Part shown: positions 1-64,000 of the stretch, in pieces
Position numbering within the stretch: the stretch's first letter is position 1
How the letters are laid out: each line of letters opens with the position of its first letter
Assembly: GCA_012719545.1 (NCBI GenBank)
Contig: JAAYAD010000069.1
Location: 1 to 64,000 of the forward strand
Length of the DNA stretch: 64,000 bases
Source: Clostridiaceae bacterium
GTDB lineage: Bacteria; Bacillota; Clostridia; DSM-8532
Reading direction: 5' to 3'
Made by a program: the position numbers and the translations under genes
Notes under the pieces: model-generated
Seen by the model: only the letters and a program-made list of their open reading frames with translations
Told to the model about the DNA's origin: nothing
The model's database searches: none

Positions 1-19
1 CAATATGGTAGGAATTAAC

Positions 20-59
20 AAATTACTGGCAGCAATGTAGCCAGTAATTTCATTTTTTT
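20..59 (+). terminator. rho-independent terminator of a gene upstream of the window
   Basis: An 11-bp perfect stem (20-30 with 40-50) and a 9-nt loop are followed by CA and seven T residues. It reads as a plus-strand terminator for a gene lying before the window start. Confidence 0.75.
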
Positions 60-95
60 ATTAAAAAACTATTTTATTTTTAGCGGTAAAAATAG

Positions 96-124
96 CGAAA
101 ACCCTTTCTACGAAAGGGTTTTCG
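96..124 (-). terminator. terminator downstream of tRNA-Ala
   Basis: A perfect 12-bp stem (96-107 with 113-124) with a 5-nt loop. Read on the minus strand it follows the tRNA 3' end by about 10 bases and continues into a T-rich stretch, so it most likely ends the tRNA-Ala transcript. Confidence 0.75.
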
Positions 125-132
125 GACAAATT

Positions 133-209
<77 letters not shown>

Positions 210-399
210 ACGGCACTCTCATATTATAAACAATATCTCAACTCTTTTCAATACTTTTTTACAGACTTTTTATATGCTCAGACGTATATAATCAGCTCTT
301 TTTCCTTGCTTAATATGCAGATGGCAGGGTTTGTTTACTTTATATATTTAAACCCTGCCATATCCCATCGGAGGTGCAAAATGTTTATTCCCATATCCT

Positions 400-981
400 T
401 TATTCACTGTTGCTTGGTGCATTGGGTTTTAAATCCAGATAATCCAAGAGCGGCTGAATGCTTGCGCTGAATGTGTAGAAAAATGGCCTTAATTTGCTGT
501 CCAGAACAAGCAATACCGGTGCTTCCCTGTCGCTTAAGATTATAAATATGGAATCCAGACTTTTAATGCCCTGGTTGTTTAAAAGTTCCACATTAACATT
601 TCTGGGCGGATTAAAAGGAATGCGTATTACATAGCCTTTTTCAGGGAATGGTATCACCCTGGTATACAGGCTCTTAACATTTGATACGTAATTATATGCT
701 TCATTCTGCATATCAGGGCTTATGGATTTCTTTATTATTACCTCCCCTTTTTCTATATCAAAGACTTCAATATTATACTTATCGGTTTGTGCCGAAATAT
801 CTCCCAAATACGCTATAAAAGTAGCCTCATCAAACATTCTGGCAAGGCATAGAATTGATTGATACTTATTTTCATTTTCCGCTATTTTAGCAGAACTGTA
901 GACATACAGGACCATCAGGCACAGAAAGATAACAGCAACTATATATCCGACTGACCGCTTATTGATACTGATAAAAAACAT
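400..981 (-). CDS. membrane-anchored protein of unknown function
   Basis: A 193-aa protein I do not recognise. I start it at the ATG at 981, because GAGGTGAA lies 8 bases upstream; a longer in-frame start at 1023 has no such site. One hydrophobic helix (about residues 11-30) follows a short basic N-terminus, so the rest is probably extracytoplasmic. The soluble part is mixed alpha/beta without cysteines or an obvious catalytic motif. It stands alone, convergent with the tRNA terminator region and divergent from the SGNH-hydrolase gene at 1176. Confidence 0.6.
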   Translation of the reverse strand: MFFISINKRSVGYIVAVIFLCLMVLYVYSSAKIAENENKYQSILCLARMFDEATFIAYLGDISAQTDKYNIEVFDIEKGEVIIKKSISPDMQNEAYNYVSNVKSLYTRVIPFPEKGYVIRIPFNPPRNVNVELLNNQGIKSLDSIFIILSDREAPVLLVLDSKLRPFFYTFSASIQPLLDYLDLKPNAPSNSE

Positions 982-1175
982 AGCCACTTCACCTCGATAG
1001 ACTTTATGAAGGTTAAGCGGCAATTATACTTTGTACAACAAAATATTATAAAAAATGGGATTGCATATATTTAAGGCATTCTGTTACATTTATGCTTATG
1101 GAGGATTCTCCCAAAATTCATTTGTTGGCTTCAACGAAGGGTTCAGCCTTTGAAGCAATTTGAAAGGTAAATAAA

Positions 1176-1946
1176 ATGAAGAGGATTATAAAAAATATAT
1201 CAGATAAAATCTTCAGCGGATTAAGTCGTATATTGGATGCAGTGCTTACTAATATAAAACTTTCCATGCTGCCCGGAAACGCATCTCAGTATCATATTAA
1301 AAATGTTGATGAACTTCCGGAAAGCCCGCTCAAAGGGAAAACAATCATATTCCTGGGTAGCTCCGTAACTTATGGAAGCGCCTCTTTGGGCACCTCCTTT
1401 ACAGATTACATAGGAAAGCGAAACCGGGTCAAAACAATAAAAGAGGCTGTATCCGGCACTACACTTGTCACTGACGGCGATACTTGCGGAACATCATATG
1501 TATCCCGCATAAAATCAATTACCCCAGAGATAAAGGCTGATTTATTTATTTGCCAGCTTTCCACCAATGATTCAACACAGGGAAAGACTCTTGGTGAGGT
1601 GTCTGAAAGTTTTAACATGGACTCCTTTAATACAGACACCATTGCAGGAGCCATTGAATATATTATTGCTTACGCAAAAAAAACATGGAACTGCCCCGTT
1701 GTGTTCTTTACCAACCCCAGATATGACAGCCCTCAATATGGCAAAATGGTTGACATGCTTTATAAAATCCAGAAGAAATGGGATATTGGTATAATTGATC
1801 TTTGGAATAACGAAAAGTTTAACAATATCAGCAAGGAAGAGTACAGCCTTTATATGTTCGACTCCATCCATCCTACTCAGGCAGGTTATCTAAAATGGTG
1901 GACTCCAGTCATAGAAGAATATCTGTTCAAATTATTCGGTATATGA
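1176..1946 (+). CDS. SGNH/GDSL-family hydrolase
   Basis: A 256-aa SGNH-type esterase/lipase-fold protein. Visible blocks are GSSVTYG (61-67, nucleophile Ser63), a Gly in SGTT (93-96), Asn131 in STNDST, and the late Asp229-x-x-His232 pair in DSIHPTQAGY. These are the four conserved blocks of the family. The natural substrate cannot be told; related enzymes deacetylate or de-esterify carbohydrates and lipids. An AAAGG site precedes the ATG. The N-terminal 45 residues are amphipathic/hydrophobic without a clear cleavage site, so location is uncertain. It is a single-gene unit, convergent with tyrA. Confidence 0.8.
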   Translation: MKRIIKNISDKIFSGLSRILDAVLTNIKLSMLPGNASQYHIKNVDELPESPLKGKTIIFLGSSVTYGSASLGTSFTDYIGKRNRVKTIKEAVSGTTLVTDGDTCGTSYVSRIKSITPEIKADLFICQLSTNDSTQGKTLGEVSESFNMDSFNTDTIAGAIEYIIAYAKKTWNCPVVFFTNPRYDSPQYGKMVDMLYKIQKKWDIGIIDLWNNEKFNNISKEEYSLYMFDSIHPTQAGYLKWWTPVIEEYLFKLFGI

Positions 1947-2112
1947 GGATAAGTCCTGACTTGCCTTAAAACAAAGGATTTTTGATAAATCGTAAGGTGT
2001 TCTATCAACTTTATTAATGTCTTATGTGAGCAAATTGACAAGAACAGAACCCTAATATGTGCGGTACAACAGCAACATTAAAGCAAATAAAAGACAATAA
2101 TAACCGTTTATG

Positions 2113-3210
2113 TTATTCCTTTTCCTTTGCCCTGTAACCAAGCTGTGTGAGAGCCTTAATGCCCCGCTGTCTTGCATTTTCATCCTCAAACTGGATTTCC
2201 AGTGCTCCCTCTTCTGTTTCCCTGCTGTTTAGGATTCCTATATTTTTAATATTTATATTTTCCTTGGCAAGGGCTGTGGCAATAACAGCAATTATACCCG
2301 GCTTATCGTCCACATCCACCAGTATGGCATAAGTTTTATCAATAAGGCTTTTTCTGTCTGACAGTGTGTTTCTAAGTGTTCTTGCCGAATTAAATAACTC
2401 CCATATGCCTTCTTTTCTTCCCTCTGCAAGGTCTTTTTCAAAGCTTTTAAGCTTTTCAGAAAAGAATTCAATGGTTTTTAAAATGGCATCCTTGTTTGAC
2501 AGGCATATACCTGTCCAAAGGTCTGAAGAGGACGAAGCAATCCTCGTTATATCCTTAAATCCGCCTGCGGCTATGGTTTTCATGGTGTGTTTCTCATCAT
2601 CAAGGCATCCAACCATATTAACAAGAAGTGCCGCCACAACATGAGGAAAATGGCTTATAACCGCAGTAGCCTTATCATGCTCTTCATGTGTCATCTCTAT
2701 GGGTATGGCACCCATATCCTCAATTAAGCCTTTAAAATACTGCACGCCCTCTTTGGTCATTTTTTGTGAAGGAGTTATGCAGTAATATGCGTTTTCAAAA
2801 AGATTTGCCTTGGAAGCTGTAAAACCTGACTTTTCAGAGCCTGCAAGAGGATGTCCCCCTATGAACTGACACTCCAGATTCAGCTCCCTGATAATCGAAA
2901 TAACTTCGCCCTTGGTGCTTCCTACATCGGTAAGAATAGTATCGGGCGCAAGATTTGGCATAAGCTCAATTAATATTTGCTTCATTGCGTAAACGGGAAC
3001 ACATAAAAAAATAACATGGCATCCGGCTATATCATCCATGTTGCTTATATGGTCAATAGCGCGGCTTTCAAGGGCAGTCCTTAATACATCCTCATCCCTG
3101 TCAAAAGCATGGATAACATAACCTTTTCCGCTCTTTTTTAAAGCTTTGGCAACTGATCCGCCAATAAGGCCCAAACCTATAATGCCAATTTTGTTTTTAA
3201 CCTGAGTCAT
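2113..3210 (-). CDS. tyrA: prephenate dehydrogenase with C-terminal ACT domain
   Basis: A 365-aa enzyme of tyrosine biosynthesis that oxidatively decarboxylates prephenate to 4-hydroxyphenylpyruvate with NAD+. An N-terminal Rossmann fold carries GLGLIGGS (12-19). The central part contains the family segment GGHPLAGSEKSG and SHFPHV. The last ~75 residues (from about AILVDVDDKPG) form an ACT domain, which usually confers feedback control by tyrosine. GGGAG lies 6 bases before the ATG. It is the last gene of a minus-strand run with nudF, proC, ruvB and ruvA; the gap to nudF is 34 bases. Confidence 0.93.
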   Translation of the reverse strand: MTQVKNKIGIIGLGLIGGSVAKALKKSGKGYVIHAFDRDEDVLRTALESRAIDHISNMDDIAGCHVIFLCVPVYAMKQILIELMPNLAPDTILTDVGSTKGEVISIIRELNLECQFIGGHPLAGSEKSGFTASKANLFENAYYCITPSQKMTKEGVQYFKGLIEDMGAIPIEMTHEEHDKATAVISHFPHVVAALLVNMVGCLDDEKHTMKTIAAGGFKDITRIASSSSDLWTGICLSNKDAILKTIEFFSEKLKSFEKDLAEGRKEGIWELFNSARTLRNTLSDRKSLIDKTYAILVDVDDKPGIIAVIATALAKENINIKNIGILNSRETEEGALEIQFEDENARQRGIKALTQLGYRAKEKE

Positions 3211-3244
3211 AACATGCTCCCCGTTTGCAAACTGTGTAAAGTGA

Positions 3245-3793
3245 TTAACATCCTTTCTGCTTATTGAGGTACCTTACCGCAAAAAGAACGCTTGCTACAG
3301 TCTTGGAATCGGTGATTTTGCCTTCGTCAATCATGTTGAGAACTTCTTCAATCTTATATGTCCTGGCTGAAATGAACTCGTCCTCGTCAGGATGCGCCTC
3401 ACCCTTTGTGAGACCGGTGGCAAGGAAGATATGGAGCACCTCATCCGCAAAAGCAGGAGCAGGGTTAAGGGTAAGAATTTTCTTTAATTCCTTTGCAGTG
3501 TAGCCTGTTTCCTCTTTAAGCTCCCTTTCGGCGCATACTTTCGGGTCTTCTCCCTCATCCAGCTTTCCTGCCGGAACCTCAATAAAGGTCTTTTCCGTTG
3601 GCTTTCTGAACTGTTCAACCATTACGATTTCACCGTCATCCGTAATGGGAACAATTACAGATGCTCCCGGATTTCTCACAACATCACGGGTTGCTATACG
3701 TCCGTTGGGAAGCTCCACGGTAAGTCTTTCAACATTTATGATTGAACCTTCGTAAACAAGTTCGGTACCGATGGTTTTCTCGTAATAATTCAT
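3245..3793 (-). CDS. nudF: ADP-ribose pyrophosphatase-type Nudix hydrolase
   Basis: A 182-aa Nudix hydrolase. The Nudix box runs from Gly76 to Tyr98, with Glu82 and the REL-K-EE-TGY core (90-98) that binds the catalytic Mg2+. Length and the N-terminal strand-swapping region (about residues 10-50) fit the ADP-ribose pyrophosphatase branch (YqkG/NudF) that hydrolyses ADP-ribose to AMP and ribose-5-phosphate. The start has GGAGG 5 bases before the ATG. It sits 21 bases behind proC in a compact operon. Confidence 0.88.
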   Translation of the reverse strand: MNYYEKTIGTELVYEGSIINVERLTVELPNGRIATRDVVRNPGASVIVPITDDGEIVMVEQFRKPTEKTFIEVPAGKLDEGEDPKVCAERELKEETGYTAKELKKILTLNPAPAFADEVLHIFLATGLTKGEAHPDEDEFISARTYKIEEVLNMIDEGKITDSKTVASVLFAVRYLNKQKGC

Positions 3794-3814
3794 ACTGTCC
3801 TCCAGGATACTGAT

Positions 3815-4624
3815 TTACTTTTTGCCTATCTCTCTGGCTCTTTTTGCGCACTCATCTATTGCTGTAATTACCGCGTTTCTGAAGCCTTCTCTTTCAAGGG
3901 CTGCCACAGCTTCAATGGTGGTGCCTGCTGGCGAGCATACCATATCCTTTAATTCCGCCGGGTGCATTCCGGTTTCAAGAACCATTTTGGCAGAGCCCAA
4001 TACAGCCTGTGCTGCCAGGCGATATGCCATTTTTCTTGGTATTCCAAGCTTAACGGCAGCATCAGCCATGGCCTCAATAAAGATAAATACATATGCGGGG
4101 CTGCTGCCGGTAAGGGCAGTAACCTCACTCATAAGGTTTTCGCCCAGTTCCTCTACAAGACCCGAAAAGCTCAGGATCTCTGTGACTACCTTCTTTTCAT
4201 CAGGGGTAATCAGGTTATCCCAGCAAACAAGGGTCATTCCCTCTCCCACCATTGCCGGGGTGTTGGGCATTGTTCTCACTATTTTTGCTGATTGTCCCAG
4301 GATGTTTTTATAATAGGATATGGGAAGTCCTACAATAATGGAAACCAGTATTTTTTCAGATGAAAATACAGGCTTTATTTCATTCAGCACGCCATCACTG
4401 TATTGAGGCTTAACTGCAAGAATAATAATGTCCGAATCTGCAACAAGGCTTTTTGCATCGTTTTTTGCCTCTATACCAACTTCCTTTGTAAGATTTGAAA
4501 GAAGCTCACTGTTTACATCAAAGGCGCTTATGTGAAAGCTTTCATCACTGCAGCCCTTTTTTATGCTTCTTATAAGGGCTCCTCCCATATTGCCTGCGCC
4601 TATAAAGCCGATTCTCAAAGGCAT
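3815..4624 (-). CDS. proC: pyrroline-5-carboxylate reductase
   Basis: A 269-aa enzyme catalysing the last step of proline synthesis, NAD(P)H-dependent reduction of 1-pyrroline-5-carboxylate. I use the ATG at 4624 (AGGAGGTG 4 bases upstream) rather than the longer frame that runs back into ruvB. The Rossmann motif FIGAGNMGG is at about 7-15. The late conserved signature from about LTGSSPAYVF through DMVCSPAGTTIEA is present. It lies 10 bases after ruvB. proA is elsewhere in the window (50293-51588), so the proline pathway genes are dispersed. Confidence 0.94.
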   Translation of the reverse strand: MPLRIGFIGAGNMGGALIRSIKKGCSDESFHISAFDVNSELLSNLTKEVGIEAKNDAKSLVADSDIIILAVKPQYSDGVLNEIKPVFSSEKILVSIIVGLPISYYKNILGQSAKIVRTMPNTPAMVGEGMTLVCWDNLITPDEKKVVTEILSFSGLVEELGENLMSEVTALTGSSPAYVFIFIEAMADAAVKLGIPRKMAYRLAAQAVLGSAKMVLETGMHPAELKDMVCSPAGTTIEAVAALEREGFRNAVITAIDECAKRAREIGKK

Positions 4625-4634
4625 GGCACACCTC

Positions 4635-5681
4635 CTATTCATCCTGAGAATTAAATGTATCTTCAAATGTCATTTGCATCATTTCATTGTTCACATATGT
4701 AAACCCAAGATGCTCATATGCAAGCCGGGTAGCCTTTCTTCCCCTTGGCGTCTTCTGAATAAAGCCAAGCTGCAAAAGATAAGGCTCATATACATCCTCA
4801 ATTGTGTTGGCTTCTTCGCCTGTTGAAGCCGCAAGGGTATCAAGTCCAACAGGGCCTCCGTCAAACTTCTCTATGATTGTCTGAAGAACATTTCTGTCTG
4901 TATTATCAAGGCCCAACTGGTCAATTTCCAGCGCATTAAGGCCGAACCTTGCAACTTCCAGAGTAATGTTGCCATTGGATTTTATCTGGGCAAAATCCCT
5001 GATTCTCTTTAAAAGGCGGTTCGCAATTCTTGGGGTACCTCTGGAGCGCATGGCAATTTCCTGCGCCGCATCCTCCTCAATTTCTATACCCAGAATTCCG
5101 GCCGAACGCTTTATAATCATTTTAAGCTCCTCGTGGGAATACAGCTCAAGACGATTAATTATGCCGAAGCGATCCCTTAAAGGAGATGTAAGAAGTCCTG
5201 CCCTTGTTGTAGCGCCTATCAGTGTAAACTTGGGAAGATCAAGACGAATGGATCTGGCACTTGGGCCCTTGCCAATTATAATATCAAGGGCATAATCCTC
5301 CATGGCAGGATACAAAATTTCTTCAACACTTCTGTTTAAGCGGTGTATCTCATCAATAAACAATACGTCAAACTCACCAAGGTTTGTAAGTATTGCCGCA
5401 AGGTCTCCGGCTTTTTCTATTGATGGTCCCGAAGTTATCTTTATATTGGAGCCAAGCTCGCTTGCAATAACCCCTGCAAGGCTTGTCTTGCCAAGGCCGG
5501 GAGGGCCGTAAAGAAGTACATGATCCAGGGCTTCTCCCCTTTGTTTTGCCGCTTCAATAAAAATCCGGAGATTATCCTTAACCTTTGTCTGTCCTATGTA
5601 ATCTTCAATGGTACGTGGCCTTAAGCTTGATTCGTCAATATCACTTGATCTGAAATCAGAGCTTATAAGTCTGTCCTCCAC
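4635..5681 (-). CDS. ruvB: Holliday junction branch migration ATPase RuvB
   Basis: A 348-aa AAA+ helicase that drives branch migration of Holliday junctions together with RuvA. Walker A GPPGLGKT is at 59-66, Walker B FIDEIH at 108-113, and the sensor/arginine-finger block GATTRAG...SPLRDRFG at about 155-172. The C-terminal winged-helix region ends with the typical [13 protein letters not shown]. The start is GTG with GAGGTGG 5 bases upstream. It follows ruvA by 16 bases. Confidence 0.97.
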
Positions 5682-5697
5682 GAAACCACCTCATTTC

Positions 5698-6303
5698 CTA
5701 GCTGATTATATGTTTTAACGCGTCCTTGATTATCTGCTCCAGTGTTTTATCCTGGGAATAAACAGCCGATACTGCCCTGTGGGCTTCAGCCGACGAATAT
5801 CCCAGCATTACCAGAGCCGCTGTTGCTTCTGAGAAAGAGCTGTTGTCTGCCGAAGTTTTATCAGGTACATTGGTATTAAATTCGGGCATGTCCTTTTGCT
5901 CTTTTTTAAGCTTGTCCTTAAGCTCAAGAATGATTCTCTGAGCTGTTTTTTTGCCGATTCCCGGCGCTTTTGTGAATTTGTCCGCATCATCTGTCAAAAC
6001 AGCAAGTCCAAACTGGGACGGTGATATGCTGGATACTAATGAAAGAGCAGCCTTTGGACCAACACCTGAAACTGAAAGAAGCTGCTCAAACATCTTAAGC
6101 TCCTCCATACTTAAAAAGCCGTAAAGAGCCTGTGTATCCTCACGGACATAAAAATATGTATATACCTTTATCTGAGAGCCAACAACATGACTTGGCTCCA
6201 ATGCATTAAGAGGGGTGTATACCCTGTATCCCACCCCGTTAACGTCTATTATTATGCTGTCAGAAGTTTTTAACTCCAGGGTTCCTTTTAAATAAGCAAA
6301 CAT
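5698..6303 (-). CDS. ruvA: Holliday junction DNA-binding protein RuvA
   Basis: A 201-aa protein that tetramerises on four-way junctions and loads RuvB. The N-terminal OB fold (about 1-65) contains YGFLS, two helix-hairpin-helix motifs follow (VSGVGPKAAL and APGIGKKTAQRI), and the C-terminal three-helix domain III that contacts RuvB is at about 155-201. The ATG overlaps the stop codon of a 56-codon ORF upstream (TGATG), which indicates translational coupling. Confidence 0.96.
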   Translation of the reverse strand: MFAYLKGTLELKTSDSIIIDVNGVGYRVYTPLNALEPSHVVGSQIKVYTYFYVREDTQALYGFLSMEELKMFEQLLSVSGVGPKAALSLVSSISPSQFGLAVLTDDADKFTKAPGIGKKTAQRIILELKDKLKKEQKDMPEFNTNVPDKTSADNSSFSEATAALVMLGYSSAEAHRAVSAVYSQDKTLEQIIKDALKHIIS

Positions 6304-6473
6304 CAGTCACCATTCCCGCTATAAGGGTAGTCAACAATTCCCAATTTGGCCTGAAGCTCTGAAACAAGCTGTCTGTATGCCTCCAGCTCTTCCCTCAGCT
6401 CTTTTAAAAGCTCGTCCTTAATTTTGATAACCTCGATTAATTCTTCTCTTGACATTTGCTCTAAATTTACCAT
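6303..6473 (-). CDS. 56-aa coiled-coil protein translationally coupled to ruvA
   Basis: A small ORF missed at common length cut-offs: MVNLEQMSREELIEVI... to ...YSGNGD, 56 residues. Residues 7-45 are highly charged with a leucine heptad pattern (ELIEVIKIKDELLKELREEL), so a coiled coil is predicted. The stop overlaps the ruvA start by one base (TGATG), and the start is 9 bases after the cheR stop. No clear Shine-Dalgarno motif is visible before the ATG. Function is unknown; the heptads could mediate dimerisation or partner binding. Coding status rests on operon spacing and amino-acid pattern. Confidence 0.65.
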   Translation of the reverse strand: MVNLEQMSREELIEVIKIKDELLKELREELEAYRQLVSELQAKLGIVDYPYSGNGD

Positions 6474-6482
6474 AAATGACCC

Positions 6483-7274
6483 CTAACCTTCAATTTTTTG
6501 ATAGAAAAATGTTTCAATAGGCTTAAAATTATATTTTTGATAATTTATAATCTGCTCGGTACTTCCAATAAACAGTATGCCGTTTGGAGCCAAAGATTTA
6601 TTGAACTCCATAAATATGTTGTTTTTAGCTTCCTCTGTAAAATATATTAACACATTACGGCAAATAATGATGTCAACATCCTTGGGGTATGGATCACGAA
6701 GCAGGTTCAGCTGCTTAAAGGTGACGCATTTTCTTACCTTGTCAGAAACCTGGTACAAATCGTCATTGAGCTTAACAAAATGCTTGTCCCGGTATTTTGC
6801 CGGAAGCTCCTTTAAGCTTCTTGATGAGTATATCCCTGCCTGCGCCTTCCTCATGGCTTCAAGATCTATATCGGTAGCCAGGACATTTATCTTTTCAAGC
6901 GGAAGAAATTCGTTCAGTATCATAACAACCGTATAGGGCTCATCCCCAGTTGAGCAGGCTGAGCTCCAGATTTTTATGTTGGCAAGATCCTTTCGCTTGG
7001 CAATGCCCGGCAATATTTTAGTTGCAAACATTTCCCACTGGTTTGGATTTCTGTAAAATTCAGATACATTTATTGTAAGATAATTTAAAAAGGTATTGTA
7101 GAGTTCTTCATTTCTTTTTATTTCTTCCAGAAAAGCACAGTAAGAAGTAAATCCATATTTGGACACCAAAGATGTAATGCGCCGCTTCATCTGCCTTTCC
7201 TTATAGAGGTTCAAATCAATAGATGACAACTGATAAAATTTTGTCTTAAACAGCTCGTAGTCCTGAAATTCCAT
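6483..7274 (-). CDS. cheR: chemoreceptor glutamate methyltransferase CheR
   Basis: A 263-aa SAM-dependent methyltransferase that methylates glutamates of chemoreceptors for adaptation. The ATG at 7274 follows GGGGGG by 8 bases; the longer reading frame at 7310 lies in the upstream hairpin region. An N-terminal helical CheR domain (about 1-75) ends in TINVSEFYRNP, followed by the SAM-binding segment SSACSTGDEPYT (104-115) and the C-terminal block DIIICRNVLIYF. No other chemotaxis gene is in the window, and it heads the operon with orf56-ruvAB, an unusual partner set. Confidence 0.93.
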   Translation of the reverse strand: MEFQDYELFKTKFYQLSSIDLNLYKERQMKRRITSLVSKYGFTSYCAFLEEIKRNEELYNTFLNYLTINVSEFYRNPNQWEMFATKILPGIAKRKDLANIKIWSSACSTGDEPYTVVMILNEFLPLEKINVLATDIDLEAMRKAQAGIYSSRSLKELPAKYRDKHFVKLNDDLYQVSDKVRKCVTFKQLNLLRDPYPKDVDIIICRNVLIYFTEEAKNNIFMEFNKSLAPNGILFIGSTEQIINYQKYNFKPIETFFYQKIEG

Positions 7275-7314
7275 CAAGTTTTCCCCCCAAAAAGAAAAAG
7301 ACATATACATAACA

Positions 7315-7338
7315 GCAAGACCGGAAGTCCGGTCTTGC
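7315..7338 (-). terminator. hairpin between ispH/rpsA and cheR
   Basis: A 10-bp perfect stem (GCAAGACCGG with its complement) and a 4-nt loop, between the ispH-rpsA stop and cheR. No immediate T run follows on the minus strand; a T-rich stretch comes about 15 bases later. It could be a weak terminator or an mRNA-stabilising hairpin. Confidence 0.5.
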
Positions 7339-7365
7339 CATTATTTATAACCATTAATTTCTATT

Positions 7366-9384
7366 TTAATTATTTTTCTCATTGAGTATATCCCCAATGG
7401 TGTTAACCATTTCTTCGTTGTGCTCGGAAGGAGTATCTTCTGCTTCTTCCGCAGCAGGTGCTTCTTCACGCACAGGATCGATTGGCTTTACTTCCTTAAT
7501 TGAAAGGCTGATCTTCTTAAGCTCAGGATTTATGTCGATTATCTTCATCTCAACCTTCTGGCCTACGGTAAGCACTTCCTCAGGCTTGCCAATCCTTACA
7601 TTTGATATCTGGGAGATATGAACAAGGCCTTCCACGCCTTCCTCAAGCTCAACAAACACGCCAAAGGGAACCATTCTCAATACCTTACCGGTAACAACAT
7701 CGCCTACATGGTATTTGTTTTCGATGTTGTACCAGGGGTTGTCTTCAGCTTTTCTGTAGCCTAATGAGATTTTCTTGGTCTCTTTGTCAAATCCGGTTAC
7801 ACGAACTGTAACCTTGTCGCCAACCTTGAGAACCTCGGAAGGATCGTTAATCTTCTTCCATGAAAGCTCGGAAACATGGATAAGTCCGTCAACACCGCCA
7901 AGATCAACGAAAGCACCGAACTTGGTCAGGCTTTTAACGGTACCTGTGTATTCCTTGCCAACCTCAATATTGTTCCAGAAAGCTTCTTCCTGTTCTGCCT
8001 TTTCCTTCTCCACAAGAACACGGCGTGAACCTACAATGCGCCTCTTATTGGCCATTTCGGTAATCAATATCTTAACCTTTTTGCCCTGGAAAGGAGTAAG
8101 ATCGCTTACAAATCTATCACTCATCTGTGACGCAGGAATAAAGATGCGTACGCCCTTATAGTCTGCTACTGCGCCACCCTTTACTATTTCCTTAATAACG
8201 GCTTCAATAGGAGTTTGGTTCTTGAATGCCTCTTCAACCAACTCATAGCCACGGATGTAATCAACCTTTTTCTTTGAAAGGGAAACATTACCGTCGCCGT
8301 CGTTTACCTTTACAACAAGGGCTTCTATTTCTTTACCGGGAGTTAAGTCCCTTTCCGGATCAAAATCCGGATCATCAAGGAATTCCTCCATGGGGATAAG
8401 GCCATCGGCCTTGTAGCCCAAATCTACGAATACATCATTGTTGTTGTATCCGATAATTTTCCCCTTTACCACCTCGTTTGGCCTGAGTTCAGTGAAAGTC
8501 ATCTCTAACGCCTGGTTAAAATCCATTTCGCCTTCGTGCACGTTTACCATGTCATGCATGTGTAAAATAACCTCCTTGATTACCGCTTCTGGTGTTGATG
8601 CTCCTGCGGTAATCCCCACTGTTTCCACGTTTTTATCGAGAAGAGGCAACTCATCTTTGTTTTCAACAAGATAAGTCTTTGGACAGTTCTCCTTGCAGAT
8701 CTGGTAAAGCTTTTGAGTGTTTGAACTGTTCCTTCCTCCTATTACGATCATTACATCAACTTTCCGAGACAGTTCTTCAGCCTCAGTTTGTCTCTGTATA
8801 GTCGCATTACATATTGTATCAAATTTTAATACGAATGCAAACTTTTTCTTGAGAACTTCACAAATCTCATCATATTTCGCTCTCTTGAATGTAGTCTGCG
8901 ACACAACAGCTATTTTTTCGCCGCTTTCCTGAAGCTCTTCTGCCTCTTTTACATCGGATATAATCAATGCCTCTTCATTGCACCATCCGTTTATACCTAT
9001 AACTTCGGGATGGTTGGGATCACCGACAATGACAATCTTATATCCTTCCTTATATTTTGCATTTACAATATGGTGTATTCGTTTTACATATGGACAAGTG
9101 GCATCAAGAATATTAACACCGTGTTTGTTTAATTCTTCATAAACCTTTTCACCAATTCCATGGGCGCGGATGATTACACTGTCTCCTTCTTTAAGGTCAT
9201 CCAGCGAATTTAATACCTTAATTCCCTTATTCTCAAGCTCTTTAATGACCTGACTGTTATGAATCAGCTCACCTAAAGTATAAACATTTCCTTTGACATC
9301 ATTCAGATTAAAATTAAAGGCGGATTTTACCGCCTTATCAACTCCAAAGCAAAAGCCTGCATTCGAGGCGCGTATAATTTGCAT
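7366..9384 (-). CDS. ispH-rpsA: 4-hydroxy-3-methylbut-2-enyl diphosphate reductase fused to ribosomal protein S1
   Basis: A 672-aa fusion. Residues 1-285 are IspH/LytB, the [4Fe-4S] enzyme that makes IPP and DMAPP in the MEP pathway; cluster cysteines are Cys12 (GFCFGVDKA), Cys97 (LDATCPYVKRIH) and Cys192 (TICNATIQRQ). From about 300 there are four S1 RNA-binding domains (approximately 304-372, 390-455, 477-545 and 562-632), then an acidic tail. Domain 2 is the most divergent. The fusion is established for many Clostridia. It lies downstream of cmk and plsC, the usual clostridial neighbourhood, with 117 bases after plsC. Confidence 0.95.
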   Translation of the reverse strand: MQIIRASNAGFCFGVDKAVKSAFNFNLNDVKGNVYTLGELIHNSQVIKELENKGIKVLNSLDDLKEGDSVIIRAHGIGEKVYEELNKHGVNILDATCPYVKRIHHIVNAKYKEGYKIVIVGDPNHPEVIGINGWCNEEALIISDVKEAEELQESGEKIAVVSQTTFKRAKYDEICEVLKKKFAFVLKFDTICNATIQRQTEAEELSRKVDVMIVIGGRNSSNTQKLYQICKENCPKTYLVENKDELPLLDKNVETVGITAGASTPEAVIKEVILHMHDMVNVHEGEMDFNQALEMTFTELRPNEVVKGKIIGYNNNDVFVDLGYKADGLIPMEEFLDDPDFDPERDLTPGKEIEALVVKVNDGDGNVSLSKKKVDYIRGYELVEEAFKNQTPIEAVIKEIVKGGAVADYKGVRIFIPASQMSDRFVSDLTPFQGKKVKILITEMANKRRIVGSRRVLVEKEKAEQEEAFWNNIEVGKEYTGTVKSLTKFGAFVDLGGVDGLIHVSELSWKKINDPSEVLKVGDKVTVRVTGFDKETKKISLGYRKAEDNPWYNIENKYHVGDVVTGKVLRMVPFGVFVELEEGVEGLVHISQISNVRIGKPEEVLTVGQKVEMKIIDINPELKKISLSIKEVKPIDPVREEAPAAEEAEDTPSEHNEEMVNTIGDILNEKNN

Positions 9385-9501
9385 AATATCACCTGAAAAA
9401 CTGATTAGTATTAGCTTATCCTAGCTCTATTTAAACTCTTTCAATTTAAATTCTTTATTAACTAATGATAATGATATTGGTTAATGCCTGTTTTAATCTT
9501 A

Positions 9502-10083
9502 TTATTGACCTATAAGAGCATAAATTCTGTCAATTATCATCCTGGTTGAATCCATAAGCTCCTGTTTGGAAGGATGCTCGTCTTCCGGGTATTCCAGGGT
9601 AAAGGGTTCACCAAAAACCAGTTTGAGTTTGGAAAACCACTTTTTGTTCCACACAATGCCAACAGGCAGGATGGGAGCCTTGGAATGAAAGGCAAACATG
9701 GCAGCTCCTGATTTCCCCTTTGTAACATCTTTCTTTTTAGTACGGGTGCCTTCAGGGAAAATACCCACAACCCTGCCTTCATTGAGAAGCCTGAAAACAG
9801 TTTTTACCGAGCCCACATCACCTTTTCCCCTGCTTACCGGGAAAGCTCCAAGACTTCTGAATAAAAATGCCAGCAATGGATTTCTAAAAAGTTCGGCCTT
9901 GGCCATAAAATGAACCTGCCGCTTCATGTAGCAGCCGATTAATATCATATCCCAGGCGCTGGGGTGGTTGGCATAAAGAAGGAGAGGCCCTTTATCAGGA
10001 ATATTTTCTTTCCCCTCCACCTTAACACGGTAAAATAACGCAAAATATAAACGCATAATTAGTCTGGCAAATTTATAGAACAT
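9502..10083 (-). CDS. plsC: 1-acyl-sn-glycerol-3-phosphate acyltransferase
   Basis: A PlsC-family membrane acyltransferase that converts lysophosphatidate to phosphatidate. The catalytic NHPSAWD (an NHx4D motif) is at about residues 38-44, and the glycerol-phosphate-binding FPEGTR motif is at about 108-113. The N-terminus is amphipathic and likely membrane-inserted. I chose the ATG at 10083; an alternative TTG at 10092 sits closer to AAGGAG, so the true start is uncertain by three codons. The gene overlaps the end of cmk, implying coupling. Confidence 0.9.
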   Translation of the reverse strand: MFYKFARLIMRLYFALFYRVKVEGKENIPDKGPLLLYANHPSAWDMILIGCYMKRQVHFMAKAELFRNPLLAFLFRSLGAFPVSRGKGDVGSVKTVFRLLNEGRVVGIFPEGTRTKKKDVTKGKSGAAMFAFHSKAPILPVGIVWNKKWFSKLKLVFGEPFTLEYPEDEHPSKQELMDSTRMIIDRIYALIGQ

Positions 10084-10759
10084 CGCTTCCAACCTTCTCC
10101 TTTATAATGCTGATTATTCTGTCTACCGATTCCTCTATGGACAGATTGCTTGTATCCAATAATACAGCATCTTCTGCCTGTCTTAAGGGGGATGCTGCCC
10201 TGTTGCTGTCATTATAGTCCCTTTGCTCTATTTCCTGTTTCAATTCTTCAAAAGTCTTGGTTAGAAGCCCTTTTTCCTGTAACTCCAGATAGCGCCTTCT
10301 TGCACGTTCAGAAGAAGATGCTGTTAAAAAAATCTTTACCTGTGCATTTGGAAGCACGTGAGTTCCAATATCCCTTCCATCCATTACCACATTGTTGTTA
10401 CTGGCTATTTTCTGCTGAAGCTCAACCAGCTTTTTTCTTACCTCCGGAATTGCCGATACATTTGAAGCTCCCATTGAAACTTCATCCGTTCTGATAAGGC
10501 CTGATACATCCTCACCATCAAGCAAAACCTGCTGGTTTCCATCCTTGTACTCTATCTTAATGTCGAGGTCGGGCAAAATTTCACAAACCTTCTCCCTGTC
10601 CCTGGTATCAATGCCCATGCGGATTGCTTTCAATGCAACTGCCCTGTACATGGCGCCCGTATCCAGATACATTACTCCCAGCCTTTTGGACAGCAATTTG
10701 GCCATTGTGCTTTTTCCGGCTCCTGAAGGGCCGTCTATGGCGATCTGTATTGGCTTCAT
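10073..10759 (-). CDS. cmk: cytidylate kinase
   Basis: A 228-aa (d)CMP kinase. The ATG at 10759 (GGAG 5 bases upstream) gives a start MKPIQIAIDG directly before the P-loop GPSGAGKST (10-18). Other family marks are YLDTGAMYRA, MDGRDIGT and RRYLELQEKG. It phosphorylates CMP/dCMP for pyrimidine nucleotide supply. It begins the cmk-plsC-ispH/rpsA cluster; the 181 bases before it contain no other gene. Confidence 0.95.
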   Translation of the reverse strand: MKPIQIAIDGPSGAGKSTMAKLLSKRLGVMYLDTGAMYRAVALKAIRMGIDTRDREKVCEILPDLDIKIEYKDGNQQVLLDGEDVSGLIRTDEVSMGASNVSAIPEVRKKLVELQQKIASNNNVVMDGRDIGTHVLPNAQVKIFLTASSSERARRRYLELQEKGLLTKTFEELKQEIEQRDYNDSNRAASPLRQAEDAVLLDTSNLSIEESVDRIISIIKEKVGSDVL

Positions 10760-10940
10760 AAAATCTCCATCCTTGTAAATCAAATTAACAAAAATATCAA
10801 TTTAGCAACACATATCGATTAAATTTTAAAGTAAACTGCATTCAAATATAAGTAAAGCTAAAACAGCTGAATTAATCAAATATATAAAAAGTAAACTCTC
10901 AATTTACATGAAAGACTTCTGTACATCTCTTACCGCTTTT

Positions 10941-11366
10941 TTATACAACACGGTGTCCGGTGCCGATTGCAACTTCATTGAGGTGAAGAAGACCAATTCC
11001 GAAAAATACAGCAACGCTTATGTGCTCGCCAAATCTGGCCACTCCTATTTTCCCGCCCACGTTTAGCCCCATTGCCTTTGTCATAATCTGGCTCAGAGCC
11101 TCCCGGGCAGCACCTGCCACAGCACCCTCTTCGTTATGGGATTCTGCTATAACCCCTTCCCTCTTTGAGGACACCACAGCTCTTTCGACTATTTTCATAA
11201 CTGAATTAATAAATTCACCGCCGTAGTCAACGGCAACTGTCTTTATTCCCTTGGCAGCAAGCTTCTTTTTTAGTTCTCTCTCTTCCTCCCTGTCATTGGT
11301 CAAAGCTATCATAATGGCGGCCTTCACAACATCCTTGCTGCCATAATTGTAGTTTTCGCCCTCCAT
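10941..11366 (-). CDS. hutP: HutP-family RNA-binding regulator
   Basis: A 141-aa protein starting at the ATG at 11366 with AGGAGGAG just upstream. The C-terminal segment GGKIGVARFGEHISVAVF and the following GLLHLNEVAIGTGHR match my memory of HutP, the histidine- and Mg2+-dependent antiterminator of the Bacillus hut operon. No histidine-degradation gene lies in the window; the neighbours are a hypothetical gene and cmk. In Clostridia such HutP homologues are found outside hut operons, so the RNA target here is unknown. Confidence 0.8.
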   Translation of the reverse strand: MEGENYNYGSKDVVKAAIMIALTNDREEERELKKKLAAKGIKTVAVDYGGEFINSVMKIVERAVVSSKREGVIAESHNEEGAVAGAAREALSQIMTKAMGLNVGGKIGVARFGEHISVAVFFGIGLLHLNEVAIGTGHRVV

Positions 11367-11412
11367 AATTCTCCTCCTCTTTGGAGCAAAATTTAGTCTG
11401 AACTTACCCACC

Positions 11413-11457
11413 AAAATATAACGGGGCATGCAGGCTTAATTCATACCCCGTTATTTT
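11413..11457 (-). terminator. terminator-like hairpin between hypothetical gene and hutP
   Basis: AACGGGG at 11420-11426 pairs with CCCCGTT at 11446-11452, with an A/T-rich extension of the stem, and the minus strand runs on into ATATTTT. It lies just upstream of hutP, so it may end the preceding transcript or sit in the hutP leader. Confidence 0.55.
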
Positions 11458-11555
11458 CATGTTCGATTATGATTATATTTCAATTGTGCAATAATCACAA
11501 GAATCTACATATATACTTTTAATTTTTTAGTTTTCCCGGATAGAGGAAAATAAAC

Positions 11556-11987
11556 TTACTCTTTCCCGGGAACTGCAAATATTTTTAAGATACGGTTAAT
11601 TCCAGGTTTAATCAATACTGTGCTTTCAGTTAAATCGGTTCTTATGTCCCCTTTAATTGAAGCAAGGAAAACATAGAGCGGAGAAGCATCAAGCTTAAGC
11701 TTTACCTCAACCACATCTCCTTCATAAACTGTCAGTTCTACGGGAAAAGAATCGATGGTTTTGTATACTGTGCCGTTTATTAATACAGTGGCGCTGTTAG
11801 GCTGGTATTCTCCAAGCCCGTCCAATATTATCACGCCCTTATGCATTACTGCCTCATAAGTATTAAGGACTCTTCCGTTCAGCGTATCGTCGGTTAGCTT
11901 TCCCCGATACGGTGAAAAAAGAAGAAGCTGTGTTCCTATAAGCACAGAAAGCATAATACATGATAATACCTTTAAGAGGTTTCCCAT
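11556..11987 (-). CDS. hypothetical extracytoplasmic protein
   Basis: A 143-aa protein I cannot name. The ATG at 11987 follows GGGGTGA by 4 bases. A single N-terminal hydrophobic segment (about 4-24) serves as membrane anchor or uncleaved signal. The rest is beta-rich (repeated valine-containing strands such as ATVLINGTVY and VELTVYEGDVVEVKL), suggestive of an Ig-like or beta-sandwich fold. It follows the flavoprotein gene by 69 bases, an arrangement I believe is common upstream of cmk in Clostridia. Confidence 0.6.
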   Translation of the reverse strand: MGNLLKVLSCIMLSVLIGTQLLLFSPYRGKLTDDTLNGRVLNTYEAVMHKGVIILDGLGEYQPNSATVLINGTVYKTIDSFPVELTVYEGDVVEVKLKLDASPLYVFLASIKGDIRTDLTESTVLIKPGINRILKIFAVPGKE

Positions 11988-12056
11988 CCATTCACCCCGA
12001 ACCATTAATGAAAAATAATATCATCAATAGTTTTCCCCTGTGAGGATGGGTTCATA

Positions 12057-13286
12057 CTAAGCATTGGTTCCGGCGGCATAACCTGTTGAGAAGGCAATCG
12101 TCAGATTGAAGCCCCCTGTGTATGCGTCAACATCAATAATTTCGCCGGCAAAATAAAGGCTTTTGACAAGCTTTGATTCAAGGGTGGACGGATTAATCTC
12201 CTTTGTAGGTATTCCTCCTGCCGTTACTATTGCCTCATCAATGGGACGGGCCCTTGAAACAGTGAGCTTAATTCCTTTAAGAAGCTTAACAAGCTCCCTT
12301 CTCTCAGCCTTGGTTATCTGATGTACCGGCTTGTCCGCCGGGATATTGGACAGCCTTACAAAAACGGGGATTAAGCTTCTTGGCAGAAGATCATCAAGAG
12401 CATTTGAAAAATGCTTCCTTGAATATTTGGCAAAATCCCTCTGAAGCCGCAAATCCAGGGTTTCTTCATCAAGGGCGGGTTTTAAATCAATCATAAGGAC
12501 GGAATCCTTGTAATCCCAGTCAAGAATATGCCTGCTTGCGCTTAAAATCATGGGGCCCGATACCCCAAAGCCAGTAAAGAGCATTTCTCCAAGCTCCTGA
12601 TATACCTTTTTGCCCTCGGGGTTGTATACGGTAAGGCCCACATTCCTTAAGGACAAGCCCTCAACTTCCGACACCCATTTTTCCTTTGTTTCAAGAGGCA
12701 CAAGGGACGGCTTGGGTGTTACAAGGCCATGGCCAAGAGCGCCTGCAAGCCTGTAACCGTCACCGGTTGAGCCTGTAAGGGGATATGATGCCCCTCCTGT
12801 TGCCAGTATCACCGAATCAAGCTCATATACATCGTTGTTTATTAGCTTTACTCCGGTAACCTGGTTATTTTCGCAAAGGATTTCCTTAACGGCGGCATTG
12901 AATATGAATTTGGCACCGTTTCCCTGAGCATACTTCATCAGAGCTTTTAAAATGTCATTGGAATGATCCGACTCAGGGAAAACCCTGTTTCCCCGTTCAA
13001 TCTTCAAAGGCACTCCATATTCTTCAAAAAAGCTCATAACATCATGATTATTGAATTTATTGAAGCATGAATAAAGAAACCGTCCATTGCCGGGGATGTT
13101 TGCCATAAGTTCTTCCATTGAGCAGGCGTTGGTTATATTGCATCTTCCTTTGCCTGTAATAAGCAGTTTTTTGCCTGCGCGGCTGTTCTTTTCAAATACA
13201 AGGACTGATTTTCCCAGTGATGCTGCCCTTCCGGCAGCCATAAGGCCGGCTGCACCGGCTCCTATTACCCCTACTAATTTCGACAT
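12057..13286 (-). CDS. HI0933/BaiN-family FAD-dependent oxidoreductase
   Basis: A 409-aa flavoprotein beginning MSKLVGVIGAGAAGLMAAG, whose GxGxxG dinucleotide-binding motif starts at about residue 8. It has GRCNITNACS, the internal ATGGASYPLTGSTGDGY and the C-terminal block TGGFNLTIAFSTGYAAG typical of HI0933/BaiN-like proteins. The reaction in housekeeping members is not established. I start at the ATG at 13286; the nearest GGAGG is 13 bases away, so the start is less certain than the identity. It follows rpiR by 28 bases. Confidence 0.88.
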   Translation of the reverse strand: MSKLVGVIGAGAAGLMAAGRAASLGKSVLVFEKNSRAGKKLLITGKGRCNITNACSMEELMANIPGNGRFLYSCFNKFNNHDVMSFFEEYGVPLKIERGNRVFPESDHSNDILKALMKYAQGNGAKFIFNAAVKEILCENNQVTGVKLINNDVYELDSVILATGGASYPLTGSTGDGYRLAGALGHGLVTPKPSLVPLETKEKWVSEVEGLSLRNVGLTVYNPEGKKVYQELGEMLFTGFGVSGPMILSASRHILDWDYKDSVLMIDLKPALDEETLDLRLQRDFAKYSRKHFSNALDDLLPRSLIPVFVRLSNIPADKPVHQITKAERRELVKLLKGIKLTVSRARPIDEAIVTAGGIPTKEINPSTLESKLVKSLYFAGEIIDVDAYTGGFNLTIAFSTGYAAGTNA

Positions 13287-13314
13287 TCCGCTGCCCAATC
13301 CTCCGGTTAAACCC

Positions 13315-14196
13315 TTAGTCGTGGTTAAGATCGAAACTGTACTCCCCCTTGTCATAAACCTGGTACTCATCCCAGATCTTTTCAAGGTTTTCAAGAGTGG
13401 TATGTAGTTTGTCCTTGCGCTTTAAGCCAATGGCCACAATAAGGGCATTAATCATTGAAAGGGGCGCGACAAGTGAATCAACAAAGGAAGCCATGTCGCT
13501 TCTGGCAAAAAGGCTGTAATTGGACCACTGAGCCAGGGGCGAATTCTCATTGTCGGTAATGGCAATAACTGTGGCTCCGCGTTTTCTGGCAAACTCCATT
13601 GCCTTTGATGTACGCCTGGAATAGCGCGGAAAGCTGATGCCAATTACCACATCCCCTTCTTTGGCATTGACAATCTGTTCAAACATTTCACTTACGCTTG
13701 TAGTATGAACAAGGCGAACGTTTTCAAATATCAAATTGAAATAAAAGCCCAGGAAACTTGCAAGAGGAGCAGAACTTCTTACTCCAAGTATATATATCTT
13801 ATTTGCCTTGAGTATCTCCTCCACTACCGCATTAAATGTTTCGTGATTTGCCTCTTCCAGGGTAGTACGAATCTTATTTATATCGGACTGAAGCACACTT
13901 TTAAGTACGCTTTCAGAATCAATCTGCCCGGAGGAAACTTCCAGTCTCTGAACCGCGGTAAGCTGGCTTTTTATAACCTCTCTTAAGGCTTTCTGAAGTT
14001 TTGGGTACCCATCATAACCCATTTCTATTGCGAAACGGACAACTGTGGACTCGCTTACTCCAACTTCTTCGCCAAGTTTTGCGGCAGTTACAAAAGCCGC
14101 CTTGTCGTAATGATTTATTATATAATCAGCTATGAGCTTCTGTCCTTTGCTAAGCTCATGATATCTTTCCTTCATTTCTTTAATAATGTTTCCCAT
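13315..14196 (-). CDS. RpiR/MurR-family transcriptional regulator
   Basis: A 293-aa regulator with an N-terminal RpiR-type helix-turn-helix (about 1-77, including LGEEVGVSESTVVRFA) and a C-terminal SIS phosphosugar-binding domain (about 120-255, with YILGVRSSAPLAS and GDVVIGISFPRYSRRT). Such proteins sense sugar phosphates, often from amino sugars. The ATG at 14196 has GAGGTG just upstream. No sugar-catabolic gene is adjacent, so the target is unknown; co-transcription with the flavoprotein gene is likely. Confidence 0.88.
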   Translation of the reverse strand: MGNIIKEMKERYHELSKGQKLIADYIINHYDKAAFVTAAKLGEEVGVSESTVVRFAIEMGYDGYPKLQKALREVIKSQLTAVQRLEVSSGQIDSESVLKSVLQSDINKIRTTLEEANHETFNAVVEEILKANKIYILGVRSSAPLASFLGFYFNLIFENVRLVHTTSVSEMFEQIVNAKEGDVVIGISFPRYSRRTSKAMEFARKRGATVIAITDNENSPLAQWSNYSLFARSDMASFVDSLVAPLSMINALIVAIGLKRKDKLHTTLENLEKIWDEYQVYDKGEYSFDLNHD

Positions 14197-14333
14197 ATAA
14201 CACCTCATATTCGACTTATCTTGTCCTATATAGAATATATTTTTACCACATAAAAATCAAGTTATCGTTTCCAATCCTGCAAAAATAAGATTTTACCCAG
14301 TAAACAATTGAGTAGCAATCAATTGTCCCACTG

Positions 14334-14342
14334 CATATATTA
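14334..14342 (+). promoter_or_regulatory. possible sporulation-sigma -10 element before sigK
   Basis: CATATATTA, 30 bases before the sigK start, fits the mother-cell -10 pattern (sigma E CATAnnnT, sigma K CATAnnnTA). No convincing -35 partner is visible at the right distance, so this is a weak call supported mainly by the gene it precedes. Confidence 0.3.
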
Positions 14343-14371
14343 TTGTGGCAACACTAATGAAGAGGTGCAAA

Positions 14372-15067
14372 ATGATCTTAGCTTCCTGGCAAGGCCTTGT
14401 TTCGAAAATTTTATCCCAATATGTGCTGGCAGGCTTTATAACAGGCCCCCAGTCTTTTCCCCAGCCCTTATCTGCCCAAGAGGAACAGAAATATGTTGAA
14501 TTGTGTCTAAAGGGCGATGAAAATGCTAGAAATATTCTTATAGAACATAATCTGAGACTTGTAGCCCATGTTGCCAGAAAATATTCTGTTTCTAATACCG
14601 ATTCCGACGATCTTATCTCTATTGGAACAATAGGGTTAATAAAAGCCGTTTCAAGCTATGACCCCTCAAAGGGAATACGTCTTGCAACCTATGCAGCCCG
14701 CTGCATTGAAAACGAAATATTAATGCATTTAAGAGCCTCGAAGAAGGTTCAGAACGAGATTTCCCTGAACGAACCCCTTGGAACGGATAAAGAAGGCAAC
14801 GAAATTGCTCTTATAGATATTTTGGGATGCGAGGATGAAGAAGTAGAAGAAAAAGTTGACCTGACACAACGAATAAAAAAGCTGTATAGCCTGATTAAAT
14901 CTGCTTTGGAAGGAAGAGAACAGGTAATTATAAAGTCTCGCTACGGATTGTGCGGAAAGAGCGGGAAAACCCAGAGAGAGGTTGCTGAAAGTCTTGGCAT
15001 CTCCCGCTCCTACGTTTCAAGAATAGAGAAAAAAGCTTTGAACAAACTTTATGAAGGACTAAAATAA
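14372..15067 (+). CDS. sigK: RNA polymerase sporulation-specific sigma factor K
   Basis: A 231-aa late mother-cell sigma factor. The ATG at 14372 (GAGGTG upstream) yields an N-terminal hydrophobic pro-region (about 1-22), followed by the FPQPLSAQEEQKY block that resembles the maturation boundary of pro-sigma K. Region 2 holds ARNILIEHNLRLVAHVARKY and DLISIGTIGLIKAV; region 4 holds TQREVAESLGISRSYVSRIEKKAL. The reading frame is continuous, so there is no skin-type insertion. It carries its own terminator. Confidence 0.96.
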   Translation: MILASWQGLVSKILSQYVLAGFITGPQSFPQPLSAQEEQKYVELCLKGDENARNILIEHNLRLVAHVARKYSVSNTDSDDLISIGTIGLIKAVSSYDPSKGIRLATYAARCIENEILMHLRASKKVQNEISLNEPLGTDKEGNEIALIDILGCEDEEVEEKVDLTQRIKKLYSLIKSALEGREQVIIKSRYGLCGKSGKTQREVAESLGISRSYVSRIEKKALNKLYEGLK

Positions 15068-15095
15068 TACCAGCAAGTTAGTCTTCTCTTTCCCA

Positions 15096-15122
15096 GGATG
15101 TGAGTCTTCACATCCTTTTTTA
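15096..15122 (+). terminator. rho-independent terminator of sigK
   Basis: GGATGTGA (15096-15103) pairs with TCACATCC (15108-15115) around a GTCT loop, followed directly by TTTTTTATTATT, 29 bases after the sigK stop. Confidence 0.92.
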
Positions 15123-15163
15123 TTATTAAAGCCCTCTGTATCAACAGAAGGGCTTTAATAATA
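15121..15163. terminator. second hairpin in the sigK-ytvI convergent gap
   Basis: An imperfect inverted repeat (TATTATTAAAGCCCTCTG with its complement, one bulged base) around a 6-nt loop. It may serve as a weak terminator for the converging ytvI transcript; the downstream minus-strand sequence is not strongly T-rich. Confidence 0.5.
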
Positions 15164-15195
15164 AAATCACCTTGAGTAAATTCATCTTTTAATCC

Positions 15196-16392
15196 TTATT
15201 TTTCCCCTTTATGCTTATGCACTGCAGGCTTATTTGAGCTGTTGGCTGGAGCTTTTGCATTATCGCTGCTTGGCATCTCTGTTGAGAGAATTACTTTGCC
15301 ATTGCGGTAAACATTTGTCTCAAGCCATGTCTTTAAGCTGTCAGTTTTTATAAGCCCCGTAATTACATGCTTAAGCAATACTACAGTCAGGGGACCCGCA
15401 ATCATACCCAATACGCCAAAAACCTTTAAGCCTACATACATTCCAAACAGGGTGAACAAAGGATGCACACCAATCTGCTGGCCCACAATTTTGGGTTCCA
15501 TGAGCTGTCTTACAAAAAGAATTATTACATACAGTAAAAACAAAGATAGGCCAAGCTTGGTATTGCCAAGTATAAGATTTATAATTGCCCACGGAATAAG
15601 CACGGTACCTGCGCCAAGAACAGGAAGAATATCAATAACAGCAATAATCAACGCATAGAGCAGGGCATTCTGAATGCCTATAATTAATAGGCCAATAGTT
15701 AATTCGGTAAAGGTCATTGTCATTATGATAAACTGAGCCCTGAGCCAGCCAAACATAGCTGAAAAGACATTATTGCTTATTCCCCTGGTTCTCTTAACCC
15801 AATTTGAAGGAATCTGCTTTTCCAGGAAGTTAAGAATGGTATTTTTATCACTGGACATGAAGTATGTGGCAAGGATTGTGACAAATATAAAGATTATTAC
15901 CTGGGGAAGATTCAGGGCAAACTGAATGGGAACCTGGGCTATGTTTATAACCTTCTGCAGTACGCTTTGCAACTCATTTGCCAGGTTTTCCACAGCTCTC
16001 CTTAAAACATCGGTAACCTCCTGGGGGAGCTGTATATAGATTCCGTTAATCTTTTCAACCAGGCCGTTAAAGAATCCGGTAACCCCGTCTACATTTATTT
16101 CGAGGCTGCTATAAACATTTTCAATTTCTTTTATCAGTCTGTAAACAACAAAACCAAAGATTGACAAAATTGAACCCAGAACTACAAAAATAGAAAACAC
16201 GGTTCCTATTTTTCTTGGAATTCGCAGCTTTCTTTCAATAAATTTAACTATAGGTTCAATAAGAGACGCAAAAAAGTAGGCCAGAATAAACGGAACAACG
16301 TAAGGAAAAATCTTAATCAACAGAAAAATGGCAACTAACGCCAATATAACCTTCAACACCGTAAAGATGGTTTTCTTTAGAGTATCCTGCAT
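15196..16392 (-). CDS. ytvI: AI-2E-family permease, YtvI-like sporulation membrane protein
   Basis: A 398-aa polytopic membrane protein with about 7-8 hydrophobic segments arranged as in the AI-2E/PerM exporter family: two or three helices at the N-terminus, a long soluble stretch (about 95-165) and a C-terminal helix cluster containing DILPVLGAGTVLIPWAI and PKIVGQQIGVHPLFTLFGMYVGLKVFG. It resembles the sporulation protein YtvI. AAGGAG lies 6 bases before the ATG at 16392. It ends in a Lys/His-rich cytoplasmic tail. Location next to sigK is consistent with, but does not prove, a sporulation role. Confidence 0.8.
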   Translation of the reverse strand: MQDTLKKTIFTVLKVILALVAIFLLIKIFPYVVPFILAYFFASLIEPIVKFIERKLRIPRKIGTVFSIFVVLGSILSIFGFVVYRLIKEIENVYSSLEINVDGVTGFFNGLVEKINGIYIQLPQEVTDVLRRAVENLANELQSVLQKVINIAQVPIQFALNLPQVIIFIFVTILATYFMSSDKNTILNFLEKQIPSNWVKRTRGISNNVFSAMFGWLRAQFIIMTMTFTELTIGLLIIGIQNALLYALIIAVIDILPVLGAGTVLIPWAIINLILGNTKLGLSLFLLYVIILFVRQLMEPKIVGQQIGVHPLFTLFGMYVGLKVFGVLGMIAGPLTVVLLKHVITGLIKTDSLKTWLETNVYRNGKVILSTEMPSSDNAKAPANSSNKPAVHKHKGEK

Positions 16393-16495
16393 CTTTTTCT
16401 CCTTGCCCGGTAACTTTTGCTTTATTTTTAATATCATTTTACATTTAGTTTTTCCATATAAGCAACATCATATTTCATTATATTTATCTGAAATT

Positions 16496-17047
16496 TCATT
16501 CATTCGGCTTTATAGTTTCATAGGCCTTTCTGACATAGGTCAATTGGCCGTTAATTCTTGTGCTTTCCATCAATGATATACCTGAGACAGTAAACTTATG
16601 ATTATTATCCCCTAAGGCTGAAATGAAACTACCGACCTTGTCCTTAGGACCTGCTTCCCTTATCAGAGTTATGTGGGGCGAATATTTTTCTTTATTTAGC
16701 CCGGGCATAATAGTCCTTAATTCTTCATCCATATCATTGTAAAGCTCCACAAGATCCTGGCTTCTTTCTAATCCCGCCCAGACTATGCTTTTGTTTCCTT
16801 TATCAAATTTACCTATTGAATTAATATTCAAATCAAAGGATTTATGTCTTAAGGCCACACGTTTCATTGCGTCCTTTATGGCTTTAAATAAATATTGGTC
16901 CACTTCCCCAAGAAACCTTATGGTAAGGTGAAGGTTATCAGGTCTTGAATAATTTCCGGTTATTTCAGTTGTTTTAAGCTTATCCTGAATATTAACAAGA
17001 AATTTTCTGGTTTCATCATCAAATTCAATGGCAATAAAACATCTCAT
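16496..17047 (-). CDS. thpR: RNA 2',3'-cyclic phosphodiesterase
   Basis: A 183-aa 2H phosphoesterase of the LigT/ThpR type. The two catalytic HxT motifs are HLTIRFLG (about 41-48) and HITLIRE (about 124-130), placed in two pseudosymmetric halves. The enzymes open 2',3'-cyclic phosphates on RNA ends; the physiological substrate is unsettled. The ribosome binding site is weak. It is a single-gene unit between ytvI and the nifS-iscU terminator. Confidence 0.88.
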   Translation of the reverse strand: MRCFIAIEFDDETRKFLVNIQDKLKTTEITGNYSRPDNLHLTIRFLGEVDQYLFKAIKDAMKRVALRHKSFDLNINSIGKFDKGNKSIVWAGLERSQDLVELYNDMDEELRTIMPGLNKEKYSPHITLIREAGPKDKVGSFISALGDNNHKFTVSGISLMESTRINGQLTYVRKAYETIKPNE

Positions 17048-17075
17048 AAAAAATCACTTTCTTTTGACAAATTTA

Positions 17076-17115
17076 AAAGCCTGGCAATTAAGCTAAGTTA
17101 ATACTACCAGGCTTT
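17076..17115 (-). terminator. terminator of nifS-iscU
   Basis: AAAGCCTGG (17076-17084) pairs with CCAGGCTTT (17107-17115); on the minus strand the stem is followed by TTAAATTTG. It lies 47 bases behind the iscU stop. Confidence 0.7.
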
Positions 17116-17161
17116 GTAAATTATTTAAAGGGATCTGTTATTATTTTAATTCAAATTTAAT

Positions 17162-17629
17162 TTAGTCCCAATCTTCCTCAAATTCATCGAAATCATCATG
17201 GCCATGAGCCCCGCAGCCTTTGCAGCAGCCGCCGCAGCCTTCATAACGCATATCTTCCACAAGGCCGTTTCTTTCTCTGTAATCCTGCAATGCCGCAGCT
17301 ATGGCTTCCTCAGCCAATACAGAGCAATGCACTTTCGCTGGCGGCAGCCCGTCAAGAGCCTCCATAACCGCCTTATTGGTTATTTGCTCGGCCTCTTTTA
17401 TGGTCTTTCCCTTAATCAGTTCGGTTGCCATACTGCTGGTGGCAATGGCGGCACCGCAGCCAAAAGTCTTGAATTTAGCATCAACAATTACGCCGTCTTC
17501 AATTTTAAGATACATTTTCATTATATCTCCACATTTGGCGTTGCCAACCTGTCCTACTCCATCAGCATCTTCAATTTCGCCCATATTGCGAGGATTCGTA
17601 AAATGATCCATTACCTTTTCACTATACAT
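17162..17629 (-). CDS. iscU: IscU/NifU-type iron-sulfur cluster scaffold
   Basis: A 155-aa scaffold on which [2Fe-2S]/[4Fe-4S] clusters are assembled from sulfur delivered by the desulfurase encoded just upstream. The three ligand cysteines are Cys33 (AKCGD, with Asp35), Cys58 (TFGCGAA) and Cys102 (KVHCSVLA). After residue 130 there is an extra cysteine-rich tail, GCGGCCKGCG (131-140), followed by an acidic end; it is not part of the core fold. GGGAGAG precedes the ATG. The start is 5 bases behind nifS, so the two are co-translated. Confidence 0.93.
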   Translation of the reverse strand: MYSEKVMDHFTNPRNMGEIEDADGVGQVGNAKCGDIMKMYLKIEDGVIVDAKFKTFGCGAAIATSSMATELIKGKTIKEAEQITNKAVMEALDGLPPAKVHCSVLAEEAIAAALQDYRERNGLVEDMRYEGCGGCCKGCGAHGHDDFDEFEEDWD

Positions 17630-17634
17630 TTATG

Positions 17635-18819
17635 TCACTCTCCCTTAATAAAGTCTTCATACAATGGCGACATCTTTCTGAGCTTTTCAACTATTTCAGC
17701 AAGGCAGTCAACCAAATAATCAACCTCTTCTTCAGTATTCTGCTCTCCGAATGTCAGCCTTAAAGAACCATGAGCAATCTCATGGGGAAGGCCAATGGCA
17801 AGCAAAACATGGGATGGATCCAAAGAGCCGGAAGTGCAGGCTGAACCGCTGGACGCCTTAATACCCTTCATATCAAGCATTAAAAGAATTGACTCGCCTT
17901 CAACAAATTTAAATGAGACATTGAGATTTCCGGGCAAACGCTTTTCCCTGTGCCCATTCAGGCGGACATGAGGGATTCTTTCCATAATCCCTTTAAGAGC
18001 CCTCTCGCGCAGGTTGTAAAGCTTTTCATAATGGGCATCGAGATTTATTGTTGCAAGTTCAAGGGCTTTAGCCAAACCAACAATGCCGGGAACATTTTCT
18101 GTTCCTGCACGCTTGTTTCTTTCCTGGTGTCCTCCATGGATGAGGTTTTCAAGTCTGACTCCTTTTCTAATATAAAGCACACCGGTTCCTTTAGGGCCAT
18201 AGAACTTGTGTCCGGAAATTGACAAGAGATCCACACCCAGTTCCTGTACGTTAATACGGATGTTGCCGGCTGCCTGAACTGCGTCGGAATGCATAAGAAC
18301 CTTATGTTTTTTACAGATTTCTGCAATTTCTTTAATAGGTTGAATTGTGCCAATTTCATTGTTGGCCATCATAATTGAGACAATAATTGTGTCGGGACGG
18401 ATTGCCTTCTCAACGTCGGCAGGGTTTACAAGGCCCTCCTCGTCAACAGGAATGTAGGTAACATCAAATCCTTCTCTTTTCAAAAACTCACAGGTTTCTG
18501 AAATTGCAGGGTGCTCAATGGCTGATGTTATAATGTGCTTGCCCTTTTTCCTTCCGGCAAAGGCTGCACCCTTGAGAGCCCAGTTATTGGCCTCAGTACC
18601 TGAACCGGTAAAATATATTTCGGACGGTTCGGCAGCGCCAAGGCACTTAGCTACTGTGCTTCTCGCATCTTCAATAGCTTTCCTGTTAGAACGTCCAATG
18701 GAATATATAGACGAAGCATTGCCATATTCTTGGGTAAAATAAGGCTTCATGGCTTCAAACACTTCAGTCTTTACATATGTGGTCGCAGCATGATCAAAAT
18801 ATATAACCTTATCCTGCAT
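17635..18819 (-). CDS. nifS: cysteine desulfurase
   Basis: A 394-aa PLP enzyme converting cysteine to alanine and enzyme-bound persulfide. The PLP lysine is Lys205 in SGHKFYGPKG, the cofactor-binding TGSGTEANN is at 71-79, and the catalytic cysteine is Cys328 in SSGSACTSGS on the C-terminal mobile loop. Length and loop fit the group I NifS/IscS branch. Paired with iscU; no IscR-type regulator gene is adjacent. Confidence 0.96.
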   Translation of the reverse strand: MQDKVIYFDHAATTYVKTEVFEAMKPYFTQEYGNASSIYSIGRSNRKAIEDARSTVAKCLGAAEPSEIYFTGSGTEANNWALKGAAFAGRKKGKHIITSAIEHPAISETCEFLKREGFDVTYIPVDEEGLVNPADVEKAIRPDTIIVSIMMANNEIGTIQPIKEIAEICKKHKVLMHSDAVQAAGNIRINVQELGVDLLSISGHKFYGPKGTGVLYIRKGVRLENLIHGGHQERNKRAGTENVPGIVGLAKALELATINLDAHYEKLYNLRERALKGIMERIPHVRLNGHREKRLPGNLNVSFKFVEGESILLMLDMKGIKASSGSACTSGSLDPSHVLLAIGLPHEIAHGSLRLTFGEQNTEEEVDYLVDCLAEIVEKLRKMSPLYEDFIKGE

Positions 18820-19159
18820 TCGTGCCTTACTTCCTTTCTTTCTCTCCTAAAATGTCCACTGAAATTTTAACACTTGTTAAAGTATGTATAATGTGATCTG
18901 CCTCACAATTACTAAAAAACTAACAAACAAGTATTAAATATTGTTTTATAAATAAATTAATCCCATTAAAAATATCATATCTAAATTAGCACTGCATCAT
19001 TCAAAAGTCAACGAATTTAATGCGAAAAGCCTTTTCTGACATAAATATATTTTAGGAATTTTTTTGAACAATAATCGTAAATGTTTAAAGGCAGCCATAA
19101 CTTTCTTGAATTGGCCTGTGTTTATGCAGTATAAGCTGCCTTATAAATCACCATTATTA
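18820..19159. other. intergenic region between nifS and araD
   Basis: About 340 bases without a gene. It contains a hyphenated palindrome TTAACA-CT-TGTTAA at 18867-18880, about 50 bases upstream of nifS, which could be an operator, and a weak long-range repeat (AAGGCAGC at 19088, GCTGCCTT at 19135). Nothing else is evident. Confidence 0.4.
18867..18880. promoter_or_regulatory. palindrome upstream of nifS, possible operator
   Basis: TTAACA-CT-TGTTAA, a 6-2-6 inverted repeat placed 48 bases upstream of the nifS start. Position fits a repressor site for the iron-sulfur operon, but no named regulator motif is matched with confidence. Confidence 0.35.
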
Positions 19160-19202
19160 TTCAAAAAATTATGCCCGGCTAATATTCGTACTTGCCGGGC
19201 AG
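19160..19202 (-). terminator. terminator of the araR-araD unit
   Basis: TGCCCGGC (19172-19179) pairs with GCCGGGCA (19194-19201). On the minus strand the stem is followed by TAATTTTTTGAA. It lies 17 bases behind the araD stop. Confidence 0.85.
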
Positions 19203-19218
19203 GTTATAGTCATGTGTT

Positions 19219-19911
19219 TTACTTCTGGCCATAATATGCATTGGCGCCGTGTTTTCTTAAATAATGCTTATCAAGAAGTTCTTTCTGCATTGATGTTATA
19301 TTGGGATTTAATGAAATAGTATGCCAAGCCATCATTGCCAGTTCTTCCAGAACTACCGCGTTATGAACAGCATCTTTGGGAGATTTCCCCCAGGTAAACG
19401 GCCCATGGCTGTGGACAAGAACTGCAGGTATATCGTCAGCAGAAATATCTTTAAATGTTTCAACAATCACCTTGCCTGTCTCCAGCTCATAATCCCCGCC
19501 AATCTCAGCAGGAGTCATTTTGCGGGTGCAAGGGATGGTACCGTAGAAATAGTCGCCATGGGTAGTGCCTAAGGCGGGTATGGACATACCTGCCTGCGCA
19601 AAAATAGTAGCCCAGCGGCTGTGAGTGTGCACTATGCCCGAAATATTTTTAAAATTCCGATAAAGTTCAAGATGAGTGGGAGTGTCGGAGGATGGCTTTA
19701 AGTTTCCTTCTACTACTTTACCTGTCTCAAGGTCTACAACTACCATATCCTCGGCTTTCATTTTGTCATATTCTACACCGCTGGGCTTTATGACTACCAA
19801 GCCTTTTTCGCGGTCAATTCCTGATACATTGCCCCAGGTAAATATAACAAGACCATATTGAGGTAATTCCAGATTAGCTTCAAATACCTCCTGTTTCAGT
19901 TGCTCCAACAT
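19219..19911 (-). CDS. araD: L-ribulose-5-phosphate 4-epimerase
   Basis: A 230-aa class II aldolase/epimerase that converts L-ribulose 5-phosphate to D-xylulose 5-phosphate, the last arabinose-specific step. Zn ligands are His95 and His97 (GIVHTHSRW) and a later His in LVHSHGPF (about 167-169). Phosphate-binding segments TWGNVS and KPSG are at 25-44, and SSDTPTH at 74-80. I start at the ATG at 19911 (AAGGAA 11 bases upstream); the longer frame adds 19 poorly conserved residues. It is last in the araR transcription unit. Confidence 0.95.
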
Positions 19912-20062
19912 ATTGCTGACATTCCTTTCTTTAATTAATGCCAATACAGGTATTATTGGTCTTTCCAAATTTCAATCTCAAATTTGGGCCTTAATTTTAG
20001 CATTTTAAATTTAATTAGTTTTCGATTGGCATCTGTTCTGATGCCTATTTCAAGCTATTTTA

Positions 20063-20389
20063 TTAATCATTGTCTTTTATATCTAAATCATTCGTTTCTT
20101 CATTCTTACTGATTTCTGCAATGTTTTCTTTCTCAATATTGTCAGTTTCTTCATCGGCTTGAGCAATCTGAGGATTTTTATTTAAACGAATCATATTACG
20201 TGCTGAATGAACAACAAGCAATATGCCCACCACAGCAAAAAGTATCGTTGCCACGGCAATAATGATTCGGTTGGCATTACCATTGTTCCACTCTTTTATA
20301 AGTGAATAGTCTAAATACAGCAAATATAAGCCTGCTACAAGGCGCAGTGAGTATGATGTCATATCGGATCTTCCGCCTTTTTCTTTCAT
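20063..20389 (-). CDS. small two-helix membrane protein in the arabinose operon
   Basis: A 108-aa protein with two probable transmembrane segments (about 14-31 and 41-62) and a charged, Glu/Asp/Asn-rich C-terminal tail from about residue 72. AGGAG precedes the ATG. It lies 21 bases behind araR and about 150 bases before araD. I do not recognise it; it is not a known arabinose enzyme and may be a passenger in the operon. Confidence 0.65.
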   Translation of the reverse strand: MKEKGGRSDMTSYSLRLVAGLYLLYLDYSLIKEWNNGNANRIIIAVATILFAVVGILLVVHSARNMIRLNKNPQIAQADEETDNIEKENIAEISKNEETNDLDIKDND

Positions 20390-20409
20390 TATGGCCTCTC
20401 CTTTTCTTG

Positions 20410-21495
20410 TTATGTCCTTACTATTTTTTTCACAGATTCTCTAACAGTTATACTTGGCGTAAATTCTTTCATGCCGTTGAAAGAGGGATCATCTATCATT
20501 TTCAACAGGTTTTCTGCGATTGCTTTTCCTATTTCAAGAAAAGGATAGCCAATGGATGTCAGGGGTACTTCGCACAAATTGGCCAGGTGAGAATTGTCCA
20601 CGCTGATAATTGACAAATCCTCAGGAATGCGGATACCATTTTTCAAGCAAATATTAACTATCTCAAAGGCAACTTCATCGTTGTAGCATAAGCATGCGGT
20701 ACAATTCTGCAATCTTCTTAAAATTCTGTCCACATTATCTGCCATGTGTCTTTGATCCTCGGTATCCAGCCAGAGGATATGCTCATCCATAACCTGCAGC
20801 CCATGATCAGCCATTCCTTTGCGATATCCGGCATATCTTAAATGGCCCTGATAGTCGTCGGATTTAAATATACCCGCTATCTTTTCATGGCCACATTCAA
20901 TGAGATAATTTGCCGCCATAAGCCCTACTTCCCTATCATTCATTGAAACATGCGGAATATTCAGACCCGGATAATAGCAGTTCAAAAACAGGATTGGAAG
21001 TTTTCTTTTTAAGATTTCATGGTAATATTCCAAATTTGGATTGGGAAGAGCGCTTTTGGTTGTTTCAATGATTAATCCGTCAATATTGTTTTTCTCCAGT
21101 ATGTTTTTTAATACCTCTGACTCCTTCACATGTGAATTGTATGTGAAGGAAATCTGAGCATTATACCCTGCTTTTGAAGTTACATCCTCAATACCTTTTA
21201 TGATATTAGGAAAGATATAACTGTCCACATAGGTAGTTACAACCGCAATATTCATAGTTTTCTGGCGGTCTGACGCATATATGTCCTTAACATATGTCCC
21301 GCTTCCCTGACGCCGTTCTATGATATTATCACGTTCAAGTACGCTTATACCCTGACGGACAGTTTGACGGCTCATATTAAACATGCTGCTGAACTCGTGC
21401 TCCGAATACAGCCTGTCGCCTGGTTTTAACTCATTCTGATTTATTTTTTCCTTCACCCAATTGACCAGTTCCATGTATTTTGGGGTTTTTGCCAT
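20410..21495 (-). CDS. araR: GntR/LacI-hybrid arabinose repressor AraR
   Basis: A 361-aa regulator with a GntR-type winged helix at the N-terminus (about 5-75, including MFNMSRQTVRQGISVLERD) and a LacI/periplasmic-binding-protein effector domain (about 80-360, with NIAVVTTY and DLSIISVDNS). This architecture is that of Bacillus AraR, which leaves DNA when it binds L-arabinose. The ATG at 21495 (AGGAG 8 bases upstream) is preferred to the GTG one codon earlier. Its position among araD, araA and a sugar importer supports the name. Confidence 0.92.
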   Translation of the reverse strand: MAKTPKYMELVNWVKEKINQNELKPGDRLYSEHEFSSMFNMSRQTVRQGISVLERDNIIERRQGSGTYVKDIYASDRQKTMNIAVVTTYVDSYIFPNIIKGIEDVTSKAGYNAQISFTYNSHVKESEVLKNILEKNNIDGLIIETTKSALPNPNLEYYHEILKRKLPILFLNCYYPGLNIPHVSMNDREVGLMAANYLIECGHEKIAGIFKSDDYQGHLRYAGYRKGMADHGLQVMDEHILWLDTEDQRHMADNVDRILRRLQNCTACLCYNDEVAFEIVNICLKNGIRIPEDLSIISVDNSHLANLCEVPLTSIGYPFLEIGKAIAENLLKMIDDPSFNGMKEFTPSITVRESVKKIVRT

Positions 21496-21524
21496 CACTA
21501 TCTCTCCTAATATCCTTGTGTATA

Positions 21525-21540
21525 TCTTGTTAGTACGTCT
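21525..21540. promoter_or_regulatory. candidate AraR operator at araR
   Basis: TTGTTAGTACGTCT resembles the stronger sites at 27607 and 25725 (TTGTATGTAC core) at 8 of 10 core positions. It lies between the araR promoter and start codon, so autoregulation is plausible. Confidence 0.45.
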
Positions 21541-21564
21541 GTCTGATGTATTTCACATTTTAAT

Positions 21565-21593
21565 ATAATAACTTGTCAAAGTTGTCTAGTCAA
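21565..21593 (-). promoter_or_regulatory. sigma A-type promoter of araR
   Basis: TTGACT (21588-21593 complement) and TATTAT (21565-21570 complement) with a 17-base spacer, directly behind the gguB stop codon and about 70 bases before araR. Confidence 0.55.
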
Positions 21594-21595
21594 AT

Positions 21596-22762
21596 TTATT
21601 TGTCTTTATTCTTTGAAAGCATATCAAAAGTTACTGCTCCCAACAGAACTATACCTTTTACAACCTTCTGGATATCGGTTGACCATCCAAGAAGCGACAT
21701 GCCGTTGTTGAGAACACCCATAATCAATGCGCCTACAACAGCACCCATAATGGTACCGATACCACCGTATGTAGATGCACCGCCTATGTAACAGGAAGCA
21801 ATTGCATCCATTTCAAAACCGTCTCCGGCCTTTGGAGTAGCCGATGCATTTCGTGCTGACAATACAATGCCTGCCACGGCGCACAAAAGACCCATATTTG
21901 TGTATACCCAGAAAAATACTTTCTTAGTATTGATACCGGATAGTCTTGCAGCTTTTGCGTTTCCGCCCAATGCATAGATTTGGCGTCCAGCGACAGTTTG
22001 GCTTGTAATAAACTGATAGATTCCAATCAATACGGCCATCAATACAAGGACAACAGGTATTCCTCTATACATTGCCAGCTTCAGCATGAAGAACCATATT
22101 AATCCTATAATAACCAGGGTTTTTATTGTTGTCTGCCATACAGGAACCGTATCAAAGCCGTATTTCAGTTTTGTCCTGTGGGATCTTATTTCAGTCAGTA
22201 TAACCAAAATAGTGGCGACAACAGCAATTATAATGCAGATAAGGTCCAGGGGCTTTCCATTGGAACCAATGTTTATAGTAGGCATGTATCCGGCACCAAC
22301 TTTGGTGTATTCGGGAGGAAGCGGCCCCTTGGTCTGAGCCTTTAATGCAACATATGTAAGTCCGCGGCCCATAAGCATTGTTGCCAATGTGACAATAAAG
22401 GGTGGGATTCCAAGGGCAGCAATAAAGAATCCTTCAAACATACCCACAATAAGTCCTACAACAAGTACCACAAGAAAGGCTATTGGAACCGGTATCCCAT
22501 AATCCAAAACCATGATTGCACAGATAGCACCGGTCATCGCAACAGTGGAACCTACACCAAGGTCAATATTACCTGTCAGTACGCATAGCAGCATACCTAC
22601 AGCCAGGATAACAACGTAACTGTTCTGCATTACCAGGTTGTTGATGTTCATCACTGTAGCGTTTAATCCGCCTGACAATATGTAAAAAATGAGGTAAATG
22701 ACTATCAGTGCAATAAGCATGCCATATTGTTTCACATCAATATTGACTTTTTTTCTTTCCAT
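21596..22762 (-). CDS. gguB: monosaccharide ABC transporter permease (GguB/MmsB type)
   Basis: A 388-aa inner-membrane permease of the ribose/arabinose CUT2 family, with about 10 hydrophobic helices and the family segments GNIDLGVGSTVAMTGA and GIPPFIVTLATMLMGRGL near the N-terminal half, and ALGGNAKAARLSGINT late. Its long form with an inserted loop (about 178-215) fits the GguB/MmsB subgroup that imports several aldoses. The ATG overlaps the gguA stop (TAATG), so the pair is translationally coupled. Confidence 0.92.
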   Translation of the reverse strand: MERKKVNIDVKQYGMLIALIVIYLIFYILSGGLNATVMNINNLVMQNSYVVILAVGMLLCVLTGNIDLGVGSTVAMTGAICAIMVLDYGIPVPIAFLVVLVVGLIVGMFEGFFIAALGIPPFIVTLATMLMGRGLTYVALKAQTKGPLPPEYTKVGAGYMPTINIGSNGKPLDLICIIIAVVATILVILTEIRSHRTKLKYGFDTVPVWQTTIKTLVIIGLIWFFMLKLAMYRGIPVVLVLMAVLIGIYQFITSQTVAGRQIYALGGNAKAARLSGINTKKVFFWVYTNMGLLCAVAGIVLSARNASATPKAGDGFEMDAIASCYIGGASTYGGIGTIMGAVVGALIMGVLNNGMSLLGWSTDIQKVVKGIVLLGAVTFDMLSKNKDK

Positions 22763-24312
22763 TATTCATTCCCCTTCCCTGAATGTGTAACAATACATTT
22801 CATGATTTTTTCCTGAGATAATTCATTATGCTGCAGTTCTCCAACAACCTCTCCTCTGTTGAGAACATAAATACGGTCGCACATTCCTATAAGTTCAGGC
22901 ATTTCAGATGAGATGAAAATAATTGCTTTTCCTGCTTTCGCAAGATCGTTGATGATATTGTAAATTTCATATTTTGCACCGACATCAATGCCTCTTGTTG
23001 GTTCATCAAGAATTAATATATCCGGGTCCATCATCATCCATTTTGAAAGTACTACTTTTTGCTGGTTGCCTCCCGATAGGGATCCCACAACCTGTTCAAT
23101 GGAATTGGTTTTTATATTTATGGCTTTTCTATATTTTTCGGCGGCCAACAGTTCTTCATTTTTATTTATAACACCATTTTTCGAAAACAGCTCGGATAGT
23201 GAGGCAATGGTCATATTGCGCTTTACGCTGTCAATCAAAATAAGTCCGTAATTTTTTCTGTCCTCTGAAACATAGGCTATTTTATGCCTTATGGCATCGC
23301 TTATATCTTTTAAGTGTACTTCTTTTCCTCTTATTTTTATGGTTCCGTGTACTCTGCTTCCGTAAGCTTTTCCGAACAGGCTCATTGCAAGCTCTGTCCT
23401 GCCTGCGCCCATAAGTCCGGAAAAACCGACAACCTCACCTGCCCTGACATTGAAGGATACATTTTTGATAACCTGTCTGTTTCTATCATCTGGATGATAT
23501 ACATTCCAGTTTTCAACTTCAAAAAGAACATCGCCTATATGGCTGACACGGTCCGGATAACGGTTTTTAAGTTCTCGTCCGACCATGCCTTTGATTATTC
23601 TGTCTTCAGAAAATTCATCCTTTTCTTTTTCCAGGGTTTCAATGGCTTTGCCGTCTCTAAGAATTGTTATGGAGTCGGCTATGGAACTTATTTCATTTAA
23701 TTTGTGGGAAATCATGATACAGGTGATTCCCTGCTCTTTCAACTGACAGATGATATTTAAAAGGTGTTTGCTTTCTTCGTCATTCAAGGCTGCAGTAGGT
23801 TCATCCAGAATCAAAAGGTCTACTTTCTTGGCCAAAGCCTTTGCTATTTCAACAAGCTGCTGCTTTCCCACACCCAGAGAATTTATAGGAGCATTCAGGT
23901 TCTCGTTTTCAAGTCCAACCCTTTTTAGCATTTCCTTTGCTCTGTGATGTGTTTTTGTCCAGTCAATAACGCCTCTGACCTTAGTAACCTCATTTCCTAT
24001 GAAGACATTTTCTGCTATGGATAAATACGGACTTAAGGCAAGCTCCTGGTGAATTATAACTATGCCTTTGCTCTCACTGTCCTTGATGTTATGGAACCGG
24101 CATACTTCCCCGTTGTAAACTATCTCACCTGAGTATGTACCATAGGGGTAGACACCTGAAAGGATATTCATCAGAGTTGATTTACCCGCTCCATTCTCCC
24201 CGCACAAGGCATGGATTTCACCACGTTTTACTGTCAGGCTGACGTCGTCCAAAGCTTTAACGCCGGAGAATTCCTTGGTAATATGCCTCATTTCCAATAT
24301 GATATCCGACAT
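22762..24312 (-). CDS. gguA: monosaccharide ABC transporter ATPase (GguA/MmsA type)
   Basis: A 516-aa duplicated CUT2 ATPase. The N-terminal half has Walker [10 protein letters not shown] and [10 protein letters not shown]; the C-terminal half has the degenerate [10 protein letters not shown], signature LSGGNQQK and [13 protein letters not shown], as in RbsA/MglA/AraG. I start at the ATG at 24312 (GGGAG upstream), directly before the conserved [20 protein letters not shown]. It powers uptake through GguB and is co-transcribed behind the binding-protein gene. Confidence 0.95.
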
Positions 24313-24335
24313 TTTCTCAGCTCCCTTTTTTACTA

Positions 24336-24366
24336 AGAAAGGTGACAACTAAATTGCCACCTTTCT
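24336..24366 (-). repeat. intercistronic hairpin behind the sugar-binding-protein gene
   Basis: AGAAAGGTG (24336-24344) pairs with CACCTTTCT (24358-24366). No T run follows on the minus strand, so it is more likely an mRNA-stabilising or partial-attenuation hairpin than a full terminator between the binding-protein gene and gguA. Confidence 0.6.
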
Positions 24367-24394
24367 CGTGCCATATGCATATATGTTATTACAA

Positions 24395-25543
24395 TTACTT
24401 CAACTGATCCTCTGTATAATATCCGGAGTCAATCAATACTTCTTTGTAATTGTCCTTGTCTACCGGTACGGGTGTACACAGGTAAGAAGGTACTACCTTA
24501 ACATTGTTATGATAGGTTGTGGTATCGTTTATCTCAGGTTCGCTGCCTTCAAGAACTGCCTGAACCATTTTTACGCATTTCTCGGCAAGAACACGGGTAT
24601 CCTTGAAAATACTCATGGTCTGTGTTCCGTTAATTATATTCTTAACAGCCATTATTTCAGCATCCTGTCCGGTAATCAGCGGCCATCCGTCTCCGGGAGT
24701 ATATCCGGCACCCAGAAGAGCTGCGGCACATCCATAGCTCAATCCGTCGAATACACTGGCTACGATATCCAGATGATGCCCGTCTGCGTAGAAACCTGAG
24801 AGAATATCTTCACAACGTTTCTGTGCTGCTTCCTGGCTCCAGCGAAGGGTATTTGTCTGTGAAAAGTCGGTCTGGCCAGATCTGCACACTAACACTCCGC
24901 TTTCAAGGTATTTGTCCAGTACCTTGTGAACGCCCCTGTCAAAGAAAACTGCATTATTGTCATCAGGTGAGCCCATAAAGAATTCAATATTGTATGTTCT
25001 TCCTTCCTCTTTAGCAGTAGCTAATTTCATCTTCTCTTCTATGTACTCGCCGACGATTCTTCCTACACCTTCGTTATCAAAGGTTGCGTAGTATGATACT
25101 GCGTCAGTATCCATAAGAAGTCTGTCATAAGCTATTACCGGAATGCCGTTCTGTTTTGCCTGTTCAAGAACATTTACCAAAGCTGTTGAGTCAATTGATG
25201 CGATAACTAAGCAGTTAGCTCCGCTTGTAATCATGTTTTCGATCTGTGAAACCTGAACCTGAACATCATCTTCAGCATACTGCAGATCTACTTCATATCC
25301 CAATGCTTCCAGTTGCTTTTTCATGTTGTCTCCGTCCTGAATCCATCTCTGTGAAGATTGGGTAGGCATAGCAACTGCAACTTTTTTCTTCGCAGCCTTT
25401 GGAGTTGTCTGTCCGGTTGTTTCACTTCCTGGAGATTGATTGTCTGATGTTGAGGTGCCTTCTGTTTTTCCGCAAGCAGCAATTGTGAAGAGCATTGAAA
25501 GAACTAGTAACAAGCAGCTGATTCTTACCAAGACCTTTTTCAT
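24395..25543 (-). CDS. chvE: ChvE-type monosaccharide-binding lipoprotein
   Basis: A 382-aa solute-binding lipoprotein. A basic start and hydrophobic helix end in a lipobox (FTIAAC, Cys at about 24), followed by a Ser/Thr-rich linker and a two-lobed periplasmic-binding fold of the ribose/arabinose type (KVAVAMPTQSSQRW; DGLSYGCAAALLGAGY). It resembles ChvE/MmsE multiple-sugar binding proteins. GGGAGGG precedes the ATG. It heads the importer operon with its own promoter and an AraR-type operator upstream, consistent with L-arabinose uptake. Confidence 0.92.
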   Translation of the reverse strand: MKKVLVRISCLLLVLSMLFTIAACGKTEGTSTSDNQSPGSETTGQTTPKAAKKKVAVAMPTQSSQRWIQDGDNMKKQLEALGYEVDLQYAEDDVQVQVSQIENMITSGANCLVIASIDSTALVNVLEQAKQNGIPVIAYDRLLMDTDAVSYYATFDNEGVGRIVGEYIEEKMKLATAKEEGRTYNIEFFMGSPDDNNAVFFDRGVHKVLDKYLESGVLVCRSGQTDFSQTNTLRWSQEAAQKRCEDILSGFYADGHHLDIVASVFDGLSYGCAAALLGAGYTPGDGWPLITGQDAEIMAVKNIINGTQTMSIFKDTRVLAEKCVKMVQAVLEGSEPEINDTTTYHNNVKVVPSYLCTPVPVDKDNYKEVLIDSGYYTEDQLK

Positions 25544-25671
25544 ATTATTTATACCCTCCCATACTTGTATTTACATTACATGCTTTAAGCATGTTATTGC
25601 ACAGTGGAACAGAAAGGTTTTTAAATAATTTAGATAAAAAAGACTCAAAATTTAGCACCTGTTATGTTTAT

Positions 25672-25700
25672 AAGATACAATGCCAACATCAAAATGTCAA
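25672..25700 (-). promoter_or_regulatory. sigma A-type promoter of the chvE-gguAB operon
   Basis: Minus-strand TTGACA (25695-25700) and TATCTT (25672-25677) are separated by exactly 17 bases. The AraR-like site lies 25 bases upstream of the -35. Confidence 0.65.
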
Positions 25701-25724
25701 TATATTTTTGAAATTTTAATCAAA

Positions 25725-25740
25725 AGTTGTATGTACATAT
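25725..25740. promoter_or_regulatory. AraR-like operator upstream of chvE
   Basis: AGTTGTATGTACATAT shares its first 12 bases with the perfect palindrome at 27607. A further half-like ACTTGTATGA follows at about 25751. Confidence 0.65.
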
Positions 25741-25817
25741 AACGACTTCAACTTGTATGATTCTTTATTTTCCTTCATTTCTCCTAATTAATCTTATGTA
25801 TGTTTCAAATGATTAAT

Positions 25818-25842
25818 AAACAAAAAGGACCCGAAGGTCCTT
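25818..25842 (-). terminator. terminator of araA
   Basis: AAGGACC (25825-25831) pairs with GGTCCTT (25836-25842) around a tetraloop that reads UUCG on the minus strand; TTTTTG follows. It lies 20 bases after the araA stop. Confidence 0.9.
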
Positions 25843-25861
25843 AAAGCCTTAATAAACAGGC

Positions 25862-27337
25862 TCATTTCAGTTTCCATGCAATATCGTTCAGGAACAGAAT
25901 CTGTTTTAAATTCTCGACAGTTGTATCCTTTGAAATATGAACAAACTCGATATCCATCATTTCGGCAAAATCCTGCATTTGCTCTGCAGTTACCGAATAG
26001 GTAAATACAGTATGATGTGCTCCGCCAGCAAGAATCCAGCATTCCGCACCTGTTTTCAGGTTAGGCTCGGGCCTCCACATTAATCTTGCTACAGGGAGCT
26101 TTGGCATATCAAGAATAGGTTTTACCGCCTCAACATCCTGTACTATCAGTCTTAAACGGCCTCCCATATCAACCAGAGATACAGCAATAGCCTTACCGGA
26201 ACGGCCTTCAAATACCAGACGGGCAGGGTCATTTTTGCCTCCGATTCCCAAAGGATGAACCTCGATTCTTGGCTTATTCTCCGCAATTGACGGGCATACC
26301 TCCAGCATATGGGCACCAAGCGTGAGTTCATTTCCAATGGTAAAGTCGTATGTATAGTCCTCCATGAAAGACGTTCCGCCGGGAAGTCCTTCAGACATCT
26401 TTTTAATAATATGGGTCATTGCAGAAACCTTCCAGTCACCTTCTGCACCAAAGCCGAATCCTTCTTCCATCAGCCTTTGTGTTGCAAGACCAGGAAGCTG
26501 CTCCATTCCGTGAAGATCCTCAAAAGTGTTGGTATAAGCGCCGCAGCCTGCTTCTTTAAGCATCTTTTTCAGTGCAATCTCTATTTTCGCCTGATAGCGG
26601 ACGGCCTGAATGTTGTCAGTTGCAAGAATATATTTTTCCTTGTATTCTTCCATCAACGCATCTACCTGAGCATCGGTGACGCTGTTAATTTCCTGCACCA
26701 GATCACCCACGGCCATTGTATTGACCTGCCATCCCAGCTTAATCTGGGCTTCAACTTTATCTCCTTCGGTAACCGCAACATGGCGCATGTTGTCACCAAA
26801 ACGCATTACTTTCAAATTTCTGCTTACTATAACGCCTACTGCCGCTCTCATCCAGTTGCCGAGCCTTATTTGAACATCCTTGTCCTCCCAGTATCCTGCA
26901 ATTACTTTTCTTGGGATTCTCAATCTGGTGCCTATAAATCCATGCTCACGGTCACCGTGGGCGGACTGATTCAGGTTCATAAAATCCATGTCAATTTCAT
27001 TGGGAATGCATCTGTTGAACTGTGTATGCAAATGGCAATAGGGTTTATTTAATATAGACAGACCATTGATCCACATTTTAGAGGGAGAGAAGGTGTGCAT
27101 CCAGGTAATAATACCTGCGCAATTTTCATCGTAATTTGCTTCCTTTATAACCTTTGTGATTTCATCAGGTGTAGTTACAATGGGCTTGTATACTACTGAG
27201 CAGGGTATGTATTCAGACTGATTCAGCTTATCGGCTATAATTTTGGAATGTTCTTCAACATGTTTTAATGTCTCAGGCCCATAAAGGTGCTGGGAGCCGA
27301 CAATAAACCAAAATTCATATCTTTTAAGGGATGACAT
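25862..27337 (-). CDS. araA: L-arabinose isomerase
   Basis: A 491-aa enzyme interconverting L-arabinose and L-ribulose. It begins MSSLKRYEFWFIVGSQHLYG, the canonical AraA start, and is of normal family length (about 490-500). Conserved blocks include GIITWMHTFSPSKMWI, the substrate/metal region GFGFGAEGDWK and MEDYTYDF, and late His residues in GGAHHTVF. AGGAGG lies 7 bases before the ATG. It is monocistronic, with a long leader holding an AraR-type operator. No ribulokinase gene (araB) is present in the window. Confidence 0.97.
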   Translation of the reverse strand: MSSLKRYEFWFIVGSQHLYGPETLKHVEEHSKIIADKLNQSEYIPCSVVYKPIVTTPDEITKVIKEANYDENCAGIITWMHTFSPSKMWINGLSILNKPYCHLHTQFNRCIPNEIDMDFMNLNQSAHGDREHGFIGTRLRIPRKVIAGYWEDKDVQIRLGNWMRAAVGVIVSRNLKVMRFGDNMRHVAVTEGDKVEAQIKLGWQVNTMAVGDLVQEINSVTDAQVDALMEEYKEKYILATDNIQAVRYQAKIEIALKKMLKEAGCGAYTNTFEDLHGMEQLPGLATQRLMEEGFGFGAEGDWKVSAMTHIIKKMSEGLPGGTSFMEDYTYDFTIGNELTLGAHMLEVCPSIAENKPRIEVHPLGIGGKNDPARLVFEGRSGKAIAVSLVDMGGRLRLIVQDVEAVKPILDMPKLPVARLMWRPEPNLKTGAECWILAGGAHHTVFTYSVTAEQMQDFAEMMDIEFVHISKDTTVENLKQILFLNDIAWKLK

Positions 27338-27606
27338 AAGAAAACCTCCTAACCTTATACACTTAAAACTGACAGTCCTAATTGCTTTTGTACTTATTCT
27401 GCCTGCTGTTTTGCCGTTATTTTATGTTTCTTGTGTTTATCAAGCCATTCAAATACGGCCTAAGTAGTCATGAAGCATGGATAATACCTGTAAAGCATAC
27501 CGTAAATTTTAACATTTTAAGGTATTGGCGTATATACTCTATTTCACATTCTCAATCCTCCTTAGAACTTTAGATAAGTTCACTAATAAATTTCTATTTT
27601 AACGCC
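27338..27606 (-). other. long araA leader with an isolated ribosome binding site
   Basis: About 270 bases between the AraR operator and araA. On the minus strand AAGGAGG (27557-27563 complement) is followed 7 bases later by ATG-TGA, a start codon directly followed by a stop; no longer ORF begins there. This could be a vestigial gene start or a leader element influencing araA expression. No recognised riboswitch is visible. Confidence 0.35.
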
Positions 27607-27622
27607 AGTTGTATGTACAACT
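27607..27622. promoter_or_regulatory. AraR-type operator upstream of araA
   Basis: AGTTGTA-TG-TACAACT is a perfect 7-2-7 palindrome. It closely resembles the Bacillus AraR box (ATTTGTAC-GTACAAAT). A possible -10 (TATGAT) lies just upstream on the minus strand, so bound repressor would block the start site. Confidence 0.75.
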
Positions 27623-27798
27623 TTATCATAATTTCATTCTAATTATATTCGTAAAAAAAAGCAAGTAGAAAAAAATTATACATACATTTTGCCGGGGAAT
27701 AAGCAAGAATAGCCTGGAAATGTTCTTTAAAAACAGCATTTTTTCTTGTATAGACAAGCTTAATGCCCCATAAGGAATTATGGGTCTTTATGGAAAAA

Positions 27799-28794
27799 TC
27801 ACACTATATACAGAATTGGGATACCTTTTAATTTTTTTGATAACTTATCTCTAAAGAACTCTTCTCCTTTAGCCCTTACCTCTTCTTTGTACCAGTATTT
27901 CCCTCTCCCCCTTCCTGTCAGGAGAGACTTGTCAAACAGGTCAATGGCATTGGGAAATGCCTCCCTGTTAATGGCAGCGTGGACAAAACTGTATGTCATG
28001 AAGATAATTTCTATAAACAGCTGGTGTTTTGTTTTTTGGGTCAGTTCATCGGACAAACGATCTATCAGTTCCGAGTATAGTTCCATCCAGTTGTCCAAAA
28101 AAATAACTGGAGCAATAAGCATTCCCACTTTGTATCCTGCTTCACACATCTGGTTCATTGCTCTTATTCTGTCTTTTAAAGGCGATGTACCAAACTCAAC
28201 ATTTCTGATTATTTTTTCCGGATTTACACTCATCCTCATTATTGTTTTGCCCTTATGATCCAGGGAAAGAAGCCTGTCCACCATGTCAAACTTTGTTGGA
28301 AAGGTAATTGCGCCGTTTTTGCTTCTTGCAAAATACTCAATTGTCCATTCAAGGTTTCCCGTAATTGTGTTTTCCAAAACCATGTCACTGTTGCTGCCTA
28401 TTTCGAAAACCAGATCTTTATCGGACTGGTTTGCAGTTTTTAAAAGCTTATCCATCATCTCTTCACGGTTTACAAAGAGCCTTAAGTAGGAACATTTGTT
28501 GTAATTGCAGACCAGATAACAGTACAGGCACATGGCGCTGCATCCTGATGAAGTATAGGGCACGAGAAAATCCGACACCTTATTGTTTGGAGTATATTTA
28601 AGGGATTTTCGCACTCCAATAATAAGGTGCCGTTTCATCCTGGCAAATTCCGTATTGGATTTGGTCCGCAGTTCTTCTATATTATTATGGTTTTCAATAG
28701 GAATCCACTGAACATCACTAAACTTTTCCTTTAGCTTGCTTCCAAGGTAATAATTAAGGGCAGCAGGCTCGTAATAAATAATGTCGGGCTGCAA
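27799..28794 (-). CDS. splB: spore photoproduct lyase
   Basis: A 331-aa radical-SAM DNA-repair enzyme that reverts the 5-thyminyl-5,6-dihydrothymine spore photoproduct during germination. The cluster motif Cx3Cx2C is SGCSAMCLYCY (Cys85, 89, 92). Start at TTG 28794: AAAGGTGG lies 8 bases before it and the product then begins QPDIIYYEPAALNYYLG, as in relatives; the GTG four codons earlier overlaps the ribosome binding site. The segment FEIGSNSDMV lacks a cysteine where Bacillus carries its hydrogen-donor cysteine, to my memory. Single-gene unit. Confidence 0.9.
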   Translation of the reverse strand: MQPDIIYYEPAALNYYLGSKLKEKFSDVQWIPIENHNNIEELRTKSNTEFARMKRHLIIGVRKSLKYTPNNKVSDFLVPYTSSGCSAMCLYCYLVCNYNKCSYLRLFVNREEMMDKLLKTANQSDKDLVFEIGSNSDMVLENTITGNLEWTIEYFARSKNGAITFPTKFDMVDRLLSLDHKGKTIMRMSVNPEKIIRNVEFGTSPLKDRIRAMNQMCEAGYKVGMLIAPVIFLDNWMELYSELIDRLSDELTQKTKHQLFIEIIFMTYSFVHAAINREAFPNAIDLFDKSLLTGRGRGKYWYKEEVRAKGEEFFRDKLSKKLKGIPILYIV

Positions 28795-29118
28795 AGAACT
28801 TACCACCTTTCGGGGACTTATTTATGTTTATCAACAATTGTTCTGTCAATTCTTCAAAAATCGCTCTTAATCACCATTATCCCCAAAAAGCAATTCAAAT
28901 ATTAAAGGTACTGAGATTACTTAAAACTGATTACTCAAAACCAAAAACAAAAGAACGAAAGTCATAAATTATAAAACAACTAAACTTAACAACTGATTGC
29001 ATGATTAATAAATGATTAAATGAAGCAGATATAGATGTCTTCAAATCAACGGATGATAAAGTGATAAATATACGTTTAAATAAGCAATAAAAAACGGGGC
29101 ATATTAACTCAAATTAAT
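28795..29118. other. intergenic region upstream of splB
   Basis: About 320 A/T-rich bases with no ORF. On the minus strand a TTGACA followed 17 bases later by CATAAA lies about 30 bases before the splB start and could be its promoter; it does not clearly match the sigma G consensus expected for splB. Confidence 0.3.
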
Positions 29119-29147
29119 AAGGCTGGCTTAATAAACCAGCCAGCCTT
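29119..29147 (-). terminator. terminator of the unknown membrane protein gene
   Basis: A perfect 10-bp stem AAGGCTGGCT (29119-29128) with AGCCAGCCTT (29138-29147), followed on the minus strand by ATTAATTTG; 15 bases after the stop codon. Confidence 0.75.
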
Positions 29148-29162
29148 TTGCCTTAAATATCA

Positions 29163-30143
29163 TTATTCAGCAAGTGCTTTGATTTCCTGGTATGCCTTCA
29201 GGTCGGTATAAAGCTCACCTTTATATGGATTGCGCTTTGTTTTTACTACTTTGTAAATCATATAAATGAAAACTGCGATATTTGACAAAAGCGCCAGTAA
29301 TCCGAATATAAACAACGGAGTTTCATTGTATGTAGAAGCAACTGCAAATTTGCCTTCGTCAATAAATGCCGGGAATGTTTGGGCAAACATGCACCATAAT
29401 GCCAGGGTATGGGCTCTGTGCTGGAGCCATGCGCCTTTTCCGATTGTAAATTCGCAAATTGTGGGCGCAAGAAGCAATGCAAATCCGCAGTACCACGCAT
29501 GACCGGGCAGGCAGTTGTATGTATAGGTAAAGTTCCATAAATCATAGGCAATTATCCAGAACCACAGCATATCAGGCCACAGCATATCCCTGCTTCCGTC
29601 TTTATCTGTTACTTTACGGATGCATATCCCAACCCAGCCGGTTATGGTAATAATGTTTAAAATACCTGCAGCGGCATTCATAAAGTTCCAGGCACCGCCC
29701 AATACATACATTGAACCATCGGCAAGAATTCCTCCTCCGGCATACTGAATTCCAACCTGTATATCCCTTGCAACAGCTTCCAGAATATTGATGGCAAGGA
29801 TCAGAGGCGGGAAGCACAGGGCTGCCTTGCTGTCAGATAAGCGCCATTCTTTGCCGGTTTTCTTATTTTTCCCGCGCAAGTGCCTTATACACCAGAAACC
29901 AATACATCCTGCAGTAGCAGAATATACTTTAGCTATATGGAACCAGTCGGTATAAGTTTTGTCCTTTAATACCGTAAACCATAATACGCTAAGAATTACC
30001 GGCAAGCCTACAAAGCATGCAAGGCCAACAAACTTGAAGCGCCTTGTTATTTCATTAAAGACAAACAAGGCAATCAGAACAGCAAACCATACCAACCACA
30101 CCGATAGAGCAGAAGCCCCAGCATCGTAATTAAAAGTAAACAT
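29163..30143 (-). CDS. polytopic membrane protein, DUF5692-like, function unknown
   Basis: A 326-aa protein with about 8 hydrophobic segments and many Trp/Tyr residues near the membrane faces (for example MLWPDMLWFWIIAYDLWNFTY). I believe it matches the uncharacterised DUF5692 family, with moderate certainty. The ATG at 30143 has GGAGG 5 bases upstream; the in-frame TTG four codons earlier overlaps that site. No catalytic or transport motif is recognisable. It forms its own unit with a terminator, between splB and the oligosaccharide operon. Confidence 0.65.
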   Translation of the reverse strand: MFTFNYDAGASALSVWLVWFAVLIALFVFNEITRRFKFVGLACFVGLPVILSVLWFTVLKDKTYTDWFHIAKVYSATAGCIGFWCIRHLRGKNKKTGKEWRLSDSKAALCFPPLILAINILEAVARDIQVGIQYAGGGILADGSMYVLGGAWNFMNAAAGILNIITITGWVGICIRKVTDKDGSRDMLWPDMLWFWIIAYDLWNFTYTYNCLPGHAWYCGFALLLAPTICEFTIGKGAWLQHRAHTLALWCMFAQTFPAFIDEGKFAVASTYNETPLFIFGLLALLSNIAVFIYMIYKVVKTKRNPYKGELYTDLKAYQEIKALAE

Positions 30144-30339
30144 AACGACCTCCAAAATGTTAATTTTTTAACAACAAAGGACGTTAAACCTTTGCCGTTT
30201 TAAACCGCTAAAAGAGCAGGCTTTAAGACCTGCCGGATTCAGTTTTAATATAGCTATATAATATAATAATACCACTCAATAACCTGACTATATCAAAATT
30301 AAATAATCAATTCAATTGCTGCTTTAGAAAGAAACAAAA
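30144..30339. other. intergenic region upstream of the unknown membrane protein gene
   Basis: About 200 bases, continuing the gap that ends at the terminator at 30340-30381. It contains a small hairpin (GCAGG...CCTGC near 30215-30235) in the leader position. No gene is seen. Confidence 0.3.
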
Positions 30340-30381
30340 AAGAAAAAAGTCTGCCCTAAAGTTTTACCTTTTAAGGCAGAC
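30340..30381 (-). terminator. terminator of the oligosaccharide utilisation operon
   Basis: GTCTGCC (30349-30355) pairs with GGCAGAC (30375-30381), extended by four more pairs beyond one mismatch. On the minus strand the stem is followed by TTTTTTCTTTTTTG, a strong U tract. Confidence 0.9.
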
Positions 30382-30484
30382 CCGTTATATATCCGGCAGA
30401 TTTTTTTCTCTGATTTGATTTACTTCTTAATAGAATTTGATTACTTATCTGCTCTTATTTTTATCTTCAAAGGACATTGCTGCA

Positions 30485-31432
30485 TTATATTTTCTCATAT
30501 TCCAAAAAGGGATCCGGAATAACAATCATATGTGCCTCTGCGTCACTAACCCCGCAATAAAGCTCGGCATATCCGTCCTCGCGGCGGATAAGCCCGCCGC
30601 TGAATATGACATCAATCAGGTCTCTTCTTTTGTACTCACCCTCTTCAAAATTGCTCCTTGTGGCAATGATTTTAAGAGGTGAAGATTTTTTCTTATAAGG
30701 ATCAAACATGAAGGCAACCGAATAATAATGCCTGTCGCCTATATCGTCAAAACAGGCTATGTGTCCCAGCACGCCCAACATGCCATTTTTCAGAAGATGT
30801 ATCTCATTTGCCCCTCCCCACTCCTCGTCAACAAACTGGTTGTCAATAAGGGGAGCCTTTTCAATCACTTCTTCGCTTAATTCATCAAGATTATCAATGA
30901 TTGTAAAGCCTATTTTGCCTCTTCCCCCAATTTCACCCTGTGGGCGGGTAAACACTCCTATCCTGCCGTCGGACAACTCAACGAGCCTTATATCTTTCAT
31001 TCCCACAGGACCATTGGCAAAGTGCTTCAAATCGTTAAGATTTGTACCTCTGTAAAAGGCCGTTCTCCATAATAATGCATTGGGGTCATCTTCTTTTGGC
31101 CAGACCTCAACCCCGCCCAGAACAATTTCATTGTGAATTTTCGCAAAGAACGGGTCCTGAAGCTCCAGAACCGGCGCATCGCTTATGGGGGACCAGACAG
31201 AACCGTTGCAGGCAAAAAACATTACTTTGGAATACTCAGAATCCCTGCTTTCGGTTCTCCCTGCTATAACCTTAAGTCCATCTACATCAAAGGGAGCAGT
31301 TATATTGTAAACATCCCTGTCTCCTACATCGGTAAAGGTGAGCTTTTTTCCTGTCTTTCCGGGATTATTTTCCTTGAATTCTACAAGCAAATCCTCACAT
31401 TTTCTGGGTTTTCCGTCGTAATAGGTTATCAT
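30485..31432 (-). CDS. DUF1861-like beta-propeller glycosidase-related protein
   Basis: A 315-aa protein without signal peptide. Repeated strand patterns (GLKVIAGRTESRDSEYSKVMFF, EIVLGGVEVW, FSGGLIRREDGYAELYCGVSD, each read as a blade) suggest a five-bladed propeller of the kind found in GH43/GH130-type enzymes. It resembles DUF1861, a family near those glycosidases, with moderate certainty. GGAGG precedes the ATG. It follows the GH130 gene by 14 bases and ends the operon, so a cytoplasmic role on imported oligosaccharides is likely; the reaction is unknown. Confidence 0.65.
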   Translation of the reverse strand: MITYYDGKPRKCEDLLVEFKENNPGKTGKKLTFTDVGDRDVYNITAPFDVDGLKVIAGRTESRDSEYSKVMFFACNGSVWSPISDAPVLELQDPFFAKIHNEIVLGGVEVWPKEDDPNALLWRTAFYRGTNLNDLKHFANGPVGMKDIRLVELSDGRIGVFTRPQGEIGGRGKIGFTIIDNLDELSEEVIEKAPLIDNQFVDEEWGGANEIHLLKNGMLGVLGHIACFDDIGDRHYYSVAFMFDPYKKKSSPLKIIATRSNFEEGEYKRRDLIDVIFSGGLIRREDGYAELYCGVSDAEAHMIVIPDPFLEYEKI

Positions 31433-31446
31433 ATGCGGCCTCCGGA

Positions 31447-32358
31447 TTAAAACTTGATTTTGTCAACTTCTATACCTGCAACGCCAATGCATGTATCTGC
31501 TCCTCCATAATATACATAGAGGAAGTTATTTGCAATACAGCCTCCGCAGCTGAACACCACATTGGGTACAAGGCCATTTACTTCCCAATCAAGTTCAGGC
31601 TCAAGGATAGGCTCATCCTGGCGGGCTAAAACCTTGTTGGGATCATCCTTATCAAGCAAAGCGGCTCCAAGCCTGTAAACATTGTTATGATCCACACCAT
31701 GGTATATTAGAAGCCATCCGTCTTTTATCTTAACAGGAGGTCCTGCTATTCCAATTTTCTTGCTGTCCCATTTACCTTCCCGTGGCTCCATAATTATTCT
31801 GTGGTCTTCCCAATTGGTCAGATCCTCTGAAACAGCAGTCCAGATTGAAGGCACCCTTCTGTGGAACAAAAAGAATTTATTGTTCACTTTTTCAGACAAT
31901 AACGCCGCATCCTTGTTTGGCTCCTCATCAAGGAGAATTCTGCCTTTTCCCCAGTTTTTCAAATCCTTTGTGGTGACTATGGATATCTTTACATTGTTCC
32001 AGCTTTGTCCCCCAAATGCCGAGTAAACCATATAATATGTATCATCTATTTTTGTAACCCTTGGGTCTTCAACGCCCCAGTTATCGTTTACTCCGAATGG
32101 CTCAATTAAGGGCTTTTCGTACCTTTCAAAATTGATTCCATCCTCACTTACTGCATAACCAATAACCGACGTAAATTTATTTTCAAGTTCAGGTTTTTCT
32201 GTGTCCAAAAAGAAAGGTTTATCAGAAGCCCTGTAAAACAGGTGAAATTTATTGTCTTCGTATAATACTGCGGTATTAAATACGGCAGCTTTCTCCCAGC
32301 CGTGCTTTGCATTGGGAGTAAGCACAGGTTCGTTATGTAGTCTTTTTAATTTGAACAT
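31447..32358 (-). CDS. GH130-family beta-mannoside phosphorylase/glycosidase
   Basis: A 303-aa five-bladed propeller enzyme. The GH130 core GVEDPRVTKIDDTYYMVYSA (about 94-113) carries the catalytic aspartate; FLFHRRVPSIW (about 163-173) supplies basic residues that in phosphorylases of the family bind phosphate. The end YVYYGGADTCIGVA is typical. It has no signal peptide, so it acts in the cytoplasm, probably on beta-mannosyl disaccharides or oligomannosides delivered by the adjacent importer. Linkage specificity cannot be told from sequence here. GGAGGGG precedes the ATG. Confidence 0.88.
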   Translation of the reverse strand: MFKLKRLHNEPVLTPNAKHGWEKAAVFNTAVLYEDNKFHLFYRASDKPFFLDTEKPELENKFTSVIGYAVSEDGINFERYEKPLIEPFGVNDNWGVEDPRVTKIDDTYYMVYSAFGGQSWNNVKISIVTTKDLKNWGKGRILLDEEPNKDAALLSEKVNNKFFLFHRRVPSIWTAVSEDLTNWEDHRIIMEPREGKWDSKKIGIAGPPVKIKDGWLLIYHGVDHNNVYRLGAALLDKDDPNKVLARQDEPILEPELDWEVNGLVPNVVFSCGGCIANNFLYVYYGGADTCIGVAGIEVDKIKF

Positions 32359-32382
32359 TTTACCCCTCCGGAAGTTCGCTAG

Positions 32383-33252
32383 TTAGTCTTTCAGTCCTGT
32401 GAATGTAATTCCTTCGATAAAGTATTTTTGAGCGGCAAAATAAAGGACGATGCTTGGTAAAGCAATTATGAGTGCTATAACCATAAGATAATTCCATTTT
32501 GGCGCTTCGTTTACTCCACCCATGAAGAAATACATGCCAAGGGTCATGGTGTACTTTTCCTTATCAGACAGATAAATCAGAGGTCCCTGGAATTCATTGA
32601 AATATCCCCTGAATGCAAAAACCGAAATTGCCGCAAGAATTGGTTTTATCTGAGGGAGCATAATCTGGAAAAACTTTCTCGGTAATGATGCGCCGTCAAT
32701 ATCTGCAGCATCATCGAGCTCTTTAGGAATTCCCATGAAAAACTGCCTCATAAGGAAGATATAGAATGGTCCCCATGCTGTCCACGCCCTCAGTACAAGT
32801 GGATCGAATTCACCTATAAGCCCGATTTTGTTCCAGATTATATAAGTGGGTATGAGAGTAACATGGGCCGGCAGCATCATGGTGCTTAAAAGAAGTATAA
32901 ATATAATGTTCTTGCCGGGAAAATCATACCTTGCAAAGCCATAGGCAACAATTGTCTCACTGATTACTTCCGCTGTAACTCCGAGAACAACTATGAAAAG
33001 GCTGTTCTGCAGGAATTTGTTGAATGGCATGGCATTCCACGCATTGGCTATATTCTCCCAATGGGGCGGATTGGGTATCCATTCGGGCGGCCACTTAAAG
33101 ATATCGGCATTGGATTTTAATGCAGTGGATATCATCCAGAAAAGCGGTATCAGTATAACTGCCGAAATGGCTATGAGAATAGCATAGATAATTATATCCA
33201 TTACTATTTTTCTCGTTGGTTTTGACTTGTTTAATGCAACTGCCTTTTCCAT
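32383..33252 (-). CDS. carbohydrate ABC transporter permease, MalG type
   Basis: A 289-aa CUT1 permease with six transmembrane helices and the cytoplasmic EAA-loop region ELDDAADIDGASLPRKFFQIMLPQIKP that docks to the ATPase. The ATG at 33252 (GAGGTA upstream) starts 4 bases after the stop of the partner permease. The shared ATPase (MsmX type) is not encoded in this operon, as is usual in Gram-positive CUT1 systems. Confidence 0.92.
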   Translation of the reverse strand: MEKAVALNKSKPTRKIVMDIIIYAILIAISAVILIPLFWMISTALKSNADIFKWPPEWIPNPPHWENIANAWNAMPFNKFLQNSLFIVVLGVTAEVISETIVAYGFARYDFPGKNIIFILLLSTMMLPAHVTLIPTYIIWNKIGLIGEFDPLVLRAWTAWGPFYIFLMRQFFMGIPKELDDAADIDGASLPRKFFQIMLPQIKPILAAISVFAFRGYFNEFQGPLIYLSDKEKYTMTLGMYFFMGGVNEAPKWNYLMVIALIIALPSIVLYFAAQKYFIEGITFTGLKD

Positions 33253-33256
33253 ACCG

Positions 33257-34240
33257 CTACCTCGCATTCTTGACTTCAGTTTCATAATGAACCCATGCCG
33301 GTGAAGATTTAAACACTGCCAGCGTAAGGACAAGGATTATTACAAACAGTATCCAGGCAATAGCGGAAGCTTCGCCCATATGAAGCTGAGTAAAACCTCT
33401 TGTGTAAACAAGCTGGTTCATAAAGATTCCCGCCTGAGTTGTAGGTCTTAAGAATTGGGCAACCGTAAACATCTGCAGCGACCCGATTAGGCTCATAACA
33501 ACCTGAACGAGAATGACGGATGATATCTGAGGAATTGTGATATGCCTGAATTTATTGAATGTTGTGGCTCCGTCTATTTCGGCAGCCTCGTATAAATTTC
33601 TTGGTACATCTTTAAGTGCCGCAAGGAAAATAATTGTATTGGTACCGAATATACCCCAGACGCTGATTATTACAAAGGCCGGCAAAACAAACTGAGGATT
33701 TCCGAACCAATCTATTTTATTTACTCCGAATAAAGAGAGGAAGAAATTAATAAGTCCTGACTCTCCGTTGAATAATTGCCTCCAGATTATGGCAACTGCT
33801 GAATCCGGAAGTATGGCAGTAAGATAAAATATGGTTCTGAATATCTTGATTCCTTTTATCTCCCTGTTTATAAGAAGGGCTACCAGCAAAGATCCAAAGA
33901 CACCAATGGGCAGTGTCAAAATCGCATATAGCAACGTGATCCTTACCGACGGCCAAAATTCAATGTCCTTTGTAAAGAGCTTAATGAAATTACTCAGGCC
34001 AACCCAGTTCTCTTTTCCAAACAGGCTGTAGTCGGTAAAACTCAAATAGAGAGAATAAAAAATAGGAAATGCTGTAAACCCCAAGAACCCAAACAACCAT
34101 GGGGATATCAGGGCTATACCGGTCGCCTGATCTTTTCTTAAACGAAACAGCCTCATTAAAAAGTATAGTGCGATAGCCAGCACCAACAGGGCAACCGGCA
34201 CGATGAGCCAACGTGAAAAAGTACCCCAAAATCTATCCAT
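33257..34240 (-). CDS. carbohydrate ABC transporter permease, MalF type
   Basis: A 327-aa CUT1 permease. The first helix (about 12-29) is followed by a short basic loop and the usual six-helix core, with the EAA motif LYEAAEIDGATTFNKFRHITIPQI at about 230-253. The C-terminus has a further hydrophobic segment. AAGGGA precedes the ATG. It lies 72 bases behind the solute-binding-protein gene, with a hairpin in the gap. Confidence 0.92.
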   Translation of the reverse strand: MDRFWGTFSRWLIVPVALLVLAIALYFLMRLFRLRKDQATGIALISPWLFGFLGFTAFPIFYSLYLSFTDYSLFGKENWVGLSNFIKLFTKDIEFWPSVRITLLYAILTLPIGVFGSLLVALLINREIKGIKIFRTIFYLTAILPDSAVAIIWRQLFNGESGLINFFLSLFGVNKIDWFGNPQFVLPAFVIISVWGIFGTNTIIFLAALKDVPRNLYEAAEIDGATTFNKFRHITIPQISSVILVQVVMSLIGSLQMFTVAQFLRPTTQAGIFMNQLVYTRGFTQLHMGEASAIAWILFVIILVLTLAVFKSSPAWVHYETEVKNAR

Positions 34241-34257
34241 AAAATCCCTTCTTTTTT

Positions 34258-34286
34258 ATAAAGGAGGCGTTTTAAGCCTCCTTTAT
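34258..34286 (-). repeat. intercistronic hairpin behind the binding-protein gene
   Basis: A perfect 11-bp stem ATAAAGGAGGC (34258-34268) with its complement at 34276-34286. On the minus strand it is followed by AAAAAAG, not a T run, so it is unlikely to be a full terminator; its position is that of hairpins that protect highly expressed binding-protein mRNA. Confidence 0.6.
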
Positions 34287-34312
34287 ATTGCATTGCTCAC
34301 TATAAGTTTAAA

Positions 34313-35656
34313 TTATTTCAGCGCTTCATCAAGCAATGGCTTTATATTTGGAACAAGTTCTTCGGGTTTTCCGTTATTGTTAACAATGGGATCCATGAGC
34401 TGGTTCCAGAAGATGGTGTCCCAATCCGGATAATCCTGATAGAATCTGTAGGGTTTCGCATATTCCAGAGAATTAACTATGGCTGCGAATGCATCCTTTC
34501 TTTCAGGATGGAGAGTAACCATATTGTCAAGGCTTCCTATGGACTTACGAGGAGGCATAACCTTCCACTTGTGAATCTCTTCTGACAAATCAACCAAAGC
34601 CTCGAATGCAGCATCAGGGTTCTTTGTCTTTGCATTTATGCCCATACCCAACAAATCCACAAAGGTTGCCTTAATGCCTGTGGGGCCTGCAGGAACTTCA
34701 CGTACAACGCACTTGAAGGAATCAACTCTTGTATCAAGCGAGTCTGCAGCACCGCCCATAAACATTGCTACCTGTCCATCTCTGAACATCTGGTCAAAGC
34801 CTCTGTCTCTGATTGTCTGCTGAGAAGGAACAACGCCGCTGTCAAGGAGTTCTCTGTAGAACTTAAAGCCCTTCATTGCTTCAGGAGTATCTATGGGTGA
34901 ACTGCTGAAATCGGGAGCAATTACTTCTCCGCCTGCCTGCCAGATGAACATTTGTACCGGCGGCCAGCCATTTAAGGTGAATCCCCACTGAACAACGTTA
35001 TTTGCGTCAAAACCGCTTTCTCCAAGGTGCTTTCCGTTTTTGTCCAGTGTAAGCTTCTTGGCAGCATCCATAAATGCGTCCCAGTTCCAGTTATCATCAA
35101 TTGTCACACCGGCTTTATCCAATGCATCCTGATTTACATAAAGTACAACAGGCTGCATAATCCACGGTATGGCATAGATCTTTCCATCCTTCTTAAAGGG
35201 ATCAAAAGATGCTTCATAATAGTCATCAAGGTTGGCAGCAGGTTTATTGGAGGACTTCATCCTGTCGGTAATATCCATCATAACGCCTCTTGCTGCAAAC
35301 TGAGCGCCTCTTGCTGCACTTACCCAGAAAAGGTCAGGACCTGCATTGCCTGAAAGCTGGGTTGTAAGACGTGTATCATAGTCAGCAGGGTTGGAATCCT
35401 GTACGATTATGTAAGTATCTGAAGCAGCGTTCAGCTTATCAAGTATGGCCTGGAGTTCAGCAGCCTCTTCAGAACCTGCCCATGTGGAAAGTTTAATTTC
35501 AACCTTTTCTTTAGGTTTGTTGTCATTCTGTGGAGCCGGAGAACTTGTATTTGTATCCGTACCCGCTACATCAGACCCATTTTGTTTTCCACAAGCAGAA
35601 AAAAGAAGTGAAACAGCCAACACTAAAACAAGAACTAAATTGAAATGCTTTTTCAA
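34313..35656 (-). CDS. carbohydrate-binding lipoprotein of a CUT1 ABC transporter
   Basis: A 447-aa extracellular solute-binding protein of the maltodextrin/multiple-sugar family. The start is TTG at 35656 with GGAGGG 6 bases upstream; a longer frame to 35734 lacks a binding site. The signal peptide ends in a lipobox (LLFSAC), followed by a Ser/Thr/Asn-rich linker. The mature part contains ADYDTRLTTQLSGNAGPDLFWVSA and AIPWIMQPVVLYVNQ, typical of family 1 binding proteins. First gene of the operon; ligand probably an oligosaccharide handled by the GH130 enzyme. Confidence 0.92.
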   Translation of the reverse strand: MKKHFNLVLVLVLAVSLLFSACGKQNGSDVAGTDTNTSSPAPQNDNKPKEKVEIKLSTWAGSEEAAELQAILDKLNAASDTYIIVQDSNPADYDTRLTTQLSGNAGPDLFWVSAARGAQFAARGVMMDITDRMKSSNKPAANLDDYYEASFDPFKKDGKIYAIPWIMQPVVLYVNQDALDKAGVTIDDNWNWDAFMDAAKKLTLDKNGKHLGESGFDANNVVQWGFTLNGWPPVQMFIWQAGGEVIAPDFSSSPIDTPEAMKGFKFYRELLDSGVVPSQQTIRDRGFDQMFRDGQVAMFMGGAADSLDTRVDSFKCVVREVPAGPTGIKATFVDLLGMGINAKTKNPDAAFEALVDLSEEIHKWKVMPPRKSIGSLDNMVTLHPERKDAFAAIVNSLEYAKPYRFYQDYPDWDTIFWNQLMDPIVNNNGKPEELVPNIKPLLDEALK

Positions 35657-35705
35657 AATTATCCCTCCTTCTACTATTGGAAAAGAAATTTCTTTCCGTA
35701 ATTTA

Positions 35706-35734
35706 ATTATATTTAACATCAAGTGAATATTCAA
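35706..35734 (-). promoter_or_regulatory. promoter of the oligosaccharide operon
   Basis: Minus-strand TTGAAT (35729-35734) and TATAAT (35706-35711) with a 17-base spacer, about 50 bases before the TTG start of the binding-protein gene. Confidence 0.65.
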
Positions 35735-35749
35735 TTACATTTTACTTGA
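35719..35749. promoter_or_regulatory. candidate LacI-family operator over the promoter
   Basis: TCAAGT at 35719-35724 and ACTTGA at 35744-35749 form an inverted pair spanning the -35; a further ACTTGA is at 35765-35770. The same half sites form the palindrome at 36867 upstream of the lacI-type gene. Confidence 0.5.
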
Positions 35750-35774
35750 AAATTATTGTTTATTACTTGAATAT

Positions 35775-36797
35775 CTATTCTATGTATTTTACGGAATCTC
35801 TCTCTTCCAATCGTACAGGGAGCCTTATATGCCTTTGCATATAATTTGGATTTTGGATGCTTTGAAGAAGTTCTTTCACAGCTGCCGTGCCCATTTCAAC
35901 CATATTGATATGCATTGTGGTCAGCTGAGGCTCTGTCATTGCACATATGTCAATATCGTCAAAGCCAATGACAGAAATATCGTCGGGTACCTTCTTCCCC
36001 AGATATTTTAATGCGTTAATAAGTACAGCGGCTGCCGAGTCATTGGCGCAGAACCAGGCAGTAGGATATTTTTCCTTGTCTTTCAGCATATCAGCGATAG
36101 CCATATAATTGTTCTGAAGGGCGTTTTCTTCAACATTTTCCGTTATGCACAGTTCAGTTAGAACATGAATATTGTAATGCTTAAGCGCCATATTAAAGCC
36201 AAGCCATCTTTCGTAAAAACTCATAGCCGCATCTATTTCCCCGAAAAAGCCTATATCCCTGTGGCCGTTCTTGATAAGGTATTCCGTTGCCTTAAATGCT
36301 CCGGGTATATTCTGTGTCAATACCGCTCCGGTGTTCACCGACATGGAAGCATAGTCAACGAGTATTATGGGAATCTTGAAAGATTTGAGCATTTTGAGAT
36401 ATTCGTCGTCAATATGCCCTATAACAATAATACCGTCTACTTTTCCTCTCTCAATGCTTAAAGGAATGTCGTACCTTTCTTTGCTTATAAAATTTATTAT
36501 GGTATCGTAATTGTTTATCTTTGCCTCGTTTTCAATGCCCAGAATGACCTTGGGATAAAATCTTGTATCCTTAAAAACCTTCTCTTCAAGCATGACGCAG
36601 ATATTGTTGTAGTGATGCTTCCTTCCGGAAGCCTTGCACTGATCCAGATATCCAAGAGTATCGGCTACCCTCAGCACCTTGAGCCTTGTCTCATCACTTA
36701 CCCCCACCTTGTTGTTAAGGGCCAGAGATACTGCGTTAACAGAAATGCCCAGTTTATCGGCTATATCTTTTAAGCGTATTTTCTTATTCTTTTCCAT
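35775..36797 (-). CDS. LacI-family transcriptional regulator
   Basis: A 340-aa regulator. The N-terminal HTH and hinge helix are IRLKDIADKLGISVNAVSLALNNK (broken here for reading as IRLKDIADKLG / ISVNAVSLALNN) at about 7-30, followed by a periplasmic-binding-type effector domain with DDISVIGFDDIDIC and LTTMHINMVEMG near the end. The start is ambiguous between ATG 36797 and ATG 36809; I prefer 36797. It lies just upstream of the sugar operon and shares operator-like half sites with it, so it is probably the local repressor. Confidence 0.88.
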   Translation of the reverse strand: MEKNKKIRLKDIADKLGISVNAVSLALNNKVGVSDETRLKVLRVADTLGYLDQCKASGRKHHYNNICVMLEEKVFKDTRFYPKVILGIENEAKINNYDTIINFISKERYDIPLSIERGKVDGIIVIGHIDDEYLKMLKSFKIPIILVDYASMSVNTGAVLTQNIPGAFKATEYLIKNGHRDIGFFGEIDAAMSFYERWLGFNMALKHYNIHVLTELCITENVEENALQNNYMAIADMLKDKEKYPTAWFCANDSAAAVLINALKYLGKKVPDDISVIGFDDIDICAMTEPQLTTMHINMVEMGTAAVKELLQSIQNPNYMQRHIRLPVRLEERDSVKYIE

Positions 36798-36866
36798 AGG
36801 CAACACCATTTACTTCAAAATTTCAACATAATAATACTTTAATATTATAACTTTACAAATGCAATT

Positions 36867-36884
36867 TCAAGTATTTTTACTTGA
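36867..36884. promoter_or_regulatory. palindromic operator upstream of the lacI-type gene
   Basis: TCAAGTA-TTTT-TACTTGA, a perfect 7-4-7 palindrome 70 bases before the regulator start. Half sites recur at the sugar-operon promoter. Confidence 0.55.
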
Positions 36885-36891
36885 TTATAGT

Positions 36892-36921
36892 AATTGAATA
36901 TACTTTAATTGAATATACTTT
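36892..36921. repeat. 15-bp tandem duplication
   Basis: Two exact adjacent copies of AATTGAATATACTTT upstream of the lacI-type gene. Each copy contains TTGAATA, similar to the -35/operator region of the sugar operon. Confidence 0.6.
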
Positions 36922-36979
36922 ATTATGACTTTAATTTTTCATGCCCTGGTAAAAGATTAAATAAAGTTTAATAGTAATT

Positions 36980-37381
36980 TTAAGTTCTGGATTTCAAAAG
37001 ATCCCTTATTTCTTTTAACAGCTCTGCCTCCCGGGAAGGTTTTTCTTCCTTTGCCTCTTCTTTCTTATCTTTCTTTCTGAAACTGCTTACAACCCTTATG
37101 AAGACAAATATGCTGAAGGATATAATGAGGAAATCAATTATGTTTTTTATGAATGCCCCGTATTTTAATACCAAAGGTTCTGCACCTGCGTTTGAGATAA
37201 TTATCCCTGCATCAGAAATATCTATGCTTCCAATAATCAGGCTAAGTACTGGCATTATTATATCGTTTACAAGAGATGTCACAATCTTGCTGAAGGCATT
37301 GCCTATAATAACGCCTACGGCAAGGTCAAACACATTTCCTTTTATTGCAAATTCCTTAAAATCATGAAAGAATTTTTTCAT
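36980..37381 (-). CDS. mscL: large-conductance mechanosensitive channel
   Basis: A 133-aa channel that opens under membrane tension to release solutes. The start is ATG 37381 (GGGAGG upstream); the open frame extends much further without a site. The N-terminus FKEFAIKGNVFDLAVGVIIGNAF is the MscL signature (split: FKEFAIKGNV, DLAVGVIIGNAF), forming helix S1 and TM1; TM2 is at about 75-97, followed by a charged helix ending ELLKEIRDLL. Length is normal for the family. Divergent from the LCP gene. Confidence 0.96.
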   Translation of the reverse strand: MKKFFHDFKEFAIKGNVFDLAVGVIIGNAFSKIVTSLVNDIIMPVLSLIIGSIDISDAGIIISNAGAEPLVLKYGAFIKNIIDFLIISFSIFVFIRVVSSFRKKDKKEEAKEEKPSREAELLKEIRDLLKSRT

Positions 37382-37609
37382 AAATTTTTCCCTCCCGGAT
37401 CTTCCTTTTTGAATATGATATATTATTTTGGTGCTTAGAGGCATTTTATAATACTTAGTGTGCATATTAGACAAGAGTTGGCTTAAATTACCACTTTTGA
37501 ACATTTTGTAAACTTTGTTGACACAAAAGTTCACATGTGCAAAAATGTTTTGGGTGCGTAAATTAGCATTAGAGATTAAGACTGTACGAAATTGCATCTG
37601 AGGAATAGT

Positions 37610-38671
37610 ATGAGTAAAAGAAAAATAAATGGCTGGAAAATATTTGCCATAATTGAATTAATAATTATAATAATCATGGCTTCTGCCGGAATTTACGAAT
37701 TTTTTCTTAAAAAGAGCGATACCGCTCAGTTCGTAGGCCGCGTATTAAGCCCTGTGGACGGCGGAAAATCAATTCGTGAGCGCAGGCAGGAAACCAATAA
37801 GCCCTATAATTTGACAAAGGATTTAAAATACTATAAAAGCTTGGTTGATAAAGACAATATCAACGTGCTTCTCATTGGCCCTGATGAAAGCGGGGCAAAT
37901 TATGATACCCTCCTTATAGCCAGCATTGATGATAAAAATAATGTTGTAAAGCTTATTAATTTACCAAGGGATATTTATATAGAATACAGTTCGGAAGTAA
38001 AGTCCGCACTAAAAAAAGTATGGCCAAAATATTCTTCGTCAAAGGGCATTTATAAAATCAATGCTGCCCACACAATTGGAAAGCGAATAAACTATAAAGA
38101 CGGCCAGGGAAGGTTTAAGAATCCTGAATATGACTTTACTGCAGACCTTATTGAGGAGATTTTCGGAATATATATTGACGATTTTGTCTATATAAAGCCT
38201 TCCAGTGTAAGACGCGTAGTTGATTATTTCGGCGGCGTTCAAATTGATGTGCCGTACCTTATGAAATACAGCGATCCCACACAAAACCTTGAAATAAATA
38301 TTAAGAAAGGGCTTCAAACCCTTAACGGCGCTCAGGCTGAAGGATTTGTGAGATTCAGACAGGGTGTTGATGAAAAAGGCAAGCATGTTTCAATTGGCGA
38401 TATTGAGAGAAAAAAGAACCAGGTTGCATTTGTTAAAGCCTTTATGGATCAGCATCTTAACCTTAAAAACATAGGTAAGATTATCACAATATTTGAAGAT
38501 TTGGAGTCTTATGTTACCTCCAGTATTGACAATGCAAAAGAAGCAGGGGATTACGGTAAAGTTGCGGAGAAGCTTTACAAAAACAAATTTACTCAGGTCA
38601 GTGAGGAAATCGAATGTTCCAATACCAAAATCGGTGATGTTTATTACCTGAAACTGAAAGTTTCAGAATAA
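37610..38671 (+). CDS. LytR-CpsA-Psr family cell-envelope ligase
   Basis: A 353-aa LCP protein that probably transfers undecaprenyl-linked anionic or capsular glycopolymers to peptidoglycan. One N-terminal transmembrane helix (about 9-28) precedes the extracellular LCP domain, with NVLLIGPDESGANYDTLLIA, INLPRDIYIE and the basic segment ...AQAEGFVRFR with downstream DIERKKNQ. The start is ATG 37610 (GAGGA upstream). It is monocistronic and ends at a strong bidirectional terminator. Confidence 0.92.
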   Translation: MSKRKINGWKIFAIIELIIIIIMASAGIYEFFLKKSDTAQFVGRVLSPVDGGKSIRERRQETNKPYNLTKDLKYYKSLVDKDNINVLLIGPDESGANYDTLLIASIDDKNNVVKLINLPRDIYIEYSSEVKSALKKVWPKYSSSKGIYKINAAHTIGKRINYKDGQGRFKNPEYDFTADLIEEIFGIYIDDFVYIKPSSVRRVVDYFGGVQIDVPYLMKYSDPTQNLEINIKKGLQTLNGAQAEGFVRFRQGVDEKGKHVSIGDIERKKNQVAFVKAFMDQHLNLKNIGKIITIFEDLESYVTSSIDNAKEAGDYGKVAEKLYKNKFTQVSEEIECSNTKIGDVYYLKLKVSE

Positions 38672-38758
38672 ATCAAAAGTTTAAAATCGAAAGATAAAAA
38701 TGAATTTGCTCAGAATGAATTAAAGGATATCAAATCGTATATTTTAGGTTAAGTAGAC

Positions 38759-38788
38759 AAAAAAGCAGAGAAATCTGCTTTTTTTATT
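38759..38788. terminator. terminator of the LCP gene
   Basis: AAAAAAGCAGA pairs with TCTGCTTTTTT around a GAAA loop, followed by TATTTC. Confidence 0.85.
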
Positions 38789-38795
38789 TCCGTTA

Positions 38796-38824
38796 TTGCC
38801 CATAAAATATATAAGTGATATAAT
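38796..38824 (+). promoter_or_regulatory. promoter of the decarboxylase membrane-subunit operon
   Basis: TTGCCC (38796-38801), 17-base spacer, TATAAT (38819-38824), about 50 bases before the oadB start. Confidence 0.6.
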
Positions 38825-38875
38825 TTATGAGGCTTTTTTTAGCAAAATTAAATATAGCAGGAGGACACCAGGCAA

Positions 38876-40051
38876 ATGATAACCAAAATCAATGAACTAA
38901 TTTCAGCATTGATGAACGGTGACAGTGCATTAGCCTTAGACATAGGAACATACCTCCTTAAGGTTATTGTAATGTTCATCATTGGCGGCATTCTTATTTA
39001 TCTGGCCATCAAAAAGGATTATGAGCCAGCTTTGCTCCTTCCCATCGGCTTTGGAGCCATTATGTGCAATATTCCGCTTACAAGCATTGTTGTTAATGAA
39101 GCGGGAGAAAGAGGCGTTTTCGGTTTTCTTTACGATACCACCATTGCTAATGAGTTATTCCCTGTCCTTATCTTTATTGCGGTTGGAGCCATGATTGACT
39201 TTACTCCGCTCTTTCAGACACCTCTTATGCTATTCTTCGGAGCTGCAGCGCAATTCGGTATTTTCGCCACTATGTTGGTAGCTCTCTGCTTTGGTTTTAG
39301 CCTTGCTGAAGCAGGAGCAATAGGAGTTATAGGCGCGGCAGACGGTCCTACCACTATTTATGTTGCAAATGCATTTAAATTAAAGGAATTAATCGGCCCA
39401 CTTACTGTTGCGGCATACTCATATATGTCACTGGTGCCTATTATTCAGCCACCGGTAATAAAGCTTCTGACCACAAAGGAAGAAAGAAAAATCCGCATGA
39501 CTTTCCATCAGAGAAAGCTCAGCAAGACAGCAAAGATTCTGTTCCCCATTCTGGTTACAATTGTTGCTGGCTTTGTAGCTCCTGAAAGCGTAGCCCTTAT
39601 CGGAGCTCTCATGTTTGGTAATCTTTTGCGCGAATGCGGTGTTCTTAACAGACTTTCCGAGACGGCATCAAACATTCTGTCCAACCTTGTAACACTTCTT
39701 CTCGGTATTACAATTGGTACAACCATGACTGCTGAAGCGTTTCTGAACTGGAAGACCCTCCTTATTATGCTTATGGGTCTCGTAGCCTTCATTTTCGATA
39801 CTGCAGGCGGCGTTCTTTTCGCAAAATTCATTAACCTGTTCAGAAAAGAAAAGATTAACCCTATGGTTGGCGCTGCAGGTATTTCCGCTTTCCCAATGTC
39901 CGCTCGTGTAATTCAGAAGCTTGCAAAAGAAGAAGATCCCATGAACTTTGTTCTTATGCAGGCAGTAGCAGCCAACGTTTCAGGTCAGCTTGGTTCAGTT
40001 GTGGCGGGAAGTATGATCCTTGTTCTGGTTGGCAAATTAATTGGATTATAA
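38876..40051 (+). CDS. oadB: beta subunit of a Na+-pumping biotin-dependent decarboxylase
   Basis: A 391-aa polytopic membrane protein that couples decarboxylation of carboxybiotin to Na+ export. Family marks include DYEPALLLPIGFGAIMCNIP near the N-terminus, GAADGPTTIYVAN (about 154-166) and GAAGISAFPMSARV late. Beta subunits of oxaloacetate, methylmalonyl-CoA and glutaconyl-CoA decarboxylases look alike, so the substrate is open. AGGAGG lies about 11 bases before the ATG. The gamma-like gene follows; no alpha or biotin-carrier gene is in the window. Confidence 0.9.
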   Translation: MITKINELISALMNGDSALALDIGTYLLKVIVMFIIGGILIYLAIKKDYEPALLLPIGFGAIMCNIPLTSIVVNEAGERGVFGFLYDTTIANELFPVLIFIAVGAMIDFTPLFQTPLMLFFGAAAQFGIFATMLVALCFGFSLAEAGAIGVIGAADGPTTIYVANAFKLKELIGPLTVAAYSYMSLVPIIQPPVIKLLTTKEERKIRMTFHQRKLSKTAKILFPILVTIVAGFVAPESVALIGALMFGNLLRECGVLNRLSETASNILSNLVTLLLGITIGTTMTAEAFLNWKTLLIMLMGLVAFIFDTAGGVLFAKFINLFRKEKINPMVGAAGISAFPMSARVIQKLAKEEDPMNFVLMQAVAANVSGQLGSVVAGSMILVLVGKLIGL

Positions 40052-40066
40052 AAGGAGGTTTGAGCA

Positions 40067-40213
40067 ATGAACTCGGACGTTGTAAATAATCTGATAGAAG
40101 GTCTTAAAGTAACCGGTTATGGTTTGCTTGGCGTATTTGGAGTTCTTATTATATTCTATTTTATGGTTTTGCTCCTGTATAAGCTTCCTGAAGAGCAGGG
40201 AGAGAACGATTGA
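40067..40213 (+). CDS. small OadG-like subunit of the Na+-pumping decarboxylase
   Basis: A 48-aa one-helix protein (MNSDVVNNLIEG... to ...PEEQGEND), too short for usual length cut-offs. A single helix at about 16-38 is flanked by a short N-terminus and a charged C-terminus, as in OadG/delta subunits that stabilise the decarboxylase complex. AGGAGG lies about 10 bases before the ATG, 15 bases behind oadB, and the operon terminator follows. Confidence 0.75.
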   Translation: MNSDVVNNLIEGLKVTGYGLLGVFGVLIIFYFMVLLLYKLPEEQGEND

Positions 40214-40267
40214 TAAATCCGTGTAAATGTATAGTTTGCTTAGGATAGCTTTATTTAAATAAACATG

Positions 40268-40301
40268 AAGCTACAGGCGAAATAACCTGTAGCTTTTGTT
40301 T
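40268..40301 (+). terminator. terminator of the oadB operon
   Basis: AAGCTACAGG (40268-40277) pairs with CCTGTAGCTT (40286-40295), followed by TTGTTTTTGC. Confidence 0.9.
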
Positions 40302-40452
40302 TTGCTTTCTTAAGCTGCAATCTGACGAATCAGATTCGACATCGTATATTCTGTTGCGATTTCACAAGAATTAAATTTCACTTAGCTTTAATTACATCCA
40401 GCTTTAACTTTTAATTATAAAGTCTTTAATTTTATTTGGCTTTATCTAGCTT

Positions 40453-40995
40453 TTAATTCTTCAGAATAGGCATAAGCTTAGTGCTTAATATTGCCCCAAG
40501 AAAAGATGAGAGCAAATCTCCCCCGATAAAGGGAATGAATCCGTAATAGATTGACAGCCATAGGGAAAAATCCTTTCCAACATAGAAGTTGTTAATTATA
40601 TAGAGATATGTTACTCCGATTAAGTAGATAACAAAGAGCCCCGGAATCATAGCAGCGAAAATTTTCCAGACGCTTTTTGCCTGCAATTTTTCAACTATGA
40701 GCCCTGTTATATATGCCCCGGGAATAAAAGCTATCAAATAGCCGAATGTAGGCTTGAATATATAGGACAAGCCTCCTCCCTGTGTAAAAATAGGGACACC
40801 TAAAAGGCCGATTAATACATAAAGAAGCTGGGATAAAGCACCTTTTTTAGGGCCCAGCAGGACTCCAGAGAGTGTTACGAAAAAGACCTGCAGGGTGAAC
40901 GGGACGTAAGGAAGCGGTATTTTTATAAATGCCCCTACCGCTGTCAATGCTGTAAATAGAGCTATTTTTGTTAAATCTCTGACCGTAAGCTTCAT
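40453..40995 (-). CDS. bioY: biotin ECF-transporter substrate-binding protein BioY
   Basis: A 180-aa S component of the biotin uptake system with about six hydrophobic helices. The family region GVLLGPKKGALSQLLYVLIGLLGVPIF (around residues 48-74), then GGGLSYIFKPTFGYLIAF, is clear. I start at the ATG at 40995 (GGAAGG upstream). A canonical BirA operator overlaps its promoter region, so it is derepressed under biotin limitation. The decarboxylase encoded next to it uses biotin. Confidence 0.95.
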   Translation of the reverse strand: MKLTVRDLTKIALFTALTAVGAFIKIPLPYVPFTLQVFFVTLSGVLLGPKKGALSQLLYVLIGLLGVPIFTQGGGLSYIFKPTFGYLIAFIPGAYITGLIVEKLQAKSVWKIFAAMIPGLFVIYLIGVTYLYIINNFYVGKDFSLWLSIYYGFIPFIGGDLLSSFLGAILSTKLMPILKN

Positions 40996-41051
40996 GTCAA
41001 CCTTCCTTTTCATATGTAATAATTCCCTTATATTAAAGCAAACAGGCCGTT

Positions 41052-41087
41052 AATTGTCAACCAGTTTTTTGCTTTTGGTTAACAATT
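41052..41087 (-). promoter_or_regulatory. BirA (biotin repressor) operator of bioY
   Basis: AATTGTCAACC-N14-GGTTAACAATT matches the Gram-positive BirA site (TTGTTAACC-N14-GGTTAACAA). The minus-strand TTGACA of the bioY promoter lies inside the left arm, with TTTAAT/TAATAT 17-19 bases downstream. Confidence 0.9.
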
Positions 41088-41118
41088 AGCGGCCTTAGCA
41101 TTTAATTTCATAACGTTA

Positions 41119-41934
41119 TTATTTAGCCAAAATATAATATGTTCCGGGATCCAGGCGCGAAAACAAATATACCCCATGTTCATTTGTATGGGTTACCTGT
41201 ATGGGCACATTGTTTGCGTTGCACAAAACCACCAGGGCATTGTCAACCGGCTGCCCCTCTTTATTTGTGACAATTCCGTATAAGGTACCCTTCATGTTTT
41301 TTCTTTTAAGATAAATTGTCTCAAGGGCTATAACAGATTGATCCTTCCCCACTTCCACGTTTATAACTTTTTCATTGTAAGTCTGGGACTGAAAGCTTAT
41401 CCTGTAGCTTCCCGGTTCAATATTGTCGAATAAAAAGAGTCCGTCATCATTTGAGAAAGTAAAGTCATAAGGATTTAAGCTGTATGATTTAAAAATGGTT
41501 ATTTTTACTCCGCCTATGGGCTTCTGCGCTGCATCCTTTATATTGCCATAAAAAATTATTCCTCCATTTGGTGAAGCCGCAAGCTCAACGTTGAGGGCTT
41601 TCTTTTCCAGATACACAGAAGGCATGCTTTCACTGGAAAATGTCTGATACCCTCTCTTGGCAGCAATAACACGTATATTGGGGCTCAATTTGGTCTGTAA
41701 GCTGAAATTTCCGTCAACATCGGTGAAAGTATATGAAATAGGCTGAAAATCTTCATCACATACTTTAATACAAGCTCCTTCTATTGGTTTTCCGGTAGTC
41801 TTGTCGCTGACATTGCCCATTATAGTATTTTCTTCCCAGGTCATTTCACTTAATACTATTTTTGCAAGATGACCTTCATTTTCCCCGGATATAACCACCT
41901 TCTGGAATTGGGTTGGAACTACTGATCTGCTCAC
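41119..41934 (-). CDS. triple carboxypeptidase-regulatory-like repeat protein
   Basis: A 271-aa protein starting at GTG (GGAGG 6 bases upstream) with no signal peptide or transmembrane helix. After a ~35-residue N-terminal segment come three Ig-like repeats, each with the pattern GxVxDxxxxPIxGAxV ... FTDVDGxFSL / FSNDDGLFLFDNIEPGSYRI / HTNEHGVYLFSRLDPGTYYI. These are carboxypeptidase-regulatory/Cna-B-like folds. It is divergently paired with a paralogue at 42078. Cytoplasmic localisation of such domains is unusual; a spore-coat or non-classically exported role is possible. Confidence 0.75.
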   Translation of the reverse strand: MSRSVVPTQFQKVVISGENEGHLAKIVLSEMTWEENTIMGNVSDKTTGKPIEGACIKVCDEDFQPISYTFTDVDGNFSLQTKLSPNIRVIAAKRGYQTFSSESMPSVYLEKKALNVELAASPNGGIIFYGNIKDAAQKPIGGVKITIFKSYSLNPYDFTFSNDDGLFLFDNIEPGSYRISFQSQTYNEKVINVEVGKDQSVIALETIYLKRKNMKGTLYGIVTNKEGQPVDNALVVLCNANNVPIQVTHTNEHGVYLFSRLDPGTYYILAK

Positions 41935-42077
41935 ACGTATCCTCCTCTTTACCCATTACTAAAACAGTATATGAAAAACCGCAGTTTGTTGTGAAACCCG
42001 CAATATACAAGCACCAACAGGCACAGTGAATCATATATTAATACGTCTGATATTTCTGCATATTGGAGGTTCCAGCC

Positions 42078-42941
42078 ATGCGTATTTTAAAAGAAGAGTA
42101 CATTCTGGGCCAGTCTATTGCGAAAAATCTTGCGGGAATTGCTGAATCAATTCGTCTTGACTTGTCACTGGGTACCAATCCAGGCCTGAAATCAGGTACT
42201 TTCACAGGCAAAGTTAAGGATGCTTCCGGAATGCCGATTCCTGAGGCAACAGTAATTTTGTTTAATGAGGATTACTCAGTCCACCACAACACTTTAACGG
42301 GAGGCGACGGTATATTCATCTTCCCTTCCCTGGAACCAAACTTAAAATATCATGCATACGCAAAAGCTCCGGGATTTATGCTGTCAGAAGGAATTAGCTT
42401 TGAGATTCATGAAAACAAAACCATGGAAACAGAATTTGTGCTTACCTCCGATTCTGAAGAAATAAAGTCCATTATTGTTGGTACTGTCAAAAATATTGAA
42501 GGCAGTCCCATAAGCACCGCCACTGTTGAACTTTATAAAAATGCTGACAAAAAACCTTTATATCTTACCTTTGTCAATGAAGACGGACGATTCATAATAT
42601 GCGACCTTGAACCAAGCCTCTATTTCTTGAAAATCAATGCACCGGGTTACTTTAGCGAAGAGTTCCCTGTAGAAATTACTCAGCCCCAGGCAATTACCAT
42701 ATTCGAAGCTGTGCTGAAAGAAGACCTTAAAGCATCAAAAGGCATTGTAACAGGAATAATAACAGACAGTGAAAATAACCCCCTGGCAAATACTGACGTT
42801 ATTCTGTTCCGCATTGGTGAAAATGGTTCTCAGACACCAGTGGCCTACACCCGCAGCAATAATGAAGGAATCTATCTGTTTGTCAATGTTCCGCAGGGTG
42901 AATACTATGTTAACTCAAGCAGGAAAATAACAATGGAATAA
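42078..42941 (+). CDS. triple carboxypeptidase-regulatory-like repeat protein (paralogue)
   Basis: A 287-aa protein with the same plan as its divergent neighbour: a ~35-residue N-terminal helix segment (ILGQSIAKNLAGIAESIRLDL) and three Ig-like repeats ending in DGIFIFPSLEPNLKY, DGRFIICDLEPSLYFL and EGIYLFVNVPQGEYY. No signal peptide is visible. The start is ATG 42078 with GGAGG 8 bases upstream; the in-frame TTG earlier overlaps that site. It probably arose with the neighbour by duplication and inversion. Function unknown. Confidence 0.75.
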   Translation: MRILKEEYILGQSIAKNLAGIAESIRLDLSLGTNPGLKSGTFTGKVKDASGMPIPEATVILFNEDYSVHHNTLTGGDGIFIFPSLEPNLKYHAYAKAPGFMLSEGISFEIHENKTMETEFVLTSDSEEIKSIIVGTVKNIEGSPISTATVELYKNADKKPLYLTFVNEDGRFIICDLEPSLYFLKINAPGYFSEEFPVEITQPQAITIFEAVLKEDLKASKGIVTGIITDSENNPLANTDVILFRIGENGSQTPVAYTRSNNEGIYLFVNVPQGEYYVNSSRKITME

Positions 42942-43037
42942 AATTCAGTACACAGATAATAAAATGTAAATATATAAAAAATATATCTTGATATTCCATT
43001 TATTTTATTATAATCTATTTTTGGCGTGCAAATGTGT

Positions 43038-43066
43038 TTGCATATATCATGATATATATGTATAAT
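43038..43066 (+). promoter_or_regulatory. promoter of the extracellular electron transfer locus
   Basis: TTGCAT (43038-43043), 17-base spacer, TATAAT (43061-43066), with TG one base before an extended -10. It lies about 50 bases before eetA. Confidence 0.6.
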
Positions 43067-43117
43067 CTATTAGGAATCTAATGCAGTAGTGTTTCTAAGT
43101 TTGGAAGGAGTCCAATT

Positions 43118-43495
43118 TTGCGGCTTAAAATCAAGACAGGTGATATTTTTGTTGCCATAGCTATTGTAGTGTCATCTGTTTTAATGTTATTATCGTTCTA
43201 TAAAGAAAATACAGCTGAGAAAACCGCCGTTATTACCCAAAACGGCGTTGTTTTGAGAAAAATCAGATTGGACCTTGTCACAGAACCTATTGACATTGAG
43301 TACGGAGGAGATTATCCGGGAAAAATAGTGGCTGAAAAAGACAAAATACGCTTTTACCATGCCGATTGCCCTGATCAGGTATGTGTAAATACAGGTTGGA
43401 TAACACGCCCAGGACAAATTGCTGTATGCCTCCCAGCAGGTGTTATCATTAAAATTGAAGGAGGACATAGCGATTTTGACATAATAGTTAAATAA
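43118..43495 (+). CDS. eetA: NusG_II-domain membrane protein EetA
   Basis: A 125-aa protein: one N-terminal transmembrane helix (about 9-27), then an extracellular NusG-II domain (formerly DUF1312) with the conserved HADCPDQVCVNTG (about 85-97). It starts at TTG with AAGGAG 7 bases upstream. In Listeria the equivalent protein is part of the flavin-based extracellular electron transfer system and is thought to help reduce surface flavoproteins. It begins the locus followed by eetB, ndh2, dmkB, a PplA-like gene and an ApbE-type gene. Confidence 0.85.
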   Translation: MRLKIKTGDIFVAIAIVVSSVLMLLSFYKENTAEKTAVITQNGVVLRKIRLDLVTEPIDIEYGGDYPGKIVAEKDKIRFYHADCPDQVCVNTGWITRPGQIAVCLPAGVIIKIEGGHSDFDIIVK

Positions 43496-43723
43496 TCCCT
43501 ATAATGTGGTAGGACAGCCTGAACTTTGACAACAAAATATTGGGGGATTCTCAATTTTTTAAATTAAAATTTTGTCAGTTCTGTGTGTTTGATTTTGTTA
43601 ATATATTGGCAATCTTCTTGAAATAAGCTTATAAAAAAGATTTTACGCTCTATATTATTTCCTCAACAAAATTAAATATTTATATTTTCAGTTGAACTGG
43701 CAGATGATAAATTTGGTGGTTTA

Positions 43724-44224
43724 ATGAAAAAAATTGCACTCAACGGTCTTTTAGTATCGTTGGCACTTGTTCTTGCGTTCATGGAACGCTTTATACCCCT
43801 GGATTTATTAGTCCCCGTGCCCGGTGTAAAACTTGGTTTGGCTAATGTGGTTACAATGTTTGCCCTCTTCTTTTTGGATGTGCCATCTGCCATTGTAATA
43901 ACTGTATTGCGATGCGTACTGGCTTCATTCATGTTTGGGGGAATGACATCACTGTTTTACTCCCTGGCAGGAGCTTTTCTGGCTTTAATAACCATGATGG
44001 TTTTGAAGTTGGGATACGACAGGATATTTTCAATTGTCGGCATTAGCATTGGAGGGGCAGCCGCCCATAATACGGGCCAGATTATAATGGCAAGCATTAT
44101 GATGAGAAATTCTGCGGTTTTTGCTTATCTTCCTTTCCTTTTGCTGACCGGCATGGCGACAGGAATAATAACATCAATTGTTACTATGTATCTTTTTTCT
44201 TTTTATGAAAAAACTATAAAATAA
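43724..44224 (+). CDS. eetB: Gx-transporter-family membrane protein EetB
   Basis: A 166-aa polytopic protein (about five helices) of the family once called heptaprenyl diphosphate synthase component I. The signature VPGVKLGLANVVTMFALF is at about 30-47, and GGAAAHNTGQI at about 109-119. In electron transfer loci it accompanies EetA and is proposed to act in the membrane segment of the pathway. GGTGG lies 4 bases before the ATG. A 228-base gap separates it from eetA; no gene is seen in that gap. Confidence 0.87.
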   Translation: MKKIALNGLLVSLALVLAFMERFIPLDLLVPVPGVKLGLANVVTMFALFFLDVPSAIVITVLRCVLASFMFGGMTSLFYSLAGAFLALITMMVLKLGYDRIFSIVGISIGGAAAHNTGQIIMASIMMRNSAVFAYLPFLLLTGMATGIITSIVTMYLFSFYEKTIK

Positions 44225-44264
44225 AAATTTAAAATAATGCTACATATATGAAAGGAGTACCACA

Positions 44265-46181
44265 ATGGCTAAAAAAGTACTGATAATAGGTGCCGGCTAT
44301 GCAGGTATTGAGGCTGCCATAACTCTTAATAAGAAGAAAAAGAAGGACAACCTTGAAATTACACTCATTGATAAGAATGATTATCACACGCTGTTAACTG
44401 AGCTTCATGAGGTGGCAGGCAACAGAATACCTGAGGAAGGCATTCGTATTAATTTAAGAAGCATTTTTAAATACACAGATGTAAAAGTTGTTAAGGATGA
44501 AATTAAAAACTTTGACTTTGAGAACAAGAAGGTTTCATCAGATAATGCAGTTTATGATTATGACTATCTAATCCTTGCAATGGGAAGCTCCCCTAACTAC
44601 TTTGGAATTCCCGGACTTAAGGAGAACACCCTTCCTCTGTGGAGCTACGAGGATGCCATCAGAATTCGCGAGCATATTAAAAACTGCTTCTTACTTGCAA
44701 GCCAGGAGAAGGACATAAATAAGAAGAAGCGCCTTCTCACCTTTGTTGTTGCCGGTGCAGGCTTTACCGGTGTTGAGATGATTGGCGAGCTGGCAATCTG
44801 GGTTAAGTCTCTCTGTAAAGAATATGACATTGACCGCAAAGATGTGCGCCTTGTAATTGTAGATATGCTTCCTCGTATCTTAAATAACTTAAAAGAGGAA
44901 AACTCCATTAAGGCTCACAGATACCTTGAAAAGAAGCTTAAAGTTGAGGTAATGCTCAATACCCGCATAACAGGGGCTAATGAAAAGGGCCTGACATATG
45001 AAGGCGGAGAAATTGAAGCCGGAACTGTTATTTGGTCAGCAGGAATCAAGGCTGCCGACAGTGCAGACGAGCTTGAGCTTGAAAGAGTTAACCGCTCTAA
45101 GAGAATTAAGGTTGACGAATTCTGCAGAACCCAGTATGAAAACGTTTACTGCGTAGGCGATCTGGGCGGATTATCCGGTGAGAACGGCATGCCCTTTGCC
45201 GCAATGGTTGAGAATGCTATTCAGACTGCCCATGGTGCCGCTGAAAATATTCTTAATGACATCCGCGGCAAGGAGCAGAAGAAAGTTACAGTTAAATTCC
45301 ACGGAACCATGGTCAGCGTGGGCAACTACTTCTGTGTATCTGAGATAATGGGCAAGAGTCTTCCTGTATGGCTCTCAATTATAATGAAATTCCTTGTTAA
45401 CATCCATTATCTCTGGGAGATCACAGGATTCAGGGGTATTTCAAGATATCTGTACCATGAAGTTCTGGAGCGCAGACAAAGAAAGATATTTGTTGAAAAG
45501 CACTGGTCCACACGTATGCAAGCATGGTGGCTCACTCTCCTGCGTGTGTTCCTCGGCGGCATGTGGCTCTATGAAGGAATAGTCAAAGTTACAGAAGGCT
45601 GGTTTACATCACCCAAGCTTGCATCTTTCTTAGGAATGGCATCAGATGCAACCAGTGCGGCTACAGGATCAGCAACATATATTACACGTATAGATGAGAT
45701 TGTTAACATTAAAACAGGCATAATCAATTTCCTGCTTGGAACCGAATCCCGTCTGGTTGAGGGAGCCGTAATCAGTTCACAGCAATTTGCCAAGGTTGAC
45801 CTTTTCCGTTTTGGTGACTTCAGCCTTATGAACTGGTTCCTGCAGAACGTAGTTTTGGCTAACGACGGAGTTGCAATGTTCTTCCAGGTACTTGTAGTTA
45901 TCTTCGAAATCCTCGTTGGTCTGATGCTGTTGGGCGGTGCCTTCACCTTCATCGGTTCACTCATATCAGTTGGACTTTTGACCATGTTTATTACTTCAAC
46001 AGGTCTTTATAAAGACAGTTGGTGGATGATTTTCGCTTCCATAGCAACTATGGGCGGAGCAGGCAGAGCCTTCGGTTTGGACTACTACCTCATCCCCTGG
46101 CTGAACAATGTTTGGGAAAGCTTCTGGAAAAACAGAAAGTTCCGTCTCTTCTTCAAACATGGTCTTGACCGGTTTGACTGA
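44265..46181 (+). CDS. ndh2: type II NADH dehydrogenase with C-terminal membrane extension (Ndh2)
   Basis: A 638-aa protein. Residues 1-400 are an NDH-2 flavoenzyme: VLIIGAGYAGIEAA (about 4-17, FAD), VAGAGFTGVEMIGEL (NADH) and YCVGDLGGL (FAD). Residues from about 410 add a DoxX-like membrane part with several helices (LRVFLGGMWLYEGIVK; GALTF-type and GLDYYLIPW segments). The extension is a feature described for Ndh2 of flavin-based extracellular electron transfer, where it passes NADH electrons to a special quinone pool. GGAG precedes the ATG. Confidence 0.92.
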   Translation: MAKKVLIIGAGYAGIEAAITLNKKKKKDNLEITLIDKNDYHTLLTELHEVAGNRIPEEGIRINLRSIFKYTDVKVVKDEIKNFDFENKKVSSDNAVYDYDYLILAMGSSPNYFGIPGLKENTLPLWSYEDAIRIREHIKNCFLLASQEKDINKKKRLLTFVVAGAGFTGVEMIGELAIWVKSLCKEYDIDRKDVRLVIVDMLPRILNNLKEENSIKAHRYLEKKLKVEVMLNTRITGANEKGLTYEGGEIEAGTVIWSAGIKAADSADELELERVNRSKRIKVDEFCRTQYENVYCVGDLGGLSGENGMPFAAMVENAIQTAHGAAENILNDIRGKEQKKVTVKFHGTMVSVGNYFCVSEIMGKSLPVWLSIIMKFLVNIHYLWEITGFRGISRYLYHEVLERRQRKIFVEKHWSTRMQAWWLTLLRVFLGGMWLYEGIVKVTEGWFTSPKLASFLGMASDATSAATGSATYITRIDEIVNIKTGIINFLLGTESRLVEGAVISSQQFAKVDLFRFGDFSLMNWFLQNVVLANDGVAMFFQVLVVIFEILVGLMLLGGAFTFIGSLISVGLLTMFITSTGLYKDSWWMIFASIATMGGAGRAFGLDYYLIPWLNNVWESFWKNRKFRLFFKHGLDRFD

Positions 46182-46244
46182 TGTTCCATGAAAGCCCTCA
46201 TGTGATTTTTGCCTGAGCCATGCACTATTAGGAGGTTGGAAAAT

Positions 46245-47186
46245 TTGTGGGACAGATTCCCGGTCATAAAAGCGGAACTTGCAGCCTTTGAGGATTATCT
46301 GAAGTCAAGGCTTTCGTCCCGAATTGAATTTCTGGATATTGCGTCAAAAGGTGTGGTTTTATCGGGCGGAAAAAGGCTCCGCCCGGCCTTTACCATAATA
46401 GCTGCGCTGCACGGAGATTACAATCGCGAGCGTGTATTCCCTGCGGCGGCGGCAGTAGAAATACTGCATGCGGCAACCCTTATTCATGACGATATTATTG
46501 ACAATGCTAAAACTCGCAGAGGTCAAATGACGCTTTCAGAAAAACACAACATCAACCTTGCAGTTTATACGGGCGACTATTTGTTTGCCAAATCGCTGCG
46601 ACTTTTGGTTGATACAGGACTTAAGCCCGAAAAACTCAACGTGCTTGCAAGGACTATATCAATAATCTGCGAGTGTGAGATTGACCAATATATTGGCAAA
46701 TATGATATTGGCACAGTAAAAAACTATTTGAAGCGAATTATCGGAAAGACCGGCATGCTGTTTTCAGCATCTCTTATTCTGGGTGCAAAAACCGCCAACC
46801 TTTCCGATGATGTGGCAAGACTTTTCGGAAGATTTGGAAACAGCTTCGGTGCTGCTTTCCAGATTAGGGATGACCTGTTGGACATCCTCTCCGACCAGAA
46901 AACTGAAGGAAAACCCGTATTAAATGACCTCAAAGAAGGAATTGCCACACTCCCCATTATTATTTCAGCTTCCAAGAACCCGGAGCTGAGGGAAATGGTT
47001 AACGACTTCTTTGACGGCAACGGCGGCGATATAAATCAGTTAATACAAGCCGTTATTTCCTCTGGAGGAATTAAGGATTCCGAAAAGCTTAAGAACAGAT
47101 ATGTTCAGAAATGTAAAAGCTACATTGAACAAATGCCTAAAACACCTTACACCGATGCTCTGAATGAAATTGTGGACTGGCTGTAA
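46245..47186 (+). CDS. dmkB: polyprenyl diphosphate synthase (DmkB-like)
   Basis: A 313-aa trans-isoprenyl diphosphate synthase. The first aspartate-rich motif is HDDIIDNAKTRRG, the second IRDDLLDIL; both bind Mg-diphosphate. The start is TTG 46245: AGGAGG lies 9 bases before it, while an ATG further upstream is out of frame and stops at once. In extracellular electron transfer loci this enzyme (DmkB) makes the side chain of a dedicated demethylmenaquinone. The prenyltransferase partner DmkA is not in the window. Confidence 0.9.
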   Translation: MWDRFPVIKAELAAFEDYLKSRLSSRIEFLDIASKGVVLSGGKRLRPAFTIIAALHGDYNRERVFPAAAAVEILHAATLIHDDIIDNAKTRRGQMTLSEKHNINLAVYTGDYLFAKSLRLLVDTGLKPEKLNVLARTISIICECEIDQYIGKYDIGTVKNYLKRIIGKTGMLFSASLILGAKTANLSDDVARLFGRFGNSFGAAFQIRDDLLDILSDQKTEGKPVLNDLKEGIATLPIIISASKNPELREMVNDFFDGNGGDINQLIQAVISSGGIKDSEKLKNRYVQKCKSYIEQMPKTPYTDALNEIVDWL

Positions 47187-47247
47187 AGCCCGTTCACAAG
47201 GACATTCTTTGCATAAATATTTAAAAACCTTTAAGGAGGATATTTCT

Positions 47248-47766
47248 ATGAAAAAAGTCTTAGCACTCACATTGGTTGCAATTTTACTCGCTGGATGCGG
47301 TGCAGCAACCACAGTAAAAACCGGGCTCGGCCACACTGTTTCTATCGCCAGCTCAAAGGATGCAACTGCCGAAGCTGAAGGCGCTGCTCAGGTTGACACT
47401 GTTATGGCCGCTGTTTCTGTTGACAAGGCCGGAAAAATCGTTAGCGTTACCATTGATACCGCTCAGGTAAAGGTTAACTTTGACGCTACCGGTAAAATCA
47501 CTTCCAACAAGGATGAAAAGCCTGAGACCAAGGTTGAGAAAGGCGATGCCTATGGTATGAAGAAGAATTCCGGTATCGGCAAAGAGTGGTATGAGCAGAT
47601 TGCTGACCTTGAAAAGTGGATGGTTGGCAAGACCGTTGACCAGGTTAAAGCTATGAAGCTCAATGATGAAGGCAGACCTGCTGAAGCTGACCTTACTTCA
47701 AAGGTTACAATTCACGTAAATGACTACATCGAAGCAGTTTCAGAAGCAGTTGCAAATGCAAGATAA
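47248..47766 (+). CDS. pplA: PplA-like FMN-binding surface lipoprotein
   Basis: A 172-aa lipoprotein: signal peptide ending in a lipobox (LLAGC, Cys at about 16), then a small domain of alternating strands rich in Ala/Lys/Thr. It resembles PplA, the surface flavoprotein that passes electrons to external acceptors. The C-terminal DLTSKVT aligns with the FMN-transferase acceptor motif DxxSGAT at Asp, Ser and Thr, so the last Thr may carry FMN. AAGGAGG precedes the ATG. The ApbE-type gene follows. Naming is by domain and context. Confidence 0.75.
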   Translation: MKKVLALTLVAILLAGCGAATTVKTGLGHTVSIASSKDATAEAEGAAQVDTVMAAVSVDKAGKIVSVTIDTAQVKVNFDATGKITSNKDEKPETKVEKGDAYGMKKNSGIGKEWYEQIADLEKWMVGKTVDQVKAMKLNDEGRPAEADLTSKVTIHVNDYIEAVSEAVANAR

Positions 47767-47801
47767 TTGCCATTAATTTGGTACATAGTGTTAACCAATG
47801 A

Positions 47802-47829
47802 AGAACCCCTTCTTGACGGGAGGGGTTCT
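47802..47829 (+). terminator. hairpin between pplA-like and apbE-like genes
   Basis: AGAACCCCT pairs with AGGGGTTCT across an 11-nt loop, followed by the weak U tract CTTTACTATTATT. It may terminate partially, giving more lipoprotein than transferase. Confidence 0.6.
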
Positions 47830-47876
47830 CTTTACTATTATTAAGTTTGCTAACTTTCTGTTTAAAAGAGGATGGT

Positions 47877-48968
47877 ATGAAAAAATACAGCATAATTTGC
47901 CTTTTTATATGTGCCGCTGTCTTGCTGACCGGCTGCAATATTTTTGGAAAGGCTAATAACTCCGGATACGACAAATACAGCTATGAATTTCTGGGCACAT
48001 TTGATACTGTTGTGCAGATAATGGGTTATGCCAAAACTCAAAAGGAATTTGAGGATATGGCATCCATTGCAAAAAAACGTTTTGAAGAACTCAATAAGCT
48101 TTATGATGTATATAATAACTACGATGGAATAAATAATATCAAAACAATCAATGATAACGCCGGAATAAAACCTGTGGAAGTCTCCCAGGAGATTATAGAT
48201 CTGATTCTCTTCTCTAAGGAATGGTATTATAAAACCAATAGGAAATGCAATATAGCCTTGGGGTCAATGTTATATATATGGCATGAATACAGAGATGCCG
48301 GCATTAGTGACCCTGAAAATGCAAAACTTCCCCCCATGGACGATCTAAAAAAAGCCATGGAGCATACAGATATTGAAAAAGTAATTGTAAATGAGCAGAA
48401 TAAAACTGTTTTTCTGGCTGATAAAGATATGAGGCTCGATGTTGGCGCGGTAGCCAAAGGATTTGCCAGTGAAATCGTAGTACAAGAGCTTATGGAAAAA
48501 GGATATACCGGGTTTATTATAAGCTCCGGAGGCAATGTCAGAACCGTGGGCAAGCCTTTGGACGGAGTAAGGATTAAATGGGGAATTGGAATTCAGAATC
48601 CTGACGGCAACGCTCTTGATCCTAATGACCCTCCCCTGGACATAGTATTCCTCACTGACAAATCTGTGGTAACCAGCGGCGACTACCAGCGCTATTACAT
48701 TGTTGACGGCAAAAAATATCATCATTTAATTGACCCTGAAACCTTGATGCCCGCTGATTATTTCCGCTCGGTTGTTGCTATTGTAGAGGATTCCGGCCTT
48801 GCCGACTTTATGTCCACAACACTTTATTTAACTCCTTTTGATGAAGGCTACGAGCTTGCTCAATCCCTTGGAATTGAAGCAGTATGGATTATGAATGATG
48901 GAACCATTAAGGCTACTCCGGGGGCTGAAAAAATAATGAAGAGCAAAGGTGCCACTGCAACCGAGTAA
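47877..48968 (+). CDS. fmnB: FAD:protein FMN transferase (ApbE family)
   Basis: A 363-aa lipoprotein (lipobox LLTGC, Cys at about 19) of the ApbE family. It has the early FDTVVQIMGY, the core MRLDVGAVAKGFASE (about 182-196), and SSGGNVRTVG, as well as the metal-binding segment SVVTSGDYQRYY. Such enzymes cleave FAD and attach FMN to Ser/Thr of exported proteins. Its place behind the PplA-like gene makes that lipoprotein the likely substrate. The start is ATG 47877 with GAGG upstream. Confidence 0.92.
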   Translation: MKKYSIICLFICAAVLLTGCNIFGKANNSGYDKYSYEFLGTFDTVVQIMGYAKTQKEFEDMASIAKKRFEELNKLYDVYNNYDGINNIKTINDNAGIKPVEVSQEIIDLILFSKEWYYKTNRKCNIALGSMLYIWHEYRDAGISDPENAKLPPMDDLKKAMEHTDIEKVIVNEQNKTVFLADKDMRLDVGAVAKGFASEIVVQELMEKGYTGFIISSGGNVRTVGKPLDGVRIKWGIGIQNPDGNALDPNDPPLDIVFLTDKSVVTSGDYQRYYIVDGKKYHHLIDPETLMPADYFRSVVAIVEDSGLADFMSTTLYLTPFDEGYELAQSLGIEAVWIMNDGTIKATPGAEKIMKSKGATATE

Positions 48969-49034
48969 TATATAAATGCCGTGTTTTTTTGCCAGGGAGC
49001 ATCTCCCACTCAAGAAATTTTGTGAGGTGTTGGT

Positions 49035-49376
49035 ATGAAAATAAAGGAGTTTAAGTTTGACCGAGGCTGGAAGCTATTATTTTATTTTGATATACTTCTT
49101 CCTGTTATCATTTATGTTATAGCCTTTATATCGGGTACTTCCTGGTTTGCATCACTTTTTCATTCATATGAAATGTTTATTGTAAGCCCCATTCCCAATA
49201 TACAAGCACTATCTGGCATAGTTGGCCTTATTTATCATGTGGGAATATTAGCTTATACTTTAATCAGAAAGAACTATAAGGATTTTGCTGTCTGCTTAAT
49301 TATATCCCTTATTATCGCTGCCTTCTTCCTGACTGAATTGAACTACACTATACTCAGGCCTCTGAATTTTGCATAA
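49035..49376 (+). CDS. three-helix membrane protein, function unknown
   Basis: A 113-aa protein with three hydrophobic helices (about 17-35, 58-78 and 84-103). GAGGTG precedes the ATG. It lies 66 bases behind the ApbE-type gene and could be the last gene of the electron transfer locus. I do not recognise a family. Confidence 0.6.
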   Translation: MKIKEFKFDRGWKLLFYFDILLPVIIYVIAFISGTSWFASLFHSYEMFIVSPIPNIQALSGIVGLIYHVGILAYTLIRKNYKDFAVCLIISLIIAAFFLTELNYTILRPLNFA

Positions 49377-49477
49377 AATAATGCCGCGTTTACTTTAGCT
49401 GCATAATTACAGAGGAATCAGCTATCGGTTTAAATTTAAAAATGCAATATTGAACAGGCAAAACAAAGGGAAACGGG

Positions 49478-50257
49478 ATGGATATGGAACAAGTAAATGT
49501 CTGGTATCTTTCTCACAGCGGGTTTGCTGTAAGTTTTAAAAACTCATTATTTTTATTTGACTATTACCTGGATGAAGCTGATGACAATGGCAAAGCCAAG
49601 GGTGATGGCGATAATCAAACTTGTCTGGATAAAGGCATTGTCCGTCCTGATGATATTGCCTCATACGAAAGGATCTATGTTTTTGCATCCCATCGCCACC
49701 CTGACCATTTTTATCCGGTTATATTAACATGGAAAGAGCATCTTCCCCAGGCTCAATTCTTTTTATCAAGCGATATTCCCAAAAAACACCGCAAGGATTG
49801 GACAATCCTTTTAAAGCCCTACGAAAATTACGAGGACAATGACATAAAAATAAGAACCTTCAAATCAACCGATGAAGGAGTTGCATTCCTTGTTGAAAAG
49901 GACAATGTAGTTATATATCATGCCGGGGATTTAAACTGGTGGCATTGGGATGAAGAGCCTTTTCACTGGAATAAGGATATGGAGGCAAAGTACAAAAAGG
50001 AAGTCTCTCAAATCCAGAACTATCAAATTGATATAGCTTTTCTTCCGACAGACCCCAGACAGGAAAAAGCGGAATTTTGGGGTATTTCATGGTTTCTTGA
50101 GCATGTGGATGTTAAAGTGGTCTTTCCCATGCACTTCTGGGATGATTACAGCATAATGGACAGAATTAAGACAGAAGCCCAGCACAATCCCCTGTTCAGA
50201 AAAATAAACACAATTTCCTCAAGGGGACAGCACTGGACTTTGCAAGCAGGGCATTAA
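49478..50257 (+). CDS. MBL-fold metallo-hydrolase
   Basis: A 259-aa metallo-beta-lactamase-fold protein. The metal motif HRHPDH (HxHxDH) is at about 71-76, and late conserved residues include YHAGDLNWWHWDEEPFHW and PMHFWDD. It is predicted cytosolic and not a classic beta-lactamase; it looks like an UlaG-like or tRNase-like hydrolase, with the substrate unknown. The start is ATG 49478 with a GGG-rich site upstream. Confidence 0.82.
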   Translation: MDMEQVNVWYLSHSGFAVSFKNSLFLFDYYLDEADDNGKAKGDGDNQTCLDKGIVRPDDIASYERIYVFASHRHPDHFYPVILTWKEHLPQAQFFLSSDIPKKHRKDWTILLKPYENYEDNDIKIRTFKSTDEGVAFLVEKDNVVIYHAGDLNWWHWDEEPFHWNKDMEAKYKKEVSQIQNYQIDIAFLPTDPRQEKAEFWGISWFLEHVDVKVVFPMHFWDDYSIMDRIKTEAQHNPLFRKINTISSRGQHWTLQAGH

Positions 50258-50292
50258 AAAATGCCTTATTTTTTTGCACAAATCATGTAATT

Positions 50293-51588
50293 TTAAAGCT
50301 GAAAAGGCTTATTCAGCGGTTTATGGGTAAAGGTTCTTCTCTTTTCGGCATAGTCAGCAACTATATGACCGTCACCTATCACCTTGTATTTATAGGTTAC
50401 AAGCCCATCCAGCCCTACGGGGCCCCTTGCATGGATTTTATTGGTGCTTATACCTACCTCCGCTCCAAAACCAAACCTAAATCCGTCACTGAATCGTGTT
50501 GAGCAGTTGGCAAACACATCGCCTGAGTCAACATAGTTGAGGAACTTTTCAATCTTGCTCCTGTTTGTTGAAACAATTGCATCGGTATGGCCAGAGCCAT
50601 ATGTATTGATATGTTCTATGGCCTCATCAATACTTCCTACTACTTTAATGGAAAGTATATAGTCAAGGTACTCGGTTTTCCAGTCCTCTTCGGTTGCCTC
50701 TTTGCATTCTATAATTCTGCGGGTCTTTTCACATCCTCTTACTTCAACATTCCTTTTATCAAGCTCTGTTTTAAGCAAACCAAGAAATGCCGGAGCTATT
50801 CTTTCATGAACCAAAAGGGTTTCCAGAGCATTGCAAACCGCCACATACTGGGTTTTGGAGTCTATAACAATATCCAGAGCTTTTTTTATGTCGGCATCCT
50901 CATCCACATAGCAGTGGCATATGCCGTCAGCATGACCCAGCACAGGAATTCTGGAATTATCCATAATATAGCGGACAAATTCATTGGAGCCGCGGGGAAT
51001 TATAAGGTCAACATATTTGTCCATTTTCAGCATTTCTGAAACCTCATCCCGGTTCTCCAAAAGATTTATCCAATTCTCAGGAAGTCCCGCTTCCTTTGTG
51101 GCAGACAAAATTGTTTCAAAAAGGATGCGGTTGGTATTGGAAGCCTCTCTTCCCCCTTTTAATAAAACAGCGTTGCCGCTTTTTAAGCAAAGGGTTGAAA
51201 TCTGTACAAGGGCGTCGGGGCGTGACTCAAAAATAATGCCAATAAGTCCTATGGGACAGCTGACCCTGTAAAGATTAAGGCCTTCATCCAGTTGGGTTGA
51301 CATAAGAGTCTTTCCTACCGGGTCTTCCAGAGAAGTTAAGCTCTTTATTCCATCCAAAACTTCGTCCAGCTTTTTATTGTCAAACTTAAGCCTTTTAAGG
51401 AGAGGACCTGGAAGATTCTCTTCCTGGCTTCTTTTTAAATCTTCCTCATTGGCCTTAACTATTGATTCTCTGTTATCATTAAGCTTTTTGGCAATCAAGC
51501 CAAGAGCATTGTTTTTTCTTTCGGTGCTGATTCCTGAAAGTATTATGGCTGCCTTCTTCGCCTTTTGGGCCATCAGTTCGACGGACAT
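50293..51588 (-). CDS. proA: gamma-glutamyl phosphate reductase
   Basis: A 431-aa aldehyde-dehydrogenase-fold enzyme reducing gamma-glutamyl phosphate to glutamate semialdehyde in proline synthesis. It has IIFESRPDALVQISTLCLKSG (split: IIFESRPDA, LKSGNAVLLKGG), IPRGSNEFVRYI and the nucleophile region YVAVCNALETLLVH with Cys. GGAGGTGG precedes the ATG. proB is not adjacent, although the two usually share an operon. An extended -10 (TGGTATACT) is seen upstream at about 51625-51633. Confidence 0.96.
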   Translation of the reverse strand: MSVELMAQKAKKAAIILSGISTERKNNALGLIAKKLNDNRESIVKANEEDLKRSQEENLPGPLLKRLKFDNKKLDEVLDGIKSLTSLEDPVGKTLMSTQLDEGLNLYRVSCPIGLIGIIFESRPDALVQISTLCLKSGNAVLLKGGREASNTNRILFETILSATKEAGLPENWINLLENRDEVSEMLKMDKYVDLIIPRGSNEFVRYIMDNSRIPVLGHADGICHCYVDEDADIKKALDIVIDSKTQYVAVCNALETLLVHERIAPAFLGLLKTELDKRNVEVRGCEKTRRIIECKEATEEDWKTEYLDYILSIKVVGSIDEAIEHINTYGSGHTDAIVSTNRSKIEKFLNYVDSGDVFANCSTRFSDGFRFGFGAEVGISTNKIHARGPVGLDGLVTYKYKVIGDGHIVADYAEKRRTFTHKPLNKPFQL

Positions 51589-51684
51589 TTAAGCCACCTC
51601 CGGCATGTATGTTTTTTAAACTTAAGTATACCATGAAATTGCGGTCAATAAAACCTGAAACCTAAATATATGTTTAAATGTTCC

Positions 51685-51713
51685 TTGACGGGCTTATCAT
51701 TAAACTATTAATA
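51685..51713 (+). promoter_or_regulatory. candidate promoter of prfC
   Basis: TTGACG (51685-51690), 17-base spacer, TTAATA (51708-51713), about 45 bases before the TTG start of prfC. Confidence 0.45.
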
Positions 51714-51758
51714 TATAATCTGTACGCTAAAAAAGATATTGAATGAGAGGGAAAAGCA

Positions 51759-53354
51759 TTGGCTATCTCAAAAGAAGAATTAAAAGCTGAAATAGAACGC
51801 AGAAGGACGTTTGCGATAATATCCCACCCTGACGCAGGTAAAACCACATTAACCGAAAAGCTTTTGCTTTACGGAGGCGCCATCCATATGGCCGGTTCTG
51901 TAAAGGCCAGAAAAGCAGCCAAGCACGCAGTTTCAGACTGGATGGAAATTGAAAAGCAGCGTGGTATTTCGGTTACTTCCAGTGTAATGCAGTTTAACTA
52001 TGGAGGTTACTGCATCAATATTCTTGACACCCCCGGACACCAGGACTTCAGTGAAGACACCTACCGTACCCTGGTTGCTGCAGACAGCGCCGTTATGCTT
52101 ATAGACGGAGCCAAGGGTGTTGAAGCACAAACAATTAAGCTTTTCCATGTCTGTAAAATGAGGGGTATTCCCATTTTTACATTCATAAACAAAATGGACC
52201 GAGCCAGTAAGGACCCCTTTGCCTTAATGCAGGAAATTGAAGATGTGCTTGGCATAAGGTCATATCCCATGAACTGGCCCATTGGAACCGACGGAGATTT
52301 TAAAGGAGTTTACAACCGCCAGCTAAAGCAGATTGAGCTTTTTACCAGCGACAGAACCCATGGTCAGACAATAATCAACTCCACTAAAGCCGGAGTTGAA
52401 GATCCTGTATTTAAGGACCTTCTTGGTGAGCCTTACTACTCAAGGCTTGTTGAGGAAATTGAGCTTCTTGATATGGCCGGTGACGATTTTGATATAGGCA
52501 AGGTCTTAAAGGGCGAGCTTACACCAATCTTTTTCGGAAGTGCTATGACCAACTTTGGTGTTGAGCCTTTCCTGGAAGAGTTCCTAAAGCTTTCTCCCTG
52601 CCCCGGTCCTCAGGAATTTGTGGAGAAAGTGGTTGAGCCTGATGATAATAATTTTACAGGTTTTATCTTTAAAATTCAGGCTAATATGAATCCCAACCAC
52701 CGTGACAGAATTGCCTTTTTAAAGATCTGCTCCGGTGTATTTGAAAGCGGAATGCAGGTTATTCACAGCAGGACAGGAAAGCCCATAAGGCTTACTCAGC
52801 CCCAGCAGTTTATGGCTCAGGAACGTGAGATTATTGACAAGGCATATCCCGGTGATATTGTGGGACTCTTTGACCCCGGCATTTTCGGTATTGGAGATGC
52901 TTTAAGCTCATCAGGAAATATAACCTTCAAGGGTATTCCTTCCTTCCCTGCCGAGCATTTTGCAAGGGTAATGGCGAAAGATACCATGAAGCGCAAGCAG
53001 TTCTTAAAAGGTATCATTCAGCTTTCGGAAGAAGGAACTATCCAGATATACAAACAGCCGGATATAGGTGTTGAGGAATTCATTATCGGAGCCGTAGGCG
53101 TGCTGCAGTTTGAGGTTTTGGAATACAGGCTTAAAAATGAATATAACGTGGACATTAAGCTTAGCAGGCTTAATTACAGGCATGCCCGCTGGATAAGCGA
53201 GACTCCCTGTGACCCTCATGACCTGAATCTGACCTCATCCACCATGATTGTTCTGGATCAGCATGAGAACTTTGTTCTTCTGTTTGAAAACGACTGGTCC
53301 ATCCAATGGGCTCTTGACAGAAACAAAGGTCTTGTTTTAAGAGATATTTCTTAA
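51759..53354 (+). CDS. prfC: peptide chain release factor 3
   Basis: A 531-aa translational GTPase that recycles RF1/RF2 from the ribosome. G1 is SHPDAGKTTL, G2/G3 include RGISVTSSVMQF and DTPGHQDFSEDT, and G4 is NKMDR. Full length for RF3. The start is TTG with AGAGGG 7 bases upstream. It is monocistronic. Confidence 0.95.
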   Translation: MAISKEELKAEIERRRTFAIISHPDAGKTTLTEKLLLYGGAIHMAGSVKARKAAKHAVSDWMEIEKQRGISVTSSVMQFNYGGYCINILDTPGHQDFSEDTYRTLVAADSAVMLIDGAKGVEAQTIKLFHVCKMRGIPIFTFINKMDRASKDPFALMQEIEDVLGIRSYPMNWPIGTDGDFKGVYNRQLKQIELFTSDRTHGQTIINSTKAGVEDPVFKDLLGEPYYSRLVEEIELLDMAGDDFDIGKVLKGELTPIFFGSAMTNFGVEPFLEEFLKLSPCPGPQEFVEKVVEPDDNNFTGFIFKIQANMNPNHRDRIAFLKICSGVFESGMQVIHSRTGKPIRLTQPQQFMAQEREIIDKAYPGDIVGLFDPGIFGIGDALSSSGNITFKGIPSFPAEHFARVMAKDTMKRKQFLKGIIQLSEEGTIQIYKQPDIGVEEFIIGAVGVLQFEVLEYRLKNEYNVDIKLSRLNYRHARWISETPCDPHDLNLTSSTMIVLDQHENFVLLFENDWSIQWALDRNKGLVLRDIS

Positions 53355-53373
53355 ATATCTTACGTGTATAAAA

Positions 53374-53414
53374 AAGCAAACCCCCTACGTAAAGTTACGA
53401 AAGGGGGTTTGCTT
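53374..53414. terminator. bidirectional terminator between prfC and yneA
   Basis: AAGCAAACCCCCT (53374-53386) pairs with AGGGGGTTTGCTT (53402-53414), with an inner CGTAA/TTACG helix. The U tract is best on the minus strand (TTTTTTATA), serving the LysM-protein gene. Confidence 0.85.
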
Positions 53415-53449
53415 CATTATGGGGAATATCATATTAAAGCAACAAGGCT

Positions 53450-53746
53450 TTAGGGCAGCATAATTATTTGACCTGCATATATATTGTCGCTGGTTATATT
53501 GTTAAGCTCTTTTATTTTGTATATATAATATCTTATATCGCCGTCAGGATTATTATTGAGGGCAATGTCCCAAAGGGTATCCCCTTTCCGGACAACAACA
53601 TAGTTGCTGCTTATATCCTGATCATTTACTTTATCTGAAGATGCCGCAACATTAATAATGAGTTTTCCAAATACGGCTATCATTATAAAAATCATCAGAA
53701 CAGCTGCAAAACGTTTTCTATTTTTTAAAACAAGCCTTCTTCTCAT
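53450..53746 (-). CDS. yneA: YneA-like LysM cell-division suppressor
   Basis: A 98-aa protein: basic start, transmembrane helix (about 14-33) and an extracytoplasmic LysM domain (VVRKGDTLWDIA ... NIYAGQIIML). The ATG 53746 has GGAGGG upstream; the longer frame runs back over the promoter. Divergent placement next to lexA with SOS boxes matches Bacillus yneA, which delays division during DNA damage. Confidence 0.85.
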   Translation of the reverse strand: MRRRLVLKNRKRFAAVLMIFIMIAVFGKLIINVAASSDKVNDQDISSNYVVVRKGDTLWDIALNNNPDGDIRYYIYKIKELNNITSDNIYAGQIIMLP

Positions 53747-53758
53747 ATTCGACCCTCC

Positions 53759-53772
53759 AGAACACTTGTTCT
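53759..53772. promoter_or_regulatory. LexA box 1
   Basis: AGAACACTTGTTCT matches the Gram-positive LexA consensus CGAAC-N4-GTTCG at the paired GAAC/GTTC arms. It lies between the yneA promoter and start. Confidence 0.85.
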
Positions 53773-53782
53773 TTTTAAGAAA

Positions 53783-53811
53783 ATTATAGCGAACACTTGT
53801 TCTGTTGTCAA
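53783..53811 (-). promoter_or_regulatory. consensus promoter of yneA
   Basis: Minus-strand TTGACA (53806-53811) and TATAAT (53783-53788) are exactly 17 bases apart; LexA box 2 occupies the spacer. Confidence 0.9.
53790..53803. promoter_or_regulatory. LexA box 2
   Basis: CGAACACTTGTTCT, near-perfect LexA site within the yneA promoter spacer. Confidence 0.9.
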
Positions 53812-53819
53812 CGGGTATT

Positions 53820-53833
53820 CGAACATTTGTTTG
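53820..53833. promoter_or_regulatory. LexA box 3
   Basis: CGAACATTTGTTTG overlaps the -35 of the lexA promoter and fits autoregulation. Confidence 0.85.
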
Positions 53834-53859
53834 ACATTTTTCTATAATAAGGATATAAT
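53831..53859 (+). promoter_or_regulatory. consensus promoter of lexA
   Basis: TTGACA (53831-53836), 17-base spacer, TATAAT (53854-53859), about 60 bases before lexA. Confidence 0.9.
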
Positions 53860-53920
53860 ACAAGTGGAAAACCTTAGTATTAATTAGTGTTTAGGCACTT
53901 ATTTTGGTGGAGGATGCTTG

Positions 53921-54547
53921 ATGAGGCAGCGAAATATCGATAAGCAAAAAAAGATTCTTGATTTTGTCAACAGATATCAATCTGAAAAAGGCTACCCCCC
54001 ATCGGTTCGTGAAATATGCAAGGCCGTTGGCTTCAAATCTACATCAACTGTTCATGCATATATAAAGAAGCTTGAGGAAGAAGGCCAGATTTCAAAGGAC
54101 GCTACCAAGCCCAGAGCGCTGAAAGTATTGGACAGCTCAAAAAGAAGCCTTGAAGGCTACATTTCAGATCAGGAAATAGATAATATTCCGGTATTGGGTA
54201 AAATTACAGCCGGAAAACCCATTCTGGCAGTTGAAAACATTGAAGAAACATTCCCTGTTCCGGTTCAGTATCTTGAAAATTCAACTTCCTTCATGCTGAA
54301 GGTAAAAGGCGACAGTATGATAAATGCCGGAATCCTTGATGGGGATTATATAATTGTTAAACAGCAAAATACAGCTAACAATGGCGATATGGTCGTTGCC
54401 TTAATCGATGATGAAGCCACCGTAAAAACATTTTATAAGGAAAAGGATTACTTCCGCCTTCAGCCCGAGAATCCCGCCTATGAGCCAATAATAGTAAAAG
54501 AACTCAGCATTCTCGGGAAAGTAATCGGACTTTTCAGAAAATATTAA
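53921..54547 (+). CDS. lexA: SOS repressor LexA
   Basis: A 208-aa autocleaving repressor. The N-terminal winged helix (about 1-70) includes SVREICKAVGFKSTSTVHAY. The cleavage bond is Ala97-Gly98 in ITAGKP, and the catalytic dyad is Ser132 (KGDSMINAG) and Lys169 (ATVKTF), with the usual 37-residue spacing. The ATG 53921 has GGAGG upstream. Three LexA boxes lie in the divergent promoter region. Confidence 0.97.
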   Translation: MRQRNIDKQKKILDFVNRYQSEKGYPPSVREICKAVGFKSTSTVHAYIKKLEEEGQISKDATKPRALKVLDSSKRSLEGYISDQEIDNIPVLGKITAGKPILAVENIEETFPVPVQYLENSTSFMLKVKGDSMINAGILDGDYIIVKQQNTANNGDMVVALIDDEATVKTFYKEKDYFRLQPENPAYEPIIVKELSILGKVIGLFRKY

Positions 54548-54652
54548 ACCTGAAGGGACATAGGGTACAAAGGATACAGACAAGAAACAAGGATGCCATG
54601 AGTCCTATTCCAATACATATAGCATACAGCTATGTGTGGCGTACTTTTACTA

Positions 54653-55399
54653 TTAAATTGTCCACTGATTGTGAATGATTCCAACGATGTACCAGACATC
54701 ATTTTTCTTTTCGAATACAAGCTTAAGACTTCTCCAGTCCATTCCCTCATACTTGGGATCTATACCTGAAAAGTAATATTCGACTATGATGGAGTTCTTG
54801 TAAACCTCAAAGCTGTTGTCCAGCGCATTTCCATAACTCAAGGTCTTGTTGTAGCCTACCTGTTCAGCATTTAAATAATCTGCATCATAGATGAATGCTT
54901 TATAATAGTCCTCAAATTTAAGGTTCATAGGTTCCCCTGAACCGTCGTAGTATCCCCAAAGATATGTCTTGGAGTCATTAGCCAGATTTCTTACTTCTTC
55001 GGCTGTAAATACAAGATCCTTCTCCACATCAACAAATGTGTATGGTGTAAAACGGACTCCTTTTTCAGGATGGACTGCATCAGAAAACTTTTCCATGTCA
55101 TAGTTCTTAATTGCTGTCAGAACAGTCTTGGCTCTCTCCTCTATGACACTTTTGATATACTCCTCTGTGTCTGCCTGAAGCACATCGCCTTTATCAGCCA
55201 GCTCGCTGTTTTGAGTCTCTTTATCAGTACTTTTATCAGAAGCCGTGCTCTTATCCTGCCCGGCTGTCTCGTTGGAATCCTGCTTTTCAATAACTTTAAC
55301 CTTGTCGGTATCAAGGTTAAAGGCTGAACAAGCCGTCGATGTAAATATTAATGCCAAGGCTGCCAAAACCAAAAGCAATACTTTTAAATCTTTGTTCAT
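54653..55399 (-). CDS. lipoprotein of unknown function
   Basis: A 248-aa protein with a lipoprotein signal (lipobox STAC, Cys at about 24), a Ser/Asp/Lys-rich linker (about 38-75) and a globular domain that resembles small NTF2/SnoaL-like extracellular folds (KNYDMEKFSDAVHPEKGVRF; KLVFEKKNDVWYIVGIIHNQW). The ATG 55399 has AAAGGAG upstream. It lies behind the two-component system, with 107 bases between. Confidence 0.7.
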   Translation of the reverse strand: MNKDLKVLLLVLAALALIFTSTACSAFNLDTDKVKVIEKQDSNETAGQDKSTASDKSTDKETQNSELADKGDVLQADTEEYIKSVIEERAKTVLTAIKNYDMEKFSDAVHPEKGVRFTPYTFVDVEKDLVFTAEEVRNLANDSKTYLWGYYDGSGEPMNLKFEDYYKAFIYDADYLNAEQVGYNKTLSYGNALDNSFEVYKNSIIVEYYFSGIDPKYEGMDWRSLKLVFEKKNDVWYIVGIIHNQWTI

Positions 55400-55506
55400 A
55401 AATAACACTCCTTTTAAAACAAACCAATGTTGTGTCTTGCTACGCTTATATAATAGCAACCGCATGTTTCATACTTACATCGAACTTGTTTCAAGGTTGT
55501 AACAAA

Positions 55507-56895
55507 TTAACTGTCAATAGGCAAACTCAGAATTGCTGTTGTACCGCCTTCAATTCCGGCTGTAAGCCTTATTGAGCCGTTGTGAGCCTCCACAATATGC
55601 TTTGCAATAGACAGTCCTAAACCTGTTCCGGGTATTCTCTGAGCATTTTCGGCCCTGTAGAAGCGATCAAATACCTTTGACATTTCTTTTTCAGGAATTC
55701 CTATGCCTTGATCGGATATCATGAGAATGACTTCATTGGACTCCTTAAAAAGATTCAGCCGTACAACGGATTTTGACGGGGAATATTTGACTGCATTATC
55801 TATAAGATTTACTACAACCTGAACCAGCTTTTCCTTATCCCCTTTTACATACACATCGGATTCTATATCGGAAGTTATCTTAACACCGTTATTTTGCGCC
55901 CTGATGAGCATTTTGTCCACCGTGTCATTAACAAGATCTGAAAAATTAAGCCTGTTCATATTAAACTCTTCTCGTCCCGTTTCAATCCTGGACAACGTCA
56001 AGACTTCGTTTACCAACTTATAAAGCCTGTCCGATTCATTTTTAAGATGAAAAACTGCCTTTTTAAGGTCAGGCCTGTCCCCAACTTCTTCATAGAGAAG
56101 CTCTGAATAACCTTTAATTGCTGTAAGTGGAGTCCTGAGCTCATGGGATACATTGGACACAAATTGCTTTTGCCTTAGTATATACTCCTGGAGCTGGATG
56201 CCCATTTCATTGAAGCTTCGGGAAAGCTGGGCTATTTCATCCGAGCCCTTTATTTCAACAGGCGAGAATATTCTGTTGGCATAATTGTCGGCGGCTTTCG
56301 CCAGCCTGTTTATGGGCTTTGTAAGCCTTGATGCTATAAAAATGCTGATTAGGGCAAGGAGTATTGCAAAAATGAAAGTGCCAATCAACAGTATATTGGA
56401 AACCCCGTTAATCAGCCCTTGCAGGAAACTCATGGGGTAAATTATCTCCAAAATACCTATTATACTGTCTTTAAAGGTAATTGGTGACGCAAAGTAGGCT
56501 GTGCTGTTTCTTACAATATAGGCATAGCTGCCATTTGATGCGGCCTCTAATATTTCTCTGTTTTGGGTATCGGAAATGCCAAGAGAGGTATTTGCTTTAG
56601 ATGATGCCAAAAGTTTAAAATCCTTGTCATAGATGCGGATATTACCGAATACCAGCCCCAGTTTTCCAATTACAAACTTGGAAGTCTCGGCGCTTAAATC
56701 GTCGGAATTTTCATTTTGAATTGCATGAAGCTGGGTAATGTAAAGCTCAGCCAGGCTGCTCTGGCCTGTAAGCTGCTGTTCAATGGTGTTAATTCCAAGG
56801 TTTTTGATTGAATTAAGGGTAAATAAGCCCACAAAGAACAGTATCACAAATGCGGCAGACAAGTAGTAGACAATAAGCTTTTCTTTTAGTTTCAC
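55507..56895 (-). CDS. sensor histidine kinase
   Basis: A 462-aa membrane sensor. Two transmembrane helices (about 10-28 and 166-190) flank an extracellular sensor of about 135 residues; HAMP follows, then HisKA with FVSNVSHELRTPLTAIKGY and the HATPase_c boxes DNAVKYSP, DQGIGIP and GTGLGLSI. It is related to the PhoR/WalK group. The start is GTG 56895, one base behind the response regulator stop, with GGGGGTG upstream. Confidence 0.93.
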   Translation of the reverse strand: MKLKEKLIVYYLSAAFVILFFVGLFTLNSIKNLGINTIEQQLTGQSSLAELYITQLHAIQNENSDDLSAETSKFVIGKLGLVFGNIRIYDKDFKLLASSKANTSLGISDTQNREILEAASNGSYAYIVRNSTAYFASPITFKDSIIGILEIIYPMSFLQGLINGVSNILLIGTFIFAILLALISIFIASRLTKPINRLAKAADNYANRIFSPVEIKGSDEIAQLSRSFNEMGIQLQEYILRQKQFVSNVSHELRTPLTAIKGYSELLYEEVGDRPDLKKAVFHLKNESDRLYKLVNEVLTLSRIETGREEFNMNRLNFSDLVNDTVDKMLIRAQNNGVKITSDIESDVYVKGDKEKLVQVVVNLIDNAVKYSPSKSVVRLNLFKESNEVILMISDQGIGIPEKEMSKVFDRFYRAENAQRIPGTGLGLSIAKHIVEAHNGSIRLTAGIEGGTTAILSLPIDS

Positions 56896-56896
56896 C

Positions 56897-57580
56897 CTAC
56901 ACACCCCCAAGCCTGTAGCCAAAGCCGTATACAGTTACAATGTGCCTGGGATTGCTGCTGTCATCCTCAATCTTCTTTCTCAACCTTGTAACACAAATAT
57001 CCACCGCTCTTGTATCACCCATGTAGTCATAGCCCCATGCTTTGGTAAGAAGCTCTTCTCTGCTAAATACCTTCCTGGGATTTTTAATAAACACCTCTAA
57101 AAGCTCATATTCCCTTAAGGTAAGGTCAACTGGCTTACCATTTTTGGTCACAGTACGGTTTTCAAGATCTACTACAAGGTCAAGATGGCTTAAAACCTCT
57201 TTGTCTGATTCTTCATATTTTTCAACTCGTCTTAATGCTGCTTTAATGCGGGCTATCAGTTCCCTTGTATCAAAGGGCTTTGTAATATAGTCATCCGCTC
57301 CAAGGTCAAGGCCTAGAACCTTGTCATTTATATCATTCCTGGCGGTGAGCATAATGATTGGCACATTTCTTCTTCCTGCCATCTGCCTGCACAATTCATG
57401 ACCGCTTGTATCGGGAAGCATTAGATCCAGAAGTACAAGATCAGGGTTAAAGGACTCAAAAAGAGCCATGGCCGACTTTCCATCGGATGCTGTCGCCACC
57501 TGAAACTGCTCTCTTATAAGTATCATTTCCAGCAAATCAAGTATGGCCTGTTCATCGTCAACTATCAGAATTTTATGCAA
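56897..57580 (-). CDS. OmpR/PhoB-family response regulator
   Basis: A 227-aa regulator. The receiver holds the acidic pair (VDDEQ), phospho-accepting Asp in PDLVLLDLMLPD, and Lys in ITKPF. The C-terminal winged helix ends in GDTRAVDICVTRLRKKIE and TVYGFGYRL. The start is TTG 57580, with GGAGGG upstream. It is translated with the kinase gene. Targets are unknown. Confidence 0.93.
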   Translation of the reverse strand: MHKILIVDDEQAILDLLEMILIREQFQVATASDGKSAMALFESFNPDLVLLDLMLPDTSGHELCRQMAGRRNVPIIMLTARNDINDKVLGLDLGADDYITKPFDTRELIARIKAALRRVEKYEESDKEVLSHLDLVVDLENRTVTKNGKPVDLTLREYELLEVFIKNPRKVFSREELLTKAWGYDYMGDTRAVDICVTRLRKKIEDDSSNPRHIVTVYGFGYRLGGV

Positions 57581-57679
57581 CAATATCCCTCCCAGGATTT
57601 CTGAACAACACGTCATATTATATATTACCCTTTATTGGAATAATTGAAGTAAGGACTGATTTAAAATATCAAATATAAT

Positions 57680-57750
57680 AAAAAATTTGACTCCTTTGGC
57701 TGGGTAAGGCTGCATCCTTTCAGGATACAGTTTAATTCTGCAAAGGAGCC
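57680..57750 (-). terminator. terminator of the GNAT gene
   Basis: A large hairpin: GGCTCCTTTG on the minus strand pairs with CAAAGGAGTC, enclosing a second small stem (ATCC-TTTC-GGAT type), and is followed by AAATTTTTTATTAT. Confidence 0.65.
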
Positions 57751-57796
57751 AGGCATATTAATTTAAAAATATTAAATTGGTTAGATTATATGAACA

Positions 57797-58291
57797 TCAT
57801 TTCAAAATCTTCTGCATAATAACTACATCCAGCATTCTTCCAAATTTAATTCCAATTTCTTTTAAATAACCACACTGTTCATAGCCGTTTTTGGCAAAAA
57901 GTTTTATGCTGGCCGTATTTTCACCGCAGATAACTGCTATCAGAGAATGGATTCCGTTCTTCCTGGCGTGTGCATCCAAAGTTTCAAGAACTATACTTCC
58001 TATCCCTTTGCCGCTATAGCCGGGCTTTAAGTAAAGGGTAACCTCCCCTGAAATCCTGTATGCCTGCCGCTTTTTATATGGGCCAATATATGCATACCCG
58101 CAAAATTCATCATTGTCCAATATGGCCAGAGTTACATATATATCATCATCCTGATACAGGATGTACTTCATTTCTTCTACTGATATTTCCTCCGTATGAA
58201 AGGTAACGGTTGTATTTTTAATGTAGTAATTGTATATCTCCCTGGCTTCATCCAGATATTTATCGGTAAAGGGTTCAAATCTAATATTCAT
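57797..58291 (-). CDS. GNAT-family N-acetyltransferase
   Basis: A 164-aa acetyl-CoA-dependent acetyltransferase. The beginning (EPFTDKYLDEAREIYNYYI, TTVTFHTEEIS) resembles phosphinothricin/YncA-type acetyltransferases, and the acetyl-CoA loop is in LKPGYSGKGIGSIVLE (about 89-104). The substrate is unknown. A single-gene unit with a terminator. Confidence 0.85.
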   Translation of the reverse strand: MNIRFEPFTDKYLDEAREIYNYYIKNTTVTFHTEEISVEEMKYILYQDDDIYVTLAILDNDEFCGYAYIGPYKKRQAYRISGEVTLYLKPGYSGKGIGSIVLETLDAHARKNGIHSLIAVICGENTASIKLFAKNGYEQCGYLKEIGIKFGRMLDVVIMQKILK

Positions 58292-58545
58292 AGTGGTTCC
58301 TCGATTCCAATCCAGTATATAAAATCCTTATGCTTTGGCTTTCCTGACCATTGATTCAATATCTAAGTTCATCCCATGAATAATGTCCCTATATGGACAA
58401 CCTCAAAGCCACTGCTTTCTTATTTTATACCTTATTTTTATAATTTCAATCATAAGATTTAATACAAGCATAATCTCCCTGAACCCTTTGTGATTGAATA
58501 AGCCGTCCATACGTATTACTCATTGAGCAAAAATTATAACAACAT

Positions 58546-59928
58546 TTATTTTTCAGCCGGATTTTCACATATGCCCATAAACAATAGGCTTCCGTCACGT
58601 GCTGTAATATAGTAGATAAAAGGGCGATTAAGAATCATCTCTGCTCTGCCTTCAGGCATGGCAGACCCTGAATAGTCAATTTGAGTAAAAGCTGATGCTT
58701 CAACACCGTCTTCATCAATGGAAATATGGGTTTCCTGCCGTATATCGGTAATATATGCCATGTGGTCTGTAATTCCGCTAAAGTCTGCGTCAGAAGCAAA
58801 AGCTGAGCTAACTCCAAGCCTTTTGAGGGCATCGGTCAATAAAAGTTTTGAACCAAATCCAAACTTGGGTATTTTCCATACAACCTCTCCATTGAAGTAT
58901 TCTCCTCCTTCGAAGGCTTCCTTCATTTTATCGGAAGATGCAAAAAAATCATATGGAGATACACCTTCGTCAGGCAGTATAAATACCATGTGTCCTGCGT
59001 TTTTAAGTCCCAGGCCAGCCCGGGTAAAACCTTCTCCTTTGCTAAATCCGGCCGAACCAAAAGTTTGATTCATAAAGTCTGCTTTTACTTCACTTCCATT
59101 GGAGAGATAAAAAGTATCCTCAGCAGTTTTGTTCTTATCAAAACGATTAATCCATTGATCATAAAAATAAACCGTGTTTAGGATTGATAATATTTGATCA
59201 GGATTTGTCTCAATTGATGGCGAAAGCGTCCCGTTTGTGTTTTTTGATATCCAGTTGGCCATAGCTTTACTTGTTTCTTGGCTGGAAAAGTCAACACTAT
59301 GGGAACTGGCGTAGAAATTCCTAGCCGCACGTTTCACAAAATCGTCCTTAAATGAAATGGGTTCACCATTCATATCATTATCGAGCCAAATTGAGTTGGC
59401 GATTTTAAGTTTTCCAATTTCATTGTCAGCATAAATCCTCCTGTAGTAATTGCCGCATTGTTCTTCCAGCACCTGAGCATCAGAAATGCCTAAGATATTA
59501 AGCAATTGAGTCTTTGTATCTCCATCTGCACCCGAGGCTGCAACAGCAAGAGCATAATATAAGGAAAGAGGAGAAAAATGGATGTTTTGGCCTTTATTCT
59601 CAAGTATAAGAGCACCCGTATTATATGAGAAATCATTAAGAGCAGTAATAAAGCTTTCGAGAACAGGATTTTGCTCCAATACTTCTCTTCTTGTATCATA
59701 GTCCTCAAATGCATATGCCCTGGGATAAATGACATCCAGAATAAGTCCAGAATTCTGAGTTCCATTTCTTAATACCAGAATCCTTGCGCAAAGCACCAAT
59801 AAAGCACACGCAGCAATAGCCATATATTTTCGCCATGAGTTTTTCTTTTTAAGCCTTGTCTTCATTGCTTCTTCTATAAACTCATCTCTAACATTCGTAA
59901 TAGCATCAAATATTCTTTTTTCCTTCAC
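58546..59928 (-). CDS. membrane-anchored serpin with an anti-sigma-like N-terminus
   Basis: A 460-aa protein. Residues 1-33 are cytoplasmic and charged (KRIFDAITNVRDEFIEEAM), resembling the short segment of proteins encoded behind ECF sigma factors. A transmembrane helix follows (about 34-53), then a full serpin domain (about 88-460), ending with the serpin signature NRPFIYYI and GSLLFMG. The hinge EDGVEASAFT starts at 406, so the predicted P1-P1' bond is near Ser422-Ala423. The GTG start overlaps the sigma factor stop (GTGA), with GGAGGG upstream. It could sense or trap extracellular proteases. Confidence 0.9.
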   Translation of the reverse strand: MKEKRIFDAITNVRDEFIEEAMKTRLKKKNSWRKYMAIAACALLVLCARILVLRNGTQNSGLILDVIYPRAYAFEDYDTRREVLEQNPVLESFITALNDFSYNTGALILENKGQNIHFSPLSLYYALAVAASGADGDTKTQLLNILGISDAQVLEEQCGNYYRRIYADNEIGKLKIANSIWLDNDMNGEPISFKDDFVKRAARNFYASSHSVDFSSQETSKAMANWISKNTNGTLSPSIETNPDQILSILNTVYFYDQWINRFDKNKTAEDTFYLSNGSEVKADFMNQTFGSAGFSKGEGFTRAGLGLKNAGHMVFILPDEGVSPYDFFASSDKMKEAFEGGEYFNGEVVWKIPKFGFGSKLLLTDALKRLGVSSAFASDADFSGITDHMAYITDIRQETHISIDEDGVEASAFTQIDYSGSAMPEGRAEMILNRPFIYYITARDGSLLFMGICENPAEK

Positions 59929-60482
59929 AGCCAGATGCCCTCCTTTTCAAGGTCATATTTAAGGCTTTGCCTAAGCCTGTACATGCGGCCGGCTAATTTA
60001 TTGGGTGTTGTTCCGCATTCGCCTGCAAGCTTATTTACTGAATCACCAAACCAGTACCTGCGCAAGAATAATACCCTGTCATCTTTGGAAAGCTTTTTTA
60101 GCCAATTGTTTATTGCCGCGGACAGCTCTTTAGCCTCTATTTCTCGTTCTACCTGGTTTGTGGAAGGAACACAATCAGAAAGCTCAGAAATAATAACTTC
60201 TGCGCCATTGTATCTTTTTAGTGCCCGGCGTTGGTGCCAGCGGTTAATTGATAGATTTCTCACAATACGTCCTAGATATGCCGCAAGGGAAATTGGTTTT
60301 TGCGGAGGCATTGTATTCCACGCTTTGCAATACGTGTCGCTAACGCATTCCTCACAATCTTCATGATTTGATAGAATATTAAATGCAATTGCATTAAGCA
60401 TTCCGCCATATTTTGAATTGCTTTCCAGGATTGCGGCCTCATCACGAGCCCAGTACAACTCTATTATCTCAATATCCTCCAT
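59925..60482 (-). CDS. ECF-type RNA polymerase sigma factor
   Basis: A 185-aa group IV sigma factor. Region 2 is at about 10-75 (DEAAILESNSKYGGML, SDTYCKAWNTMPP), and region 4 at about 120-175 with a helix-turn-helix (SVNKLAGECGTTPNKLAGRMYRL). The ATG 60482 has GAGGAGGAG upstream. It overlaps the serpin gene by four bases, so the two are made together; the serpin N-terminus is the likely partner. Confidence 0.9.
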   Translation of the reverse strand: MEDIEIIELYWARDEAAILESNSKYGGMLNAIAFNILSNHEDCEECVSDTYCKAWNTMPPQKPISLAAYLGRIVRNLSINRWHQRRALKRYNGAEVIISELSDCVPSTNQVEREIEAKELSAAINNWLKKLSKDDRVLFLRRYWFGDSVNKLAGECGTTPNKLAGRMYRLRQSLKYDLEKEGIWL

Positions 60483-60740
60483 GTGCTCCTCCTCTTTAAT
60501 ACAGAGAAACATTCATATATAAAGACATGAATAAAATGCAAATATTCGTACGGATTAAATTTTTTTAATTAATATTGGACTATTAGTTATCTAATTATCT
60601 TTATCTTAATGTACTCAATGTGCTGAATGCAACTTAGTTGTACGTTATATACCGACAGTTAAGACAGTTAGTATGAAACGAAGAGTATTGCAAGGGAAAT
60701 GATTAAAACCATTCGCTGAACCACTGAACTTATGTAGAAA
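60483..60740. other. intergenic region upstream of the ECF sigma factor
   Basis: About 260 bases, A/T-rich. I looked for an AAC/CGT-type ECF promoter and found none convincing. No ORF or repeat stands out. Confidence 0.3.
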
Positions 60741-60752
60741 TTACAAAACAAA

Positions 60753-60778
60753 AACGGGTCACAATTCTGTGACCCGTT
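60753..60778 (-). terminator. terminator downstream of tRNA-Pro
   Basis: AACGGGTCACA (60753-60763) pairs with TGTGACCCGTT (60768-60778); on the minus strand the stem is followed by TTTTTGTTTTG. It lies 6 bases behind the tRNA. Confidence 0.9.
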
Positions 60779-60784
60779 ATAATT

Positions 60785-60860
60785 TGGTCGGAGTGACTGG
60801 ATTTGAACCAGCGGCCTCTTGGTCCCGAACCAAGCGCTCTACCATCTGAGCCACACCCCG
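60785..60860 (-). tRNA. tRNA-Pro (anticodon CGG)
   Basis: A 76-nt cloverleaf on the minus strand: acceptor CGGGGUG/CACUCCG with a C1:G72 pair, the anticodon loop UUCGGGA on a CUUGG/CCAAG stem giving CGG, T loop UUCAAAU, and an encoded CCA. It reads CCG codons and stands alone with its own terminator. Confidence 0.95.
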
Positions 60861-60942
60861 ACAGCGCTTTTTTATTTTAGCACACAAAATACTGTTATGC
60901 AATAATAAACCTCTCTGTAACACAGCATGGAAAAAGGATTAG

Positions 60943-60974
60943 AAAAAGAGCTATTAAATGTTATAGCTCTTTTT
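60943..60974 (-). terminator. terminator of hsp20
   Basis: AAAAAGAGCTAT pairs with ATAGCTCTTTTT around an 8-nt loop; the stem itself supplies the U tract on the minus strand. It lies 10 bases behind the stop. Confidence 0.88.
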
Positions 60975-60983
60975 CGCCGTATC

Positions 60984-61415
60984 TTACTGTATTTCAATTC
61001 TGCGTCCGTTGCTTTTACCGGGTTGTTTTTTGGGCACTGTAATTGTCAATATGCCGTCCTTGTATTCACCTTTTGCTTTGTCTGCGGCAACTTCAACGGG
61101 CAAAGGGATTGTCCTTGCAAAGCTGCCATAGAACCTTTCTGCCCTGTAAATATTGTCGTCCTTGTATTCTTCGTCTCGTCTTGTCTGGCCTGAAATCTTA
61201 ATTGAATACTCGTCCACAATAACATTCAGGTCCTCTTTGGCAACTCCGGGTAATTCGGCCTTAAGGACAACATCCTTTTCAGTCTGATAGACATCTATTC
61301 TTGGGGATGTTGAGCGTACTAACCCCATTCCAAAAGGCCAATTCTCAAAAAAGCTGTTAACTTCCCTGGAGAAGTTATCCATTTCCCTGAATGGATTCCA
61401 AGGTATAAGGCTCAT
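60984..61415 (-). CDS. small heat shock protein (Hsp20/alpha-crystallin)
   Basis: A 143-aa chaperone that holds unfolding proteins. The short N-terminal arm (NPFREMDNFSREVNSFFENW) precedes the alpha-crystallin domain (about 38-130), with VVLKAELPGVAKEDLNV and the characteristic GILTITVPKKQ near the end. GGGAGGG precedes the ATG. I see no CIRCE element upstream. Confidence 0.93.
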   Translation of the reverse strand: MSLIPWNPFREMDNFSREVNSFFENWPFGMGLVRSTSPRIDVYQTEKDVVLKAELPGVAKEDLNVIVDEYSIKISGQTRRDEEYKDDNIYRAERFYGSFARTIPLPVEVAADKAKGEYKDGILTITVPKKQPGKSNGRRIEIQ

Positions 61416-61515
61416 AAAACATCCCTCCCATTGTTTTTGTATTTAGTATTATCCATTACACAAAAATAAATTATTTTCATAAGTATATTATGTAGAATCT
61501 TTAGTGCTTAATCGG

Positions 61516-61845
61516 TCACTTTTTGACTGATGAGTTTATGACCCCATCATCCAGAAAATCTTTGGCAGTATCGTACAGAGTCTGAATCATCTTTGCTATA
61601 TCCTCTTCTTTTACAAAGGGCTTTATAAGGGCAGGCAAATTCCTGTATACAAGATTTACAACAAAATTGAACTTTATTTTGCCGTCCTTATCTCCAAAGG
61701 TACGCTCTGCCAAAAGCATCATTGCATAGGCGAATTCCCTGATACTTGTCCATTGTTTGGTTACACTTAAATAGACAGTATAAGAAAGAATACCTATTAC
61801 AACTAAAATAGAGAGCCAATTCTCAGTTATGAAATCCAAAAACAC
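61516..61845 (-). CDS. one-helix membrane protein, function unknown
   Basis: A 109-aa protein with an N-terminal helix (about 9-27) and a soluble helical part. Its layout is vaguely like LLH-type phage holins, but no other phage gene lies nearby, so I do not use that name. The start is GTG with GAGGG 6 bases upstream. A single-gene unit. Confidence 0.6.
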   Translation of the reverse strand: MFLDFITENWLSILVVIGILSYTVYLSVTKQWTSIREFAYAMMLLAERTFGDKDGKIKFNFVVNLVYRNLPALIKPFVKEEDIAKMIQTLYDTAKDFLDDGVINSSVKK

Positions 61846-61939
61846 CTACATCCCTCTGTTATTAGTTCTCCTGAAATTACCATATGCATGACCATAAAAA
61901 AACTATACTATCAGAGGGAAAGATAATGGATAAGCTGTA

Positions 61940-62227
61940 TCAGTATGGGATTATTTCTGTCTGAATATCCGTAATCTCCACATTGCCCTGAACTTCAACG
62001 AAATTGGCCACGGAATTAAGCATACTGTCGGAGTGGCCTGCTTCATTGGAAATGCAAACCATGCTTAGCTGGCAGTAGTTCCAGGAATCCAGCTTTCCTG
62101 TTTCGGCGACAGCAACATTGAATTTATTTTTAATTCTTTCAATAAGGCTTTTTATAATCCGTCTCTTATCCTTAAGGGACTGAGGCTCCCCCAGAAAAAG
62201 CTCCATTTGTAATACTCCGATATACAT
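61940..62227 (-). CDS. DUF503-family (YlxP-like) protein
   Basis: A 95-aa protein of the DUF503/YlxP family, often linked to ribosome maturation genes elsewhere. Characteristic are the start MYIGVLQMELFL, SLKDKRRIIKSLIERIKNKFNV and the later WNYCQLSMVCIS. I start at the ATG at 62227 (GGAGA 8 bases upstream). It is not beside rbfA or nusA here. The function is not established. Confidence 0.85.
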   Translation of the reverse strand: MYIGVLQMELFLGEPQSLKDKRRIIKSLIERIKNKFNVAVAETGKLDSWNYCQLSMVCISNEAGHSDSMLNSVANFVEVQGNVEITDIQTEIIPY

Positions 62228-62363
62228 TGCTTCACTCTCCGGCATATTGCATTCTTTATTCGTCAGGTATAATATTTTACAGTATTCATTTTATAATAAT
62301 AATTAATAAAAGCTTGGGGAATACATTTTGCTGATTAAGGCTGTACCTGGCAGGAGGAAAATA

Positions 62364-63272
62364 ATGCGAATCGACTTTCTGGTAACTGAGGAGTATGACA
62401 AAAGAAAAGTCTACAATATTCTTAAAGGACCATTGGCACTTTCGGAAAACCTTATAAGGCGGCTTAAAACCACTCAAGGAATATTACTTAACGGAAATCC
62501 CGCAAGAACCATTGACCCTGTAAGTCTGGGAGACACAGTGAGCATCAACCTTGAATTTAATGAAGAAGTACATTTTGATGCCGAGGATATTCCTCTCTCC
62601 ATCATATATGAAGACGACAGCTTTCTGGCCGTTGACAAAGGCCCCTATATGCCCGTGCACCCTTCTTTCGGACATAATACAGGAACACTTGCCCAGGCCG
62701 TTTTATGGCATTTTAACAAGCAGGGGCTCAATATTAAGGTACGGCCCATAAACAGGCTTGACAGGGATACCTCAGGCATAACCCTCTTTGCCAAAAATCC
62801 ATATGTCCAGGATCAGCTGACCCGTCAGATGAAGGAAGACAAGGTATTCAAGGCATATCTTGGTATCGTCCACGGTACTTTTGAGCCTTTAAAGGGAACC
62901 ATCCGCCTGCCCATTGCCCGGAAAGAAGGAAGCATTCTTGAAAGAACCATAGACCCGTCAGGTCTTGACAGTATTACAGACTATGAGACCCTTGATGTTT
63001 ATGGTGACTTAAGCCTGGTCAAGTTTATCCTGAAAACAGGAAGGACCCATCAAATCAGGGTCCATTCAAAGGCTATGGGTCATCCTCTCATAGGTGACTG
63101 GATCTATTCAGATATTCCAACAAGTCTTATAGACAGACAGGCTCTCCATTGTCACCAGCTTTTCTTTGATCATCCCGTTTCAGGGAAAAGGATTGAATTA
63201 ACCTCGCCCCTGCCTGATGACATGAAAAAGGTCCTGGAACATGCCGAGAATACCAAATTTAAAACTAAATAA
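62364..63272 (+). CDS. RluA-family 23S rRNA pseudouridine synthase
   Basis: A 302-aa enzyme that isomerises uridines in rRNA. An N-terminal S4-like domain (about 1-70: LIRRLKTTQGILLNG) precedes the catalytic domain, with the Asp motif in INRLDRDTSGITLFAK (about 133-148) and LKTGRTHQIRVH (about 221-232). The ATG 62364 has AGGAGG 6 bases upstream. It converges with the PII-like gene with only one base between stop codons. Confidence 0.93.
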   Translation: MRIDFLVTEEYDKRKVYNILKGPLALSENLIRRLKTTQGILLNGNPARTIDPVSLGDTVSINLEFNEEVHFDAEDIPLSIIYEDDSFLAVDKGPYMPVHPSFGHNTGTLAQAVLWHFNKQGLNIKVRPINRLDRDTSGITLFAKNPYVQDQLTRQMKEDKVFKAYLGIVHGTFEPLKGTIRLPIARKEGSILERTIDPSGLDSITDYETLDVYGDLSLVKFILKTGRTHQIRVHSKAMGHPLIGDWIYSDIPTSLIDRQALHCHQLFFDHPVSGKRIELTSPLPDDMKKVLEHAENTKFKTK

Positions 63273-63273
63273 T

Positions 63274-63951
63274 TTATTTCGTTGTTAATCCGTAGGTCTT
63301 GTTTACATCCACGATAAACAATATACCCTGACCGGGCTCATCCAGCTTCATGGTTTCCCTTATGGACGCAGCTATTTTCTCAGTAAGACTGGTATCAGAA
63401 AGGATCAGAACTATTTCCTTTTCTGGCTCAATCTCCATTGAAAACAGCTTCTGATGCTCGTGAACTCCCGAGCCCCTTGCATTTATAATAGTCCCACCTT
63501 TGGCTCCGGCCGCTTTTGCAGCATCCATAACCGTCTCTGCATTGCCTTTGTCAACAACTGTAAATATAGCATTATACATTGTTTCTTCTCCACCTTCACG
63601 TTGACTTTCTTTATCCTTCATGCAATTGCAATGTCTTGACCCAATCAATCCGGAAATAGGTACTGTAAATGCTATGCCATGATTTGGCTTTTCAAAATTA
63701 AACTTTTCATCCAAAGCTTCAAGGGCTTTATGTGCAGAATCTTTTTCAGCAATAAGCAAAACAATCTCTTTTCTTATGTCGGTTATATCAAGAAACTCCA
63801 GAAAATTATTCTTAACAGTTCCCTTGCCTATAAAGCAGGTGCCACCCGATATACCGTTATTTCTTGCTACTTTAATCACTTTGCTCCCCAAACCGAAATT
63901 AACAATAACACAAACCAGCTCCAGACGACTTTGATCAGAACTGTTCAGCAT
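63274..63951 (-). CDS. tandem PII-like protein
   Basis: A 225-aa protein made of two PII/GlnK-like halves (about 10-105 and 123-220). Each half shows beta-alpha-beta segments ending in GIAFTVPI and GILFIVDV, and both share a GGT motif (SGGTCFIGKG, KGGTIINARG). The T-loop is short or atypical. AAGGAGG precedes the ATG. No ammonium transporter or glnA is adjacent in the window, so the ligand and target are unknown. Confidence 0.8.
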   Translation of the reverse strand: MLNSSDQSRLELVCVIVNFGLGSKVIKVARNNGISGGTCFIGKGTVKNNFLEFLDITDIRKEIVLLIAEKDSAHKALEALDEKFNFEKPNHGIAFTVPISGLIGSRHCNCMKDKESQREGGEETMYNAIFTVVDKGNAETVMDAAKAAGAKGGTIINARGSGVHEHQKLFSMEIEPEKEIVLILSDTSLTEKIAASIRETMKLDEPGQGILFIVDVNKTYGLTTK

Positions 63952-64000
63952 GGAGCTTATACCTCCTTTTGGGATTTAATCTTAAAAACAAATCCTAATA

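Follow-up and report, generated by a model that had tools for sequence, protein, structure and literature searches.

The six-gene locus at positions 43118-48968 of the window, the whole 64,000-nucleotide stretch of Clostridiaceae bacterium DNA that was analysed, raises the question whether this organism possesses a flavin-based electron-export system of the Listeria kind, and what role is played by the lipoprotein encoded there in the position of PplA. The source bacterium is a relative of gut and biogas clostridia with a genome of 2.95 Mb in 102 contigs (completeness 99.99%), and those of its relatives that bear a name in the public genome collection are assemblies from metagenomes, filed under Clostridiaceae, Ruminiclostridium and Thermoclostridium. 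The locus comprises the following genes:

43118..43495, + strand: eetA, NusG domain II membrane protein (TTG start; PF07009 (NusG_II), 1.1e-28)
43724..44224, + strand: eetB, ECF-S-like FAD export subunit (PF07456 (Hpre_diP_synt_I), 1.3e-40; function from PMC9973259)
44265..46181, + strand: ndh2, type II NADH dehydrogenase of 638 aa with a C-terminal DoxX/MauE-like membrane extension
46245..47186, + strand: dmkB, polyprenyl diphosphate synthase (TTG start at 46245; PF00348 (polyprenyl_synt), 1.6e-55)
47248..47766, + strand: lip, lipoprotein of 172 aa occupying the position of PplA (one FMN_bind-like domain, carrying the variant motif D-L-T-S-K-V-T)
47877..48968, + strand: apbE, FmnB-like FAD:protein FMN transferase (PF02424, 1.6e-62)

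All six open reading frames are encoded on the + strand, at the place and in the direction that the sequence-only reading had given, with earlier coordinates corrected for lip (start at 47248), dmkB (TTG at 46245) and apbE (47877). Pfam types together with the conserved gene order confirm the identities that had been assigned to eetA, eetB, ndh2, dmkB and the ApbE-type gene, each of which matches its gene name; lip alone has no family match. The family search was positive for these five and negative for the lipoprotein, which lacks an FMN_bind match: the earlier claim that the set matches Listeria stands for the gene types, while the lipoprotein fails the sequence definition of PplA/FMN_bind. 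Ndh2 shows a Pyr_redox_2 domain (5.4e-43) and a MauE match above the Pfam cut-off in its tail, and the nearest solved structures for residues 4-390 are type II NADH dehydrogenases; the Listeria Ndh2 has a C-terminal membrane extension. The best NCBIfam match of DmkB, heptaprenyl diphosphate synthase component II, is below the cut-off.

The order eetA-eetB-ndh2-dmkB-lip-apbE, in one direction, is found in the genus wherever the contig is long enough, far beyond chance, with eetA adjoining eetB across the genus and, after apbE, a gene for a small membrane protein and then a metallo-hydrolase-like gene. The lip gene was found in 11 of the 14 genus members searched, the source genome included, and no match was obtained in G003, G012 and G005, the last of which is 86% complete. 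Loss of the operon from G003 and G012 was considered and rejected, as their contigs stop inside the operon. The small membrane protein that adjoins apbE in the genus is encoded in the window at 49035-49376 (+); it has 113 aa and no Pfam match. Upstream, a divergent pair of genes (41119-41934, - strand; 42063-42941, + strand) encodes carboxypeptidase-regulatory/SpaA-like repeat proteins, and this pair keeps its synteny with the operon across the genus and, in part, in genus g7.

Two candidate transcription signals are located within the locus:

43476..43505, + strand: best promoter-like match, TTGACA-18-TATAAT, between eetA and eetB (from a consensus scan alone; the sole 12/12 match)
47802..47829, + strand: intrinsic terminator with a 12-pair stem, between lip and apbE

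Most of the genus members checked have an equivalent of this hairpin at the corresponding site. The genes had been described as lying behind one promoter-like site, and this is contradicted, because a conserved terminator splits lip from apbE; moreover, the sole full match lies between eetA and eetB rather than ahead of the set. From this arrangement, many lip transcripts and few apbE transcripts would likely be made.

The gene product that departs most from the Listeria description is the lipoprotein, referred to here as Lip. The sequence-only reading had called it PplA-like; by sequence it is not PplA, since it has one domain, no FMN_bind hit and no SGAT/TGAT motif. Lip of the window matched no Pfam or NCBIfam family above the cut-off, including FMN_bind (PF04205), and the FMN_bind model matched 7 of 70 members of the Lip family weakly (best E 0.0087), below the Pfam gathering score. 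A profile of the family matched one PDB sequence, 2kzx (E 7e-4); the part of 2kzx covered by the alignment scores as an FMN_bind domain (30.3 bits; cut-off 22). Profile-profile comparison of Lip with canonical FMN_bind lipoproteins (hhalign) gave 91.6% and an E of 8e-7. Judged by sequence, Lip is a remote FMN_bind relative. The AlphaFold model of Lip is confident (mean pLDDT 83). A Foldseek search against the PDB returned no significant match (best E 0.018), and VIA-align placed 3o6u first (Z 8.0) and 8p2a, a flavinylated-type domain (SaFMN3 domain 2), second (Z 7.3), RnfG scoring 5.2. We take 3o6u to be an FMN_bind-type domain. As the top Z scores are near the background of 7-8 stated by the tool and IscU-like rows reach 5.5-7, the fold evidence alone is not decisive.

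A short motif around one threonine distinguishes Lip from the known flavin carriers:

47707..47709, + strand: codon of Thr154, to which FMN is proposed to be attached (no variation across 70 diverse domains; aligned with the FMN_bind acceptor Thr)

Canonical ApbE targets carry D-x-x-[S/T]-G-A-[S/T] (PMC12052999), and PplA orthologues carry SGAT motifs (PMC7074142). The window Lip reads D-L-T-S-K-V-T and the family [D/E]-L-x-S-x-V-T; [S/T]GA[S/T] was absent from all 137 Lip domains examined in public loci. Across these domains the columns are acidic (137/137), L (134/137), S, A or T (137/137), V (136/137) and, at the acceptor position, T in 135 and S in two. An alignment of the 70 diverse domains has nine invariant columns, Thr154 among them, and the profile-profile alignment sets this residue on the flavinylated Thr of FMN_bind proteins. 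In a model substrate, changing G to A or A to V left about 50% flavinylation in each case (PMC12052999). Thr154 is thus the putative acceptor of FMN transferred by ApbE.

The transferase encoded beside lip differs at a corresponding point:

48741..48752, + strand: T289-L290-M291-P292 of ApbE, in place of the canonical T-G-Y-P

This ApbE is the only one in the source genome (one match); its nearest solved structures include Listeria FmnB (7esa, 6e-32), with which its catalytic Ser, His and Asp align. ApbEs encoded beside Lip read HHLIDPxT-L/F-M-P, and canonical ones HHILDPxT-G-Y-P. In a tree of 109 ApbEs, the TL/TF type (82) and the TG type (27) separate without exception (support 1.0). A Lip gene lies within 1.5 kb of 72 of the 82 TL/TF sequences, and at least two further ones have Lip elsewhere (about 3 kb away in L145, on another contig in G022), compared with one of 27 TG sequences (L135, where a second ApbE is also encoded directly downstream of Lip). 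A Fisher value for this association overstates the support because the TG/TL split is a single evolutionary origin. TL-type ApbEs without Lip (genus g7, G032, G039, G055) nest within the TL clade, a placement that points to subsequent Lip loss. In the paper on FmnB, no discussion of the T-G residues was found. Lip and ApbE would thus form a matched variant pair, in which the two sequence changes are presumably linked, and this pair is the new part of the locus. A TL-type ApbE of G032, a genome without Lip, is encoded beside a membrane protein of 440 aa containing a CPFGGVES stretch of NapH-like appearance (L274; G032:C35, 1671-4110).

A public scan yielded 489 confirmed loci of this clostridial lipoprotein family. 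Two-domain forms accounted for 60 of the 81 Lip proteins from 80 fetched loci, most of which adjoin ApbE and have no ndh2 or eetAB nearby, so electron export is not the sole context of Lip. Most two-domain Lip-ApbE pairs, among them L149, L159, L161, L170 and L178, have neither ndh2/eetAB nor a widely shared neighbour nearby, and the hosts of such pairs include Geosporobacter ferrireducens, Alkaliphilus and Fermentithermobacillus. The sole hit in the plasmid collection (L323, NZ_CP154629.1) is an unannotated Lip relative of Acetoanaerobium noterae; this 2.6 Mb replicon is probably a chromosome despite its plasmid label. The slot of PplA is taken by Lip, since next to ndh2 the sister genus g2 (G020) encodes dmkB and a canonical FMN_bind lipoprotein with a single domain (SITGAT), and since G056 and G102 group UbiA, dmkB, ndh2, lip and apbE together. 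Genus g7 retains an eetA-eetB-ndh2-dmkB-apbE operon with a TL-type ApbE and no Lip (L123, L239, L240, L241, L290), so the other operon genes can do without Lip. A small FMN_bind protein of the g7 genome G031 was considered as a hidden Lip and rejected, as it carries the canonical motif.

The remaining partners were sought in the source genome. DmkA had been reported absent from the window, which is borne out, and the rest of the genome contains one UbiA-family gene (C23:2578-3561), whose product shares 36% identity across 312 aa with the UbiA encoded in the electron-transfer locus of G056; DmkA is considered present on the strength of this match. The flavin transporter had likewise been placed outside the window. 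This is correct for the ECF ATPases and the only EcfT of the genome, which lie side by side on contig C14, and no ORF for an ECF-T subunit (FmnA) was found around the locus; however, part of the supposedly missing transporter is in the window, because EetB is itself the FAD-exporting substrate subunit (PMC9973259). The quinone-pathway search covered MenB alone: no sequence reached E 0.001 in the source genome, and the same search was positive in 11 of 14 control genomes. Therefore DHNA, the quinone head group, is probably scavenged. Electron transfer of this kind can be sustained by quinones supplied from outside, as L. plantarum shows (PMC10746273).

The source genome encodes exactly one ApbE, one EetB homolog, one RnfD and one FMN_bind protein, RnfG, which carries the motif SGAT and is encoded beside RnfD on contig C67, the locus being on another contig. 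As sole copies in a genome that encodes Rnf, the ApbE and EetB of the locus probably serve Rnf (RnfG/RnfD) too. In G056 (complete) and G102, Lip is encoded beside ApbE and no FMN_bind and no RnfD/NqrB protein was found, leaving Lip as the obvious remaining ApbE substrate among the classes searched, FMN_bind and RnfD/NqrB; G043, which is 83% complete, shows the same pattern. That the majority of Lip genomes would have no further ApbE substrate was considered and rejected, with FMN_bind proteins in 47 and RnfD in 49 of 50; natural tests are provided by G056 and G102 alone, together with the less complete G043. The Gly of the RnfG motif is lost in 8 of 21 genomes with the TL type as sole ApbE (TAAT, SAAT, TSAT, ASAT) and kept in 22 of 22 with a TG-type ApbE; the nominal p of 0.0014 is too optimistic because the eight genomes represent about four lineages by eye. 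This suggests that TL-type ApbE tolerates a non-glycine residue in the RnfG motif.

RnfG sequences without the motif Gly were listed at L225 (G003), L292 (G028), L107 (G031), L094 (G007) and L299 (G055), in genomes whose sole ApbE is of the TL type or in which no ApbE was found. An RnfG tandem duplicate of 352 aa with the motifs SGAT and SSAT is encoded at L224 (G013, 1399-2457). Rnf and RnfG without a detected ApbE were observed in G041 (L106; 99% complete, RnfG motif SSAT), G026 and G059.

These data bear on three alternatives to electron export through a variant carrier. The locus might be a standard Listeria PplA locus whose Lip is an ordinary FMN_bind protein missed by the models, as the gene set, its order and the remote FMN_bind relationship would allow; we consider this very improbable, since PplA orthologues carry SGAT (PMC7074142), which no examined Lip domain does, and the paired ApbE belongs to a distinct clade. 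It is less far-fetched, but still unlikely, that Lip is not flavinylated at all and is instead a degenerate FMN_bind relative that binds flavin non-covalently or holds another ligand, or that only interacts with ApbE. The family-wide replacement of the motif G and A and the sub-threshold PF04205 scores are in line with such decay, which would not, however, leave T or S at the acceptor position of all 137 domains and T in all of the 70 diverse ones; the position of Lip, nearly always beside ApbE, also speaks against this alternative, as do G056 and G102, where no FMN_bind or RnfD-type substrate was found.

A broader alternative concerns the operon as a whole: apbE and eetB could be mainly a flavinylation service for Rnf, with ndh2, dmkB and lip as linked passengers or as a means of redox balancing without true export. 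The presence of one ApbE and one EetB alone in a genome that encodes Rnf, the co-location of eetB with Rnf genes that is reported to be pronounced in Clostridia (PMC9973259) and the g7 operon without lip all speak for it. Yet lip and ndh2 remain linked to apbE within the genus, whereas Rnf is encoded on a separate contig, the lip-apbE-ndh2-dmkB-UbiA set occurs in G056 and G102 without RnfD, and a dual service is compatible with electron export, so that we regard this alternative as possible but rather unlikely.

The explanation that we favour, with a probability of roughly 0.6, is a flavin-based locus for electron export, similar to that of Listeria, in which the terminal carrier and its transferase form a variant pair, the gene content making electron export plausible. 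Ndh2 would oxidise NADH and reduce a prenylated naphthoquinone (a presumed identity for the quinone), which would be made by DmkB from the locus and DmkA from elsewhere, probably on scavenged DHNA, a step proposed because menB is missing. EetB would export FAD together with the cell's only EcfT/EcfA module, and ApbE would move FMN from FAD onto Thr154 of Lip, within [D/E]-L-x-S-x-V-T. The resulting FMN-lipoprotein could then hand electrons to outside acceptors, ApbE and EetB probably serving RnfG/RnfD as well.

Beyond this locus, we lean towards the existence of a second flavinylation code in Clostridia, in which the T-L/F-M-P clade of ApbE reads [D/E]-L-x-S-x-V-T in the widespread Lip family, for which Pfam and NCBIfam have no model, making Lip an unrecognized flavin electron carrier of hundreds of species and, in some of them, the outlet of an Ndh2 electron-export locus. 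Surveys of flavin electron transfer use the FMN_bind model and the [S/T]GA[S/T] motif, and because of this reliance they would miss Lip in hundreds of clostridial genomes. In a flavinylation dataset, 17% of genomes have ApbE and no FMN_bind protein (PMC8238504), a gap that the Lip family may explain in part. If the motif is real, it offers a naturally evolved enzyme-substrate pair with which to study target recognition by ApbE, and perhaps another flavin tag; for the source organism, the question of electron export becomes a defined and cheap test.

Compared with the reference set of Listeria monocytogenes, Enterococcus and Lactiplantibacillus (FLEET: ndh2, eetA, eetB, dmkA, dmkB, fmnA, fmnB, pplA), the locus shares EetA, EetB, an extended Ndh2, DmkB, an ApbE/FmnB and a surface lipoprotein near Ndh2, and the genome encodes DmkA and ECF subunits as well. 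In contrast to FLEET, DmkA and ECF-T are encoded outside the locus, no menB was found in the genome by the above search, and the sole ApbE and EetB of the genome lie in the locus while Rnf is also present. The ApbE resembles ApbE/FmnB in its Pfam family and aligned catalytic Ser, His and Asp, but belongs to another clade, with T-L-M-P for T-G-Y-P (FmnB 279-282, in a numbering offset from the published S257/H273). Lip resembles FMN_bind proteins (PF04205: RnfG, NqrC, PplA/Cad) in its remote sequence relationship, aligned acceptor Thr and possibly its predicted fold, and its family resembles the FMN-bind2 subtype (PMC10979944) in that two-domain forms are common; it differs in carrying [D/E]LxSxVT for [S/T]GA[S/T] and in scoring under the Pfam gathering threshold. 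Papers on iron-reducing Clostridium report either a NosR-ApbE module or nothing flavin-based, and not the present set. By its published description, PplA has two SGAT flavinylation motifs (PMC7074142), whereas Lip of the window has one domain with DLTSKVT and thus falls outside that definition; for this reason, it is preferable to describe the locus as a variant of the Listeria system rather than as one of its members.

What the first reader, a model, noticed from the sequence alone, without database searches (positions are those of the whole stretch)
58546..60482. ECF sigma factor translationally coupled to a membrane-anchored serpin: possible protease-sensing sigma/anti-sigma switch
The sigma gene ends inside the serpin start codon (GTGA overlap). 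The serpin has a cytoplasmic N-terminus and one transmembrane helix in the layout of an anti-sigma factor, and its extracellular part is a full serpin with a small-residue hinge. Serpins change shape irreversibly when a protease cuts the reactive loop. A cut could therefore be relayed through the helix to release the sigma factor. I know of no described system of this design. The anti-sigma role is inference; no classical zinc anti-sigma motif is present.
Basis: partly seen in the sequence, partly recalled or inferred. Interest (0 to 1): 0.85.

Follow-up and report, generated by a model that had tools for sequence, protein, structure and literature searches.

The report
Serpin as a sigma factor's membrane switch
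A clostridial bacterium makes a membrane protein whose inner end matches the part that holds a gene-switching sigma factor in check and whose outer end is a serpin, a self-sacrificing protease trap, and several other bacteria have built the same combination, which suggests that they use the trap to notice protease attack.

Summary
Confirmed: an ECF sigma gene (59925-60482, minus strand) overlaps by 4 nt (GTGA) a gene for a one-helix membrane serpin (58546-59928). The sigma belongs to a large clostridial family: in 94 of 102 neighbourhoods examined the next gene starts with the same 4-nt overlap, and nearly all partners share a ~35-residue cytoplasmic module plus one membrane helix, with unrelated outer domains. 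A profile built only from non-serpin partners finds this serpin (E 8.5e-19). Module residues 5-25 covary with sigma region 4, the usual anti-sigma contact. So the anti-sigma inference is well supported, though binding was not measured. Serpins fill the slot repeatedly: 4 of 97 partners here, plus two other ECF/anti-sigma types, giving 8 pairs in 7 families. Where the sigma is lost, the module often decays too. The promoter class of the nearest relatives lies directly upstream; in 54% of the genome it is the only intergenic site in that score range, suggesting an autoregulated operon. Protease sensing by reactive-loop cleavage remains inference; the nearest model is RsiV, which both inhibits and senses lysozyme. 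I found no paper describing a serpin anti-sigma factor. New variant of a known kind.

The parts
59925..60482 (-). ECF sigma factor, 185 aa (the ORF can also be read from 60512, but the ribosome site GGAGGAGC fits 60482)
   Evidence: closest relatives 63-65% identical
59925..59928 (-). 4-nt overlap GTGA of sigma stop and serpin start
   Evidence: same 4-nt overlap in 94 of 102 related pairs
58546..59928 (-). Membrane-anchored serpin, proposed anti-sigma factor, 460 aa
59827..59928 (-). Cytoplasmic anti-sigma module, residues 1-34 (KEKRIFDAITNVRDEFIEEA...)
   Evidence: profile from 80 non-serpin partners: 62.7 bits, E 8.5e-19; cytoplasmic part alone E 1.4e-10; covaries with sigma region 4
59767..59826 (-). 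Transmembrane helix, residues about 35-54
   Evidence: hydropathy 2.45, helix 31-54 in the model
58630..58707 (-). Hinge and reactive centre loop, residues 408-433 (GVEASAFTQIDYSGSAMPEGRAEMIL); P1 by spacing is about Ser422 (small residue), not proven
60518..60547 (-). Candidate autoregulatory ECF promoter GAATAT-N14-TGTCTTTATA
   Evidence: same elements upstream of the nearest sigma relatives; uniqueness among intergenic sites

Best explanation
The serpin is the membrane anti-sigma factor of the ECF sigma factor encoded just upstream. Its ~35-residue cytoplasmic module binds the sigma factor, mainly region 4, and keeps it off RNA polymerase (supported by homology and covariation; binding not shown). 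Its outer domain is a serpin recruited in place of other sensor domains (shown). When an extracellular protease attacks the reactive loop, the serpin traps it and changes shape irreversibly; this exposes the stalk to site-1 cleavage (perhaps signal peptidase), then the site-2 protease cuts the helix and the sigma is freed (inferred, by analogy with RsiV). The freed sigma transcribes its own operon, which restocks the consumed serpin and switches the response off (promoter evidence; feedback inferred).
For: N-terminal profile from 80 non-serpin partners hits sigma-linked serpins (62.7, 64.0 and 46.0 bits) and not the lipoprotein serpins; it falls to 11.5 bits in the Herbinix ortholog, which lacks the sigma gene. 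Module 62-65% identical to non-serpin partners L078 and L108 while the outer domains are unrelated. 4-nt overlap in 94 of 102 pairs. Serpins in 4 of 97 slots, in families f1, f12, f15 and f36. Two further ECF/serpin pair types with other N-termini. Sigma and serpin both decayed in T. praeacuta. Covariation of sigma region 4 with module residues 5-25: 16 of the top 30 column pairs against 4.3 expected; helix columns as control 2 against 3.7. Known anti-sigma factors contact sigma region 4 with their first helix (PMC7406223). Shared promoter upstream. Site-2 protease in the genome. Intact hinge and serpin fold. RsiV is both receptor and inhibitor of lysozyme (PMC5014341).
Against: No binding, protease or reporter data. 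Closest same-family serpins are without a sigma. Linkage is often lost while the serpin survives, so the serpin domain has a use without the sigma. Promoter scan covered 54% of the genome. Covariation rests on 82 related sequences. The read-through sigma/module model gave pLDDT of only 66-69 for the module helix, and no contacts could be read.
Confidence: 0.6

Rival explanations
1. Anti-sigma factor with a serpin that protects rather than senses: the serpin only inhibits proteases at the surface, and the release signal is something else, such as direct cutting of the stalk by a protease or membrane stress.
For: Serpin domains persist as lipoproteins or plain anchored forms without sigma, so inhibition is useful by itself; the promoter suggests that the operon mainly controls its own dose.
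Against: The slot otherwise holds diverse outer domains with no common effector, as expected of sensors; serpins occur there in several lineages.
Confidence: 0.22
2. The serpin senses a ligand other than a protease (non-inhibitory serpin, like the hormone-binding serpins of animals).
For: Valine at P14 and an uncertain P1; inhibition not tested. Best fold matches include cleaved corticosteroid-binding globulin, though all serpins score similarly.
Against: The hinge keeps small residues in sigma-linked serpins, and the loop is conserved around G-S/A-A in types A and C.
Confidence: 0.1
3. Chance neighbours: the sigma merely transcribes a downstream membrane serpin that does not bind it.
For: Linkage absent in the closest relatives.
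Against: Module homology to about 100 partners, constant overlap, recurrence in 7 families and joint decay, covariation.
Confidence: 0.05

Closest known systems
RsiV / sigma-V of Bacillus subtilis (PMC5014341, PMC6066255)
   Same: Sigma and membrane anti-sigma factor; the outer domain both inhibits and senses an attacking extracellular enzyme; a weak DUF4179-like match overlaps the helix and stalk here
   Different: RsiV senses lysozyme through a non-covalent binding domain; here the outer domain is a serpin. The DUF4179 match is below Pfam's cut-off (16.4 against 30.1 bits) and no lysozyme-binding domain was hit
RsiP / sigma-P of Bacillus thuringiensis (PMC8844934)
   Same: ECF sigma held by a membrane anti-sigma factor and freed by signal peptidase and then a site-2 protease
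   Different: Responds to beta-lactams; different outer domain
CnrY (class II anti-sigma factor; PMC7406223)
   Same: Very short cytoplasmic anti-sigma segment whose first helix binds sigma region 4
   Different: No sequence relation shown here; CnrY belongs to a metal-response system (from memory)
Bacterial serpins with solved structures: tengpin, miropin; also the synthetic conserpin
   Same: Serpin fold; tengpin E 1.2e-34, Z 41
   Different: Not known to be fused to an anti-sigma module
Bifidobacterial serpin under a two-component system (from memory)
   Same: Serpin production tied to protease exposure
   Different: The sensor there is a separate kinase, not the serpin itself

Membership tests
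Serpin (PF00079) | Serpin sequence profile and fold | tested here: met
   235.7 bits against cut-off 27; model pLDDT 84.7, Z up to 43 over 344 residues
Serpin (PF00079) | Small-residue hinge and exposed loop of an inhibitory serpin | tested here: met
   GVEASAFT; loop 413-425 disordered in the model
Serpin (PF00079) | Covalent protease inhibition | not testable with these tools
   needs purified protein
ECF sigma factor | Sigma regions 2 and 4 only | tested here: met
   Sigma70_r2 37.1 bits; sigma70-ECF 55.8 against 42.9; region 4 weak alone, 16.5 against 25.7
Gene-coupled membrane anti-sigma factors of this ECF family | Shared N-terminal module, one helix, gene overlap | tested here: met
Gene-coupled membrane anti-sigma factors of this ECF family | Contact with sigma | tested here: inconclusive
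   covariation with region 4 is indirect; structure model gave no readable contact
Zinc-binding (ZAS) anti-sigma factors | HxxxCxxC in the cytoplasmic part | tested here: not met
RsiV-like DUF4179 anti-sigma factors (ECF30) | DUF4179 above the curated cut-off | tested here: not met
   16.4 against 30.1 bits; 6 of 97 partners match at E up to 0.01
Regulated intramembrane proteolysis | Site-2 protease in the genome | tested here: met
   Peptidase_M50 E 7.6e-65; it rings in all 14 control genomes, so weak evidence
Regulated intramembrane proteolysis | Signal-dependent site-1 cleavage | not testable with these tools
   needs cells

The most novel reading that the evidence does not exclude
A one-shot molecular alarm: irreversible insertion of the cleaved serpin loop is itself the signal that destroys the anti-sigma factor, so each protease trapped yields one freed sigma molecule, and the operon refills the consumed serpin; bacteria arrived at this more than once by domain shuffling.
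Probability: 0.4. Interest if true: 0.88.

Novelty: new variant of a known kind. Interest (0 to 1): 0.76.

Why it matters
It would give bacterial serpins a signalling role, extend the inhibitor-as-receptor principle of RsiV from lysozyme to proteases, and make a testable prediction: a suicide inhibitor whose consumption is counted by a sigma factor. It also exposes a large clostridial family of ECF/anti-sigma pairs that keep the sigma-binding end and swap the outer domain, a natural catalogue of sensors.

Tried and rejected
Zinc anti-sigma motif: absent. Membership of the DUF4179/RsiV family: below cut-off. A natural sigma/anti-sigma fusion in G299 (L145) is a frameshift in sigma region 4, not a real fusion. 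A read-through model of the in-frame G334 pair (L086, TAG read as Q, a modelling device only) gave a module helix at pLDDT 66-69 and no readable contacts; a Foldseek search with it found only known ECF sigma factors, several of them in anti-sigma complexes. Adding short module rows to that alignment failed because they aligned to the wrong place. A perfect promoter match with a 13-nt spacer at 38166-38194 lies inside a coding gene and was not taken as a target. Generic AAC-N-CGT promoter search: no excess. L215 carries the module on a serpin without an upstream sigma.

Full report
What is there. On the minus strand, an ECF sigma gene (59925-60482) and a serpin gene (58546-59928) share the four bases GTGA. 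The serpin is the only one in the genome. It has a short basic cytoplasmic end, one helix, and a complete serpin outside: Pfam E 1.3e-69, predicted fold at pLDDT 84.7 with Z up to 43 against solved serpins, an intact small-residue hinge (GVEASAFT) and a disordered loop at 413-425.

The sigma belongs to a modular family. A search of 391 clostridial genomes gave relatives of the sigma in 91. I examined 102 neighbourhoods. In 94 the next gene starts with the same 4-nt overlap; nearly all partners begin with a module like 'E.lf.AI..IDD.yIEEA....K' and one membrane helix, after which the sequences diverge. Pfam recognises few outer parts: serpin, leucine-rich repeats, beta propeller, DUF4179, DUF5643, a bacterial Ig-like domain. 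(L125 was mis-parsed and is dropped from the 95 of 103 printed.)

The serpin carries that module. A profile from 80 non-serpin partners finds the window serpin at 62.7 bits (E 8.5e-19 among 784 proteins) and its cytoplasmic 34 residues alone at 1.4e-10. It finds the serpins of G079 and T. praeacuta, but none of the lipoprotein serpins. Residues 1-34 are 62-65% identical to non-serpin partners L078 and L108, whose outer domains are unrelated. This is a direct view of a domain swap: similar sigma (L078 65%, L108 58%), same sigma-binding end, new outer domain.

Serpins fill this slot repeatedly. Four of 97 partners are serpins: window, G079, G359 and G334, the last two only distantly related to the first two. 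Two more kinds of pair exist. In G616 and G643 (and G612, where the serpin is broken) a SigV-like sigma overlaps a serpin with a different N-terminus (MFRKLYKEANNDIEVDKSLKEST). In G200 and G260 a third ECF sigma overlaps a serpin with a long stalk (the G260 sigma is cut by a contig end). That makes 8 pairs in 7 families. In the serpin tree these types lie among lipoproteins and plain anchored serpins (quick trees, and the long branches of G200 and G359 are unsure), so recruitment and loss probably both happened more than once; exact numbers are not settled.

Loss is informative. In T. praeacuta DSM 18095 a sigma remnant with three stops sits just before a serpin that still has the module but has lost its middle. 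In a Herbinix MAG and in G647 no sigma of this kind lies upstream and the module motif is gone too. In G610 and G216 only sigma fragments remain before an otherwise intact serpin. So the module tends to go with the sigma, but the serpin domain has a value of its own. Decay seen in draft metagenome assemblies may include assembly errors; T. praeacuta is a cultured strain.

Contact. In 82 aligned pairs, covariation is concentrated between sigma region 4 and module residues 5-25: 16 of the 30 strongest column pairs against 4.3 expected (binomial 6e-7; pairs are not independent and the sequences share ancestry). Helix columns of the same proteins serve as control (2 against 3.7). Distance matrices correlate at 0.29 against at most 0.15 in permutations. 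In known classes the first helix of the anti-sigma factor binds region 4 (PMC7406223). I read this as indirect support.

Output. The nearest relatives of the sigma share an upstream promoter of the form GAATAT-N14-TGTCTATATA about 45 nt before the gene, matched perfectly at 60518-60547. A -10-like element occurs in 34 of 98 family members against 7.8 in shuffles. Of 14 sites above threshold in 1.6 Mb (54%) of the genome, this is the only intergenic one in the training score range; it was itself one of the seven training sequences, so the point is the lack of others. The simplest reading is an autoregulated operon.

Mechanism. Shown: gene coupling, module homology, domain swap, recurrence, conserved promoter, intact serpin anatomy. 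Inferred: sigma binding, protease sensing by loop cleavage, intramembrane proteolysis, restocking feedback. The best model is RsiV, which holds its sigma, inhibits lysozyme and senses it, with signal peptidase making the first cut (PMC5014341, PMC6066255). The window genome encodes a site-2 protease, as did all 14 control genomes. A P1 near Ser422 would fit proteases that prefer small residues, but the assignment is by spacing only.

Novelty. Full-text searches for serpin with anti-sigma or ECF terms gave no described case; subscription papers were not searchable, and the main ECF classification paper was not held. I rate it a new variant of a known kind: a known architecture, a membrane anti-sigma factor with a sensor domain, carrying a sensor that I have not found described.

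Noticed in passing
L077-L185 (sigma neighbourhoods): A large clostridial family of ECF sigma / anti-sigma pairs with constant 4-nt overlap and N-terminal module but strongly variable outer domains (LRR, beta propeller, Ig-like, mostly unknown); some genomes (G155, G220, G286, G334, G376) carry eight or more matches to the sigma.
   Followed up: partly
L065 5001-6205, L069 730-2265: Tissierella praeacuta DSM 18095: sigma remnant with stops directly before a serpin with an internal deletion, i.e. the pair decayed together.
   Followed up: yes
upstream of sigma genes, e.g. L089, L105, L134 against L078-L082: Two -35 classes (GCAACC and GAATAT) appear to track sigma subclades with a common GTNTATA -10, so promoter specificity might be predicted from sigma sequence.
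   Followed up: partly
L215 1501-2946 on the reversed strand (G334 contig 14): A second serpin with the anti-sigma module but no upstream sigma; possibly a cross-acting or orphan anti-sigma factor.
   Followed up: partly
L145 1275-2837 (G299): A frameshift in sigma region 4 makes one 520-aa ORF running into the anti-sigma gene; sequence error or pseudogene.
   Followed up: partly
38166-38194: Perfect copy of the promoter elements with a 13-nt spacer inside a coding gene (LytR-CpsA-Psr-like by eye); probably chance.
   Followed up: partly
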